In this document: positions 1 to 40,848 of the stretch, one piece after another
Numbering within the stretch: the stretch's first letter is position 1
Layout of the letters: each line of letters starts with the position of its first letter
DNA from: a virus
Direction: 5' to 3' (one strand)
Length of the DNA stretch: 40,848 nt
IMG/VR virus record: IMGVR_UViG_3300045454_000021
Coordinates: 1-40,848 of that record
Made by a program: the position numbers and the translations under genes
The notes under the pieces: generated by a model
What the model saw: only the letters and a program-made list of their open reading frames with translations
What the model was told of the DNA's origin: nothing
Databases searched by the model: none

Positions 1-45
1 GGCAGGGGGCAAAGCCTCCTTGGCCATCCGATGCAGCCAGCATGA
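1..45 (+). CDS. 3' end of an upstream ORF (partial)
   Basis: Fourteen open codons end in a TGA at 43-45 that overlaps an ATG at 42 (ATGA), the same junction style used throughout this arm. That makes this plausibly the tail of a plus-strand gene cut by the window edge. The piece is too short to assign any function, and it could be chance. Confidence 0.3.
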   Translation, partial: GRGQSLLGHPMQPA

Positions 46-131
46 AAACCATCCCTGCCTCGCTCGCACATTCCCGATCCTGCCGCGTCAACAACACGAT
101 CGGGAACACTCAGAAAGGTAGGGCGGCATGA
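42..131 (+). CDS. 29-aa micro-ORF in ATGA chain
   Basis: It starts at the ATG overlapping the preceding TGA and ends in a TGA (129-131) overlapping the next ATG at 128. The 29-residue product is basic with no recognised domain. There is no strong Shine-Dalgarno, so translation would depend on coupling from upstream. It is supported only by the gapless overlap chain running from 42 to 965. Confidence 0.3.
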   Translation: MKTIPASLAHSRSCRVNNTIGNTQKGRAA

Positions 132-190
132 GTCGCCTCGGCCTCCCAGACGTGCCAGTCGAGTGGGTTGGGGAGAGGGGATACGAGTGA
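128..190 (+). CDS. 20-aa micro-ORF in ATGA chain
   Basis: The start is an ATG preceded by AAAGG about 8 nt upstream. The stop TGA at 188-190 overlaps the GTG of the next gene (GTGA). The product has no recognisable domain. It may be a short translated leader that couples translation of the downstream gene rather than a functional protein. Confidence 0.35.
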   Translation: MSRLGLPDVPVEWVGERGYE

Positions 191-363
191 CCGGCCAGTT
201 CATTGGCAAGGCCTACGCCAAGGGCTATGGCCTCTGCTACGTCGAGCACTTGGGCGGCGACCAGTTCCGCCTCACCCCACTCCGCAACCCCTACAACCGC
301 ATCATCCGACCACGAGGCGCCTTCCAGTGGCGCAAGACGACCAGACAGGAGACAGCTAGCTAA
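187..363 (+). CDS. Small phage protein, 58 aa
   Basis: I chose the GTG at 187 over an in-frame GTG at 163. It lies about 7 nt after a good Shine-Dalgarno (GGAGAGGGG) and overlaps the preceding stop as GTGA. The product is Tyr/Gly/Arg-rich with a short predicted beta-strand pattern and no family I recognise. The TAA stop (361-363) shares its last base with the next ATG. The stop lies inside the first copy of the AGCTAGCTAA element. Confidence 0.7.
   Translation: MTGQFIGKAYAKGYGLCYVEHLGGDQFRLTPLRNPYNRIIRPRGAFQWRKTTRQETAS
354..363 (+). repeat. AGCTAGCTAA element, copy 1
   Basis: Ten of the twelve bases of the palindrome TTAGCTAGCTAA, which recurs at gene borders in this prophage. Here it supplies the stop codon of the 58-aa gene. 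Confidence 0.6.
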
Positions 364-965
364 TGAAGCTGACCAAGGAGCAGGAGAAGACGCTCGCGAG
401 CATTCGCGAGGCGGACTACGAGTACCGCACACTCCGCGAAGCTGCCGAGCGCGAGATCCGCGATCTCGTCGAGAAGCGGGTCGAGGCGGCCAAGGCTCGG
501 CGCGACGTGCTCGTGTATCAGGCACGGCAGGGCAAGAACCCCATCCCCGTGCTCCGCATAGCGCGTGAAGGGCTGAGTACCACCGCCACGATCACCGCCT
601 ACCAGGCCATCGAGAACGGCAAGCTCTACGCCGAGCCGGCTGCCCCCAAGGGCGTCGAGGCGTCGGGCGACAGCTCCACCCCTGCTGAGTTCGTGCGCAC
701 GGGCCCCACCTCCTTCCGGGTCACGCCGAGCGTCAGCGAAGTGGCCACGATCCTCGGCATGATCGGTCTCGACAAGGCCGACTATGAGGCGAGTGAGCAG
801 CTGCAGTCGGCCGAGTTTGAGCTGTCGAATGGCGCGCTCGTGAGCGTCACGCCTGCTTTCGACCCGCAGACAGGTCGGCATCCGGTCGTCGCGCTGGTCC
901 AGGCCCCCTCGTCGCAGTATGGCCAGTCCGTGCGCAAGTGGGCCGAGGAGAACATCGCCGCATGA
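363..965 (+). CDS. Coiled-coil phage protein, 200 aa
   Basis: The start ATG overlaps the upstream TAA (TAATG) and the stop TGA overlaps the helicase ATG. Residues 1-60 are Glu/Lys/Arg-rich with heptad-like spacing, including repeated EAAKAR- and REAAEREI-type segments, so a helical coiled coil is likely. The C-terminal half looks globular. It is hypothetical. Its position directly before the helicase, with translational coupling, suggests a replication-associated partner, but no catalytic motif is visible. Confidence 0.85.
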   Translation: MKLTKEQEKTLASIREADYEYRTLREAAEREIRDLVEKRVEAAKARRDVLVYQARQGKNPIPVLRIAREGLSTTATITAYQAIENGKLYAEPAAPKGVEASGDSSTPAEFVRTGPTSFRVTPSVSEVATILGMIGLDKADYEASEQLQSAEFELSNGALVSVTPAFDPQTGRHPVVALVQAPSSQYGQSVRKWAEENIAA

Positions 966-3619
966 GTGCTGCCGTGAAGTTCCTCCCGTGTGACTGGTCG
1001 CTCTCCGACGAAGAGGCGAAGCTAGCTGGCCGCATCACGGTCAGCCAGGAGGTCGCCATCCTTGCTGCGCTCGAGCAAATCGGCACCTCGGGAGGCTTCA
1101 TCATCGGGGACGACCCCGGATTCGGCAAGACTGGGGTGGGTGCCGAGATTATAGTCCGAGGCGGCTTCGAGCGCGTTCTACTAATCGCCCTCGGCGACAC
1201 CCACAAGCAGTGGGATGAGCGCATTCGCCTGCAGTCAGACGGTCGGCTCGGCTGCCGCATCATGAACGGCAGCAAGGCGGGACGCGCCGAGTACGAGGCC
1301 TTCATGAAGCACGAGCCCGGGATCTTCATCGCCACGGCAGACTTCCTGCGTGAGAAGGACTGGGAGTCGGTGATCCAGCGCGACGACATGGGCCGCCCGA
1401 TCTACGACGTCGACAAGAAGACCGGCCTAATCAAGCTCAAGCCACGCAAGGAGGGGGAGATCGGCCCAGCCGAGTTCCCCATCTTCAAGACCAAGAGCGA
1501 GCACAAAGGCGTCTACCGCAAGTTCGCGCGCAAGCCGCTGGATGCTGTCGTTTTTGACGAGTGTTTTGTTGCGGGGACTTTGGTAGATACCCCACGCGGG
1601 CCGAAGGCGATTGAATCTCTCGTTGCTGGGGATGAGGTATACGGTTACAATCACGAGTCCGGGCGAGTCGTGGTTACGACAGTTGCCGGATCAATGCGCA
1701 GGATGAGTCAAGAGGTTCTTCCGTGTGGCGCAACGGCTAATCATCCGTTTTATGTTGATGGTGTTGGCTATACGCCAGCTGCCGACCTGACCAGAGAGGA
1801 TCGCCTACTTGAGCGACACGGTGAAGGCGTGCGAGCAGTGCGGGCAGGAGTACGTGCCATATCGGGGAAACCAATTGCAGAGGTTCTGCGGCCGGAGATG
1901 CTCGAACACTTGGAGAGCGAAGAACCGTCCGGATCTCATGGCGACCCTTCGGGCCGGGAGAGCAAGGTGGGCATCTTCACCAGATGGGAAGCGCTCGATA
2001 TCGGAGACCTCGAGGCGCAACTGGGATCAAGCTGCCCGCGAAGCCCAATCTCGACGCATGTCGGAGGCGAACCCATCGAGAAGTCCAGAGGTGGTCGAGC
2101 GTCAGAAGGCATCTCGACTCGCATCTGGGGCCACATACGCGCACCTTTCGGGCGGAAACGGTCGGGGCATGACGGTTCCACAGGAGCAGCTACTCTCCCT
2201 GCTGGGGGAGGGGTGGAAGCCGGAATTCATTGTGCCAACCCGGTCTCGCAGGGGCCTCGGGGAGCTGCCTACTCACTACAAGATCGACCTAGCGTTGCCC
2301 GAAATTTTGCTAGCAGTCGAGTGCGACGGGGAGTCTCACAATTCGAAGACCGGGAAGAGCAGAGATGTGAGGAAGGACACGTTTCTCACATCTCAGGGGT
2401 GGACAGTCTTGCGATTCTCCAACCGCGAGATATTGGGCGATACGAAGCAGTGCGTCGAGAAAATCTTCAGAGTCGCCCTGAGGCTGTCTACAACATCGAG
2501 ACAGGGACATCGAACTACTTCGTAGATGGGGTACTGGTTCACAATTGCCAGGCGATCGCGAACCGCAAGTCGGCCACGAGGCGCACAATCTACTCGATCA
2601 AGGCGCGGCTTCGCGGCGCACTCTCGGGAACGTGGTTCCTGAACGCGCTCGAGAACATGTGGTCGGTGTCGAGGTGGGTGTGGCCAGGAGAAAACCCTGA
2701 GACGGGTCAGCCGTATGTTGAGACCAACCATGATGTGTGGAAGTCGCGCTATCTACTCTCGGAGGTCGTCTCGAGCGCCAAGGGGCGTGTGGTCAAGGTG
2801 GGGCGCCAGGAGCGGGTGCTTACCCGAGTAGTTGGCGAACGAGTTCAGGGTGAGTTCGTTGGCACGCTGCCCTGCTACATTCGTCGTGAAATGCCGCAGG
2901 TTCCCGATCCGGCAGTTATCCGCCTGCCGGCAACTCCGCAGCAGGCAGCACAGATGGAGGAGCTGCAGAAGGATCTGGTGACCTGGGTTCTGGACTGGCA
3001 GGGCAACGAGATCCCGCTCGTCGTCGACCTGCCGCCTATCCTTCGCATGCGCTTGCGCCAGGTGACGATCGCAGAGCTCTCGCTGGACTACGACGAAGAT
3101 GGTTCCGAGCGGGTGTACTTCCGTGATGAGGCGTCGTCGGCCAAGCTCGGCCCCATTCGCTCGATCATCGAGGGGCCCTGGGCTGGCCAGCCCGTACTGA
3201 TCTACACCGACTCCAAGATCGGTGCGCACTTCATCGCGGGTCGGATGCAGCGTGCCGGCGTTGACGCGCGCACCTGGACCGGCGACCTCAGTCGCCCCGA
3301 GCGCGAGAAGCTCAAGCAGGCCTTCCTGGCGGGGGAGTTCGACTACCTCGTGGTCACCGTGCAGTCGTTCGGGACCGGCATCGACGGGTTCCAGCGTCGG
3401 TGCAACAAGGTCATCTGGGTCTCGGAGGCCGACGGCAACCCGGCGCTGAACCGTCAGGCGATCGCGCGCATTTTCCGCCCCGGAATGACCGAGGAAAACG
3501 GCGGCTTTGCCCACGTGAAGCTCGTCATCGAAGACAGCGTCGACGAGATCTCGATGCAACAGCTCATCAACAAGGCCTGGGCAATTCGCGCGGCCATGAA
3601 CGGAGGAATTGCAGCATGA
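962..3619 (+). CDS. SNF2/DEAD-like helicase precursor containing an intein
   Basis: An 885-aa precursor. The ATG at 962 overlaps the upstream stop (ATGA) and is preferred over an in-frame upstream codon. The N-extein has a Walker A motif (GDDPGFGKT, residues 49-57) and motif II (VVFDE, to residue 200). An intein occupies residues 201-528. The C-extein resumes at Cys529 and carries motif III (LSGTW), a second RecA-like domain (VLIYTDSK, then VVTVQSFGTGID) and a motif VI-like arginine finger (NRQAIARIFRPG, near residue 835). After splicing the enzyme would be about 557 aa, a normal size for a phage SF2 helicase in replication or recombination. The stop overlaps a downstream ATG. The family is confident; the exact role is inferred. 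Confidence 0.95.
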   Translation: MSAAVKFLPCDWSLSDEEAKLAGRITVSQEVAILAALEQIGTSGGFIIGDDPGFGKTGVGAEIIVRGGFERVLLIALGDTHKQWDERIRLQSDGRLGCRIMNGSKAGRAEYEAFMKHEPGIFIATADFLREKDWESVIQRDDMGRPIYDVDKKTGLIKLKPRKEGEIGPAEFPIFKTKSEHKGVYRKFARKPLDAVVFDECFVAGTLVDTPRGPKAIESLVAGDEVYGYNHESGRVVVTTVAGSMRRMSQEVLPCGATANHPFYVDGVGYTPAADLTREDRLLERHGEGVRAVRAGVRAISGKPIAEVLRPEMLEHLESEEPSGSHGDPSGRESKVGIFTRWEALDIGDLEAQLGSSCPRSPISTHVGGEPIEKSRGGRASEGISTRIWGHIRAPFGRKRSGHDGSTGAATLPAGGGVEAGIHCANPVSQGPRGAAYSLQDRPSVARNFASSRVRRGVSQFEDREEQRCEEGHVSHISGVDSLAILQPRDIGRYEAVRRENLQSRPEAVYNIETGTSNYFVDGVLVHNCQAIANRKSATRRTIYSIKARLRGALSGTWFLNALENMWSVSRWVWPGENPETGQPYVETNHDVWKSRYLLSEVVSSAKGRVVKVGRQERVLTRVVGERVQGEFVGTLPCYIRREMPQVPDPAVIRLPATPQQAAQMEELQKDLVTWVLDWQGNEIPLVVDLPPILRMRLRQVTIAELSLDYDEDGSERVYFRDEASSAKLGPIRSIIEGPWAGQPVLIYTDSKIGAHFIAGRMQRAGVDARTWTGDLSRPEREKLKQAFLAGEFDYLVVTVQSFGTGIDGFQRRCNKVIWVSEADGNPALNRQAIARIFRPGMTEENGGFAHVKLVIEDSVDEISMQQLINKAWAIRAAMNGGIAA
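1562..2545 (+). other. Intein (328 codons) in helicase motif II
   Basis: It begins with Cys201 and block A (CFVAGTLVDTPRGPKAIESL). A block B-like segment follows (GATANHPFYVDG, with the Thr and His of the TxxH motif). It ends with a block F/G segment (VYNIETGTSNYFVDGVLVHN) just before Cys529. First residue Cys, last residues His-Asn and a +1 Cys are the class 1 splicing set. Insertion is between the Glu and Cys of the DEC sequence in the helicase ATPase motif. Between the splicing blocks the intein frame shows no LAGLIDADG or HNH domain. It reads as low-information sequence because this DNA encodes a homing endonuclease in another frame. Base composition is visibly lower in GC than the flanking exteins, consistent with recent acquisition. 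Confidence 0.95.
1809..2525 (+). CDS. Intein-nested homing endonuclease, different frame (Zn finger + Vsr/DUF559-like)
   Basis: A 238-aa ORF lying wholly inside the intein but in another reading frame. The TTG start at 1809 follows a Shine-Dalgarno (GAGAGGA, 1794-1800) by 8 nt. Residues 8-31 form a Cys4 zinc finger (C8, C11, C27, C31). Residues 50-118 are basic with NUMOD3-like helical repeats (SETSRRNWDQ, then SRRMSEANPSRS). Residues 125-222 match the Vsr/DUF559 nuclease fold: KIDLAL, then VECDGESH, then DVRKD and a GWTVLRFSN strand. Candidate catalytic residues are D160, E171, D173, H177 and D186. It would cut intein-less helicase alleles to drive intein homing. The last 13 codons (from 2486) overlap the intein block F sequence, so that short stretch is constrained in both frames. 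Confidence 0.86.
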   Translation: MSDTVKACEQCGQEYVPYRGNQLQRFCGRRCSNTWRAKNRPDLMATLRAGRARWASSPDGKRSISETSRRNWDQAAREAQSRRMSEANPSRSPEVVERQKASRLASGATYAHLSGGNGRGMTVPQEQLLSLLGEGWKPEFIVPTRSRRGLGELPTHYKIDLALPEILLAVECDGESHNSKTGKSRDVRKDTFLTSQGWTVLRFSNREILGDTKQCVEKIFRVALRLSTTSRQGHRTTS

Positions 3620-3663
3620 CCACCTACACCAACCAACCGAACCGTACCCAGGAGGAGAAATGA
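3616..3663 (+). CDS. 15-aa micro-ORF at helicase 3' end
   Basis: ATGA overlap with the helicase stop at one end and ATGA overlap with the next gene at the other. The peptide ends NQPNRTQEEK, which is the translation of the repeated RBS-bearing sequence. It is probably a coupling leader or a by-product of the repeat, not a functional protein. Confidence 0.3.
   Translation: MTTYTNQPNRTQEEK
3640..3656 (+). repeat. Start-associated repeat, copy 1
   Basis: AACCGTACCCAGGAGGA is identical at four sites in the window, each 3-4 nt before a start codon and supplying its Shine-Dalgarno (AGGAGGA). This copy serves the gene starting at 3660. Confidence 0.85.
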
Positions 3664-3998
3664 GCAACGGAATCGACATGATCGCAGCCGAGCGCGAGCG
3701 ACAGATCACCGAAGAGGGGTACACCGCTGAGCACGATCGGGACCATGCTGCGGAACTTGCCTGGGCCGCTCGCTGCTACGTCGAAAACACGGCTATGGGA
3801 CTGACGGGCCAGCCGACAGTCACGCCTGGCAAGGACTGGCGTGCGGAGGACGGGCCAGATTTCCAGGAGTTCCCGTGGCCGTGGCATAGGGCCTACTGGA
3901 AGCCGACCGGAGACCCGGTGCGTGACCTGACGAAGGCGGGCGCGCTCATCGCTGCCGCGATCGACTCGCTCACAGCTCAAGAGGATGGGGGCCATTGA
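3660..3998 (+). CDS. Conserved phage protein, 112 aa
   Basis: The ATG at 3660 sits 3 nt after the AGGAGGA of the start-associated repeat. The N-terminal pattern AAERERQITEEGYTAEHD, followed by an Ala-rich helix and a Trp/Pro-rich centre (EFPWPWHRAYWKP), recalls a small protein common in phages and prophages of many hosts. I know of no established function for it. It may be a helical nucleotide-metabolism accessory, but that is a guess. The stop overlaps the next ATG (TGATG). Confidence 0.85.
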   Translation: MSNGIDMIAAERERQITEEGYTAEHDRDHAAELAWAARCYVENTAMGLTGQPTVTPGKDWRAEDGPDFQEFPWPWHRAYWKPTGDPVRDLTKAGALIAAAIDSLTAQEDGGH

Positions 3999-4342
3999 TG
4001 CCTGAGCAGTGGCCGATGCGCCAGAACCACATCACAATCCCAAGGCCGCACGTTCCGTTCGGCCCCGAGGGCGTCCCGGAGCGGATCGCTGACGCCGACT
4101 ACATCCAGGACGCGGCGTGGAAGATCGAGAAGGGCTATCCAGTCGGCGGGTCAAACGTCACGCGCACTGTCGTCAACCTGCTTCACTCCGTGGCCGAATC
4201 CCTACGCCGTGACCATGACGAGCACGCCAAGCACTGGTGGGCGTGTGCGGTGAATGCGCCACGTCCAGAGTGGGTCGGGCCGTGCGACTGCGACCTGTCT
4301 CGACAGCGCATCCAAGACCAAACGGATGAGGGTACGCCATGA
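3998..4342 (+). CDS. Hypothetical phage protein, 114 aa
   Basis: ATG at 3998 in a TGATG overlap. An upstream TTG at 3995 is possible but less likely. The product has a mid-region helix (ADYIQDAAWKIEKGYPVGG) and a C-terminal Cys-Asp-Cys stretch (WVGPCDCDLSRQR). No family is recognised. The stop overlaps the next ATG as ATGA. Confidence 0.82.
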   Translation: MPEQWPMRQNHITIPRPHVPFGPEGVPERIADADYIQDAAWKIEKGYPVGGSNVTRTVVNLLHSVAESLRRDHDEHAKHWWACAVNAPRPEWVGPCDCDLSRQRIQDQTDEGTP

Positions 4343-4392
4343 GTGCCCACCGTCTCGCGGCTGGCATTCCGAAACCGGGTGATCCGTCATGA
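4339..4392 (+). CDS. 17-aa micro-ORF
   Basis: ATGA overlaps at both ends. The peptide ends PKPGDPS, which is encoded by the second intercistronic repeat (4375-4392). Such a short ORF may act only in translational coupling. Confidence 0.35.
   Translation: MSAHRLAAGIPKPGDPS
4375..4392 (+). repeat. GDPS/ATGA junction repeat, copy 1
   Basis: CCGGGTGATCCGTCATGA encodes the C-terminus GDPS of one ORF and the overlapping ATG of the next. The same sequence occurs inverted at 38085-38102 and 38586-38603, and a 15-nt version occurs at 37038-37052. Confidence 0.8.
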
Positions 4393-4535
4393 GCGGTGAT
4401 CCGCTGGATTGCCCGGGTTGCGGGTATGACCAGATGGCACCGCATAACGGGCTGGGCGACTGCGCGCCCGCACCCGACATCGCCGGGAGTACCGGCACCG
4501 GAAACCAACAGAACCGTACCCAGGAGGAAGCATGA
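4389..4535 (+). CDS. Small Cys-motif protein, 48 aa (left-arm paralogue)
   Basis: It starts in an ATGA overlap. The core is CPGCGYDQMAPHNGLGDC, a compact Cys/His motif likely to bind zinc. A close paralogue is encoded on the opposite strand at 38470-38589 (CPACGYDPMAPHNGLGDC). The C-terminus NRTQEEA comes from the start-associated repeat at 4512-4528. Function unknown. Conservation of the core in both arms argues it is a real gene. Confidence 0.72.
   Translation: MSGDPLDCPGCGYDQMAPHNGLGDCAPAPDIAGSTGTGNQQNRTQEEA
4483..4508 (+). repeat. 26-nt direct repeat, copy A
   Basis: A 26-nt sequence (begins CCGGGAGTACCGGCACCGG, ends AAACCAA) is repeated exactly at 4842-4867. Both copies encode the C-terminal peptide GSTGTGNQ of consecutive genes, so it is another junction cassette. 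Confidence 0.85.
4512..4528 (+). repeat. Start-associated repeat, copy 2
   Basis: A copy of AACCGTACCCAGGAGGA 3 nt before the ATG at 4532, supplying the Shine-Dalgarno for that gene. Confidence 0.85.
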
Positions 4536-4885
4536 GGGGCGATCCGAAAACCGAGGCTGTGGCCGACAAGCTCGCGAGAGCGCTCGACGGCAATGGTGGC
4601 GATGACCTCGGGTTAGCCGAGGGTGAGGGCGCTCTGCACCTGGCGCTCGACTATCCGATCCGTGAGGCGATCGAGGATGTGTACGCAGACTGCGGCGACT
4701 CGACACCATCGGTCCTCTCCACCAACATCGCGCAGCGACTCGCCTACCTGCTGCCGAAGGCGTTGATCGAGGCGTTTCCCTCATTGGCACGCAGTTCGGC
4801 AGATCCGTCGCCCAGCGCTGCGGAATCCGTACCTGATCAGCCCGGGAGTACCGGCACCGGAAACCAAACGGATGGGGGCCAGTGA
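4532..4885 (+). CDS. Hypothetical phage protein, 117 aa
   Basis: The ATG overlaps the upstream stop and follows AGGAGGA. It is an acidic, helical protein (TEAVADKLARALDG, then REAIEDVYADCGD) with a Ser/Pro-rich tail ending in the repeat-encoded GSTGTGNQTDGGQ. The helical middle (NIAQRLAYLLPKALIEAF) suggests a small folded domain. No family is recognised. Confidence 0.8.
   Translation: MRGDPKTEAVADKLARALDGNGGDDLGLAEGEGALHLALDYPIREAIEDVYADCGDSTPSVLSTNIAQRLAYLLPKALIEAFPSLARSSADPSPSAAESVPDQPGSTGTGNQTDGGQ
4842..4867 (+). repeat. 26-nt direct repeat, copy B
   Basis: Second exact copy of the junction cassette at 4483-4508, at the 3' end of the 117-aa gene. Confidence 0.85.
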
Positions 4886-5124
4886 TGGAGCCAACCGACG
4901 ATCAGGTGGAACGTATGGCGCGTACATTCCACGCCCGTACCAGAGAGGGACGTGACGGATTCGCCTGGCCGATCAATGGCGAGCGGAACCGTCAGCGGAG
5001 CTTGGATGACGCGCGGCGCGCGCTCAGGTACGTGCTCAACGGACCGGGTGATCCGTGCTGTGGCCTGTGCGGACTCAACTGGCGCACATGCCGGTGTGGC
5101 GAACCGGAAGGACAGGAAGCATGA
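4885..5124 (+). CDS. Cys-rich small protein, 79 aa
   Basis: I chose the ATG at 4885 (TGATG overlap, GGGGG upstream). A GTG at 4882 adds one residue. The first half is helical and charged. The C-terminus has five Cys in a tight cluster (CCGLCGLNWRTCRCGE), a probable zinc-binding knuckle resembling those of right-arm genes. Function unknown. Confidence 0.78.
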   Translation: MEPTDDQVERMARTFHARTREGRDGFAWPINGERNRQRSLDDARRALRYVLNGPGDPCCGLCGLNWRTCRCGEPEGQEA

Positions 5125-5285
5125 GCTTCACCGAAGTTACGAGCGCGATGGGCTGGTCAGGCCTTTACGAGCACTGCCCATGCTGCAACGAGGGGTGCAA
5201 GACCCCGCACTTCGCGCCGTGCGTTGATAGGCGGCACGACACACCACAGCTGCCCACATCGATCGAAGGTGAGACGAAGAAATGA
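5121..5285 (+). CDS. Cys-rich small protein, 54 aa
   Basis: ATGA overlap at the start and end, with GGACAGGAAG just upstream. The motif HCPCCNEGCKTPHFAPC (residues 20-36) has five Cys and two His, so a zinc-binding fold is likely. No family is recognised. Confidence 0.75.
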   Translation: MSFTEVTSAMGWSGLYEHCPCCNEGCKTPHFAPCVDRRHDTPQLPTSIEGETKK

Positions 5286-5509
5286 CGGCGGACGTGCTGA
5301 CTGACATGGGAACGCCGATTCCGCCAGACCTGATGGAGAAGTGGTGCCAAACGTGGGCCGATGGCGACAGGCGACTGCGCGTACAGGAGATCTCGCTGAA
5401 AGTGCTCGGCCGACACCTGCCGCCCACTCCGGGTCAACTGTGGGAGCGCGTGCGCGAGGCGGCTTCGGTCAGCGCAAACATACCGCAGGCGTATACCAGC
5501 GCTGACTAG
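5282..5509 (+). CDS. Hypothetical small phage protein, 75 aa
   Basis: The start is in an ATGA overlap. The product is mostly helical with a Trp-rich segment (LMEKWCQTWADGD) and a second helix (QLWERVREAASVSA). It is the last gene of the overlapping chain before a 32-nt spacer. No recognised domain. Confidence 0.78.
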   Translation: MTADVLTDMGTPIPPDLMEKWCQTWADGDRRLRVQEISLKVLGRHLPPTPGQLWERVREAASVSANIPQAYTSAD

Positions 5510-5541
5510 CGAAACCACGAGCGAAACAGGAAGGAGCAGGG

Positions 5542-5937
5542 ATGCACCCGAAAAACCGCAAAGTGCCGGCGGACGCCATCATCAGGCGTGACGCGAAGTC
5601 CGCATCACCACGGGAGCTCGCGCTCAAGTACGGCGTGACCGTCTCGGTGATGAGGCGCAAGCTCAGGGCGCTGGGTCTACTGGATGGCGAGAAGCCACGC
5701 GGCTACACCCAAGAGGAGGTAGCTCGGATCAACACACTCATCGAAGAGGGAATGCCGACGGTTTGGATCGCGGAGGGCACGGGGCGAACCGACAGATCAA
5801 TCTCGAGGCGCTTCAGCGGGCATCCGGCCATCGAAGAACGCAATCGTCAATGGAACTCAACATGGGGCCAAATCAAGAACCGTTCGCAGTTGCTCGAGCT
5901 TCACCGGCAGTTCGCGCCTCCGATAAAGGTCAGGTAG
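5542..5937 (+). CDS. Helix-turn-helix DNA-binding protein, 131 aa
   Basis: The ATG follows GGAAGGAGCAGGG. Two HTH-like segments are visible. Residues 20-45 (SPRELALKYGVTVSVMRRKL) resemble a resolvase/sigma-like recognition helix. Residues 60-90 (EEVARINTLIEEGMPTVWIA, continuing to DRSISRRFSG) form a second. The tail is basic. It is likely a phage transcription regulator acting on promoters close by, since the promoter at 5958 lies just downstream. The target is not known. Confidence 0.85.
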   Translation: MHPKNRKVPADAIIRRDAKSASPRELALKYGVTVSVMRRKLRALGLLDGEKPRGYTQEEVARINTLIEEGMPTVWIAEGTGRTDRSISRRFSGHPAIEERNRQWNSTWGQIKNRSQLLELHRQFAPPIKVR

Positions 5938-5957
5938 CGGCAATCTTCGACGTGCCC

Positions 5958-5963
5958 TAGACT
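5958..5963 (+). promoter_or_regulatory. TAGACT -10 element
   Basis: TAGACTCC is followed by a 25-nt leader with GAGAGGGG before the ATG at 5989. The same hexamer occurs at other unit starts (8244 plus; 16639, 18907, 24672, 32232, 35053 and 36426 minus). No convincing -35 is seen. The leader contains the palindrome CTCTCTAGAGAG. Confidence 0.55.
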
Positions 5964-5988
5964 CCCCGCTCTCTAGAGAGGGGTGCCC

Positions 5989-6237
5989 ATGACGGATACC
6001 GAAGCCAAGATTGCTGCCGTGCGCAGCTTCCTCAAGTTCGTCGATGAGAGTCCACTCGTCGCACGGGAGGATCGCGAATCGCAGATTCAGGCCTTCAGGG
6101 ATCACCTATTGTCGAGACAGCGAGAGGCGGCGGTGCGCGATGCGATCGACCTACTCACCGAGGCCGAGTTCGACAAGCCCGAATTCCTTCGCGACAAGGT
6201 CGAATCCGCTCGCCGAACCCTCGAGCTGTCCCTGTGA
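5989..6237 (+). CDS. Small helical phage protein, 82 aa
   Basis: The ATG at 5989 was chosen because GAGAGGGG lies about 7 nt upstream. An in-frame GTG sits two codons earlier. The protein is charged and all-helical (EAKIAAVRSFLKFVDES, then EAAVRDAIDLLTEAEFDKP) with no recognised family. Its stop overlaps the GTG of the WhiB-like gene, so the two are co-transcribed and probably coupled. Confidence 0.82.
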   Translation: MTDTEAKIAAVRSFLKFVDESPLVAREDRESQIQAFRDHLLSRQREAAVRDAIDLLTEAEFDKPEFLRDKVESARRTLELSL

Positions 6238-6542
6238 AGCGCGATCCCGTCGAGATGTTCAATCACGCCTTGAGCATCGCCAGGCGACATGAGGACGCTC
6301 CGCAGCCGGCCTGTATTGGTCGGCCCGCTCAGTTTGTGGACTACGTCAATCCGCCAAGCGAGGAGGAAGCGCGCCAGATGTGCGCGCCCTGCCCTCTCCT
6401 GATGCTCTGCCGCAAGGCAGCTAGCAAATCCAATACGCAGTGGGGCGTCCAGGGGGGCGTCGTATGGGCAAACGGGCGCCAATACCACTGGTCAAGAAAA
6501 CTCAGAGACGCACGGAACAAGAGGGTTGCATTAGCTAGCTAA
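6234..6542 (+). CDS. WhiB-like iron-sulfur transcription regulator, 102 aa
   Basis: Start GTG in a GTGA overlap. Four Cys (C27, C50, C53, C59) give the C-x22-C-x2-C-x5-C spacing of the WhiB 4Fe-4S cluster site. They are followed by the WGVQGGVVW beta-turn and a basic C-terminus (WSRKLRDARNKR) for DNA contact. WhiB proteins act by binding the primary sigma factor; phage homologues are known that modulate host regulators. Here it may adjust host transcription or the lysogeny decision. The last codons and the stop are the perfect palindrome TTAGCTAGCTAA. Confidence 0.93.
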   Translation: MKRDPVEMFNHALSIARRHEDAPQPACIGRPAQFVDYVNPPSEEEARQMCAPCPLLMLCRKAASKSNTQWGVQGGVVWANGRQYHWSRKLRDARNKRVALAS

Positions 6543-6555
6543 ATACGGTTATCGT
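6526..6555 (+). promoter_or_regulatory. Promoter/operator with perfect TTAGCTAGCTAA
   Basis: TTGCAT (6526-6531) resembles a -35. The palindrome TTAGCTAGCTAA fills 6531-6542. TATCGT (6550-6555) lies 18 nt after TTGCAT and 9 nt after TAGCTAGCT. The downstream leader (6556-6604) has a small hairpin (CTGCC/GGCAG) and ends in AAAGGAG before the ATG at 6605. The block from the palindrome to TTACT is closely similar to 39486-39519 upstream of the integrase. Confidence 0.55.
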
Positions 6556-6604
6556 GGACTTACTGCCAGAACGGCAGAGAAACGCAAAGCGAAAGGAGTT
6601 CACG

Positions 6605-6727
6605 ATGACACGCACAGGGGGGCTTCCAAGGAGGCGCAGCAAGGGCGCACGGCGCCCGAATCGGGCCGAGTCGACACCACGACGACCCGGCAAGATCACG
6701 TATCGAGAGAGGAGGTGGGCGAAGTGA
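6605..6727 (+). CDS. Arg-rich basic peptide, 40 aa
   Basis: The ATG lies 9 nt after AAAGGAG. The product is very basic (about 15 Arg/Lys in 40 residues, e.g. LPRRRSKGARRPNR) and is probably nucleic-acid binding or a coupling leader. Its TGA shares a base with the ATG of the Cas4-like nuclease (TGATG). Codons include the GAGGAGG that serves as Shine-Dalgarno for the nuclease. Confidence 0.65.
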   Translation: MTRTGGLPRRRSKGARRPNRAESTPRRPGKITYRERRWAK

Positions 6728-7725
6728 TGGACATCCTTACCGACGACGAGCTTCGATACTCGATCATCAAGCTCCTGCAGATGCCCACCGAGCGAACCCT
6801 GCAGACCCGCATCGGCGCCTCCGATCTCTGCGATCGCTGCGACCTTTGCCTCGCGATGAAGATGCGCGGCATCGAGCGCACCAGCCCCCAGGCTGAACGC
6901 CCCTGGTTCGGGCGCGAATGGGGGACCGCCGGTCACGGCCTCATCGAGAATCGCCTCCAGCGACTCACCTCCTGGGAGGAGGACAGCGAACTCTCCGACT
7001 CGGAGAAGGAGCAGTTTGCTCGGATCATCCGCGCCGAGTATGGCCTGCCGGTGGGTGTCCATTCGGAGCGGCGACTCAAGATCGCAACCATCCCCGGCTA
7101 CGGCGACATCTTCGGCACGATCGACCTCGACTTGCCCTGGCAGATCGGCGATCTGAAGGGCTCCACGCGCAAGAAGAGCGCGCTGTTGCAGCACTTCCTC
7201 GCCCAGCAAGGTTTCCCCGGCTTCGTCTCTCACTGGGAGAAGCAGAAGGACACCAAGACTTATCGTGGTGGCTACAAGCTCAAGGTCACCAGCGACACCG
7301 TCACGAGCCTCTCGTACAACGACTTCGAGTCCGAGATGGCGAAGATGGTCTACAAGATGGACAAGTACTTCGGCCAGCAGACTCTGTACATGCACGGCCG
7401 GGAGCTCGAGGGGCGCCCTGTCGAGCGCGGCTCGATCGTCTGGATCAACCGCGACGGGAATGGGTACTACGACAACCCCGGCGCCCCCGACTATGAGAAC
7501 GAGACCCGTCAGCGCGACGTGTGGATCCTCTCGTTCGACTACAACCGCGACTACGCGCAGGGGCTCATCGACCGCGGCGCGGATATCTTCGCGCGCCTCG
7601 AGGGCGGCGCGGCATTTGCTGACTTCGAGTCGCACCCGGACTGCTATTCCTGTTCCTGGGAGCTTGATAAGACGGAGATACCAGACATGGATGTGGCTCC
7701 GCCATCGGGGGCGCTGACATCATGA
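6727..7725 (+). CDS. Cas4/RecB-like PD-(D/E)XK exonuclease, 332 aa
   Basis: The ATG at 6727 was chosen for its TGATG overlap and GAGGAGG 10 nt upstream. N-terminal Cys (C35, C38, C41) and a C-terminal CYSC (near residue 312) fit the split 4Fe-4S site of Cas4-type nucleases. The catalytic core reads GTIDLDLPW, then QIGDLKG, giving the D and D-x-K of the PD-(D/E)XK fold. Actinophages commonly carry this nuclease next to a Sak4 or RecT-type annealing system, where it processes DNA ends. Here the Sak4-like gene follows, separated by a homing endonuclease. Confidence 0.88.
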   Translation: MDILTDDELRYSIIKLLQMPTERTLQTRIGASDLCDRCDLCLAMKMRGIERTSPQAERPWFGREWGTAGHGLIENRLQRLTSWEEDSELSDSEKEQFARIIRAEYGLPVGVHSERRLKIATIPGYGDIFGTIDLDLPWQIGDLKGSTRKKSALLQHFLAQQGFPGFVSHWEKQKDTKTYRGGYKLKVTSDTVTSLSYNDFESEMAKMVYKMDKYFGQQTLYMHGRELEGRPVERGSIVWINRDGNGYYDNPGAPDYENETRQRDVWILSFDYNRDYAQGLIDRGADIFARLEGGAAFADFESHPDCYSCSWELDKTEIPDMDVAPPSGALTS

Positions 7726-8228
7726 CGGATGCGGAAGAAGTGTGGCGGCCAGTTCGCGGCTACGAAGGGAAGTACGAGGTTAGCGATCTTGGCAGAGTGA
7801 GATCGATTGCGCGTACGGTTCAAACCTCCACGGGCCAGCGTCGCTACGCGGGCAGGATACTCTCGCCGGGGACTCGCACCGGTGGACATCATTTCGTGAT
7901 ACTCCCCGCGAGGCGCATCGGATTCCCCAGGAGGAACGCGGCAATTCATCAACTCGTCCTCGAGGCTTTTGTTGGCGCACGCCCACCTGGGATGGAGGCG
8001 TGTCACGCAGATGACAACAAGGCGAACAATCGACTCTCGAACCTCCGCTGGGACACGAGGCGTGAAAACACCCTTGATCGCGTTAGAAACGGGATTCACC
8101 ATTTGGCCAACAAGACAGCATGTCCGAAGGGTCACGAGTACTCAGAAGAGAACACCTACATCACGACAAGCGGTGGTCGAGCCTGTAGGGCATGCATATC
8201 CATGCGATCACGAAAACCCCGCGATTAG
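7722..8228 (+). CDS. NUMOD4-HNH homing endonuclease, 168 aa
   Basis: The ATG overlaps the nuclease stop (ATGA). Residues 7-28 are a NUMOD4 motif (WRPVRGYEGKYEVSDLGRVR). Residues 77-117 are an HNH core (AIHQLVLEAFVG, then EACHADDNKANNRLSNLRW). The C-terminus has a CPKGH and CRAC zinc ribbon. It is a free-standing selfish endonuclease inserted between two recombination genes. Codon use is less GC-rich than its neighbours. The stop lies just before a TTAGCTAGCT element. Confidence 0.93.
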   Translation: MTDAEEVWRPVRGYEGKYEVSDLGRVRSIARTVQTSTGQRRYAGRILSPGTRTGGHHFVILPARRIGFPRRNAAIHQLVLEAFVGARPPGMEACHADDNKANNRLSNLRWDTRRENTLDRVRNGIHHLANKTACPKGHEYSEENTYITTSGGRACRACISMRSRKPRD

Positions 8229-8249
8229 CTAGCTGATCGCCCATAGACT
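8226..8249 (+). promoter_or_regulatory. Promoter: TAGCTAGCT-N9-TAGACT
   Basis: TAGCTAGCT (8226-8234), nine bases, then TAGACT (8244-8249). The same spacing occurs on the minus strand at 36426-36449 and, with TATCGT, at 6532-6555. A 30-nt leader with GAGAGGA leads to the ATG at 8280. It restarts transcription after the HNH gene. Confidence 0.6.
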
Positions 8250-8279
8250 CCGTCCACACACGAGAGAGGAACCGTCACC

Positions 8280-9116
8280 ATGAACGCTCCCGCACCCGCA
8301 ACCCCGCCGTGGCTGTCCGCAGCCGCGACCGACACCGCCTATGGCTACCCCAAGAGCATCCTGCTGTACGGGCGCCCAGGCACTCGCAAGACCAGCATCG
8401 CCGCAGAGTTGGTGAAGCGCCCCAACCGCCCCCGAGTTCTTCTGCTCGACATCGACCAAGGCTCGGAGTCCCTGATCAACGATGACGAGATCATGCAGGC
8501 CTACCACGATGGCCGGCTCACGATCGAGTCTGAAAACGTGAACCCCACGCACCCCAATGCCTACGGGAACACGCGCGCAATCCTCGATGACCTCATCGTC
8601 AACGACTACGGATACGAGTTCGTTCAGGTCGACACGCTCAACGTCTTCCAGGAAGTCATGGTCGCGTGGCTCCTCGCGAACACGCACAACTCCAAGGGTC
8701 AGCTCGACACGCAGAAGGCATGGGGCGAAGTGAACCAGGAGACGATGCGCATCGTGCGCGGCCTGCACAACGCCAAGCACATCACGCCGATCTTCATCCT
8801 TCACGAGAAGGTCGCCACCGAGGAGACCGGCTCCGTGTCGCTCATCCCGAAGCTCCAGGGGGGCGCCAAGGACTCGATCGCTGGCGTACCCTCGATCGTC
8901 GCACACCTCTCCTTCCAGAAGAAGGGGGAGGGCAACGACACGGAGCTTGTCGCAAACCTCGGCGACAGCGACATCCACGTCACGAAGAACCGCTACAGCA
9001 AGTTTCTTCAGAACCGCATGACCGACTTCAGCCTGCTCGCGCTCTACGCGCAGCTCGACGAGCATCTGAAGGCGCCCGCCCCCACGACCAACCAGCCCGC
9101 CGCCGTCGCGGCGTAA
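8280..9116 (+). CDS. Sak4-like RecA-fold ATPase, 278 aa
   Basis: Walker A GRPGTRKTS (residues 31-39) and a Walker B-like strand RVLLLDIDQG (51-60), with a second acidic strand FVQVDTLNVF near residue 120. Size and order match the Sak4 type of phage single-strand annealing ATPase, which works in replication-linked recombination beside an end-processing nuclease and an SSB-like partner. Both kinds of partner flank it here. The C-terminus (KAPAPTTNQPAAVAA) is a disordered tail. ATG at 8280 with GAGAGGA upstream. Confidence 0.85.
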   Translation: MNAPAPATPPWLSAAATDTAYGYPKSILLYGRPGTRKTSIAAELVKRPNRPRVLLLDIDQGSESLINDDEIMQAYHDGRLTIESENVNPTHPNAYGNTRAILDDLIVNDYGYEFVQVDTLNVFQEVMVAWLLANTHNSKGQLDTQKAWGEVNQETMRIVRGLHNAKHITPIFILHEKVATEETGSVSLIPKLQGGAKDSIAGVPSIVAHLSFQKKGEGNDTELVANLGDSDIHVTKNRYSKFLQNRMTDFSLLALYAQLDEHLKAPAPTTNQPAAVAA

Positions 9117-9131
9117 TCGAGAGGAGACAAG

Positions 9132-9947
9132 ATGTCTTTCCAGGTCCAGATCGACCCCAACGCCCAGGAGGCGATGGCTGAGGCCGACGCCATCTCCGGT
9201 GGTGGCAAGTTCCCCCCGGGGCCGAGGGGTGAGTACCAGGCCACCATCGTCCCCCTGAAGAAGGACGACCCCAACAAGCGGGTCGAAGTCGTCGACTTCG
9301 CCAGCCAGGGTGCCAATGCCGGCAAGAAGGCTCTGCGCGTCGCGTTCCAGATCGTCCCCGAGTCGCCCACGCTTTCGAAGCGCTGGCTGTCTGCCCGGAT
9401 CCCGCTCTTCATGCGCTTCGCGCCGACGCAGAAGAATCCGAAGGGTGCGCCCGCCAAGGCCTACTTCGACTTCTGGAAGGCGATCGGCGTCGCGGAAGAG
9501 GATCTCCTCGCTGGCCGCCTGCCTGACGTCAACTTCATGATGGGCAAGCGTATCGGCCTGGTCCTCAGCGACCCGATCGAGCCCGACGCCTACAACCCAC
9601 TCGGTCAGAACGAGGTTGCCTTCTTCAACAAGCCGGGCGACGTATCGAGTACGCCGCGCCGCGTTGACGGGCAGTCTGTCGCGCCGTGGCTGACGCCGAC
9701 CGATGAACTGATCCTCACCTACAACTTCCAGACTCCCGCCGCACAGGCCTACGTCGCCACCCTCACGGGAGCGGCGCCTGCCGGCGGTGGCGCAGCGGCC
9801 CCCGTGGGCAGTGCTGCCCCCCAGCCGACCTGGGCGACCACGCCGGGTGGGGCGGCGCCGCAAGGCGCACCGACGCCCTCGTGGGCACAGCCGGCGACGT
9901 CCGACGCGCTGCAGCAGGCCGTGTTGGCCGGAGGGGGAAGCTACTAG
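9132..9947 (+). CDS. Probable ssDNA-binding/recombination accessory protein, 271 aa
   Basis: Starts after GAGAGGAGACAAG. Residues 1-200 form a beta-rich domain (GEYQATIVPLKKDDPNKR, then KALRVAFQIVPES). Residues 205-271 are a low-complexity Ala/Gly/Pro/Thr tail ending in a short acidic-free segment. This layout and its place directly after a Sak4-like gene resemble DUF669/SSB-type proteins of phage recombination operons. The assignment is by context and domain shape only; the classic acidic SSB tip is absent. Confidence 0.75.
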   Translation: MSFQVQIDPNAQEAMAEADAISGGGKFPPGPRGEYQATIVPLKKDDPNKRVEVVDFASQGANAGKKALRVAFQIVPESPTLSKRWLSARIPLFMRFAPTQKNPKGAPAKAYFDFWKAIGVAEEDLLAGRLPDVNFMMGKRIGLVLSDPIEPDAYNPLGQNEVAFFNKPGDVSSTPRRVDGQSVAPWLTPTDELILTYNFQTPAAQAYVATLTGAAPAGGGAAAPVGSAAPQPTWATTPGGAAPQGAPTPSWAQPATSDALQQAVLAGGGSY

Positions 9948-9976
9948 ACCCCCAGAGGTGCCGTGGGATCCCAGGG

Positions 9977-10029
9977 GCGACCGACAGCGGCAAGGCCTAT
10001 CCGGGTTCGAATCCCGGGCGGTCGCTCCA
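9977..10029 (+). ncRNA. 53-nt tRNA-like structure without anticodon arm
   Basis: A perfect 7-bp acceptor stem pairs GCGACCG (9977-9983) with CGGTCGC (10019-10025). A consensus T arm follows the standard form (CCGGG, loop TTCGAAT, CCCGG, 10001-10017). A discriminator T and an encoded CCA end at 10029. The middle holds only 17 nt with a 3-bp GGC/GCC hairpin, so D and anticodon arms are missing. It could be a tRNA mimic, a deletion remnant, or an RNA recognised by CCA/RNase P/EF-Tu-type machinery. There is no coding gene between 9948 and 10248. Confidence 0.6.
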
Positions 10030-10124
10030 CAGCACAACTCCACATCCTGAAGAGCCGGACTACTGCGCCGGAGCGCCCCTTTTGGCGGGCATAGGGACGG
10101 TCTGACTCTCCGTGAAAACGAGTC

Positions 10125-10136
10125 ACCTTGCAAGGT
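10125..10136. repeat. 12-bp perfect palindrome ACCTTGCAAGGT
   Basis: It abuts the 5' end of the tRNA at 10136. Just before it, TGACTC/GAGTCA (10103-10125 region) can form a hairpin. It may be an operator or a processing signal, or chance. Confidence 0.35.
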
Positions 10137-10207
10137 CCCCGCTAGCTCAATAGGTAGAGCGCTACCCAGATGGGTAGGCGTCCACGGTTCGAATCCGGGG
10201 CGGGGAG
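10136..10207 (+). tRNA. Phage tRNA with shortened anticodon loop
   Basis: A cloverleaf is clear. The 7-bp acceptor pairs TCCCCGC with GCGGGGA. The D stem is GCTC/GAGC with loop AATAGGTA. The anticodon stem is CTACC/GGTAG. The variable loop has 5 nt. The T arm is CACGG-TTCGAAT-CCGGG with one A-G mismatch. The anticodon loop has only 6 nt (CAGATG) and lacks the usual T33, so the identity is uncertain; GAT (isoleucine) sits centrally. CCA is not encoded. It may be decayed or have a non-decoding role. Confidence 0.7.
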
Positions 10208-10215
10208 CAGATAAC

Positions 10216-10224
10216 AGCTAGCTA
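10216..10224 (+). repeat. AGCTAGCTA element
   Basis: A partial copy of TTAGCTAGCTAA between the tRNA and the Shine-Dalgarno (GGAAGGAG) of the primase-polymerase gene. Promoter function is not obvious here. Confidence 0.5.
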
Positions 10225-10248
10225 TTTCCGGAAGGAGCGCCCCCGCTC

Positions 10249-12873
10249 GTGACAGGGTATAAAGACGTCGCGCTCCTCTATCGAGAGCGCGGCTGGGCGC
10301 CGATCCCAGCACATGGGAAGCGCCCAGTACCCGCCGGGGCTACGGGCAAGAACGGCTCTGTCACCGACGAGAAGATCGCCGACTGGATGGCCAACGGGTT
10401 CAGATTCCGGGAGCCCGGTGGCGAGAACTGGGTAACCCAGGATCCCGCCACGGCGAACCTCGCGCTCCGCCATGAGGGCACTGTCGGCATCGACGTCGAC
10501 AACTACGGCTCGAAGGAGGGGGCAGCGCAGCTCCGCGCGCTCGAGGCGAAGCTGGGGCCGCTGCCAGCGACCCCGTCATCAACCTCGCGCGGAGCCGACT
10601 CTGAGAGTCGCCAGCACGTCTATGCGCTCCGCGAGCCCGTCACTCTCGTCGGCAAGGCCGCGCCTGACATCGACGTCATCCAGTCGCATCACAGATACAC
10701 CCTGGCCTGGCCCAGCCTGAACCCGGATGCCGACAACGCTCCCTACGTCTGGTATGACGCCGACGGTGAGCCTATGGACGGCCCGCCGCACGTCGACGAC
10801 CTCGAGTATCTCCCCGAGGCCTGGCTCGAGTACCTCCAAGCCGCCGAGGCCGAATATCAGCACCAAAGCGAGCAGTGGGAAGGTGACATCCCCCACGTCG
10901 CCTCGGCTGCCGAAGAGCGCAAGCTTCGCACGATCATCGCGCGACTGGATGGCCTGCCTGATGTGTGGCACGAGGGCGCAGGGTGGCACGACACCGTATT
11001 CTCGTCGGCGTGCTGGCTCTGGCGGATCGCTCGATCGAACGCCTATGCGCTGACTGTCGATCAGGCGGCACAGATCCTTCTTGACCACACGCCGACGTAC
11101 CCGCAATGGGGCACCGACAAGATCATCGAGCAGTGGGAATCAGCCGAGAAGTCAACCGCCGGCCAGTTCGAAGAGCCCCCGATCGAGACCCGTCCACCCC
11201 TCTTGGAGTGGCATGGTTTCCCGCTAGACCGATCGTTCCCCCTGGTCGACGGCGACCTCTTTGCTGGGGTCTGGGGTCGCCGCCCGGAGAAGGATGACTC
11301 GGGTTCCTTGTGGGCGCACCGCCAGAAACTTCTCACCACCCTGATCCGAGGCGGATTCACTGACCAGGAGGCCGCGACAATCGTCTGGCACGCCGCCGCG
11401 AGCTCAGGCGTCTCCACCGTCACGTTCGGCGGCATCGAGTTCGACAACTCGGACGCGCGGGCAATCGACGAGCTTGAGCTGTGGCGCGAGGTCGACCAAG
11501 CAAAGCTCGCCGTGGCCAAGGAGCAAGGGTCGACCGTCGAGGTGGCTCCGATAGACGAGCGCCCCACCTACGAGGTGGTCAAGCGGATCGAGTTCCTCAC
11601 TCCCGAGGAGCGCGCGCGAGTCGAGTCGCGCGAGTGCCAATGGTGGGGGACGAGGTTCATCGACTGGGCCCAGATGACGTTCGACACCGTCAATTTGCCC
11701 TACTACCGCATGAACCGCTGGACGGTCCTCTCTATCATCTTCGCCCCCAAGGCCGTGCTCCCGCGCCCGGGCGGCAATGACCGGCCGCTGAACCTGTATC
11801 AGGCCACCGTCGGCACGACCGCCTCGGGAAAGACCGAAGCGCTCCGCGTGGTGAAGCACATCAACCGTGCATACTTCCTCCTGGCCGACACCCCTGACAT
11901 CGGCGGCAACCACACGCCCGAGTCCCTCGTCGAGACCTTGATCGCCAAGGACGGCGAAGCGACGTGGTTCCACGTCGACGAGGCGCACACGAAGATCCAG
12001 CAGTGGAAGAAGCCCCAGGGTCCCTACTCGGAGATGCCGGGCGTGATCACGGATGTCTACGACGGCGACGTCGGCGCTGTGTATCGAGCGACAAAGAAGG
12101 ACATCTCGGGCAAGTCCGCGAAGGCGTTCATGACAGCACACCTCATGGGCACCCCGCAAGGCATGGCCGACGTAATGAGCCCCGAGGATTGGGAGTCAGG
12201 TTTTCTGAACCGCTTCGTCTGGGCGATTGGGGATCTGCCGACCGAAGACGACCGGGCCGACGACTACCTCGACGACAGCGAGATCGACGAGGACACTCCA
12301 GAGGTCGCATCGGGCATGGCGATGTACCAGCAGTGGGCGAGCGAGTTCGGCGCCGCGGTCCAGAAGATCTCGCGCCCGGACAACAAGCCCAACCGCATGA
12401 AGATTCCTCGATCCGTGATCGAGAGGCATCGCCAATTCAAGCTTGCTCTCAATGCTGTCGCCGCTCAGAACGTTGCGTACACGGAGCGGCTACGCCCCAC
12501 CTTCCGCCGACTCCGAGAGACCATCATGAGGTGCGCCGCCCTTGTTGCGCTCTCGGCCGGCCGCATCGACATCACGATGGATGACCTACTCATCGCCATC
12601 GAGCAGGCGGAGGAGTGGGTCGCCAACGTCATCACGATGGTTGAGGCCACTGATGAGTCGCTCCGAACGCGCCAGGTGAACGCGATCGAGAAGGCCATCA
12701 TCGCCAATGGTGGCGCGATGGCGCTGGCGGCGATTCACCGGCTGCCGAGATTCAAGAACCGAAGGCGTGAAGTCGAGGACTTCATCGCTGAACTGGTCGC
12801 GCAAGGTCGCGTCGACCGGGGCCCCGTGTCGGGCATAGACACAGTCCGTCTGAAGGGAGTGACCGTTGGCTGA
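10249..12873 (+). CDS. Primase-polymerase/helicase replication protein, 874 aa
   Basis: GTG start about 11 nt after GGAAGGAG. Residues 1-200 match the bifunctional primase-polymerase (prim-pol) domain: an N-terminal WAPIPAHGKRPVP segment, catalytic GIDVDNY (DxD) near residue 82, and a SRQHVYALR segment supplying the Ser/His-type motif. Residues 500-780 form an SF3/DUF3987-like ATPase with Walker A VGTTASGKTEA (about 520-530) and Walker B FHVDEAH (about 575). The C-terminus is a winged-helix-like tail. It probably primes and unwinds phage DNA at the origin. The stop lies 5 nt inside the next gene. Confidence 0.9.
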   Translation: MTGYKDVALLYRERGWAPIPAHGKRPVPAGATGKNGSVTDEKIADWMANGFRFREPGGENWVTQDPATANLALRHEGTVGIDVDNYGSKEGAAQLRALEAKLGPLPATPSSTSRGADSESRQHVYALREPVTLVGKAAPDIDVIQSHHRYTLAWPSLNPDADNAPYVWYDADGEPMDGPPHVDDLEYLPEAWLEYLQAAEAEYQHQSEQWEGDIPHVASAAEERKLRTIIARLDGLPDVWHEGAGWHDTVFSSACWLWRIARSNAYALTVDQAAQILLDHTPTYPQWGTDKIIEQWESAEKSTAGQFEEPPIETRPPLLEWHGFPLDRSFPLVDGDLFAGVWGRRPEKDDSGSLWAHRQKLLTTLIRGGFTDQEAATIVWHAAASSGVSTVTFGGIEFDNSDARAIDELELWREVDQAKLAVAKEQGSTVEVAPIDERPTYEVVKRIEFLTPEERARVESRECQWWGTRFIDWAQMTFDTVNLPYYRMNRWTVLSIIFAPKAVLPRPGGNDRPLNLYQATVGTTASGKTEALRVVKHINRAYFLLADTPDIGGNHTPESLVETLIAKDGEATWFHVDEAHTKIQQWKKPQGPYSEMPGVITDVYDGDVGAVYRATKKDISGKSAKAFMTAHLMGTPQGMADVMSPEDWESGFLNRFVWAIGDLPTEDDRADDYLDDSEIDEDTPEVASGMAMYQQWASEFGAAVQKISRPDNKPNRMKIPRSVIERHRQFKLALNAVAAQNVAYTERLRPTFRRLRETIMRCAALVALSAGRIDITMDDLLIAIEQAEEWVANVITMVEATDESLRTRQVNAIEKAIIANGGAMALAAIHRLPRFKNRRREVEDFIAELVAQGRVDRGPVSGIDTVRLKGVTVG

Positions 12874-13258
12874 TAATCGCAAGGCCGTGCGTGAGGCATG
12901 GCAGATCTACCAGCGCAGAGAGGGCTTCGATGCCCACAAGAAGGACGAGGCGGTCCGCCTCCTTGCGGGGCATGGCATCTGGTCGCTTGCGCACATCGCC
13001 GCTATCGTCGGCGTCTCTCGAGACTTCGTGCGCACCCGCTACGACAAGAGCGACCACACGGGAGGACGGTTCAACCCTGAAACTCTCGACTTGATCCTCG
13101 AGGAGTTTGAGCTGAAGGATCGCAACGAGTCCAACGAGTTCCTCACGGCAAGGATCATCGAGCTCGGGACGAGCTCTGGCCTACTCGCGAAGCTGATCGG
13201 GCAGCCGTGGTCGACCGTGAAGTGGCGGGCCGGCAAGGCGAAGGCGGTGGCCGCATGA
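12866..13258 (+). CDS. HTH DNA-binding protein, 130 aa
   Basis: TTG start at 12866 with GGGAG 7 nt upstream, overlapping the primase stop. The segment SLAHIAAIVGVSRDFVRTRY (residues 38-57) is a clear helix-turn-helix. A second one may lie at residues 95-120 (SSGLLAKLIGQPWSTVKWR). It is likely a replication-linked regulator or origin-binding protein. Target unknown. Confidence 0.8.
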   Translation: MADNRKAVREAWQIYQRREGFDAHKKDEAVRLLAGHGIWSLAHIAAIVGVSRDFVRTRYDKSDHTGGRFNPETLDLILEEFELKDRNESNEFLTARIIELGTSSGLLAKLIGQPWSTVKWRAGKAKAVAA

Positions 13259-13629
13259 GCGCTGAAGTGAGACCGTTGCCGATCTGGCCACATGATGTGT
13301 CAGAGGAGCAGCTGGACATGATTCGCCGCGCGAAGCTCGCGATGAACCTGCCCTACAAGATCGAGCCAGTCCCAGCGGTGCCGGGGTCGCCTGGGCGGAT
13401 CCTGTGCTTTGGTGGGCCGGGCCCGATGTACGGCGAACACGTCATCATTGCGCCCGAGAACGTGAACCGTTACGAGAGCATCGCTCGGGCGCTGGAGTTC
13501 GCCCTCACGGCTGCCCCGGGCTCGCCCGGCTCCTTCTCGGAGGAGGCGTGGCTGTCTGCAGTCATGGGGTGCGAGGTGAACTTCCTCTATGAGGTTGTGC
13601 CCGATCGCCTTGAGGAGCTGGTCTCGTGA
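13255..13629 (+). CDS. Hypothetical phage protein, 124 aa
   Basis: ATGA overlap at the start and GTGA overlap at the end. An early helix (SEEQLDMIRRAKLAMNLPY) is followed by a Gly/Pro-rich strand segment and a C-terminal helix. No catalytic motif or family is recognised. It is translationally coupled to its neighbours in the replication operon. Confidence 0.8.
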   Translation: MSAEVRPLPIWPHDVSEEQLDMIRRAKLAMNLPYKIEPVPAVPGSPGRILCFGGPGPMYGEHVIIAPENVNRYESIARALEFALTAAPGSPGSFSEEAWLSAVMGCEVNFLYEVVPDRLEELVS

Positions 13630-14417
13630 GCACCGGGACATACCTCGATGAGATCGAGGAGACAGAGGCCGAGATTGCGGATCGTCGCACACCGCTGCAG
13701 TTCCCGACCGTGAACAGAGATGGTCGAACCTGGGCTGAGTACTTCGCTGACTACCGTCGCAGCATTCAGGAGGGTGAGCTTGTCGTGCCACCGCTCACTC
13801 GGACGGTCGTCGGCGTCGATCTGAGCCCTTCAGAAGCGGGTTTGGGTCGATCAGTACGCAACGTCCTGGATCGACTGCGAGACGCACGCTGGGAGCGCGT
13901 GGAGCTGCATTCCAGCATCGTCGCTCTCAGCGATGAGTTCTACGCGGACGACGCGCAGAAGAAACCAGGCGAAGAAGTCCCGAAGCATCGAAAAGGCGAG
14001 CTGAAGAAGCCAGCGCACGAGGTTCGCTACTGGTGGCTGCACGCAGCTCACCCGCCAGCGAGGGTCGGGCTCCGCGCCTCGTGGAAGGAGGGCGTAACAC
14101 CGAAGGGTGGGCGCAGCTTCACGTTCGAGTCGGCTATCTGTGCTGACCCACTCGGGATGCCGCGGGAGTTGTTCTTCGACTACACGCCGAGCGCCGACGA
14201 CCTGAAGCAGGTCAAGGACGAGCCGGGGTGGGCGCACGCACAGCGAGTGGAGCGCACGCAATACGAGGCCCGCCAACGAGACCTGGCCTACAACACTGGC
14301 ACGAGCAGACTCGAGCGCCGGCCGGCGTTCAAGGCCTTCAGCGAGTTCGAGGCTTGGCTCGCCGAAGCCATCGAGATCACGTCACGAACGAAAGGAGCGA
14401 GTCTTGCCGCCGCGTAA
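13626..14417 (+). CDS. Hypothetical phage protein, 263 aa
   Basis: GTG start in a GTGA overlap. A Glu-rich N-terminus (EIEETEAEIADRR), a conserved-looking centre with Trp and Phe patches (VRYWWLHAAHPPARVGL) and a basic C-terminal third are visible. I do not recognise the family. Its place between an HTH protein and a ribbon-helix-helix-like protein suggests DNA metabolism, but nothing catalytic is evident. Confidence 0.8.
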   Translation: MSTGTYLDEIEETEAEIADRRTPLQFPTVNRDGRTWAEYFADYRRSIQEGELVVPPLTRTVVGVDLSPSEAGLGRSVRNVLDRLRDARWERVELHSSIVALSDEFYADDAQKKPGEEVPKHRKGELKKPAHEVRYWWLHAAHPPARVGLRASWKEGVTPKGGRSFTFESAICADPLGMPRELFFDYTPSADDLKQVKDEPGWAHAQRVERTQYEARQRDLAYNTGTSRLERRPAFKAFSEFEAWLAEAIEITSRTKGASLAAA

Positions 14418-14604
14418 CGCTACCCGCAACAAGAACTTCGGCGTCTCCATGACGCCGCAAGAGTACGAGCTTCTCTTTCAGGCAGCGGCGCTGGAGGGGG
14501 AGTCGGCGTCCGCCTGGGCGCGCGGGATTCTCATAGGAAGCGCACTACGAAAAACGAGGCAGGCGTCGTGGGCGCCGCGCCGCCAACCGAAAGGAGCACA
14601 ATGA
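14404..14604 (+). CDS. Ribbon-helix-helix-like protein, 66 aa
   Basis: TTG start at 14404, 5 nt after AAAGGAGCG, overlapping the end of the previous gene by 14 nt. NKNFGVSMTPQEYELLFQAA followed by EGESASAWARGIL is typical of RHH/MobC-type DNA-binding dimers, where a strand precedes two helices. The C-terminus is basic. It is likely a small repressor or DNA-binding accessory. Confidence 0.75.
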   Translation: MPPRNATRNKNFGVSMTPQEYELLFQAAALEGESASAWARGILIGSALRKTRQASWAPRRQPKGAQ

Positions 14605-15107
14605 ACACCAACCTGGACTACACCGTCGAGGAGCTCGTTGCGATGAGCGACGAGGACTTTGCAGAGGTGGTCACCGATGACCTGGCTCTCACTGGCAAGT
14701 TCTCGGGGCCCTTCCAGCAACCCGAAACGATCCATCGGACCATGAGCGTGCTCATTGAGCACGTCTGGTACATCGACTCGGTGGTGCGTAAGCGCGCCGA
14801 GGATCCGAACTGCACGCCGGAGAGGTACGAAGCTACGCTCCGATTCCGACGCCACCTCCTGTCCGTAGTGGACGCGATCGAGAAGCGCATCACCTGGATG
14901 GCTGGCAAGCAGCGCCGCGAGGCATCGGAGTGGAAGCAGCTGCTCCACGAGGTACTCGATGAGATCGTCGGCGGCCCAAACGACCACCTGCTCGACGAGT
15001 TCGAGATCCCCTTCGCTGTCGAAGGCATGACGCTGCGGACATGGAGGGATATCCGCAACGTCAAAGATCCGTCACGGATCCCGGCGGTGAAGGGGGCGGC
15101 GGCATGA
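14601..15107 (+). CDS. Helical phage protein, 168 aa
   Basis: The ATG follows AAAGGAGCACA and overlaps the previous stop. It is an acidic helical protein with paired long helices (FRRHLLSVVDAIEKRITWM, then SEWKQLLHEVLDEIVGG). No family is recognised. ATGA overlap with the next small ORF. Confidence 0.8.
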   Translation: MNTNLDYTVEELVAMSDEDFAEVVTDDLALTGKFSGPFQQPETIHRTMSVLIEHVWYIDSVVRKRAEDPNCTPERYEATLRFRRHLLSVVDAIEKRITWMAGKQRREASEWKQLLHEVLDEIVGGPNDHLLDEFEIPFAVEGMTLRTWRDIRNVKDPSRIPAVKGAAA

Positions 15108-15157
15108 ACGAGCGCGAGGGGCATGCGGCTAAGGATGTGTGGGGGGTATCGAGGTGA
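15104..15157 (+). CDS. 17-aa micro-ORF before ruvC-like gene
   Basis: ATGA at the start and GTGA at the end. The product (MNEREGHAAKDVWGVSR) has no domain. The GGGGGG inside it serves as Shine-Dalgarno for the downstream GTG. Probably a coupling leader. Confidence 0.35.
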   Translation: MNEREGHAAKDVWGVSR

Positions 15158-15690
15158 CCCATCTCCTCACCATCGACCCAGGCCTGATGACCGGCATCGC
15201 GTTCGGCTACTACGACGCCACCACGCCCTACCAACTCCTCAGCCGTTGGCAGGTGGGGCGCGGCATCCAGGGCTGGGTTGACTGGAAATACCGCGTCGGC
15301 CTCGAGCTGCCCGTCGACGAGCTGTTATACGAGAACTTCATCTTCTCGGACGATGGCGAGCCGGCCGACTACTCAGGCGTGCCCATCGAGGGCTCGATCG
15401 AGGAGTGGGGAATCCTGCACCACATCCCAGTCATCCAGCAAGACCGTCGCGCCAAGGGTGACCTGATTGGATACTCACCATCTGCCGTGAGCAAGGCAGC
15501 GCGCCAGCGCGAGCGGTTCGACTTCCTCGAGCGGCATGGTCTTTTTGAGGCGGGCACGGGGAACGATGACAGCAACGATGCGATTGCGCATGCGCTCATA
15601 TCTCTCAAGAGGAGAAGGCACGTTCCCACCCTGCGTCGATACTGGGGGAGGAGTGCTAATGGCCGAGCTGGAGCGACAGTGTCGCGTTGA
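15154..15690 (+). CDS. RuvC-like Holliday junction resolvase, 178 aa
   Basis: The GTG at 15154 was chosen for its GTGA overlap and GGGGGG 7 nt upstream; an in-frame GTG at 15139 would add five residues. LLTIDPGLMTGIAFG (residues 4-18) carries the first catalytic Asp of the RNase H-like fold. LLYENF near residue 54 supplies Glu. DDSNDAIAHALI near residue 140 supplies the final Asp pair. It would resolve branched DNA during replication and packaging. Its last 11 codons overlap the start of an HNH endonuclease, so the C-terminus may have been altered by that insertion. Confidence 0.87.
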   Translation: MTHLLTIDPGLMTGIAFGYYDATTPYQLLSRWQVGRGIQGWVDWKYRVGLELPVDELLYENFIFSDDGEPADYSGVPIEGSIEEWGILHHIPVIQQDRRAKGDLIGYSPSAVSKAARQRERFDFLERHGLFEAGTGNDDSNDAIAHALISLKRRRHVPTLRRYWGRSANGRAGATVSR

Positions 15691-16270
15691 TTGGTGCCAT
15701 CGGCAAGCTGAAGTGAAGAGGTTATGCAAGACGCACTACCAGAGGACTATCAGGGGAATAGACCTCAATCTCCCGTTTCGACGAGTTGACCCCGGTAGGC
15801 CGTGTTCCGTGAAGGGGTGTCCCGAGCCCATGAAGGCCAAAGACTTACGCCTCTTTCACTACGAGCGGTCGCGTAGGGGAACGCCTCTCGACGCCCCAAG
15901 AATGAGGCGCAGAAACACCTGGAAGCCCCACGGCGACGGTTGGTTCATTGGTGGCAATGGGTACGTTTGTCGGTCCAAGATTCGAGCCGACGGCGCCAGG
16001 AGGGTGGAATACCAGCACCGCACCGTCATGGAAGAGATTCTCGCCCGCCCGCTCCTTCCCGAGGAGAACGTGCACCACAAGAACGGTGACCGCATCGACA
16101 ACCGACCCGAGAACCTCGAGCTTTGGACACGGTCCCAGCCGTCAGGGCAGCGCGTCGTCGACAAGGTCGCGTGGGCGCGCGAGATTCTGGAGATGTACGC
16201 GCCAGGGGAGCTGGCCCAACAGGAAAAGCCCTGGAGCGGCTATGGCTCCAGGGCAAAACCCGAGATGTAA
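15659..16270 (+). CDS. HNH homing endonuclease with Zn fingers, 203 aa
   Basis: The ATG follows GGGAGGAG and lies 32 nt inside the ruvC-like gene. Two N-terminal Cys/His clusters (CRVDWCHRQAEVKRLCKTHY; CSVKGCPEP, then HY) look like zinc knuckles. Residues 115-165 are an HNH core (EYQHRTVMEEILARPLLP, then VHHKNGDRIDNRPENLELW). It is a free-standing selfish endonuclease beside a resolvase. Its 3' end contains a strong hairpin serving as terminator for the opposite strand. Confidence 0.92.
   Translation: MAELERQCRVDWCHRQAEVKRLCKTHYQRTIRGIDLNLPFRRVDPGRPCSVKGCPEPMKAKDLRLFHYERSRRGTPLDAPRMRRRNTWKPHGDGWFIGGNGYVCRSKIRADGARRVEYQHRTVMEEILARPLLPEENVHHKNGDRIDNRPENLELWTRSQPSGQRVVDKVAWAREILEMYAPGELAQQEKPWSGYGSRAKPEM
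16228..16254 (-). terminator. Terminator of the late (minus-strand) operon
   Basis: A 10-bp stem (GCCCTGGAGC/GCTCCAGGGC) with a 7-nt loop. Read on the minus strand it is followed by TTTTCC, a rho-independent arrangement downstream of the holin-like gene. It lies in the 3' end of the HNH gene, between convergent operons. Confidence 0.75.
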
Positions 16271-16280
16271 GGATCACGCT

Positions 16281-16318
16281 CCCCTCTGGATTAGCTGGCT
16301 AACGCTATATCAGAGGGG
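16281..16318. repeat. Inverted repeat flanking TTAGCTGGCTAA
   Basis: CCCCTCTG (16281-16288) pairs with CAGAGGGG (16311-16318). The 22-nt loop contains TTAGCTGGCTAA (16291-16302), a one-mismatch copy of the recurrent palindrome. It sits in the convergent intergenic gap, so termination or regulator binding is possible. Confidence 0.5.
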
Positions 16319-16324
16319 TGCGCG

Positions 16325-16603
16325 TCAGGAGGCGCCTCCGCTTGCTCGTGCGGCTGCTTTGTCCGACGGATTCGCCTTGGCCAGGCCGAAGATCGGCGCT
16401 GCGACCACGGGGAAGACGACGTTCGTCACGCCGAGCCAGAGGGGGAAGGTCACCACGTCCTGCGCGATCAGATAGGCGACGGCGGCATTGACGGCAACGA
16501 TGGCGATCGAGATCAGGCCGCCGGCCGCATACAGCGCGTCGCGGACCTTCTGCGACTTGACGATGTTGCCGACGGAGAAGTCGGACGGAATCGAGACACT
16601 CAC
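16325..16603 (-). CDS. Holin-like membrane protein, 92 aa
   Basis: GTG at 16603, 5 nt after AAGGAGG. A short polar N-terminus precedes two membrane segments (LISIAIVAVNAAVAYLIAQ, about 30-48, and WLGVTNVVFPVVAAPIFGLA, about 56-75) and a small Ala/Ser/Lys tail. Size and topology fit a class II phage holin, which forms membrane lesions at lysis. It is the last gene of the late operon and has its own TAGACT promoter. No endolysin is adjacent, which is unusual. Confidence 0.8.
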   Translation of the reverse strand: MSVSIPSDFSVGNIVKSQKVRDALYAAGGLISIAIVAVNAAVAYLIAQDVVTFPLWLGVTNVVFPVVAAPIFGLAKANPSDKAAARASGGAS

Positions 16604-16638
16604 GGGAGCCTCCTTGGGTTGGTGGTTGATGGCTGCGA

Positions 16639-16644
16639 AGTCTA
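16639..16644 (-). promoter_or_regulatory. TAGACT promoter for holin-like gene
   Basis: TAGACT on the minus strand, 35 nt upstream of the GTG at 16603. It lies 3 nt past the metallophosphoesterase stop. The leader includes AAGGAGG. Confidence 0.5.
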
Positions 16645-16646
16645 GG

Positions 16647-17924
16647 TCAGAGAATCGCCAGCGAAGCAAGGTCGAAGCCGTCGGGCCCGACGTCGAAGAT
16701 CATCACGCCGGGGAGTGAGTCTCGACCGCGGATGTTGCGATACCAGTCCGATCCAGAGTCCATGGTGGGGGCGCCGAGCCACATGCGCTCGCGCTTGGTG
16801 TGGGGGTTCTGACCAGCCACGCCGGCGCCGAACGAGTGGTAGTGGCCAGTGACCAGCACATCGGCGCGCGTGACGGCTTGATCGCCGAAAGTCTGCCCCT
16901 GCCACCAATCGATCGCTTTGCCGGGTGAGAACTGGTTTCCATGCACAAGGCCGATCGGAGTGCCCATGAAATCGACACAGATCGACTCGTCGTAGTCATC
17001 CGGAAAATGGAAGACAACATCCATTTCTTCGATACGTGAGATCTCGTTCTCGAGGCGCTTGTGGACGTGGATGCCCCAGTCGTCCTTGGGGAGTCCGAGG
17101 TTCTGCTTGGCGTGGCGCCAGGATGCGTGGTTGCTGCAGACCATGGCGACGTCGACGGGTGCATGGCTGTTGGCCAAGTCGACGAACGAGAAGAGTTCTC
17201 GCGAGTAGCAGTCGATCTGGTCCGGCAGGCTGAGATCGTTCGTGAACATCGGATTGCCGCCCGACTCGAAGCCCTCGATGCCATCTCCGCCGTCAAGGAG
17301 CAGGATCCGGCCCGGCGCCCGCTTTGTCAGCTCCACTTCGAGCTTCTCGCGGGCGTCCGTGAGTCTCTGAAGGAGCTCCGGGGTCCCGCCGCGGCGGCCA
17401 GTCTTGCCGATCTGAAGATCTGAGACGACGATCACTGTTCCGCGTTCCGCTGCCCGCGGAACGGGCCTATCCGCGGAACGCCGACGCTTGATGGCCGAGT
17501 AGAGCTCCTTCAGGGGCAGCTTGGCGACGATGTCGACGCCATGCTTGGGCCACACGCTGATCTTGTTAGACCATTGGCCGGCGCCGTAGGCGATGGTGCG
17601 GATGGCGTAGTTGTAGAGGTCTGGGTCATCGCCCGTCGACCGCACGAGATTTCGGGCGTCCTCGAGGTCCACATGCCCATTGCGAGTCATGGTGAACTTC
17701 TTCGTGCCGTCGTCGTTGGTGGTGATCTCAGTGGTCTCCGGCGGGGCCTCGGGGCTCGGCGAGGTGGGGAGTTGCAGATTCCCGCGCCTGATGGCCTCGC
17801 GGCGGCTGGAGACGTAACCAGCCGATGTATTCCACTTCTCGACGATCGAGTCGCGAGTCATGTCGGAGAGGAGGTCTGCGATGAAGTCCGCATTCCCCTC
17901 GAGATCCGTACGCGGATTGGCCAA
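16647..17924 (-). CDS. Metallophosphoesterase with N-terminal HTH-like segment, 425 aa
   Basis: TTG start at 17924 with AAAGGGGGCC upstream. Residues 15-48 (IADLLSDMTRDSIVEKWNTS, continuing to SSRREAIRRG) look like a helix-turn-helix. The catalytic part carries the calcineurin-like set: VVSDLQIG (about 168), LLDGGDG (about 211), CSNHA (about 267), VHGNQ (about 328) and GHYHSFG (about 362). These are the metal-binding D, D, N, H and H residues. Such phosphoesterases occur in tailed phages, with possible roles in nucleic-acid processing or defence evasion. The lysis-gene neighbourhood is unusual. Confidence 0.88.
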   Translation of the reverse strand: MANPRTDLEGNADFIADLLSDMTRDSIVEKWNTSAGYVSSRREAIRRGNLQLPTSPSPEAPPETTEITTNDDGTKKFTMTRNGHVDLEDARNLVRSTGDDPDLYNYAIRTIAYGAGQWSNKISVWPKHGVDIVAKLPLKELYSAIKRRRSADRPVPRAAERGTVIVVSDLQIGKTGRRGGTPELLQRLTDAREKLEVELTKRAPGRILLLDGGDGIEGFESGGNPMFTNDLSLPDQIDCYSRELFSFVDLANSHAPVDVAMVCSNHASWRHAKQNLGLPKDDWGIHVHKRLENEISRIEEMDVVFHFPDDYDESICVDFMGTPIGLVHGNQFSPGKAIDWWQGQTFGDQAVTRADVLVTGHYHSFGAGVAGQNPHTKRERMWLGAPTMDSGSDWYRNIRGRDSLPGVMIFDVGPDGFDLASLAIL

Positions 17925-17937
17925 CGCGGCCCCCTTT

Positions 17938-17945
17938 GCTAGCTA
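17938..17945 (-). repeat. GCTAGCTA element near MPE start
   Basis: A partial copy of the recurrent palindrome upstream of the Shine-Dalgarno of the metallophosphoesterase gene. Confidence 0.45.
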
Positions 17946-17961
17946 CGTGAATGCTGCGCGC

Positions 17962-18282
17962 TTAGCGCGACAGCCCTTCTGGCCACGTCGGCGCCGGGAG
18001 GCGCGGCTTGCCAGAGTCATGAATGTGTTCCCAAAGGACGTGAGACCACGACCGATAGGCGTTTCTGTCGCTCTCGAGTGAGAGGACGCGGTTAGTCAGG
18101 TCTGCGACCTGCTGTTGCAGATTGTTCGCGATGCCTAGTGCGAGGGTTCCGGCATCAGCCTTCTGCGCTCGGCGGGTGCCGAGGAGGTGGCCAATCACAG
18201 CGGCGCCGGCAGCAAGGGCGGCTGCGCCGAGTGCCCCAACCACGGGCCAGACTTCAGGCGGGAAGATGAAGTACTCAGTCAT
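17962..18282 (-). CDS. Single-TM plus coiled-coil protein (possible holin/spanin-like), 106 aa
   Basis: An N-terminal membrane segment (VVGALGAAALAAGAAVIGHL, about 14-33) is followed by a basic turn (GTRRAQK) and a coiled coil (NLQQQVADLTNRVLSLESD). The topology recalls second holins or Rz-like proteins placed after tail genes. It lies 2 nt downstream of the collar-fibre gene, so it is co-transcribed. The function assignment is by topology and position only. Confidence 0.72.
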   Translation of the reverse strand: MTEYFIFPPEVWPVVGALGAAALAAGAAVIGHLLGTRRAQKADAGTLALGIANNLQQQVADLTNRVLSLESDRNAYRSWSHVLWEHIHDSGKPRLPAPTWPEGLSR

Positions 18283-18284
18283 GG

Positions 18285-18899
18285 TCAGGTCTTGATGATG
18301 AAGTTCACGACAAGGAGCGGGGGCAGGCTCGAGGCTGAGCTTGTTGTCCCATAAACCCTCGTGTAGTGATTGAACGACTGATTTCCAGGCTTTCCGGCGC
18401 CCGTTATCGAGTAGGCGCCCGTCGAGTACGGGCCGCGTCCATCGGGCCGCGCGTCCGAAGCTTGATAGCCGATCGAGTTCGTATCGTTTGAAACTGCGCC
18501 GATGGCTGCAGCGAGCGAGCCCTCGTGGTGAGTGTGGGTGCTAGACCCGCTGGCTTCACCCAGGGTATCCAGGGAGTCCTGGCCGCCATCTCGCCCGAAT
18601 GGCGCTCGCCCCTTGAGGTTCGGCACGTTGAATGTCGTGGATCCATCACCGGAGCCGTAGGTGGTTCCGATCGCCGCAAACAGCGCCGCATACGTCGTGC
18701 GGGAGACGGCGGACCCGTCGCACAGGAGCCAGCCGGTGGGGGCGGTGGCGCCGGCGTAGGCCGAAATGAGCCCCGAGGGAGACACGCTGACGAAGGCCGC
18801 ATGGATGCTCAAGGCCATCGTGCGGAGCAAGTTCTTCAGCTTGTTCGGCTCGGTGCCGTCGGGGCTCCAGATGGAGAAGGGAGCGTCGGTCACAGCCAT
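18285..18899 (-). CDS. Collar-domain tail fibre, short paralogue, 204 aa
   Basis: Residues 50-204 are a phage tail-collar domain (GWLLCDGSAVSRTTYAALFA, then GSTTFNVPNLKGR, then THTHHEG, ending NFIIKT). It nearly duplicates the C-terminus of the preceding 648-aa fibre. The ATG lies exactly 7 nt downstream of TAGACT with no Shine-Dalgarno, so the mRNA is probably leaderless and expressed separately. The N-terminal 45 residues differ from the long fibre, suggesting another attachment point. Likely receptor-binding or adhesion. Confidence 0.87.
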   Translation of the reverse strand: MAVTDAPFSIWSPDGTEPNKLKNLLRTMALSIHAAFVSVSPSGLISAYAGATAPTGWLLCDGSAVSRTTYAALFAAIGTTYGSGDGSTTFNVPNLKGRAPFGRDGGQDSLDTLGEASGSSTHTHHEGSLAAAIGAVSNDTNSIGYQASDARPDGRGPYSTGAYSITGAGKPGNQSFNHYTRVYGTTSSASSLPPLLVVNFIIKT

Positions 18900-18906
18900 G
18901 GCGCGG

Positions 18907-18912
18907 AGTCTA
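18907..18912 (-). promoter_or_regulatory. TAGACT, leaderless promoter (short fibre)
   Basis: TAGACT, then CCGCGCC, then ATG on the minus strand, in the 41-nt gap between the two fibre genes. The same TAGACTCCGCGCCATG string is found at 35043-35058. Confidence 0.65.
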
Positions 18913-18940
18913 AGGGGGTGATTGCCTCGAACTGCAAGCT

Positions 18941-20887
18941 CTAAGTCTTGATGATGTAGTTCATGACCAAGTAGGGCTGCAAGGAGTCGCCGCCCGACGT
19001 GGTGCCGTAGACGGGCGTGTAGTGGTTGAAGCTGTTGTTTCCACCCTTTGGGCTGCCGGTGATGGAGTACGCGCCCGTGGAATAGGGTCCACGGCCGTCC
19101 GGCTGAGGATTGGCCGCCTGATATCCGATAGACCCCGCGTCGTTTGACACGGCACCGATTGCTGCACGCAGCGTTCCCTCGAAGTGAGTGTGAGTCTTCG
19201 CGCCACCAGACTCACCCCGAGTGTCGAACTCGGTCTGCGAGGAGTCCAGCCCGACAGGAACGCGCCCCTTGAGGTTGGGGACATTGAACGTCGTCGAGCC
19301 GTTGCCCGCACCGTAGGAGGTCCCCAGGGCCGCGAACAGCGCCGCATACGTCGTGCGGGACACGGCGGACCCGTCGCACAGGAGCCAGCCGGCGGGGGCG
19401 GTGGCGCCGGCGTACTGGGTGACCATTCCGGCCGGCTGTACGATGCCGCCGCCGCGGTGAAAAATCTCATCGGTGGAGTGGATGTCTCCACCCACGTCGA
19501 GCGCGCCATTTTCGTGGTACTTGCCGAATCCGACGCCGCTCGTGCCGAGATGCATGAGAACGGACGCAACCGGCACTGCTAGCTCCGACACGGTGACCGC
19601 AAAGGCATCGATCACCTCGATCCGCACTTCCCACGACGAGTCAGCGGCGAAGGTGGCACCCGAGATCACGAAGGAGGTGTCGTATGTCAGCGATCCGTGG
19701 TTGATCGTGTTGCGCAGCGTCCACGTTGAGGCACCGCGAGCCCTGGTGTAGGCCTTGATCTGCAGCGTGTTCTTCTCGGTGCCGTTGATGAGCGACTGCG
19801 CTGCGGCAGTCAGGTCGACTCGGATGTAGGTCCCAGTATCCTCGGCGACGACGCCACCCGAAGTTGCGCGGCGAGCCTGCACGGCGCTTGGCGCTGGAGG
19901 CGCCCAGGGAAGCACGTCCACGTTCACGACCTGCGACTTCGTGCGACCGCGACTGTCGGTGGCGCTGAACGTGATGGGCACGGTTCCTGATGCCGCGATG
20001 GGGTCAGCGGTTGTGCCACTCGCGCCAGATACGGTCTGGCCAGCGACAACAGCCTTCTGCTGCGTGATCGACGACCCGTAGACGCCAGCGGCGCCAGTGA
20101 TCGTCGTGGTGATCTTGGAGACGCCCTGGACGTACTTGCCGCTGCCGACCTTGGACGTCACGAGAGCGTTCGCCTCGGCGTGGCTGACGCCGCTCCACGT
20201 CGGGATAACGGAGCTCGGCGCATTCAGCGTGAAGGTCGTGTTCTTGGACCCGATCGGCGTTCCGCCACTGTAAGTGGTGGTCGTGATGTAGCCGGTCCCA
20301 GATGCCGCGTTCGGGATCTGGTTGAGCAGGCTCAGCGGTGGCGTCCATGATGTCGAGGCGCCAACGCCCGTGGCGATTGTTCCCGTGTCGCCGCCGAAGG
20401 AGTACGTGATCGTGTGGGTGAAGCCGCTGCTCGCACGGTTCGTGTTGATGGTGACAGCCGAGCCGGCGTCGAACGACGCACCGCCAGAGAATGACGAAGT
20501 CGAGGCGCGAGGAATCGTGCTCAGCCACATATCGCCACCGTTGGATGCAGAACCGATTACAGTTCCACCGCCGGCGCTCGAGCTGAAGCCAATCTGCTTC
20601 GTGCCGTCGGCGTTGTGCGTGACAACCCTGGACCCCGATCCGAGGTTCAGCGAGTCGTAGTTGCGGAAGTCGTATGTTGTCGAGCCGGACCACGCCTGAC
20701 CGTCGACCCAGACCGTCCATGTCAGGGGGGTGCTGAGCGTGTAGGAGCCCCAGTTTGGCGACTCGATGATGTCGAGGCTCCAGTAGACCGTGGTCTGGTT
20801 CGATCCGTAGTCCTGCGGTCCCTGGTTGACGGTGAGTCGTAGCGAGTACTGTGACCGGTTGCTAAACGTCCCGGATACGGTAGCCAT
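18941..20887 (-). CDS. Tail fibre/minor tail protein with collar domain, 648 aa
   Basis: The ATG at 20887 was chosen because it overlaps the upstream stop (TGATG); an ORF extension exists but has no support. Residues 1-150 are a beta-rich Ser/Thr/Gly region (SGTFSNRSQYSLRLTVNQG) like siphophage DUF859-type tail proteins. The middle has several Ig/fibronectin-like beta domains. The last ~155 residues are a tail-collar domain, duplicated in the next gene. Likely the main receptor-binding fibre. Confidence 0.87.
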   Translation of the reverse strand: MATVSGTFSNRSQYSLRLTVNQGPQDYGSNQTTVYWSLDIIESPNWGSYTLSTPLTWTVWVDGQAWSGSTTYDFRNYDSLNLGSGSRVVTHNADGTKQIGFSSSAGGGTVIGSASNGGDMWLSTIPRASTSSFSGGASFDAGSAVTINTNRASSGFTHTITYSFGGDTGTIATGVGASTSWTPPLSLLNQIPNAASGTGYITTTTYSGGTPIGSKNTTFTLNAPSSVIPTWSGVSHAEANALVTSKVGSGKYVQGVSKITTTITGAAGVYGSSITQQKAVVAGQTVSGASGTTADPIAASGTVPITFSATDSRGRTKSQVVNVDVLPWAPPAPSAVQARRATSGGVVAEDTGTYIRVDLTAAAQSLINGTEKNTLQIKAYTRARGASTWTLRNTINHGSLTYDTSFVISGATFAADSSWEVRIEVIDAFAVTVSELAVPVASVLMHLGTSGVGFGKYHENGALDVGGDIHSTDEIFHRGGGIVQPAGMVTQYAGATAPAGWLLCDGSAVSRTTYAALFAALGTSYGAGNGSTTFNVPNLKGRVPVGLDSSQTEFDTRGESGGAKTHTHFEGTLRAAIGAVSNDAGSIGYQAANPQPDGRGPYSTGAYSITGSPKGGNNSFNHYTPVYGTTSGGDSLQPYLVMNYIIKT

Positions 20888-22761
20888 CAGAGGGCCCTCA
20901 CGATCGTCCCAGCGCCAGACTTCTCCCACTTGTGGTTGCCGATGATCGCGCCGTCAACAACCATGGACGGCACCACCATGCGCCCGGCGTCCCAGGAGGC
21001 GCGGGGCACCCCTCCTTCGGTGATCTGGGCGCCCTCTGGCGTAATGACGAAGGAGTAGTTCGAGTTGGAGTTGACGATCTGCACATTGCTCGGCGTAACC
21101 ACGAGAGCCGTCGCCATGGAAGACACCTGATTGGCGGTATCGCCAACGTCGGACGCGATGAGATTCACCTGGCCCGCGAGCGCGGTGATCGAGCCATTAG
21201 CCGACAAATCGAGATTCTCTCCGACGGAGGGGGAGAGGTGACTCACCTGGATCGAGCCTGCCTCGATGTGGTTTGCCTGAATGGCGCCGGCCGCAATGGC
21301 TTCCGCCGACACGGCGCCGGCTGCAATGGCTTCCGCCTCTACGGATCCCGCCGCTAGCTTCGCAGCGCTGATCTGGCCGTCCCCGATCATCGCAGAGACA
21401 ACGACTTCGAGCGCGGTCACCTCGTCGACGAACATCGTTGACCCAGAGAGCGAGTTGACGATAGCGATCTGCATCCAGTGGGCGTCTGAAGGTACGGTCA
21501 CCTGGCCCTCAAAGTCGCTCCATGTTGTCGACAGGGCCTCGTCGGTCGCGATGGCGGTTGCGGGGCTAACCGCCGATGGGGTCGTCTTATCGGCTTGCCA
21601 CCAGTAGGCGATCAAATTGAAGCCGCCACCCAGTGCAGATGCGGCGCCGGCGCGCGCGTTGATGTACCAGCGGCGCAGCGCCGCAGACGATACGGGGATG
21701 AAGAAGTCGGGGTGCTGTCCGATCGACAGGTCCGTGTCGGACGCGCCACGGATGAGCCGCAATGCGTTTGTGCCGGCGGATGCGACGCCGGTGACGACGT
21801 CGGCGGACGCCCCAGCGCCAGCGGCTATGGATGTCCACCCCTCGGTGCCGTCTTCGAAGGAGCCATTGGCGACCGCGTTGTCGCTGATCGTCCCGACCGA
21901 GAGCTTGCTCGTGGTGATCACGCCGGCAGCCAAGGCCTCGGCCTGGACGGCACCGGCCGCGATCGCGTTGGCGGTGATGGCGCCAGCCTTGACGTGGTAG
22001 GCGTCGATCTGATTGGCCGCGATCGCGTCGCCGATGATCGAGCCAGAGACGATGAGAGAGCCGTCGACAACTTGCGCCGTGGGCGCGAGCACGCCGACGC
22101 CGTTGCGGTTCAGGAAGAGCAGCAGGTCTTCGGGGGCGAGTTCGGGGAGGGTGTCGGCGGAGAGCACGGAGGGGGCGTTCGCGTCCCGCTGAACATAGAC
22201 GTCCGCTACTGCCCAAGATGTGTCGTACGCGCCTGAAGACTGATCTATCTGCACGTATGGAACGGCAGTACTCTTGCCGGACGTAACCGTGAAGGTGCGG
22301 CTATAGCGCCCCCAGCCGCCGCCCAGGTCTTCAATCAGCTCAAAGTTGCCAAGTGAGTCCCAGGACTGACCTGACGTTCGGTCGATGTACCAAATTCCAC
22401 CCCGAAGTGCACGAGTGCCCGCGACCAGCTTTGCCGTAAGCCGAACGGTGATCCACTCGCCCGGCGTAACCGCGAATTTCGTAGAAGCACTAGAGTAGTG
22501 GTCTCGCGCGGAGCAAAGCCGAGCGGTTCCGACGGGGGGCACTTCGGCGGTCGTGGTGCCGAGCGGGGAGCCGCCAACCCCCTCAAGGTATCGATCTCCG
22601 TACGCATTGCCTTCTCCGTCGCGAAGCTCCCACCAAGTGAACTTCTTGTCCGTCGATCCCGCCGGGATCTCGTAGCTCACGCCGTCGTATTGGAGGCCGA
22701 ACCCGGTCCAGGAAATTGAGCCTGCACTAGGGCTGTTGCTGCTGATCGTGGGCAGCGCCAT
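20887..22761 (-). CDS. Minor tail protein with fibre repeats, 624 aa
   Basis: Starts in a TAATG overlap with the glycosyltransferase stop. The N-terminus (NSPSAGSISWTGFGLQYDGV, continuing to DKKFTWWEL) is a module shared with the gene at 23465-24625. Two jelly-roll-like carbohydrate-binding segments follow (including NGSFEDGTEGWTS). Stretches of AxAIAAGAVxAxxI repeats (about 255-300 and 455-495) probably form trimeric beta-helical shafts. It is a tail tip or fibre component. Confidence 0.82.
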   Translation of the reverse strand: MALPTISSNSPSAGSISWTGFGLQYDGVSYEIPAGSTDKKFTWWELRDGEGNAYGDRYLEGVGGSPLGTTTAEVPPVGTARLCSARDHYSSASTKFAVTPGEWITVRLTAKLVAGTRALRGGIWYIDRTSGQSWDSLGNFELIEDLGGGWGRYSRTFTVTSGKSTAVPYVQIDQSSGAYDTSWAVADVYVQRDANAPSVLSADTLPELAPEDLLLFLNRNGVGVLAPTAQVVDGSLIVSGSIIGDAIAANQIDAYHVKAGAITANAIAAGAVQAEALAAGVITTSKLSVGTISDNAVANGSFEDGTEGWTSIAAGAGASADVVTGVASAGTNALRLIRGASDTDLSIGQHPDFFIPVSSAALRRWYINARAGAASALGGGFNLIAYWWQADKTTPSAVSPATAIATDEALSTTWSDFEGQVTVPSDAHWMQIAIVNSLSGSTMFVDEVTALEVVVSAMIGDGQISAAKLAAGSVEAEAIAAGAVSAEAIAAGAIQANHIEAGSIQVSHLSPSVGENLDLSANGSITALAGQVNLIASDVGDTANQVSSMATALVVTPSNVQIVNSNSNYSFVITPEGAQITEGGVPRASWDAGRMVVPSMVVDGAIIGNHKWEKSGAGTIVRAL

Positions 22762-23441
22762 TACGCCACCGCCCCATACTCGTAAAGGCCTCGATGGGTG
22801 AGCTTCGGCCCCGCCAGGTCGACCATGACGGAGCCGCCGAGCTTCTGCCAGCGCCGGCAGAAGGCATAGTCCTCACTCAGATAGCGACCGTCGTCGAGCA
22901 TGGTGTCAAACAGGGCCCAGCGGGTCCCGCCGCCCTCCGCCTCATACTCGAGCTCCGGGTAGGCGAGAACAAGGGTCTCGAGCGCAGCGCGGGTGATTCG
23001 CATGAAGCCAGTGCCGGCGTCGAGTGCTTGGGCGAAGCCGTCGTCGCCGACGCGCGCGTTGGGCTCGAAGTTGACCACAGTGTCCACGGAAAGCGTGCGC
23101 GCCTCCTGCGGGGTTCGAGCCAGCGATGCCGCATCCCAGTCGATTCGCTTGAGTGGATATGGCGCAGCGCATACCGCATGGTCACTCCGAAGGAGGCGCC
23201 ACGCGGCCTCCGGTTCGAAGCCGATGTCTCCGTCAACGAACAGAAGGTCGGTGTAGTCGCCCTCGAGAAACATGGCGACGATACTGTTCCGCGCGCGGGT
23301 GATGAGCGACTCACCAGACATCGTGAACACGCTCAGCGAGATTCCCTGCGCCGTGGCCTCGTCCCGAAGAACGAGCACCGAACGCAGGTAGTTGTCCATG
23401 ACGCTGCCGCCATAGCAGGGGGTGGCGAGAAGTACCTTCAC
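22761..23441 (-). CDS. GT-A glycosyltransferase-like protein in the tail operon, 226 aa
   Basis: GTG start 7 nt after GGAAGGAGAG. N-terminal strand MKVLLATPCYGG, then SLITRARNSIVAMFL and the DxD-bearing strand LLFVDGDIGFEPE (about 66-78), fit the GT-A fold. Later features include AGTGFMRITRAALE and EDYAFCRRWQKLGG. It may glycosylate a tail or fibre protein, or host surface sugars. Location between two fibre genes favours a virion target. Substrate unknown. Confidence 0.85.
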   Translation of the reverse strand: MKVLLATPCYGGSVMDNYLRSVLVLRDEATAQGISLSVFTMSGESLITRARNSIVAMFLEGDYTDLLFVDGDIGFEPEAAWRLLRSDHAVCAAPYPLKRIDWDAASLARTPQEARTLSVDTVVNFEPNARVGDDGFAQALDAGTGFMRITRAALETLVLAYPELEYEAEGGGTRWALFDTMLDDGRYLSEDYAFCRRWQKLGGSVMVDLAGPKLTHRGLYEYGAVA

Positions 23442-23464
23442 GGGACTCTCCTTCCCGGGAATAG

Positions 23465-24625
23465 CTAGTAGAGGAGGTGCTGAAGGGTGTTCATCTTGGC
23501 GGCGGACACGGCGCCCGCCGCGATTGTGTTCGCCACGATTGCGTTGTCGGCGATGGCCGGCGTCGTCACCACGTTCGCTCCGAGCTGCCCCGTTCGGCTT
23601 ACCGCTCCGTCCGCGAGCTTGGAGGCGTTCACGGCGTTTGCACCGAGCTGCGCGGTCCCGACGGCGTTGTTTGCGATCTCCGTAGCGGTGACCACATTCG
23701 CAGCCATCTGCGCGGATCGCGTGACGGCGCCATTGGCGAGCTTGCTCGAGTCCACCGCGTTCGCAGCGAGGGCCGCGGTGGCCACGACGCCATTGCCCAG
23801 CTGCCCGGCTCGCGCCACGGCGCCATCTGCGACAGCTGCCGAGGTGACAACGTTCGGTGCGAAGTTGCCGGAACGGGCAATCGCGCCGTCAGCTACCTTG
23901 CTGGCAGTGACAACGTTGGCGCCAAGCTGACTGTCTCGCGTGACCGCCCCGTCCGCGAGCTTGGAGGCGTTCACGGCGTTTGCACCGAGCTGATTGGTCC
24001 CGACGATTCCGTTCGCGATCTGGGCGGAGGCGGAGACTGCACCATTGGCGATCTTGCCGGCAACGACCGCATTGGCGCCAAGCTGGGCAGCACCCACGGC
24101 CCCATCGGCAAGCTGGGTGGTGCCGACGGCGTTCGCCAGGATGGCCGACGAGTCGACGGCGCCGTCGGCGATGGCTGACGGCAGGGAGGCGTTCGTCCCA
24201 GAGATCATCTCCTTGGGAGTGCCGCCGTTGTTCATGAAAACCAGGACTTCACCGTTGGCAAGGGAGGGCTTGGTGTTCGACGTCTGCAGGGCCGTCGGCG
24301 TCGTGATTGGTGACCACCATGCGTACTTCTGCGCCGTGTTGCCGTTCGTGATTGCATAGTCGGTGCCGGCGTACACGATATGCACGTCGGTCCATGCGAT
24401 TGATCCGGCAGCAGGGCTGTTGGCTGTGACCACGTATCCAGTGATGATGTGAGCAGTGCCGAGGTTCAGATCTTCAGCGAAGATCTGACCCTTGGCATCA
24501 CCGAGCACACGTCCAGTGACCTCGTAGGCCTGCTTGATGCGCCACGAGATGTCCTCGAGGAAGTGGCCAAGCTTGTCCGTGAGGATGCGCTCAATCCGGG
24601 CATCCAATTCGTTGTCCGTCTCCAC
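23465..24625 (-). CDS. Repeat-rich tail fibre/shaft protein, 386 aa
   Basis: GTG at 24625 preceded by AGGAGGG; a longer ORF upstream lacks support. Residues 1-40 form a coiled coil. Residues 67-110 are the shared module (ANSPAAGSIAWTDVHIVYAG, continuing to AQKYAWWS). Residues 155-375 are about twelve 18-19-residue repeats of the type LGANAVNASKLADGAVTR, expected to form a long trimeric beta-helix. The C-terminus MNTLQHLLY resembles that of the neighbouring gene (FNTSAHILY). Exact 44-nt internal repeats at 23607 and 23949 show recent unit duplication. Confidence 0.83.
   Translation of the reverse strand: METDNELDARIERILTDKLGHFLEDISWRIKQAYEVTGRVLGDAKGQIFAEDLNLGTAHIITGYVVTANSPAAGSIAWTDVHIVYAGTDYAITNGNTAQKYAWWSPITTPTALQTSNTKPSLANGEVLVFMNNGGTPKEMISGTNASLPSAIADGAVDSSAILANAVGTTQLADGAVGAAQLGANAVVAGKIANGAVSASAQIANGIVGTNQLGANAVNASKLADGAVTRDSQLGANVVTASKVADGAIARSGNFAPNVVTSAAVADGAVARAGQLGNGVVATAALAANAVDSSKLANGAVTRSAQMAANVVTATEIANNAVGTAQLGANAVNASKLADGAVSRTGQLGANVVTTPAIADNAIVANTIAAGAVSAAKMNTLQHLLY
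23607..23650 (-). repeat. 44-nt internal repeat, copy 1
   Basis: Identical to 23949-23992, 342 nt (114 codons) apart, in frame. It encodes the NAVNASKLADGAV unit. It provides a substrate for shaft-length change. Confidence 0.8.
23949..23992 (-). repeat. 44-nt internal repeat, copy 2
   Basis: Second exact copy of the fibre repeat at 23607-23650. Confidence 0.8.
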
Positions 24626-24671
24626 GGACCCTCCTAGGTGTTGACGGCGAAGTCGAGGTGCTGCGCCGCGG

Positions 24672-24677
24672 AGTCTA
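24672..24677 (-). promoter_or_regulatory. TAGACT promoter (shaft fibre)
   Basis: TAGACTCCGCGG on the minus strand, 46 nt upstream of the GTG at 24625, in the 79-nt gap between tail genes. This one has a normal leader with AGGAGGG. Confidence 0.5.
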
Positions 24678-24704
24678 GGGCTGGGCCTTTCGCATTCTGG
24701 AAGC

Positions 24705-25487
24705 TCAGTAGAGAATGTGTGCCGATGTGTTGAACTTGCGCGCCGTAATGGCGAAGTCGGCGATCTCGTTCGGGCCCACGGCCTGAGCTGCAAGGATCTC
24801 GCGAGTCACGGCGCCATGGACGAGTTGTGTCGTCCCCACCGCGTTCGCAGCGATGTTGTCGGCGATCACGGCGCCTTCGGTGATCTGGCCGGCAACGACC
24901 CCTTCGACCACGATCTCTGCGCGCTCGGAGGGGCCCGAGTCTCCGGCGAGGTTGAAGGCAACGAGTCTTACAGTGGCGACTGAACCCACCGGGAGATCAG
25001 TGATCGCGATGCCGCCGCGACCACTAATCGGCTGACCGACTGGAGTCCACGTCTCATCGACGAGCCCACCCGATCCTTCGATCTCGGTACTGCCGGTCAG
25101 CAGCTCCGCTCGGACGCCACGAAACCCCCTCGCTGGCGCCTCAAGGGTTGGCGGCTCCCCAATTTCCTCGAAGCGAAGAAGGTTTCCATCCCAGGCGGCA
25201 ACGACTGATCCGAGTGACGTGGTGAGAGTTGGCGCGGTGGGGATAAGTGGCGGTTCGACCGGCGCCACTTCTTCCTCGTGCCCATCAACCCTGGCGCGCA
25301 ACTGGGACATTTCCGCATCGCGTTGAGCGAGCGCGTTGACGACGCCAGCCTGCCCCGAGCCGTACGCGCGCACCTCTCGACGCGCCTTCGATGCTCCGCC
25401 GAGCGCCTCACGGATGAGCTTCTCAACAGCGCGACGCCACTCGTCGGAAGCCGGGTCAAGGTTGGCGCGGGGGAATGACGTCACCAT
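24705..25487 (-). CDS. Minor tail protein, 260 aa
   Basis: The start overlaps the upstream gene by 7 nt. The N-terminus is charged with a helical segment. The middle contains a fibronectin-like beta domain (PTLTTSLGSVVAAWDGNLL). Residues 195-260 are beta-helix repeats (GQITEGAVIADNIAANAVGT) ending FNTSAHILY, a C-terminus shared with the next fibre gene. It is a probable baseplate-to-fibre connector. Confidence 0.8.
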   Translation of the reverse strand: MVTSFPRANLDPASDEWRRAVEKLIREALGGASKARREVRAYGSGQAGVVNALAQRDAEMSQLRARVDGHEEEVAPVEPPLIPTAPTLTTSLGSVVAAWDGNLLRFEEIGEPPTLEAPARGFRGVRAELLTGSTEIEGSGGLVDETWTPVGQPISGRGGIAITDLPVGSVATVRLVAFNLAGDSGPSERAEIVVEGVVAGQITEGAVIADNIAANAVGTTQLVHGAVTREILAAQAVGPNEIADFAITARKFNTSAHILY

Positions 25488-27103
25488 AGCGGCAGCCCAG
25501 CCAGATCGGCCTCGGCGACCGTAGTGTCACCGTTCAGAGCGTCCGCTTCGTCGACGGTGAGGTGGCCGTATGCGTCCTCAAGGTCGTTGACGTTGAGGTC
25601 CTCCTCGGCTTCTATCGAGATCGCTTCGGGCAGCACGCTTGAGGTTCGCACGCGATAGAAGCGTCGACTGCCCTCGTCCCAGATGCGAGCGCCGGCTACA
25701 TTGCCGATCGTCTGGTTCACCTGTCGATCGCGAGCAAGGTTGAGCCAATGCTCGTCGAGCTCGTTGACGGTCGCACCCAGGTAGGGCGCAGCAGCCTCGG
25801 CTTCGTCAATTGTCAGGTCGCCATACTCTTCCTCGACCTCATCCACGCTCAAAGCGCGCGCGACGCCGTTATCGCCGCGCTCGTTGACGGTGGTGACGGA
25901 GCCACTGAGCGTGAGCATTGTGCCCGAGTAGCGAGCGGCCAGTGTCGCGCCAATTCGATAGACCTCGTTGAGGTCGTTCAGGAGCGGGGTGTCGACCGAG
26001 GCTCCCATGTCCTGCTGCGTCTGAGCTGCTGGCGCATCGGTGGGGAACTCGTAGGTTGTCGACGAGTAGCGCACGCCCGTACCTATGATGCGCAGCGTGG
26101 AGTAGCTGGGGCTGGCATCACTGGACATCCCAAGGCTGTAGGTGGAGATCTCGCCGCCTGTCGACTTGGGAAGCCCCTTCGGTGCAGTGATATTCAGCGT
26201 GAGACCGAGAGTGTCCTGGTCAATGTCGACCCAAAGGGTGCCGCCCTTCGCGCTCCACTGTTCCGGCGATATCGGCAGCCCGTCATCACCAGAGACAGTG
26301 AAGACGCTTCCGCTTGCGAAGTCAGGGGCGACACTCTCCTGGATGACCGGCTGCTGAATCGAGGTGACGGATGCCTCGATGTCGAGCGGAAACGATGTAG
26401 TCTCGCCCGCCTTGACGGTGAGAACTGGGACGTCCGAGTTCCATCCGCCGGGCGGGTAGATGAGTTGATCGACGATCGGCTCGGTGGCGTAGTGATTCAC
26501 CTCCACCCGTCGAGCGCTCGGCGAGCTGGAGCCCGCGATGGATCGCGAGATATCGCGCCCCTGGACAGCTGTGATCTGGCGCACCGGGCGAACGATGATC
26601 TTGCCGTCGATCAGGGTGATCTCCGCGCCATGGATCGACATCACGGCCTTTAGGTTCAGCCAGAGCTCTCCGAACCATCCGGGAGCAGCCACGGGGACCT
26701 CATCGAAAGACTCATCGATCACGAAGTTGTCGGTGACTCCGGCCAGGCCGAAGTAGTACTCGAGCAGGCCCGTGAGCGATCCAACGAAGGGGTCGGCCTG
26801 GACATCGTAGAGATTCAGTGCCGCCATGCGTGATGGTGCGGTCGTTGTGAGCAAGCCCGTGTCTTCTGTGACGTCGAAGCCCAGCAGGGTCCCAACAGTA
26901 TTGCCGCGGTGCGAGTCGTAGAGGCGAAGCTCCTGGCCGCGCCGGGTATGCCACCGATGCGGCTCGACACCCGCCGGAAGAGTGATCGCGATATCGCCCA
27001 CGCTGCCAGTGGTGTCGTCGGGGGTGGTTGGCGTGCTCGCTTCGTTCACCGAGTATTGCTGAAGGGGGAGGGGTACGCCGCCGACCGTGGCTAGTACTCC
27101 CAT
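25481..27103 (-). CDS. Minor tail/baseplate hub-like protein, 540 aa
   Basis: The ATG lies 13 nt inside the upstream gene. It is beta-rich at the N-terminus (GSVGDIAITLPAGVEPHRW), with a mid-region resembling hub proteins (RMAALNLYDVQADPFVGSLT) and a helical, acidic C-terminus with internal repeats (VDEVEEEYGDLTIDEAEA; NDLEDAYGHLTVDEADAL). Gene order after the distal tail protein suggests a tail-tip hub (gp27/Tal-like). No peptidase or muramidase motif is visible. Confidence 0.8.
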   Translation of the reverse strand: MGVLATVGGVPLPLQQYSVNEASTPTTPDDTTGSVGDIAITLPAGVEPHRWHTRRGQELRLYDSHRGNTVGTLLGFDVTEDTGLLTTTAPSRMAALNLYDVQADPFVGSLTGLLEYYFGLAGVTDNFVIDESFDEVPVAAPGWFGELWLNLKAVMSIHGAEITLIDGKIIVRPVRQITAVQGRDISRSIAGSSSPSARRVEVNHYATEPIVDQLIYPPGGWNSDVPVLTVKAGETTSFPLDIEASVTSIQQPVIQESVAPDFASGSVFTVSGDDGLPISPEQWSAKGGTLWVDIDQDTLGLTLNITAPKGLPKSTGGEISTYSLGMSSDASPSYSTLRIIGTGVRYSSTTYEFPTDAPAAQTQQDMGASVDTPLLNDLNEVYRIGATLAARYSGTMLTLSGSVTTVNERGDNGVARALSVDEVEEEYGDLTIDEAEAAAPYLGATVNELDEHWLNLARDRQVNQTIGNVAGARIWDEGSRRFYRVRTSSVLPEAISIEAEEDLNVNDLEDAYGHLTVDEADALNGDTTVAEADLAGLPLW

Positions 27104-27990
27104 GGCCCGACCTCCTTGAATGTCGCGGCGTAGCCTACCTGCCCACCTCCAGCCCCGCTGTACTTGATCAGGGTTGGGGGGGCGACAAAGCGGCTGCCGG
27201 CATGGCCCTCACCGGGCAGCCAGGGCCCATACGCCAAGGCTCCAAGGCTCGGTTTCGATGACGAAACGAGCCGCGCGATCATGCCGGAGAGCGTCACGGA
27301 GCCCTCTCCGTCGTCAGACTTGCCCATCCAGAGTCGGACGCCCAGTGCGCCCGCAATGGCCTGGTCCGGGAGGATCGAAGTGGCGTCGTTGGCCAGCTCG
27401 GTCAGGGGTACCGGCGTGCCGACCAAGTCGGGGCCTGTCGCGGGGGCGACGAAGATGCCGCCGTCGCCAGTGGTCGAGTGGAAGGCGCCGAGGTGAAGGT
27501 TCATGCCAGGCGGTACGGGAATGAACAAGCTGTCGAGGTGGCCGGGGTAGCCCGGATCCATGCTCGAGACGTCGTAGGTGATGCTGCGAAGCGGGAGCCG
27601 GTTCGCGCGGAAGTTGTCGGTCGACCTACTCGTGACCGGAAGGAGGGTGCTGCGGACAAGCCTCGGCGCGTTGTGGTTGATCGCAAGCGTCGGGTTGGCC
27701 CAGTGCGAGGGAAGAATGTTGGTGCGGTACGACGTGGGGTCCACGAAGTAGATCAGCCCCTCGCCCCATGCTCCTTCGTAGTATCCCTGCATCAGGAGCG
27801 CCGCCTCGGGCGAGGAGGCGTTGCTCCAGGCGAAGACGTGGTTCTTGTGCGAGCCGAATGTGGGCGTGACGTACCCGCCGCCGCTGAGCAGTGTGCCGTT
27901 GGCGCCCCAGCCGATGCGACTAAGATCTGCTCCGCTCAGGGGAGTAGGAACCCACTGCATGAATTCTTCGGTTCCGAACCACATCATCAT
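27091..27990 (-). CDS. Distal tail/minor tail protein, 299 aa
   Basis: First of three consecutive ATGs; the Shine-Dalgarno GGAGG lies 3-9 nt upstream, so any may be used. A beta-rich protein follows directly after the tape measure, the position of the distal tail (Dit-like) protein in siphophages. Hydrophobic strand pairs (GLIYFVDPTSYRTNILP) and a C-terminal jelly-roll-like region support a tail-tip structural role. Confidence 0.8.
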   Translation of the reverse strand: MMMWFGTEEFMQWVPTPLSGADLSRIGWGANGTLLSGGGYVTPTFGSHKNHVFAWSNASSPEAALLMQGYYEGAWGEGLIYFVDPTSYRTNILPSHWANPTLAINHNAPRLVRSTLLPVTSRSTDNFRANRLPLRSITYDVSSMDPGYPGHLDSLFIPVPPGMNLHLGAFHSTTGDGGIFVAPATGPDLVGTPVPLTELANDATSILPDQAIAGALGVRLWMGKSDDGEGSVTLSGMIARLVSSSKPSLGALAYGPWLPGEGHAGSRFVAPPTLIKYSGAGGGQVGYAATFKEVGPWEY

Positions 27991-30900
27991 GAGCCTCCAA
28001 GGATGCCGTTGCGCACATTCACCTTGCTGACGCTTCGCGCGATGGGCTTGCCGTCGATGTAGACGTCGTTGCGAATGCCGGTGATGATCGCTTGAATCGT
28101 GGCCGGGCCAAGCTCAACGAAGGGGGGCATGCCTGAGCTGGCGGGCGCAGTCGGCATTCGGCCGGCAAGGCCAGCCTGGTGCCAGGTGTTCAGGAAGTCC
28201 TTGCCGAAGAATGCCGTCGCCTTCTTCGAAAAGACGAACTCGCCGCCGTGGACCATGCCCTTGGGTGTGTACTTGCCGCCGTCGCCGACGTAGCCGCCAG
28301 TCCAGAAGTTGCCGAAGATGCCGCGGTCCCAGTTGCGACGGAGGATCTCGAGCTGGGCGGCCGACTGGTACATGGCGACGCCGTGTTGGCGACGCATGTC
28401 CTGGAGCCACTGCACGAATAGGGCGTCAGCTGCACCGTCGCTTACTCCACCACTGATGGGGATGTTGATCCCGCCGTAGTTGCCGCCGGCAACCTTGCGT
28501 GCGGTGGCCTCGAGCTCATTGAGCGCCTGGATGGCGGGGTTGACGTTTGCCGCCACGGTGATGTTGCGCGGGACGCGCTCGATTGCCAGCGTCATGTCGT
28601 CGAACGAGGCGGCGTACTTCTCGACCTCAACTCGACTGAATCCCATCTGAGTGGCCTGGGCGATGAACTCCTGCTTGAGCTGCGCGCTCTTTGCCTGAAG
28701 CTCTTGCTGGCTTGCGCCGCTAGCGGCAAGGGCCCGGAGATACCCCTGGTAGTCGGTAACCAGGCCGAGGATCTCGGCACGGTTGGCGATCGCCGCCTCG
28801 CTGTTGCCCACGAGGGACATCGAAGCCTTGTCCTGCTCCTTCGCGAGATCCTTCTGCGTTTTCGCGATATCACTGTTGACGCCGGCGAGATCTGCGCGCA
28901 GCTCGGCGGCACGAAGCTCGTCCTTGTAGAGCTCCGCGACCGTAAGCCAGTACTCCTTGATGGAACGGTCTGCGGTGAGCTCCGCGAGCTTCTGCTCGTA
29001 GTCGGTGATCGCCTGCCGAGCGTCCTCGGATGCTTGGGCGATCTTCTGCCAGCCGGAAGTGATCGTGTCGAGGGCCTGATCGCCGCTGAAGCGGATCTCG
29101 AAGGCGCGGCTCCAGACCTTCTCGAGGTCGCTCGCGTAATCGAGAAGCGTTCGAACCTGCGCAGTGGTTCCGCCGCCACCGCCGCCGCCCCCAAGCTTGT
29201 CGTTCAAGTTCGAGAAGGAGTCGGCTCCCGCGTCGCCGGCGTGCACAAGGGCCTCGCCCGCCTTGCTAGACGTGGACCCTAGCAGCAGCGCCTGAGCCTG
29301 CAGGCCGCCGAACGCATCCACGAGGGCATTGACGCTCTTGGCCGTACCGCTGGCGAGAAACCCCGTGTCGGCGTAGTTGATGACTCGGCCACTGGCTGTC
29401 TTGCCGGCGGTGATGGCGCGCTGAATGTTGACTCCAGCGGCGATCGCTCGCTCCTCGGCTGCCGCGATGTAGTCGTAGACGGCTTGTGTTCCCTGGGCCG
29501 CCGCGATTCGCATGACGTCGTCGATCGAGACGCCCTCGCGCGCGAGAGCCGACCAGTAGTCCGTGACTTCCTTGCCGGCGCCAACGATGTTCTGGAACGC
29601 CTCGGACTGCATGAGCTGGTTGCGCATCCAGGCAAAGGTGTTCTCGCCGAGATACTGGGTGTTCGCGGAAATCGCCCCGTTGGCAGAGTCGTAGGCTCCC
29701 GGCGTAAGGCCAAGCACCTGAGCGGTGTTGGCAACCATCTGTGCGTTCTCGCTCAGGGCAGCGGAGTTCTCAGCGGCGACGGGGGTGAGCTTCACGAAGG
29801 AGTGGATCAGCTCATCATTGCCGGTGATTGCCGCCTGGAAGTAGGCGTCCCGGTCGGCAGCTAGGGCATCCGCGAGGCCAGAGGTTGACCCGAGGTAGGT
29901 GGTGAAGGCGGTCTGGGCAGACTGGCCTGACTGCTCAAATGCTGCAGCCAGAGAGCCGAGCAGCACAATGACGGCGCCGATACCGGTGGAGATGAGCGCC
30001 GTCTTGAAAACGTTGACGGCGACCGCGGTCCCACGAGCGGCAGTTCCGACCCCAAACAAGGCCGCCATGAATCCGCGCGCGCCGGTCGCCGCCGCACTCC
30101 AGCCGAGAGAGGAAATCGCCGTGCGCAGAGCAGCCATGGTGCCGATCGTCAGGGCGCCACCTGTGACCAGTAGCCCAAGTACCGCCACCACGGCAGCGCC
30201 TCCGAGCGCGAACTGCGCGAGCCACTGGCCTGCGGGCGTCTGCAGCATGAGCGACAGGGTCACGAGAATGTCGGACAAGGTGTCCAGCACATCCTTTGCG
30301 AGAGGCGCGACGGCGTCGCCGGCAGCAGCACCGAACTCGGCGAGCGAGTTGAGGAAGATCTGCCAGCGCGAGGCCAGGTCGTCGACCACCTTCGAGTACG
30401 ACGATGCGAGATAGGTCCCGTCAGCGAAGGCCTGATTGGTCTCGGCGAGTAGGCGGTTGTAGAGGTCGGTGTTGTTGGCCAGCGCGGTCATTGCACGGAC
30501 CTCGCGGGTCTCCACAATGCCGATGGAGTCGAGTGCTGCCGTGAGGTCCTGCGTCCTACTCAGCCCGTTGATGAGCGCCGAGAGGGCTCGCTGCGGCTCA
30601 GCATTCCACGATGCGGCGAACTGCTCGGCTGTCATGCCGGAGATCGCGGCGTAGTTGACGAGCGCGTCACCACCTTCGGAGACGTCTCGGCGGATCTGCT
30701 GGAATATGCGCTGCGTCGCGCCCTGGGCGGCCTCGAGACCGATGCCGAGCGATGCGTAGGTCGCCGAGAGCGCAACAACCTGATCGGCGAGCAAGCCCGT
30801 CTCGTTGCCGGCGATCGCGATCCGCTGCGAGTAGTTCAGGACGTCCTGCTCTGTCGCAACTGACGAGTTGCCCGCGTACAGGATTGCCGACCCAAGGTTG

Positions 30901-32174
30901 CGGTACTGGCTGACGGGAACCTTGAGGAGCTGTCCGATGCGACCAAAGCCCTCTGCTGTTGCGTCTGTCGCAGTGCCAGCTGTCGCCGAAAACTGGACGA
31001 CTTGCTCACTGAAGTTCGTCAGTTCGGATGAGGCGATGTTCAGCTGGGCGCCGAGCGTGGCCACGCCTGCAATGTCACCGAAAGTGGCCGGGATCTCTCT
31101 CGAGAGTCCGATTAGCTGGCTACGAAGGGACTCCGCGGCCTCTTCGCTAACGTGCGCCGTTCGCTCGACAGACGTGAAGGACGACTCATAGGAGGCGCTG
31201 GCGGCGAGAGCTGCTGCCTCTGCCGCAATAAGCGAGGCGGACATAATGCCGGCAGTAGTGGCGACGTCGTACATCGCATAGCGCATACGCGGGAGCGAGT
31301 TGGCCACTTCTTCCTGCGCGATAAGCTGCCTCGCGAGAACGCTCGTTGAGGCCTTGTATGCGACCGTGTTGGAGTTGAGCTGCCGGTCGTACTCCTCGAG
31401 TGCGCGCCTGGCGCGCTGCGACGCGGCCTCCTGAGCGATAAGCCCGGCCGCCAGAGACGTGCCGGCGGCCCGCGTTCCTGTCGGTGCGTAGCCAAGGCGC
31501 GAGTCGATACCGCCTGCGTAGAACGCTGACGCCCTCGAGGCGTTCGCGCGCATGGCGGCCTGCTGCTGCAGTTCGCGGGTGATGCGCTCTTCTTCGGACT
31601 GCAGGAGCTTCGCGTTCTGGATAGAGGTCCATTGCGCCTGGCGATCACGTTCGTCGGCCGCGGCACGAGCCTGCGCGTTGCGGTCATGCGAAGCCGCGAT
31701 CTGGTCCAGGAAGGAGAGCTGCTCCTTGAGGTCCCGGTTCTCGTCGCCGACAAGCGAACCCGATACGCCGTCGCGGTACGCCTGCACGTCGACGCGAGAT
31801 AGCGGGTTGCTCGCGGTCTGGTTGTAGCGCTGCAACCACTGATCGAAGCCCATGTCGGCGTACTGCCCGGTAGCGACCTCCTGGCGGAAAGAGCGATATG
31901 CCGCTTCGGCGTCCCGCACCCGAGCAACCAGGCGATCCCACTGGCGATCGGTGCTGCTGGTGGCGTTCTTGAGCTCATCGCCGGCCTTCGAAGCAGATCG
32001 CGATACGCCCTCGAGCTGATCGCGAAGCTTGCCGGCCGTCTTGCCGGCGCGCGCCATCTGCTGGTCAGCGAAGCCAACCTCGTCGTTGTACTTGTCTATG
32101 TCGCGAGTCGCCTGGATGGCATCAGAGATGATGCGAAGTCGGAGAGTTGCCTCCGATTCGAGATCGTCGCTCAT
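27987..32174 (-). CDS. Tape measure protein, 1395 aa
   Basis: The ATG overlaps the stop of a 17-aa leader ORF (ATGA). Coiled coils fill residues 1-300. A hydrophobic stretch near 305-330 (TTAGIMSASLIAAEAAALAA) is followed by the tape measure core. Two long membrane-like segments lie near 655-690 and 725-755 (GTGIGAVIV-type and ALGGAAVVAVLGLLV). A further coiled coil lies at 1040-1180, and the conserved C-terminal GEFVFSKKATAFFG segment at about 1350. At roughly 0.15 nm per residue this implies a tail near 200 nm. It guides tail length and DNA ejection. Confidence 0.95.
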   Translation of the reverse strand: MSDDLESEATLRLRIISDAIQATRDIDKYNDEVGFADQQMARAGKTAGKLRDQLEGVSRSASKAGDELKNATSSTDRQWDRLVARVRDAEAAYRSFRQEVATGQYADMGFDQWLQRYNQTASNPLSRVDVQAYRDGVSGSLVGDENRDLKEQLSFLDQIAASHDRNAQARAAADERDRQAQWTSIQNAKLLQSEEERITRELQQQAAMRANASRASAFYAGGIDSRLGYAPTGTRAAGTSLAAGLIAQEAASQRARRALEEYDRQLNSNTVAYKASTSVLARQLIAQEEVANSLPRMRYAMYDVATTAGIMSASLIAAEAAALAASASYESSFTSVERTAHVSEEAAESLRSQLIGLSREIPATFGDIAGVATLGAQLNIASSELTNFSEQVVQFSATAGTATDATAEGFGRIGQLLKVPVSQYRNLGSAILYAGNSSVATEQDVLNYSQRIAIAGNETGLLADQVVALSATYASLGIGLEAAQGATQRIFQQIRRDVSEGGDALVNYAAISGMTAEQFAASWNAEPQRALSALINGLSRTQDLTAALDSIGIVETREVRAMTALANNTDLYNRLLAETNQAFADGTYLASSYSKVVDDLASRWQIFLNSLAEFGAAAGDAVAPLAKDVLDTLSDILVTLSLMLQTPAGQWLAQFALGGAAVVAVLGLLVTGGALTIGTMAALRTAISSLGWSAAATGARGFMAALFGVGTAARGTAVAVNVFKTALISTGIGAVIVLLGSLAAAFEQSGQSAQTAFTTYLGSTSGLADALAADRDAYFQAAITGNDELIHSFVKLTPVAAENSAALSENAQMVANTAQVLGLTPGAYDSANGAISANTQYLGENTFAWMRNQLMQSEAFQNIVGAGKEVTDYWSALAREGVSIDDVMRIAAAQGTQAVYDYIAAAEERAIAAGVNIQRAITAGKTASGRVINYADTGFLASGTAKSVNALVDAFGGLQAQALLLGSTSSKAGEALVHAGDAGADSFSNLNDKLGGGGGGGGTTAQVRTLLDYASDLEKVWSRAFEIRFSGDQALDTITSGWQKIAQASEDARQAITDYEQKLAELTADRSIKEYWLTVAELYKDELRAAELRADLAGVNSDIAKTQKDLAKEQDKASMSLVGNSEAAIANRAEILGLVTDYQGYLRALAASGASQQELQAKSAQLKQEFIAQATQMGFSRVEVEKYAASFDDMTLAIERVPRNITVAANVNPAIQALNELEATARKVAGGNYGGINIPISGGVSDGAADALFVQWLQDMRRQHGVAMYQSAAQLEILRRNWDRGIFGNFWTGGYVGDGGKYTPKGMVHGGEFVFSKKATAFFGKDFLNTWHQAGLAGRMPTAPASSGMPPFVELGPATIQAIITGIRNDVYIDGKPIARSVSKVNVRNGILGGS

Positions 32175-32224
32175 TCGCTCACCTCCTGGACATATATGCA
32201 GCTCTGCCGGGGGTGCTCCGACAT
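32171..32224 (-). CDS. 17-aa leaderless ORF coupled to tape measure
   Basis: The ATG lies exactly 7 nt after TAGACT, as in two other genes, so the transcript would start at the AUG. The peptide (MSEHPRQSCIYVQEVSE) ends in a TGA overlapping the tape measure ATG. The internal AGGAGGTGAGCGA is the tape measure Shine-Dalgarno. It is probably a coupling device that sets tape measure expression. Confidence 0.55.
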   Translation of the reverse strand: MSEHPRQSCIYVQEVSE

Positions 32225-32231
32225 GCGGCGG

Positions 32232-32237
32232 AGTCTA
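32232..32237 (-). promoter_or_regulatory. TAGACT, leaderless promoter (tape measure unit)
   Basis: TAGACT, CCGCCGC, ATG on the minus strand, 17 nt downstream of the end of the chaperone frameshift product. It allows tape measure transcription independent of the upstream tail genes. Confidence 0.6.
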
Positions 32238-32253
32238 GATGTCGGAGACTCGC

Positions 32254-33395
32254 TCACTCCGAGGTTTCCGGCTTCCAACCGGGGGGGTGCTCGCGCGGGA
32301 TGATCGGACGCGCAGCCTCTCGCTCTCGTCGGCGCTCGTACTCGATCTCATAGAAGGGCCCGCGGAACTGATCGAGCGGGGTTCCAGAGTGGGTGTACGC
32401 TTCTACGCCCACGGCAACGCCATCGCGCCCCTTTGAGTCAGCCTTCGACTTCTCGTAGCGCACACGCTTCGCCGTTGCGTGGCATGTCTCGTCGTACACG
32501 CGGAACTCGATATCAGGATCCTCGTTCTGGCACACATACTTCGGCTGGTTGCACTGTGGACAGCGCTCTAGGTCGAGGATCGTCTCGGCGTTAGCTAGCA
32601 GAAGGTCCCATTTTCCAGGCGTGCCAGACTTCTGCTTTCCGAGTATCACGGATGTCGGGAGGAACCCCCAGGCCTTCGCGGCTCGAATTTGCAGCAGGTA
32701 TCCGGCTCCAGCCGAAGACGCCAGATACCTCGCTAGAAATCCGCGTCTTCGACCGCCTTTTCGGAGATCGTATTCTCCCAGAGAAGCTCGTTGACGGCCG
32801 CTGAGAGTTTCGCGTACTCCCAGTCGGGCAGGTAGCCATTCAGGGCCCGAGCATCCTCGATCGTGACGCGCCGCTTTGTCGAGCCGGACTCGCGGTCATG
32901 AATCGAGACGATCACGCGCTGCATGAGCTGGGCCTCGCGCTCTTCGACGAACTCGTCGTAGCGCGGATGGTTCTCCGTGACCTTCTCCCTGATCCCAAGC
33001 GCTTCTCGTGCTGCCCGGTGAGTGTCGCGCTTGACGGCTTTCGGGACCGCGCGAAGCTCGATATCCAGGGCGGTGCGCTCCAGTTCGCGCGCGAGGGACT
33101 TCACTTCTTCCTTCAGCGCGGCGATCTGGTCGGCGTTCTTCTTCTCGAGCTCCTCGGTGCGCGAAAGCTCGACGATCTCACCCATGATGCCCCAGGAGTG
33201 CGGAACCTTCATGGGCATGCCAAGTCGGTTGATCTCCTCTCGCATCTCCACACCACCGAGCCGCTCGCCGGTGATTTCGTCCGTGTAGACAGTCTGCGTC
33301 TTGGTGCGCATGCCGCGCCCCTGGAGCTTCGCCTTGAGGTCGAACCCCTCGCGGGCGGACTCGGCGATTTCTTGCGCGGTTTCTTCGATGCTCAT
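32254..33395 (-). CDS. Tail assembly chaperone, -1 frameshift product (G-T type)
   Basis: The 220-codon frame (32733-33395) ends in TAG, but the -1 frame is open from well before the stop to 32254. It encodes a typical chaperone C-domain (YLLQIRAAKAWGFLP, then WDLLLANAETIL, then a CPQC/YVCQ pair). A -1 slip, probably at CCGAAAAGG (32756-32763) or at GGATTTC before the stop (32736-32742), would give about 380 aa. Tail-assembly chaperones of lambda-like phages use exactly this expression mode. Neither site is a textbook X-XXY-YYZ heptamer. Confidence 0.72.
32733..33395 (-). CDS. Tail assembly chaperone, zero-frame product (G type), 220 aa
   Basis: The ATG follows GAGAGGGAAGC. It is a charged helical protein with a coiled coil (ELEKKNADQIAALKEEVKSL) and a C-terminal helical domain ending NELLWENTISEKAVEDADF. 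It sits between tail-tube and tape measure genes, the standard place of the lambda gpG analogue that coats the tape measure during tail assembly. Overlaps in sequence with the frameshift product. Confidence 0.85.
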   Translation of the reverse strand: MSIEETAQEIAESAREGFDLKAKLQGRGMRTKTQTVYTDEITGERLGGVEMREEINRLGMPMKVPHSWGIMGEIVELSRTEELEKKNADQIAALKEEVKSLARELERTALDIELRAVPKAVKRDTHRAAREALGIREKVTENHPRYDEFVEEREAQLMQRVIVSIHDRESGSTKRRVTIEDARALNGYLPDWEYAKLSAAVNELLWENTISEKAVEDADF

Positions 33396-33426
33396 GGAGC
33401 TTCCCTCTCTAGATGGTGCGATTAAT

Positions 33427-33453
33427 GGGGGCGCCCACGCCGTGAGCGCCCCC
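33427..33453 (-). terminator. Hairpin between tail-tube and chaperone genes
   Basis: GGGGGCGC/GCGCCCCC, an 8-bp perfect GC stem with an 11-nt loop, followed on the minus strand by ATTAAT. It is probably an attenuating terminator that keeps tail-tube mRNA in excess over chaperone mRNA. A GTAGCTGGCTAT element (33455-33466) lies beside it. Confidence 0.55.
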
Positions 33454-33465
33454 GGTAGCTGGCTA

Positions 33466-34242
33466 TCAGGCCGTAACGACGATGTCGATCGGGTCGAGTT
33501 CGGCGGCGCCGGGGTAGCTCACCAGGAGCTCTGCGGTTCCCGCGCCGGTGGCGATGATGATGCCGGCCGAACTCACGGTGAAGACCGACTCGTCGGACGA
33601 CGTGTAGGTTGCGCCCAAAGTGATATTGCGGCCGTGGTACGTCACCTTCAGGAACGCGATGTCATCGACACTCAGGGTCTCGAGGTTGACGCTGTTCTGC
33701 GCGGCCACGGTCGGAGCAACCGGGGTTGACGCGGGCACGATGTAGTTGATCCAGGCGTCATCCTGGAAGACGAGACCGATGCCGACGGTGCGGCTGGCGT
33801 CGTTGCGGTTGTGCTGCCGCGCGTCGGTGATGACGCGGAAGAGGTTCACCTCGTCGCCGGCGGCAATCGCTGCGCCTTGGGGCTTCACGAAGCGCTGGCC
33901 AAGCGCGAGCTTGGTGCGCGGCGCCTGGAAGACCTCGTAGGTCGTGGCGTGGATGCTCGAGGTGTCTCCCTTGCCGGGGGTGTAGATCTCGATGCTACCG
34001 CTGGCCTGCAGCGGGCCACGACTCTGGGCCCCAGCCTGGTCGGCGAAGGAGCGGTCGTCGACCTGTTCGGACGCCTCGACGTTCCAGTCGGTGCCGTCGA
34101 TCTTGACCCCGCCCGAGACATTGTCGAGCGATGCGATCTCGCTGAAGGTGGGCCCGTCGGCCCAGTGCGCCTCGGAGATTGCAGCATCGGGTCCAGCGAT
34201 CCAGCCGACGTGGCCGGTGGTGATGACTTCGGTGTTCGCCAT
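33466..34242 (-). CDS. Major tail (tube) protein with C-terminal Ig-like domain, 258 aa
   Basis: The ATG follows AGGAGACCGAC. Residues 1-165 are a beta-rich tail-tube fold. Residues 170-258 form a bacterial Ig-like (Big2) domain (FLKVTYHGRNITLGATYTSS, then VFTVSSAGIIIATGAGTAEL). Such domains decorate tail tubes or capsids and bind sugars weakly. It is located before the chaperones, as expected for the major tail protein. Confidence 0.87.
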   Translation of the reverse strand: MANTEVITTGHVGWIAGPDAAISEAHWADGPTFSEIASLDNVSGGVKIDGTDWNVEASEQVDDRSFADQAGAQSRGPLQASGSIEIYTPGKGDTSSIHATTYEVFQAPRTKLALGQRFVKPQGAAIAAGDEVNLFRVITDARQHNRNDASRTVGIGLVFQDDAWINYIVPASTPVAPTVAAQNSVNLETLSVDDIAFLKVTYHGRNITLGATYTSSDESVFTVSSAGIIIATGAGTAELLVSYPGAAELDPIDIVVTA

Positions 34243-34254
34243 GTCGGTCTCCTA

Positions 34255-34836
34255 TCAGGCGCCGAGAACGTGTCCGACGTTCACGATGTTCTTGGGGATG
34301 AACGCGCTGCCGATCTTGATCGGGTCGTCATCGCTGTAGTCGGGGATCTGGACGTTGGTGTGGACGTAGTAGAAGTCCCACTCCTGCCCAGCTGCGGCGA
34401 CATCCGTCGAGTTGAACTGGCCGCGCACGCGGTGTGCGAGGAAGTATGCGACGTCCGGTGCTCGCGTCAGGTCTCGTGCGAGGTTCCAGAGCGAGTCGGC
34501 GGCGATGTCCTTGTCGCGCTTGAAGTTCAGCTCCGCGTCGAAGTTGTAGAAGGTCAGCGTGCCGCTATTCCCCTTCGAGCAGATCGTCTTGTCGTCGTTG
34601 GTGTCCGAGTCGGTGAGTCCGAGGTTCAGGTCATCCAGGACTGCGCACGAGATGTTGCCGCCCTGCGAGGCGTACATGTCACTCGGCTTCGTGATGGCGA
34701 GCCAGACGTTGAGATCGGCTGCGCTCGGGTCTTCGTAGTCAACGAGACCAGACGGCGTCACCATCCACGGCACGCCATTGATCTCTACGGCAGGGATAGC
34801 CAAGAGCGTCTCGTATCCGGGCAACGTCTTGCTCAT
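34255..34836 (-). CDS. Second tail-tube-like protein, 193 aa
   Basis: Starts in an ATGA overlap. It is a beta-rich protein (WMVTPSGLVDYEDPSAADL, then GTLTFYNFDAELNFKRDK, then YYVHTNVQIPDYS) of tail-tube size. With the next gene also tube-like, the phage may have two tube proteins or a tube-plus-decoration pair. The assignment is by order and strand pattern. Confidence 0.78.
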   Translation of the reverse strand: MSKTLPGYETLLAIPAVEINGVPWMVTPSGLVDYEDPSAADLNVWLAITKPSDMYASQGGNISCAVLDDLNLGLTDSDTNDDKTICSKGNSGTLTFYNFDAELNFKRDKDIAADSLWNLARDLTRAPDVAYFLAHRVRGQFNSTDVAAAGQEWDFYYVHTNVQIPDYSDDDPIKIGSAFIPKNIVNVGHVLGA

Positions 34837-35045
34837 GCGTCTTCCTTGTCCTCGTCGTGAGCGTCCTCGTCGCCATGGGAAGCCATGTACTCATCGACGG
34901 CGGACTGGGGGATGGGGGTGTAGGCGAGGGGCTTGGCGCCCGAGGGCGCTTCGATCAGCGCGGGGAAGCGCGCCGCGAACCGCGGCGAGTACTCGCCAAC
35001 GCCACCGCTGTCGGCGTGGCGATATGTCCTGAGCTCCTGGGCCAT
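34833..35045 (-). CDS. Small acidic phage protein, 70 aa, leaderless
   Basis: The ATG at 35045 lies 7 nt after TAGACT with no Shine-Dalgarno. The C-terminus is strongly acidic (HGDEDAHDEDKEDA). The upstream extension of the frame is a shadow of the neighbouring gene. Function unknown. Expression is probably linked to the downstream tube gene through the ATGA overlap. Confidence 0.72.
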   Translation of the reverse strand: MAQELRTYRHADSGGVGEYSPRFAARFPALIEAPSGAKPLAYTPIPQSAVDEYMASHGDEDAHDEDKEDA

Positions 35046-35052
35046 GGCGCGG

Positions 35053-35058
35053 AGTCTA
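35053..35058 (-). promoter_or_regulatory. TAGACT, leaderless promoter (tail tube unit)
   Basis: TAGACTCCGCGCCATG on the minus strand, identical over 16 nt to the site at the short fibre gene. It lies in a 40-nt gap between the tail terminator-like gene and the acidic protein. Confidence 0.65.
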
Positions 35059-35085
35059 GGGGCGCGTTTCGCGCACTTCGCAAGG

Positions 35086-35544
35086 TTAGGAAGAAGGGTT
35101 GTAGTTGAACCGGTAGAAGCCGGCCTTCTGGAAGCGGGTCGGACGCGAACCAGTGTCCCCATTGGGGTAGGAAAAGCCACCGCGAGAGCGGATCTTGGTC
35201 GCCCCGTCGGATGGCTCGAAATCCACGAGGCGCTGGTTGACGACGCGCATTGTGCTCTTCACGGAGTCGGCGTCGGATCCAATCACGATGACAGTGAAAG
35301 TGATCTGGTGGGGCTGCTGCTGCTCGCCAGCGGCGATACTGCGCCCCTGGGAAAGGGACAGTGGGTTCGCAAACCGCACTACGATGTACGGCTTCACTCC
35401 TCCGTCGGTGACGCGAGCAAGGTCAACGTCGTCGGGAACCTGAATCTCCCAGACGCGCCCGCCCACGAGCGTCTTCAGGCGGTCGATGATGTTGGCGCAC
35501 TCGGTCTCGCCAGTGAAGTCTGTTGGGCCGGCAATGTAGGTCAC
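35086..35544 (-). CDS. Tail terminator/head-tail joining-like protein, 152 aa
   Basis: GTG start in a GTGA overlap. The domain reads helix then mixed strands (IDRLKTLVGGRVWEIQVPDD, then YIVVRFANPLSL, then QITFTVIVIGSDADSVKS), the pattern of tail-terminator (gpU/DUF3168-type) proteins that cap the tail tube. Position just before the tube genes supports this. Confidence 0.8.
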   Translation of the reverse strand: MTYIAGPTDFTGETECANIIDRLKTLVGGRVWEIQVPDDVDLARVTDGGVKPYIVVRFANPLSLSQGRSIAAGEQQQPHQITFTVIVIGSDADSVKSTMRVVNQRLVDFEPSDGATKIRSRGGFSYPNGDTGSRPTRFQKAGFYRFNYNPSS

Positions 35545-35972
35545 GAGATACTCCTGAGCTTCTCTTCGAGGGAAACCTCGGCGTAGTCAAGGGAGGTGCG
35601 CAGCGCGAACATAGGCGCGATCTTGGTGGAGAACTCTTCGAAGCCGTACTCCTGGATGAGGTAGTAGGCCTGGGGGTCCTCCCAGCCCCACTTCACCTCA
35701 ATGAGCTCTGCAGAGTCGATCGTGATCCGATGATCGACGGCCCCGATCATGTCGCCGTCCTCAATGCGGCCCGCGGATGCTCGAGCCGGGCCAGCGAGAC
35801 CAGCCTGCCGCGCGAGGCCCCACTTGGTGACCGAAAGCGTGATCGTCTTACGGACACCGTCTGCGCCCTCGGCCGCGGTGTCGATCATGGCATCGCGGGC
35901 CTGGTCGACGACACGATCTTGCCAGGCGCCGATCATGCCTTCGATCTCAATGAAGGGCCCGCGTCTAGGCAT
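35541..35972 (-). CDS. HK97-gp10-like neck/tail-component protein, 143 aa
   Basis: The ATG at 35972 was chosen because it overlaps the upstream stop by 8 nt; the ORF runs 8 codons further without support. Long N-terminal helix (IGAWQDRVVDQARDAMIDTA), then a beta-rich centre (RKTITLSVTKWGLARQAG) and a YYLIQEYGFEEF segment, matching the HK97 gp10/neck family in shape. Joins head to tail. Confidence 0.8.
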   Translation of the reverse strand: MPRRGPFIEIEGMIGAWQDRVVDQARDAMIDTAAEGADGVRKTITLSVTKWGLARQAGLAGPARASAGRIEDGDMIGAVDHRITIDSAELIEVKWGWEDPQAYYLIQEYGFEEFSTKIAPMFALRTSLDYAEVSLEEKLRSIS

Positions 35973-36414
35973 TGGGGCTCTGTCCGAACTCTGCAACGAC
36001 CTTCAGCACGCGGAAGGCGACGTGGTCAGATTCGCCCGGGCCGTCGACCACGAACGCAAGGCCAAGGAGGCTTGTCGGTTGGCGCGATGCCGTGAGGCGA
36101 ACAACCATTCCCTTCGTGATGTCGGGGTCACCGGCCTGGCCTTCGTACTCGACGATGGCGTTCTGCTTGGTGTTCCACTCGAAGGATCCGGCCGCATCGA
36201 AGGAGCTGCGAACGAGCTGAACCCTGGCGGCGCGACCGGTGATCCTCTTGGCGGCCGGCGTGGCCCCAGTGATGCCATCGGTCACGGGGTTGAAGGTGCC
36301 GGGTGTTTCCGTCGATGGGTCGATGATGTCGATGGTCGCCCAAAGCTCACCCCTGGCGGCCTCGACGATCTCGTCGGTCCACGGGGTGTCTCTAGGGACA
36401 GGTCGAAGCGCCAT
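35965..36414 (-). CDS. Head closure/connector-like protein, 149 aa
   Basis: The ATG lies 11 nt after a TAGACT -10, giving an almost leaderless start. It is beta-rich in the second half (RAARVQLVRSSFDAAGSFEW, then MVVRLTASRQPTS). Order (before gp10-like and terminator-like genes) fits a head-closure protein, possibly of the DUF6093 type. It is the first structural gene of the late operon in this window; no capsid or portal gene precedes it. Confidence 0.75.
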   Translation of the reverse strand: MALRPVPRDTPWTDEIVEAARGELWATIDIIDPSTETPGTFNPVTDGITGATPAAKRITGRAARVQLVRSSFDAAGSFEWNTKQNAIVEYEGQAGDPDITKGMVVRLTASRQPTSLLGLAFVVDGPGESDHVAFRVLKVVAEFGQSPNA

Positions 36415-36425
36415 GATGGCTGGGG

Positions 36426-36449
36426 AGTCTACCCCGCGTTAGCTAGCTA
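36426..36449 (-). promoter_or_regulatory. Late promoter: TAGCTAGCT-N9-TAGACT
   Basis: On the minus strand TAGCTAGCT (36449-36441), nine bases, then TAGACT (36431-36426), the same geometry as at 8226-8249. TTAGCTAGCTAC fills 36439-36450. It sits in the 45-nt gap before the connector gene and is the probable start of late transcription. Confidence 0.65.
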
Positions 36450-36459
36450 CGAGCTAGGG

Positions 36460-36612
36460 CTAGTCGTCGATGTCGTCACCCATTTCGAGGCGCGCAAGCT
36501 CGCGCTCCTCCTTCTGCGCCTCGTGATTCCAGAAGGCGCTTCCGTCGCGCGCGGCTCTGCGAGTTGCAAGCGTCCTGTCCTCTTGGTGTCGAAGGTCTTC
36601 CCAGCTAGACAT
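36460..36612 (-). CDS. Small charged protein, 50 aa
   Basis: The ATG overlaps the upstream TAG by 8 nt. The product is helical, Glu/Arg-rich (LRHQEDRTLATRRAARDG, then KEERELARLEMGDD), possibly a coiled coil. It is the last gene of the small-gene arm before the late promoter. Function unknown. Confidence 0.7.
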   Translation of the reverse strand: MSSWEDLRHQEDRTLATRRAARDGSAFWNHEAQKEERELARLEMGDDIDD

Positions 36613-36796
36613 GGTCACCCCCTTGAGTGGTGGCGCTGGGCTCGAAGCCCAGCGATCGAAGTGCCTCATTGATCGCCCAGCGGCGGGCCTCGTTCGTCGC
36701 AGCGGGACACCCGGATGCTGCGATCAGGTTTGCGATGCGTTGCTGCTCGACCTGATCTGCGCGGCCCTCTCTGTATTCTCTGCCCCAGGCGCTCAT
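36605..36796 (-). CDS. Small helical protein, 63 aa
   Basis: Starts in an ATGA overlap. Helical pattern (QVEQQRIANLIAASGCPAAT, then NEARRWAINEALRSLGF). It may be a small HTH or dimerisation protein; no confident family. Confidence 0.72.
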   Translation of the reverse strand: MSAWGREYREGRADQVEQQRIANLIAASGCPAATNEARRWAINEALRSLGFEPSATTQGGDHV

Positions 36797-37041
36797 GACG
36801 GCTCCCGTCCGGCCAGTTCTCGACACGCATCCATTTGGAAGCCACACTCGGTGCAGAAGTAGTGCATCGAGTCACACTCACACACCGTGCGCGAGAACCA
36901 CGAGTCGGGATGCTGACACTCATTCGTTTGGTCGTCTGCATATAACGCGTCGTGCTCTTCTTGACTGTGGTCAACGCCGAGGATGCAACGGCAAGACAGC
37001 CATGTCGGGCCGATGAACACTACGTGTGCGGCGGCGCTCAT
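36793..37041 (-). CDS. Cys/His-rich small protein, 82 aa
   Basis: ATGA overlaps at both ends. Eight Cys and several His (CRCILGVDHSQEEH, then ECQHPDSWFSR, then CECDSMHYFCTECG) indicate one or two zinc sites, probably a ribbon in the C-terminal half. Function unknown. Confidence 0.77.
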   Translation of the reverse strand: MSAAAHVVFIGPTWLSCRCILGVDHSQEEHDALYADDQTNECQHPDSWFSRTVCECDSMHYFCTECGFQMDACRELAGREPS

Positions 37042-37052
37042 GACGGATCACC
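37038..37052 (-). repeat. GDPS/ATGA junction repeat, short copy
   Basis: 15-nt copy (GGTGATCCGTCATGA on the minus strand) of the repeat at 4375-4392. Confidence 0.7.
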
Positions 37053-37091
37053 CCGCCTGGTGACCTCTTGCGTGTACTCCAGCTCAGCCAC
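37038..37091 (-). CDS. 17-aa micro-ORF ending GDPS
   Basis: The GTG overlaps the preceding gene (37084-37248) by 8 nt and the TGA overlaps the next ATG. It ends RRGDPS, encoded by a junction repeat. Likely a coupling leader. Confidence 0.35.
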   Translation of the reverse strand: MAELEYTQEVTRRGDPS

Positions 37092-37248
37092 GATCCTGAA
37101 CCCCCGGTTTCTGTTCGCGCCCCGCGGCTGTCACCGCGTAGGACAGCATCACCGGTCGGCCTTCTCGAATCTCCCAGAACGCCGGGCGTCCACCGTCCAG
37201 CAAGGTCACGAACACCTCGTGCTCTTCGAGCACCGTCACCGTCTTCAC
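37084..37248 (-). CDS. Small beta-rich protein, 54 aa
   Basis: GTG start in a GTGA overlap with the upstream gene. The frame reads MKTVTVLEEHEVFVTLLDGG, then WEIREGRPVMLSY, a strand-rich pattern. This gene fills what would otherwise be a 200-nt gap in the chain. No family is recognised. Confidence 0.65.
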   Translation of the reverse strand: MKTVTVLEEHEVFVTLLDGGRPAFWEIREGRPVMLSYAVTAAGREQKPGVQDRG

Positions 37249-37448
37249 TCCGAACCTTCCGGTTCCTGTGTCATGCCGTCAGGCGCGGCATCCCAGCGTG
37301 AGCGTTGCAGGCACGGCGGGCTCGGCATATCGAGCACGACACCGTAGATGCGGCACACTCGACAGAGGTTGAGCTGCCACCAGCGGAGCTGCACACCGCA
37401 CCATCCGCAACGACGGCGGAAGCCGAGACCGTGAGCGTTGTCGCTCAT
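37245..37448 (-). CDS. Cys-rich small protein, 67 aa
   Basis: ATGA overlap at the start. RRCGWCGVQLRWWQLNLCRVC (two CxxC pairs 14 residues apart) is a zinc-ribbon-like motif. The tail is polar and acidic. Function unknown. Confidence 0.75.
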   Translation of the reverse strand: MSDNAHGLGFRRRCGWCGVQLRWWQLNLCRVCRIYGVVLDMPSPPCLQRSRWDAAPDGMTQEPEGSE

Positions 37449-37810
37449 GACGGTTCCTCCGAACGGATCGTCACGCGATCGCCGCAGTCTCCGATCAACT
37501 CCGCGGTCACGTCGCCCTCATCGTTCGGGAACGCCCACAGGTAGCGTCCGTTGACCAGGCCGATGGTCGTGTACGGATCTTGCTTCTCGGGGTGGAAGCT
37601 CACAACCGCGTAGGGCGGCTCACCCACGTCGCCGTCGAGCGCCTCGGCGTCGTCGATGAAAGCCCACGCACGATCGACGGGTGTTCCCCACGTCGCGGGA
37701 CCACCCGGCAGACCTTCCGCGAGTGCTTCGGCAAGCGACCACATGCGGGGCGTGTGCCAGCACTCGTCGGCCATGTTGCTGGCTTGGCATCCCGGGCAGA
37801 CGTAGCTCAT
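37445..37810 (-). CDS. Hypothetical protein with N-terminal CxxC, 121 aa
   Basis: The ATG follows the start-associated repeat (AGGAGGA at 37814-37820). CPGCQ and a later Cys/His pair (ECWHTPRMW) open the protein. The C-terminal half is beta-rich (AVVSFHPEKQDPYTTIGLVN). No family is recognised. Confidence 0.8.
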   Translation of the reverse strand: MSYVCPGCQASNMADECWHTPRMWSLAEALAEGLPGGPATWGTPVDRAWAFIDDAEALDGDVGEPPYAVVSFHPEKQDPYTTIGLVNGRYLWAFPNDEGDVTAELIGDCGDRVTIRSEEPS

Positions 37811-38088
37811 TTCTCCTCCTGGGTACGGTTCGTTTGGGCTGTGAGCCCCGCCTGGCAGCACGCCGCGACGTGCATCACTCCGGGCATCGTGTGGCACGAA
37901 CATTCGCACGGCGGCGTACTAGCGACCGGATCGGCCGGTTCGGGTGCCCGGCCACCGGCCCACTTTTCGCCGCAGTCGTCGCAGACGTGCAGCCCCTTGT
38001 GGAACGCGGGCTCGCCGCACACGCACGGGTTGTCGCCGTCCTGCTCCTCGCCGTGCGGCCAACCACGGCGATAGCACTGGTCCCTCAT
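37807..38088 (-). CDS. Cys-rich zinc-binding-like protein, 93 aa
   Basis: Starts in an ATGA overlap at a GDPS junction repeat. Multiple Cys/His motifs (CVCGEPAFHKGLHVCDDCG, then CECSCHTMPG) suggest two zinc sites. It ends NRTQEEK because the start-associated repeat forms its 3' end. Confidence 0.78.
   Translation of the reverse strand: MRDQCYRRGWPHGEEQDGDNPCVCGEPAFHKGLHVCDDCGEKWAGGRAPEPADPVASTPPCECSCHTMPGVMHVAACCQAGLTAQTNRTQEEK
37814..37830 (-). repeat. Start-associated repeat, copy 3
   Basis: Minus-strand copy of AACCGTACCCAGGAGGA 3 nt before the ATG at 37810. Confidence 0.85.
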
Positions 38089-38102
38089 GACGGATCACCC
38101 GG
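38085..38102 (-). repeat. GDPS/ATGA junction repeat, copy 2
   Basis: 18-nt exact copy, on the minus strand, of the sequence at 4375-4392. Confidence 0.8.
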
Positions 38103-38324
38103 TTTCATCTCCGCCGATTGCCAGCGTCCGTAGGTCACGGTTCGCTCAACAAGCCGCGCTCGAATCCCCGGAGTGGCGCTTTCCCGGCGCGCGACGCTCG
38201 CCGCTAGCCACCGATCTTCAGTGGCCGTGGTGACGAACGGGACGTGCGCGTCGCCGTACTCGACGTACTCAACGCCATACTCGGTCACCTCGCCAGCCCT
38301 GTCCGAACGACTGAAACCACTCAT
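38085..38324 (-). CDS. Hypothetical small protein, 79 aa
   Basis: Starts in an ATGA overlap. Tyr/Glu-rich strand segment (TEYGVEYVEYGDAHVPFVTT) followed by a basic helix (SVARRESATPGIRARLVERT). It ends KPGDPS, encoded by the junction repeat. Function unknown. Confidence 0.77.
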   Translation of the reverse strand: MSGFSRSDRAGEVTEYGVEYVEYGDAHVPFVTTATEDRWLAASVARRESATPGIRARLVERTVTYGRWQSAEMKPGDPS

Positions 38325-38473
38325 GCCTGCTGTCCCTCCAAATCGGACAGATGGCCGAGCCACTCGCCCGCCGCGCTCATCCGACCCTCGCCACGGGGAC
38401 AGTCGATGGTGCACTGGTCGCCGTGTTCATGCTCGTCGTCGTACCCGCATATCGCGTTGAAACACTCGCTCAT
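38321..38473 (-). CDS. Small Cys/His protein, 50 aa
   Basis: The ATG follows the start-associated repeat. CFNAICGYDDEHEHGDQC, then CPRGEG, give four Cys and two His, so metal binding is likely. ATGA overlap with the next gene. It aligns loosely with its 39-aa neighbour in the CGYD segment. Confidence 0.68.
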   Translation of the reverse strand: MSECFNAICGYDDEHEHGDQCTIDCPRGEGRMSAAGEWLGHLSDLEGQQA

Positions 38474-38589
38474 TTCTCCTCCTGGGTACGGTTCGGTTGG
38501 TTCTCGGCTGGCGCGCAGTCGCCTAGCCCGTTATGTGGTGCCATCGGGTCATACCCACACGCTGGGCAGTTCAGTGGGTTGCCCTTCAT
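38470..38589 (-). CDS. Small Cys-motif protein, 39 aa (right-arm paralogue)
   Basis: ATGA overlap at the start. The core CPACGYDPMAPHNGLGDC is nearly identical to that of the 48-aa gene at 4389-4535 on the other strand. The C-terminus NQPNRTQEEK is encoded by the start-associated repeat. Conservation across both arms argues the peptide is functional and probably zinc-binding. Confidence 0.72.
   Translation of the reverse strand: MKGNPLNCPACGYDPMAPHNGLGDCAPAENQPNRTQEEK
38477..38493 (-). repeat. Start-associated repeat, copy 4
   Basis: Minus-strand copy of AACCGTACCCAGGAGGA 3 nt before the ATG at 38473. Confidence 0.85.
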
Positions 38590-38603
38590 GACGGATCACC
38601 CGG
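38586..38603 (-). repeat. GDPS/ATGA junction repeat, copy 3
   Basis: 18-nt copy of the 4375-4392 sequence joining the 129-aa gene to the 39-aa gene. Confidence 0.8.
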
Positions 38604-38975
38604 TTTCTGTGTCTGTTCGATCGGGGTGAGCCGCTGCACTACCTGCTCAACCTGCTCACGGGTCACGGAACCCTGGATGGGCGGGTCGAAGTTCGGGTAT
38701 TCACCGTCGTACCAGTCGACGCCCGCACCGTTCAGCGACTCTGCCCGCACCGGGTTATGGATCGTCTCGATGCGGCACAGAACCGGGAACCAGTTGGCGG
38801 CACGCATCGCCGGCACGAGATACTCCAGAACCAGCGCGTGCAGTATGTCGTCCGAGTTCGCTGGCGCATCCTCGTCGTACGTGTCCCACCACCAGTCATC
38901 GAACGCATCGCCGTCGCCGAAGCCCCACTTGCTGCACAGGCTCTCGGCATCCATGAGGAAGTTGTGGTCAGACAT
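38586..38975 (-). CDS. Hypothetical acidic protein, 129 aa
   Basis: The ATG at 38975 overlaps the upstream stop by 8 nt; the longer ORF is unsupported. Asp/Trp-rich N-terminus (WGFGDGDAFDDWWWDTYDED), central helix (ILHALVLEYLVPAMRAANWF) and a repeat-encoded KPGDPS end. The highly acidic surface suggests DNA mimicry or protein binding, but this is speculative. Confidence 0.8.
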   Translation of the reverse strand: MSDHNFLMDAESLCSKWGFGDGDAFDDWWWDTYDEDAPANSDDILHALVLEYLVPAMRAANWFPVLCRIETIHNPVRAESLNGAGVDWYDGEYPNFDPPIQGSVTREQVEQVVQRLTPIEQTQKPGDPS

Positions 38976-39279
38976 CGTCAGACCCCCGATCCGCCGGCTT
39001 GTACGTGTCGGGGTCAGCAGTCGCGTCCGGGAGGCGCACGGCCCGAAATACCTCGGCAAGATGCGTTCCCCAATCCTCCGCAGGCTTGTAGAACACGCGG
39101 TCCATGCACTGGCATCCGGCAATGCTGCCATCCGCGATCGAGAGGACCGGTTGATGCTGGTACAGCTCCTCCTCCAGCGACTCGAACTCGGGCGTGCGCT
39201 CATATGGGTTCTTGAGTCGAGGATCATCCACATACTCGCCACTCTGCTCCTGTTCGCCTTGGTTGGTGTACTTGGTCAC
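38968..39279 (-). CDS. Hypothetical acidic protein, 103 aa
   Basis: GTG at 39279 in a GTGA overlap with the excisionase stop; a longer ORF is unsupported. It is Glu/Asp-rich, with a CQCMDRVFYKPAEDWG segment. Function unknown. Co-transcribed with the excisionase gene. Confidence 0.75.
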   Translation of the reverse strand: MTKYTNQGEQEQSGEYVDDPRLKNPYERTPEFESLEEELYQHQPVLSIADGSIAGCQCMDRVFYKPAEDWGTHLAEVFRAVRLPDATADPDTYKPADRGSDDV

Positions 39280-39473
39280 GCAGCCTCCGCCGTTGTGGAG
39301 TAGACCCGATCTGCGATCCACGCCTCAACGTCGGACTCGCGGTACTTGATGTTGCGAACGCTGAGCTTCACGAACTTGGGACCGCGCCCCTCGTACCGCA
39401 TCTGGGCGAGCGCGTTGCGCGTCACCCCGAACCTCTCCATCACTTCCTCGATGGACAACAGCCTGTCGTTCAT
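39276..39473 (-). CDS. Excisionase-like MerR/HTH_17 protein, 65 aa
   Basis: The ATG follows GGGAGG by 4 nt. LLSIEEVMERFGVTRNALAQ, then GRGPKFVKLSVRNIKYRESD form the helix-turn-helix plus wing of the HTH_17/excisionase family. It is divergent to the integrase across a 54-nt spacer, the classical xis-int layout. It would bend attachment DNA to favour excision; it may also repress the integrase. Confidence 0.86.
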   Translation of the reverse strand: MNDRLLSIEEVMERFGVTRNALAQMRYEGRGPKFVKLSVRNIKYRESDVEAWIADRVYSTTAEAA

Positions 39474-39485
39474 GATCCTCCCTGA

Positions 39486-39520
39486 TTATCTAGCTAATTA
39501 CGGTGATAGAGCCTTACTAT
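39486..39520 (+). promoter_or_regulatory. Divergent int/xis control region
   Basis: TTATCTAGCTAA (39486-39497, one mismatch to the recurrent palindrome) lies 17 nt before TACTAT (39515-39520), a -10-like hexamer. TACTAT ends 7 nt before the integrase GTG at 39528, so a leaderless mRNA is likely. On the other strand GATAAT (39490-39485) could be the excisionase -10. TACGGT lies between. A similar block occurs at 6531-6564. Confidence 0.6.
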
Positions 39521-39527
39521 AGGCGAC

Positions 39528-40682
39528 GTGGCAACCATTGAGAAGTATGAAACCGGATCAGGGCAGCGATATCGCGTCCGATATCGCACGCCAGATCACA
39601 AGCAGACCTCCAAGCGCGGCTTCCGCACGAAGAAGGAAGCGGAGCTGTTCGCCGCGTCCGTCGAGATCTCGAAGGCCAAGGGTGAGTTCATCGACCGCGC
39701 GCTCGGGCTCGAGACCGTCGGCTCACTAGGCACCTCCTTCATGAAGACAAAGGAGCTGGCGCTGACCAAGAGCGCGTTCACCTCCCTCGAGGTCTCCTGG
39801 CGGCTTCGCGTCCTTCCAAGATGGGGAAGCACGCCAATCGGCGCAGTCGAGCATGGGGCGGTGCAGGATTGGGTCGACACTCTTCGGCAGACGTACGCGG
39901 CTACGACCGTGATGCGCGACTACGGCCTCTTGGTGGGGATCCTCGATCGCGCAGTCCGCGAACGCAAGATCTTGGCGCACGCCGCGCGCGGCGTTGAACT
40001 TCCCCGCCGGGAGGAGCCAGAGAAGCACTATCTCACGCACGTCCAGGTGGACATACTCGCAAGAGAAGCAGGCGAGCACGGCGCGATGATCTACACTCTC
40101 GCCTACACCGGCATGCGCTGGGGAGAGATGGCTGGCCTGAAGGCTCGGAATGTGGATCTTACGCGGGCTCGAGTGCGCGTCGTCGACAATGCGGTACAGG
40201 TTGGCGCAACATTCGACCACCGCAAGACTCCGAAGGGGCGAAAGTCCCGGGAGATACCACTCCCGGCATTCCTTGTAGCAATCCTCGCCGACAGGGTCGC
40301 AGGCATGCATGCCGAGGATCGCGTATTCAACGTCGCCGGCGAGCCGCCCAAGCGCCCGCACACGAGCCGCGGATGGCTAGCCGGGGCACTGCGGCGCGCG
40401 CGAGCGATTGACCCAGAGATGCCGTCTGTGTCACCGCACGAGCTCCGGCACACGGCGGCCTCCCTGGCTGTCTCCGCTGGAGCCAACGTGAAGGCGGTCC
40501 AGAAGATGCTCGGACACAAGTCAGCAGCCATGACGTTGGACACCTACGCCGACCTGTTCGATGATGATCTTGAGGCCGTTGCGACCGCGTTGGATCAGGC
40601 CCGATCAGCAGCGGTTGTGTCCAAAATGGGGCCAAAAGGCACACCTCAGCCGCAGCAAGATAACCTCGATGCCAGTGATTAG
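39528..40682 (+). CDS. Tyrosine integrase, 384 aa
   Basis: GTG start without a Shine-Dalgarno. The N-terminus has an arm-binding-like domain (GQRYRVRYRTPDHKQTSKRG). Residues 60-160 form the SAM-like core-binding domain. The catalytic domain has R197 (TGMRWGE), a Lys near 233 (KTPKGRKS), H304-x-x-R307 (HELRH), H330 (LGHKS) and Y340 (DTYADLF): a complete site-specific recombinase. It integrates and, with the excisionase, excises the prophage. The attachment site should lie just downstream, before or at the host gene start. Confidence 0.96.
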   Translation: MATIEKYETGSGQRYRVRYRTPDHKQTSKRGFRTKKEAELFAASVEISKAKGEFIDRALGLETVGSLGTSFMKTKELALTKSAFTSLEVSWRLRVLPRWGSTPIGAVEHGAVQDWVDTLRQTYAATTVMRDYGLLVGILDRAVRERKILAHAARGVELPRREEPEKHYLTHVQVDILAREAGEHGAMIYTLAYTGMRWGEMAGLKARNVDLTRARVRVVDNAVQVGATFDHRKTPKGRKSREIPLPAFLVAILADRVAGMHAEDRVFNVAGEPPKRPHTSRGWLAGALRRARAIDPEMPSVSPHELRHTAASLAVSAGANVKAVQKMLGHKSAAMTLDTYADLFDDDLEAVATALDQARSAAVVSKMGPKGTPQPQQDNLDASD

Positions 40683-40688
40683 AAGGGA

Positions 40689-40848
40689 ATGCGGGTGGGG
40701 TTCACGCGAACTCCACTTGCCACAGTAAAGCAAATGGACCTCGACGCCCTGGCAGATGCGCGGCGCGCGGAGTGGGCGCGGCTGGACGAACTCGGCCGTG
40801 CGCGCAGGCTCTCGGGCGCCGACATCGACGAGCTGGTCACCCGATACC
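40689..40848 (+). CDS. Host SpoIIM-family membrane protein, 5' end (partial)
   Basis: An ATG at 40734 opens MDLDALADARRAEWARLDEL, then GRARRLSGADIDELVTRY, typical of the N-terminus of actinobacterial SpoIIM-like (stage II sporulation M) membrane proteins. The gene runs off the window. An in-frame ATG at 40689, after AGAAGGGA, would add 15 residues encoded by phage-side DNA. The annotated range starts there, but 40734 is the likelier native start. Family recalled from sequence similarity, not searched. Confidence 0.68.
   Translation, partial: MRVGFTRTPLATVKQMDLDALADARRAEWARLDELGRARRLSGADIDELVTRY

Follow-up and report, generated by a model that had tools for sequence, protein, structure and literature searches.

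We asked how an intein in a viral helicase gene could carry its endonuclease in a reading frame other than its own. Descriptions of inteins usually distinguish two forms, one that has an in-frame endonuclease and one that has none; in conventional inteins a LAGLIDADG or HNH endonuclease normally lies in frame. The DNA analysed here, a stretch of 40,848 nucleotides from IMG/VR record IMGVR_UViG_3300045454_000021 (the window), belongs to a temperate tailed phage and encodes an integrase (39528-40682), a tape-measure protein (27987-32174) and a primase (10249-12873). The initial annotation described a helicase frame running uninterrupted from 962 to 3619 with an intein inside it, and this frame indeed contains zero internal stops and forms a single ORF. 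The helicase start overlaps the upstream gene (363-965) by 4 bases (ATGA).

All four intein blocks expected in the helicase frame were identified, namely A (CFVAGT), B (TxxH, residues 58-61), F (VYNIE) and G (VLVHN, then C). The window thus has the features by which inteins are recognised (C1 in block A, the TxxH of block B, a C-terminal HN and Cys, Ser or Thr at the +1 position), and Pfam detected Hint domains within 1562-2545 (PT-HINT, 9e-10; Hint_2, 5e-7). The insertion point is the Walker B motif of the helicase, between DE and C. In an orthologue from IMG/VR (L170), whose helicase is 71% identical over the C-extein, the site is uninterrupted and reads FARKPLDAVIFDE followed directly by CQAIAN, whereas the window reads FARKPLDAVVFDE, then the intein, then CQAIAN. 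By comparison with L170, the element is an in-frame insertion at a conserved host motif that is empty in the orthologue, as is characteristic of inteins, and because L170 reads straight through the site, the limits first given for the intein, 1562-2545, are exact to the codon. Further phage helicases, L171 and L172 among them, matched in the C-terminal part only. An intron was considered and dropped: Rfam gave no match at E values up to 1 over 900-3700, and hence no sign of a group I or group II intron there.

Does the intein frame encode anything recognisable across the nuclease? In the AlphaFold model of this frame a confident Hint fold is formed by residues 1-92 together with 306-328 (pLDDT >90 over residues 1-90 and 97-98 at the C-terminal end), and Foldseek matched the model to the NpuDnaB, NrdJ-1 and RecA inteins with probability 1.0. 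The linker of residues 93-305 is largely unstructured, with pLDDT mostly 40-65, and the loop predicted to be disordered is the same stretch that is overprinted (Table 1). No Pfam domain of its own was found in the intein frame across the nuclease, so that the earlier description of this frame as free of stops and of domains agrees with the open frame, the Pfam search and the predicted disorder.

Table 1. Features of the helicase, intein and nuclease reading frames in the window
Feature	Position	Strand	Description and basis
N-terminal extein, SF2-type phage helicase	962..1561	+	Walker A GDDPGFGKT; ends ...VVFDE of Walker B; orthology to intein-less L170
Intein N-terminal splicing segment	1562..1837	+	Residues 1-92; blocks A and B; C1, T58, H61; Pfam PT-HINT/Hint_2
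TGA stop in nuclease frame, upstream ORF limit	1788..1790	+	Sequence
Shine-Dalgarno-like AGAGAGG	1793..1799	+	9 bases before nuclease TTG
Nuclease gene, 238 aa	1809..2525	+	+1 frame relative to intein; TTG start, TAG stop
Zinc-finger-like C8-x2-C11 ... C27-x3-C31, putative DNA-binding part	1830..1901	+	Alignment; Cys pattern in consensus
Overprinted linker, intein residues 93-305	1838..2476	+	Helicase frame stop-free, predicted disordered, without Pfam domain
DUF559/Vsr-like catalytic domain, residues 156-222	2274..2474	+	D160, E171, D173, H177, D186; Pfam; 3r3p fold match
Intein C-terminal splicing segment	2477..2545	+	Residues 306-328; blocks F and G; HN end before extein C; Pfam Intein_splicing (partial)
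Nuclease stop TAG	2523..2525	+	Spelled by V-D codons of intein block G (YFVDGVLVHN)
C-terminal extein of helicase	2546..3619	+	Starts CQAIAN; Helicase_C ~3185-3484 (Pfam); phrog_62 DNA helicase 7e-40

The +1 frame is open over 1791-2525, and its 238-aa product matched DUF559 (8e-13) and MTES_1575 (1e-10) in Pfam. Residues E171, D173, H177 and D186, which are invariant or nearly so among 67-72 relatives, would on sequence grounds constitute an EDxHD motif. The AlphaFold model, built like that of the intein frame from an alignment of relatives outside the annotated phage records, has a mean pLDDT of 89, and its PDB fold matches with probability 1.0 are 3hrl (E-value 0.004) and 3r3p, the homing endonuclease I-Bth0305I (E-value 0.02, TM-score 0.66 on the target). 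In catalytic residues and predicted fold the window nuclease is therefore of the EDxHD (Vsr-like) kind. It shares the catalytic fold of I-Bth0305I, with a sequence match of just E = 0.06, and unlike that enzyme, which is encoded in a phage group I intron (RNA), it lies in an intein. The zinc-finger-like motif, the Vsr/DUF559-like domain, the Shine-Dalgarno (SD)-like motif and the TTG start that the initial annotation had assigned to this frame were all recovered. In relatives the stop codon of the nuclease occupies one of a small number of distinct positions in the DNA that encodes blocks F and G.

We then asked how common this arrangement is. A tblastn search of 50,697 phage records with the nuclease returned 42 records, and the features beneath the listed matches are labelled helicase, P-loop NTPase, coil-containing or hypothetical protein, never nuclease. 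In seven phage records (Vibrio, Pseudomonas and Corynebacterium phages) the nuclease lies unannotated in the +1 frame inside an open helicase-intein gene; NC_019457, MT104474 and NC_042354 are among the phage records that annotate the host helicase frame only. IMG/VR and GTDB genomes were also scanned with profiles, which take no account of frame, and clustering of the matches left 237 non-redundant nucleases. The IMG/VR search returned no close relatives of the window nuclease, and the best identity of any relative to it is ~44%. The titles of the genome records include Acidobacteriota, Chloroflexi (Ktedonobacter racemifer), Bacteroides, Ruminococcus, Elusimicrobia, Akkermansia, Myxococcales, Acidimicrobiales, Planctomycetota and WWE3; many of these loci are contigs of metagenome-assembled genomes (MAGs) and may be phage or prophage.

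The phase was +1 in 183/183 nucleases with adjacent intein blocks (in frame, 0; +2, 0), where 183 is a conservative round count of 180 loci, L118, L034 and one edge case, and its precise value makes no difference to the result. In the 180 loci a single open ORF runs through the N-block, the nuclease region and the C-block; two loci, L034 and L118, have both blocks and an interrupted intein frame, and three loci at contig edges have the C block only. In L034 a single TGA (L034:2997-2999) stands in the intein frame just before the nuclease and could reflect a split intein, decay or a sequence error. L079 was dropped as a split intein, as its C-block match is weak and many intein-frame stops lie on both sides, and is regarded as free-standing. 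In neither the window nor any of the 183 does the endonuclease share the frame of the splicing domain, as it does in a canonical intein.

Why is the phase always +1? In the +1 layout each intein codon takes its first base from the wobble position of a nuclease codon and its other two from positions one and two of the codon that follows, and an intein-frame stop requires a nuclease NNT before AAN, AGN or GAN. Enumerating the code, we found no amino-acid pair for which +1 nesting makes an intein-frame stop unavoidable, since an NNT codon can always be exchanged for its synonym NNC. The same enumeration for +2 nesting gave five pairs (MK, MN, MT, MI and MM) that always force a stop, and at least one of them occurs in 164 of the 180 nucleases, that of the window included (MT), for which +2 nesting is impossible without change. 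The lack of +2 cases is thus explained: of the two shifted frames, only +1 can stay open without any change to the amino acids. The code rule does not account for the lack of in-frame fusions, which may reflect history or a benefit of separate expression.

Does the family look like one of mobile inteins? C1 and H61 are invariant across 61 inteins. Among the 180 relatives C1 is present in all, HN in 165, and the +1 residue is Cys in 168 and Ser in 12, although these counts lean toward agreement since C1 and the +1 residue were located by search near the profile ends. In 162/180 inteins the insertion follows the DE of the DExx motif, and most of the others lie a few residues downstream. A position nearly fixed at one helicase motif, and divergence that seems in some part vertical, would suit a nuclease with a non-homing role, such as phage competition or helicase regulation, with the intein as its fixed host. 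We regard such a role as unlikely, because the nuclease has an EDxHD-family fold as in the homing endonuclease I-Bth0305I, the orthologous site is empty in L170, overprinted inteins occur in other hosts, e.g. the terminase large subunit (L088) and a D12 methyltransferase (L084), and free-standing copies adjoin an intein-less helicase. Free-standing copies were found in L100 (L100:2896-4961) and L066 (L066:2938-3922), where a free-standing nuclease lies directly upstream of an SF2 helicase and overlaps it; the L100 helicase is intein-less with its DESHH site intact, which suggests homing beside a target without an intein. Intein and nuclease are co-inherited to a moderate degree (Mantel 0.42, partial 0.32). 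In L264 and L269 the insertion follows LLDEAH and precedes CLTKPSQEALLK, a motif that resembles the Walker B of a clamp-loader type AAA ATPase; therefore the element may not be confined to helicases.

Where might such a nested gene come from? In a Lacinutrix MAG (L118:2193-4484) the helicase carries a split intein with the nuclease in the gap, in the same phase as in the contiguous relatives: the N-intein ends at the nuclease start, 23 intein-frame stops lie across the nuclease, and a short C-intein with the C-half of the helicase restarts after it. The nuclease tree, which is weakly supported, scatters the free-standing and split forms among the overprinted ones. It is plausible that a free-standing nuclease gene invaded a mini-intein, as the initial annotation proposed, although the tree is too weak to give the direction or to tell a single origin from several. 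The path would lead from a free gene through insertion in a mini-intein (split) to removal of the stops (contiguous), or the reverse. In two loci, an Akkermansia MAG (L109) and an IMG/VR record (L015), a LAGLIDADG-type match lies upstream in the same helicase ORF as the +1-overprinted intein, in L015 also with a Hom_end-associated Hint; conventional and overprinted architectures thus appear to coexist in one gene.

How could the nuclease be expressed from inside the helicase gene? An SD of at least 5 bases precedes an in-frame start in 42/92 relatives for the nuclease frame, compared with 7/92 and 13/92 for the other frames, and an ATG near the nuclease start was found in 175/180 for the nuclease frame versus 54 and 131 for the others. 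In the window the TTG start and partial SD are weaker than in many relatives. Alternatively, programmed +1 ribosomal frameshifting from the intein frame could yield an extein-IntN-nuclease fusion; the relative frame is always +1, as such a shift requires, and 15/92 relatives have no scored SD before any in-frame start. The genetic code, however, already explains the +1 uniformity, the nuclease frame is richer in SD sequences and ATG starts than the other frames, the window stop at 1788 leaves just ~20 bases for a shift before the nuclease start, and the free-standing relatives require no fusion, which makes frameshifting very unlikely. Internal initiation of the nuclease would be the simplest reading of these sequence signals.

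Altogether, we put at roughly 85% the probability that the phage SF2 helicase carries a mobile intein with its homing endonuclease encoded as a separate +1-frame gene in the same DNA. Translation of the helicase frame through the overlap would give the splicing domain of a mini-intein, in which ~200 residues form a disordered loop, and the intein, whose catalytic residues are intact, would splice out between DE and C of Walker B. The nuclease, separately translated from the internal ribosome site and TTG, would bind intein-less helicase alleles and cut near the Walker B codons, and repair of the cut allele would copy the intein in.

Can selection be seen on both frames? At the stop-context pyrimidine wobble sites of the 180 loci (111 kb) T was found in 0/2592, all being C, against a T share of 59% at the other sites of these genes; as these loci were defined by a single open ORF, the zero holds by construction, and the evidence is that 180/182 two-block loci qualify. 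Over these loci 1533 intein-frame stops are expected, and the third frame contains 2814. The controls showed no avoidance (0.550 vs 0.585 in relatives without an intein; 0.360 vs 0.386 in the host gene). The window alone has T in 0/17 stop-context codon pairs with 7.1 stops expected, for which the chance is ∼1e-4 by its own wobble T usage and ∼0.05 by the usage of its GC-rich host gene. Taken over all relatives, the case against chance is overwhelming. Because the window has no close nuclease relatives, omega was measured on other pairs; in these 11 close pairs omega over the overlap is 0.04-0.28 in the nuclease frame compared with 0.8-2.2 in the intein frame. The contrast indicates that the nuclease sequence is selected and the intein frame is selected just to stay open: intein-frame residues drift, with purifying selection on the nuclease frame. 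The stop avoidance over relatives and the per-frame omega accord with the original suggestion that selection keeps the splicing frame open.

Both frames might instead be functional at the residue level, with the intein-frame linker acting in splicing or regulation, and the intein alignment has apparent conservation at, e.g., positions 109, 239 and 240. Conserved nuclease codons can produce such conservation, however, and intein-frame omega of ∼1-2 in close pairs, the predicted disorder and intein lengths of 200 to 500 residues among relatives all argue against it, so that we give this reading only a very slim chance. Finally, in-frame nuclease domains being the usual intein layout, a pair of sequencing or assembly frameshifts in an ordinary intein could imitate the arrangement, but this artefact is rejected with near certainty because homologues of the 238-aa frame number in the hundreds, none of the 183 embedded in inteins is fused in frame, and both frames are open, in one and the same phase, at 180 non-redundant loci drawn from isolates, IMG/VR and MAGs.

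How does this arrangement compare with known systems? Like conventional inteins, that of the window has a Hint splicing domain and an endonuclease located between blocks B and F; unlike them, it has the endonuclease separately coded in another frame. Free-standing Vsr-like homing nucleases occur near split inteins and introns. Dassa and colleagues reportedly described, in 2009, fractured genes in which split inteins are accompanied by a gene for a Vsr-like (EDxHD) homing endonuclease. Passages of PMC12350094 and PMC3229294 cite the fractured genes of Dassa et al. 2009. The likeness lies in a nuclease of the same superfamily as a separate gene beside intein halves, and L118, with two ORFs, resembles this kind. 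The window has a single ORF, and in it and 179 relatives the intein frame is unbroken, so that cis-splicing of one protein is expected.

The ShiLan element is an out-of-frame HNH endonuclease in phage DNA methylases (Arsenault, Gosselin, Gogarten 2025, PMC11855218). Both there and in the window a homing-type endonuclease occupies a shifted frame of an insertion, the host frame is left open and its product has no recognisable domain. The ShiLan endonuclease is HNH and in the third frame (start at base 18), while that of the window is EDxHD/DUF559 and in +1; ShiLan has a methylase host and no detectable ribosome-binding site, the window a helicase host and an SD-like motif. ShiLan also lacks an intein splicing domain and its insertion is thought to be retained in the protein (PMC11855218), whereas a Hint domain is present in the host frame of the window. 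The belief that the nested, overprinted layout was undescribed therefore needs qualifying: an out-of-frame endonuclease has been published, and it was one without an intein. A passage of PMC11855218 cites, for overlapping frames, a 2025 preprint on inteins of non-canonical architecture (Gosselin, Arsenault, Gogarten; doi 10.1101/2025.01.02.630785), on actinobacteriophages by its title, which may describe some such inteins. What we expect to be new is how widespread the arrangement is, its uniform phase, the rule from the code and the connection with split inteins.

On balance we favour the view that these elements represent a third general intein architecture, in which a separate EDxHD gene is overprinted in +1 in phages and prophages of many phyla, is kept open by the purely synonymous stop avoidance that the code allows just there, and is connected, through stops gained or lost, with the split inteins of fractured genes and with nucleases that stand free next to a helicase of the same kind. 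In this widespread third form one set of bases encodes splicing in one frame and cutting in another, which leaves the two proteins free to evolve, and to be expressed, independently of each other. For the study of same-strand overprinting the family is a very large natural data set that follows a clear and testable rule, NNC before AAN, AGN or GAN, and it reveals unannotated nucleases in published phage genomes. It also points to a way by which contiguous inteins and split inteins, the parts of which are in wide use as tools, could be converted into one another.
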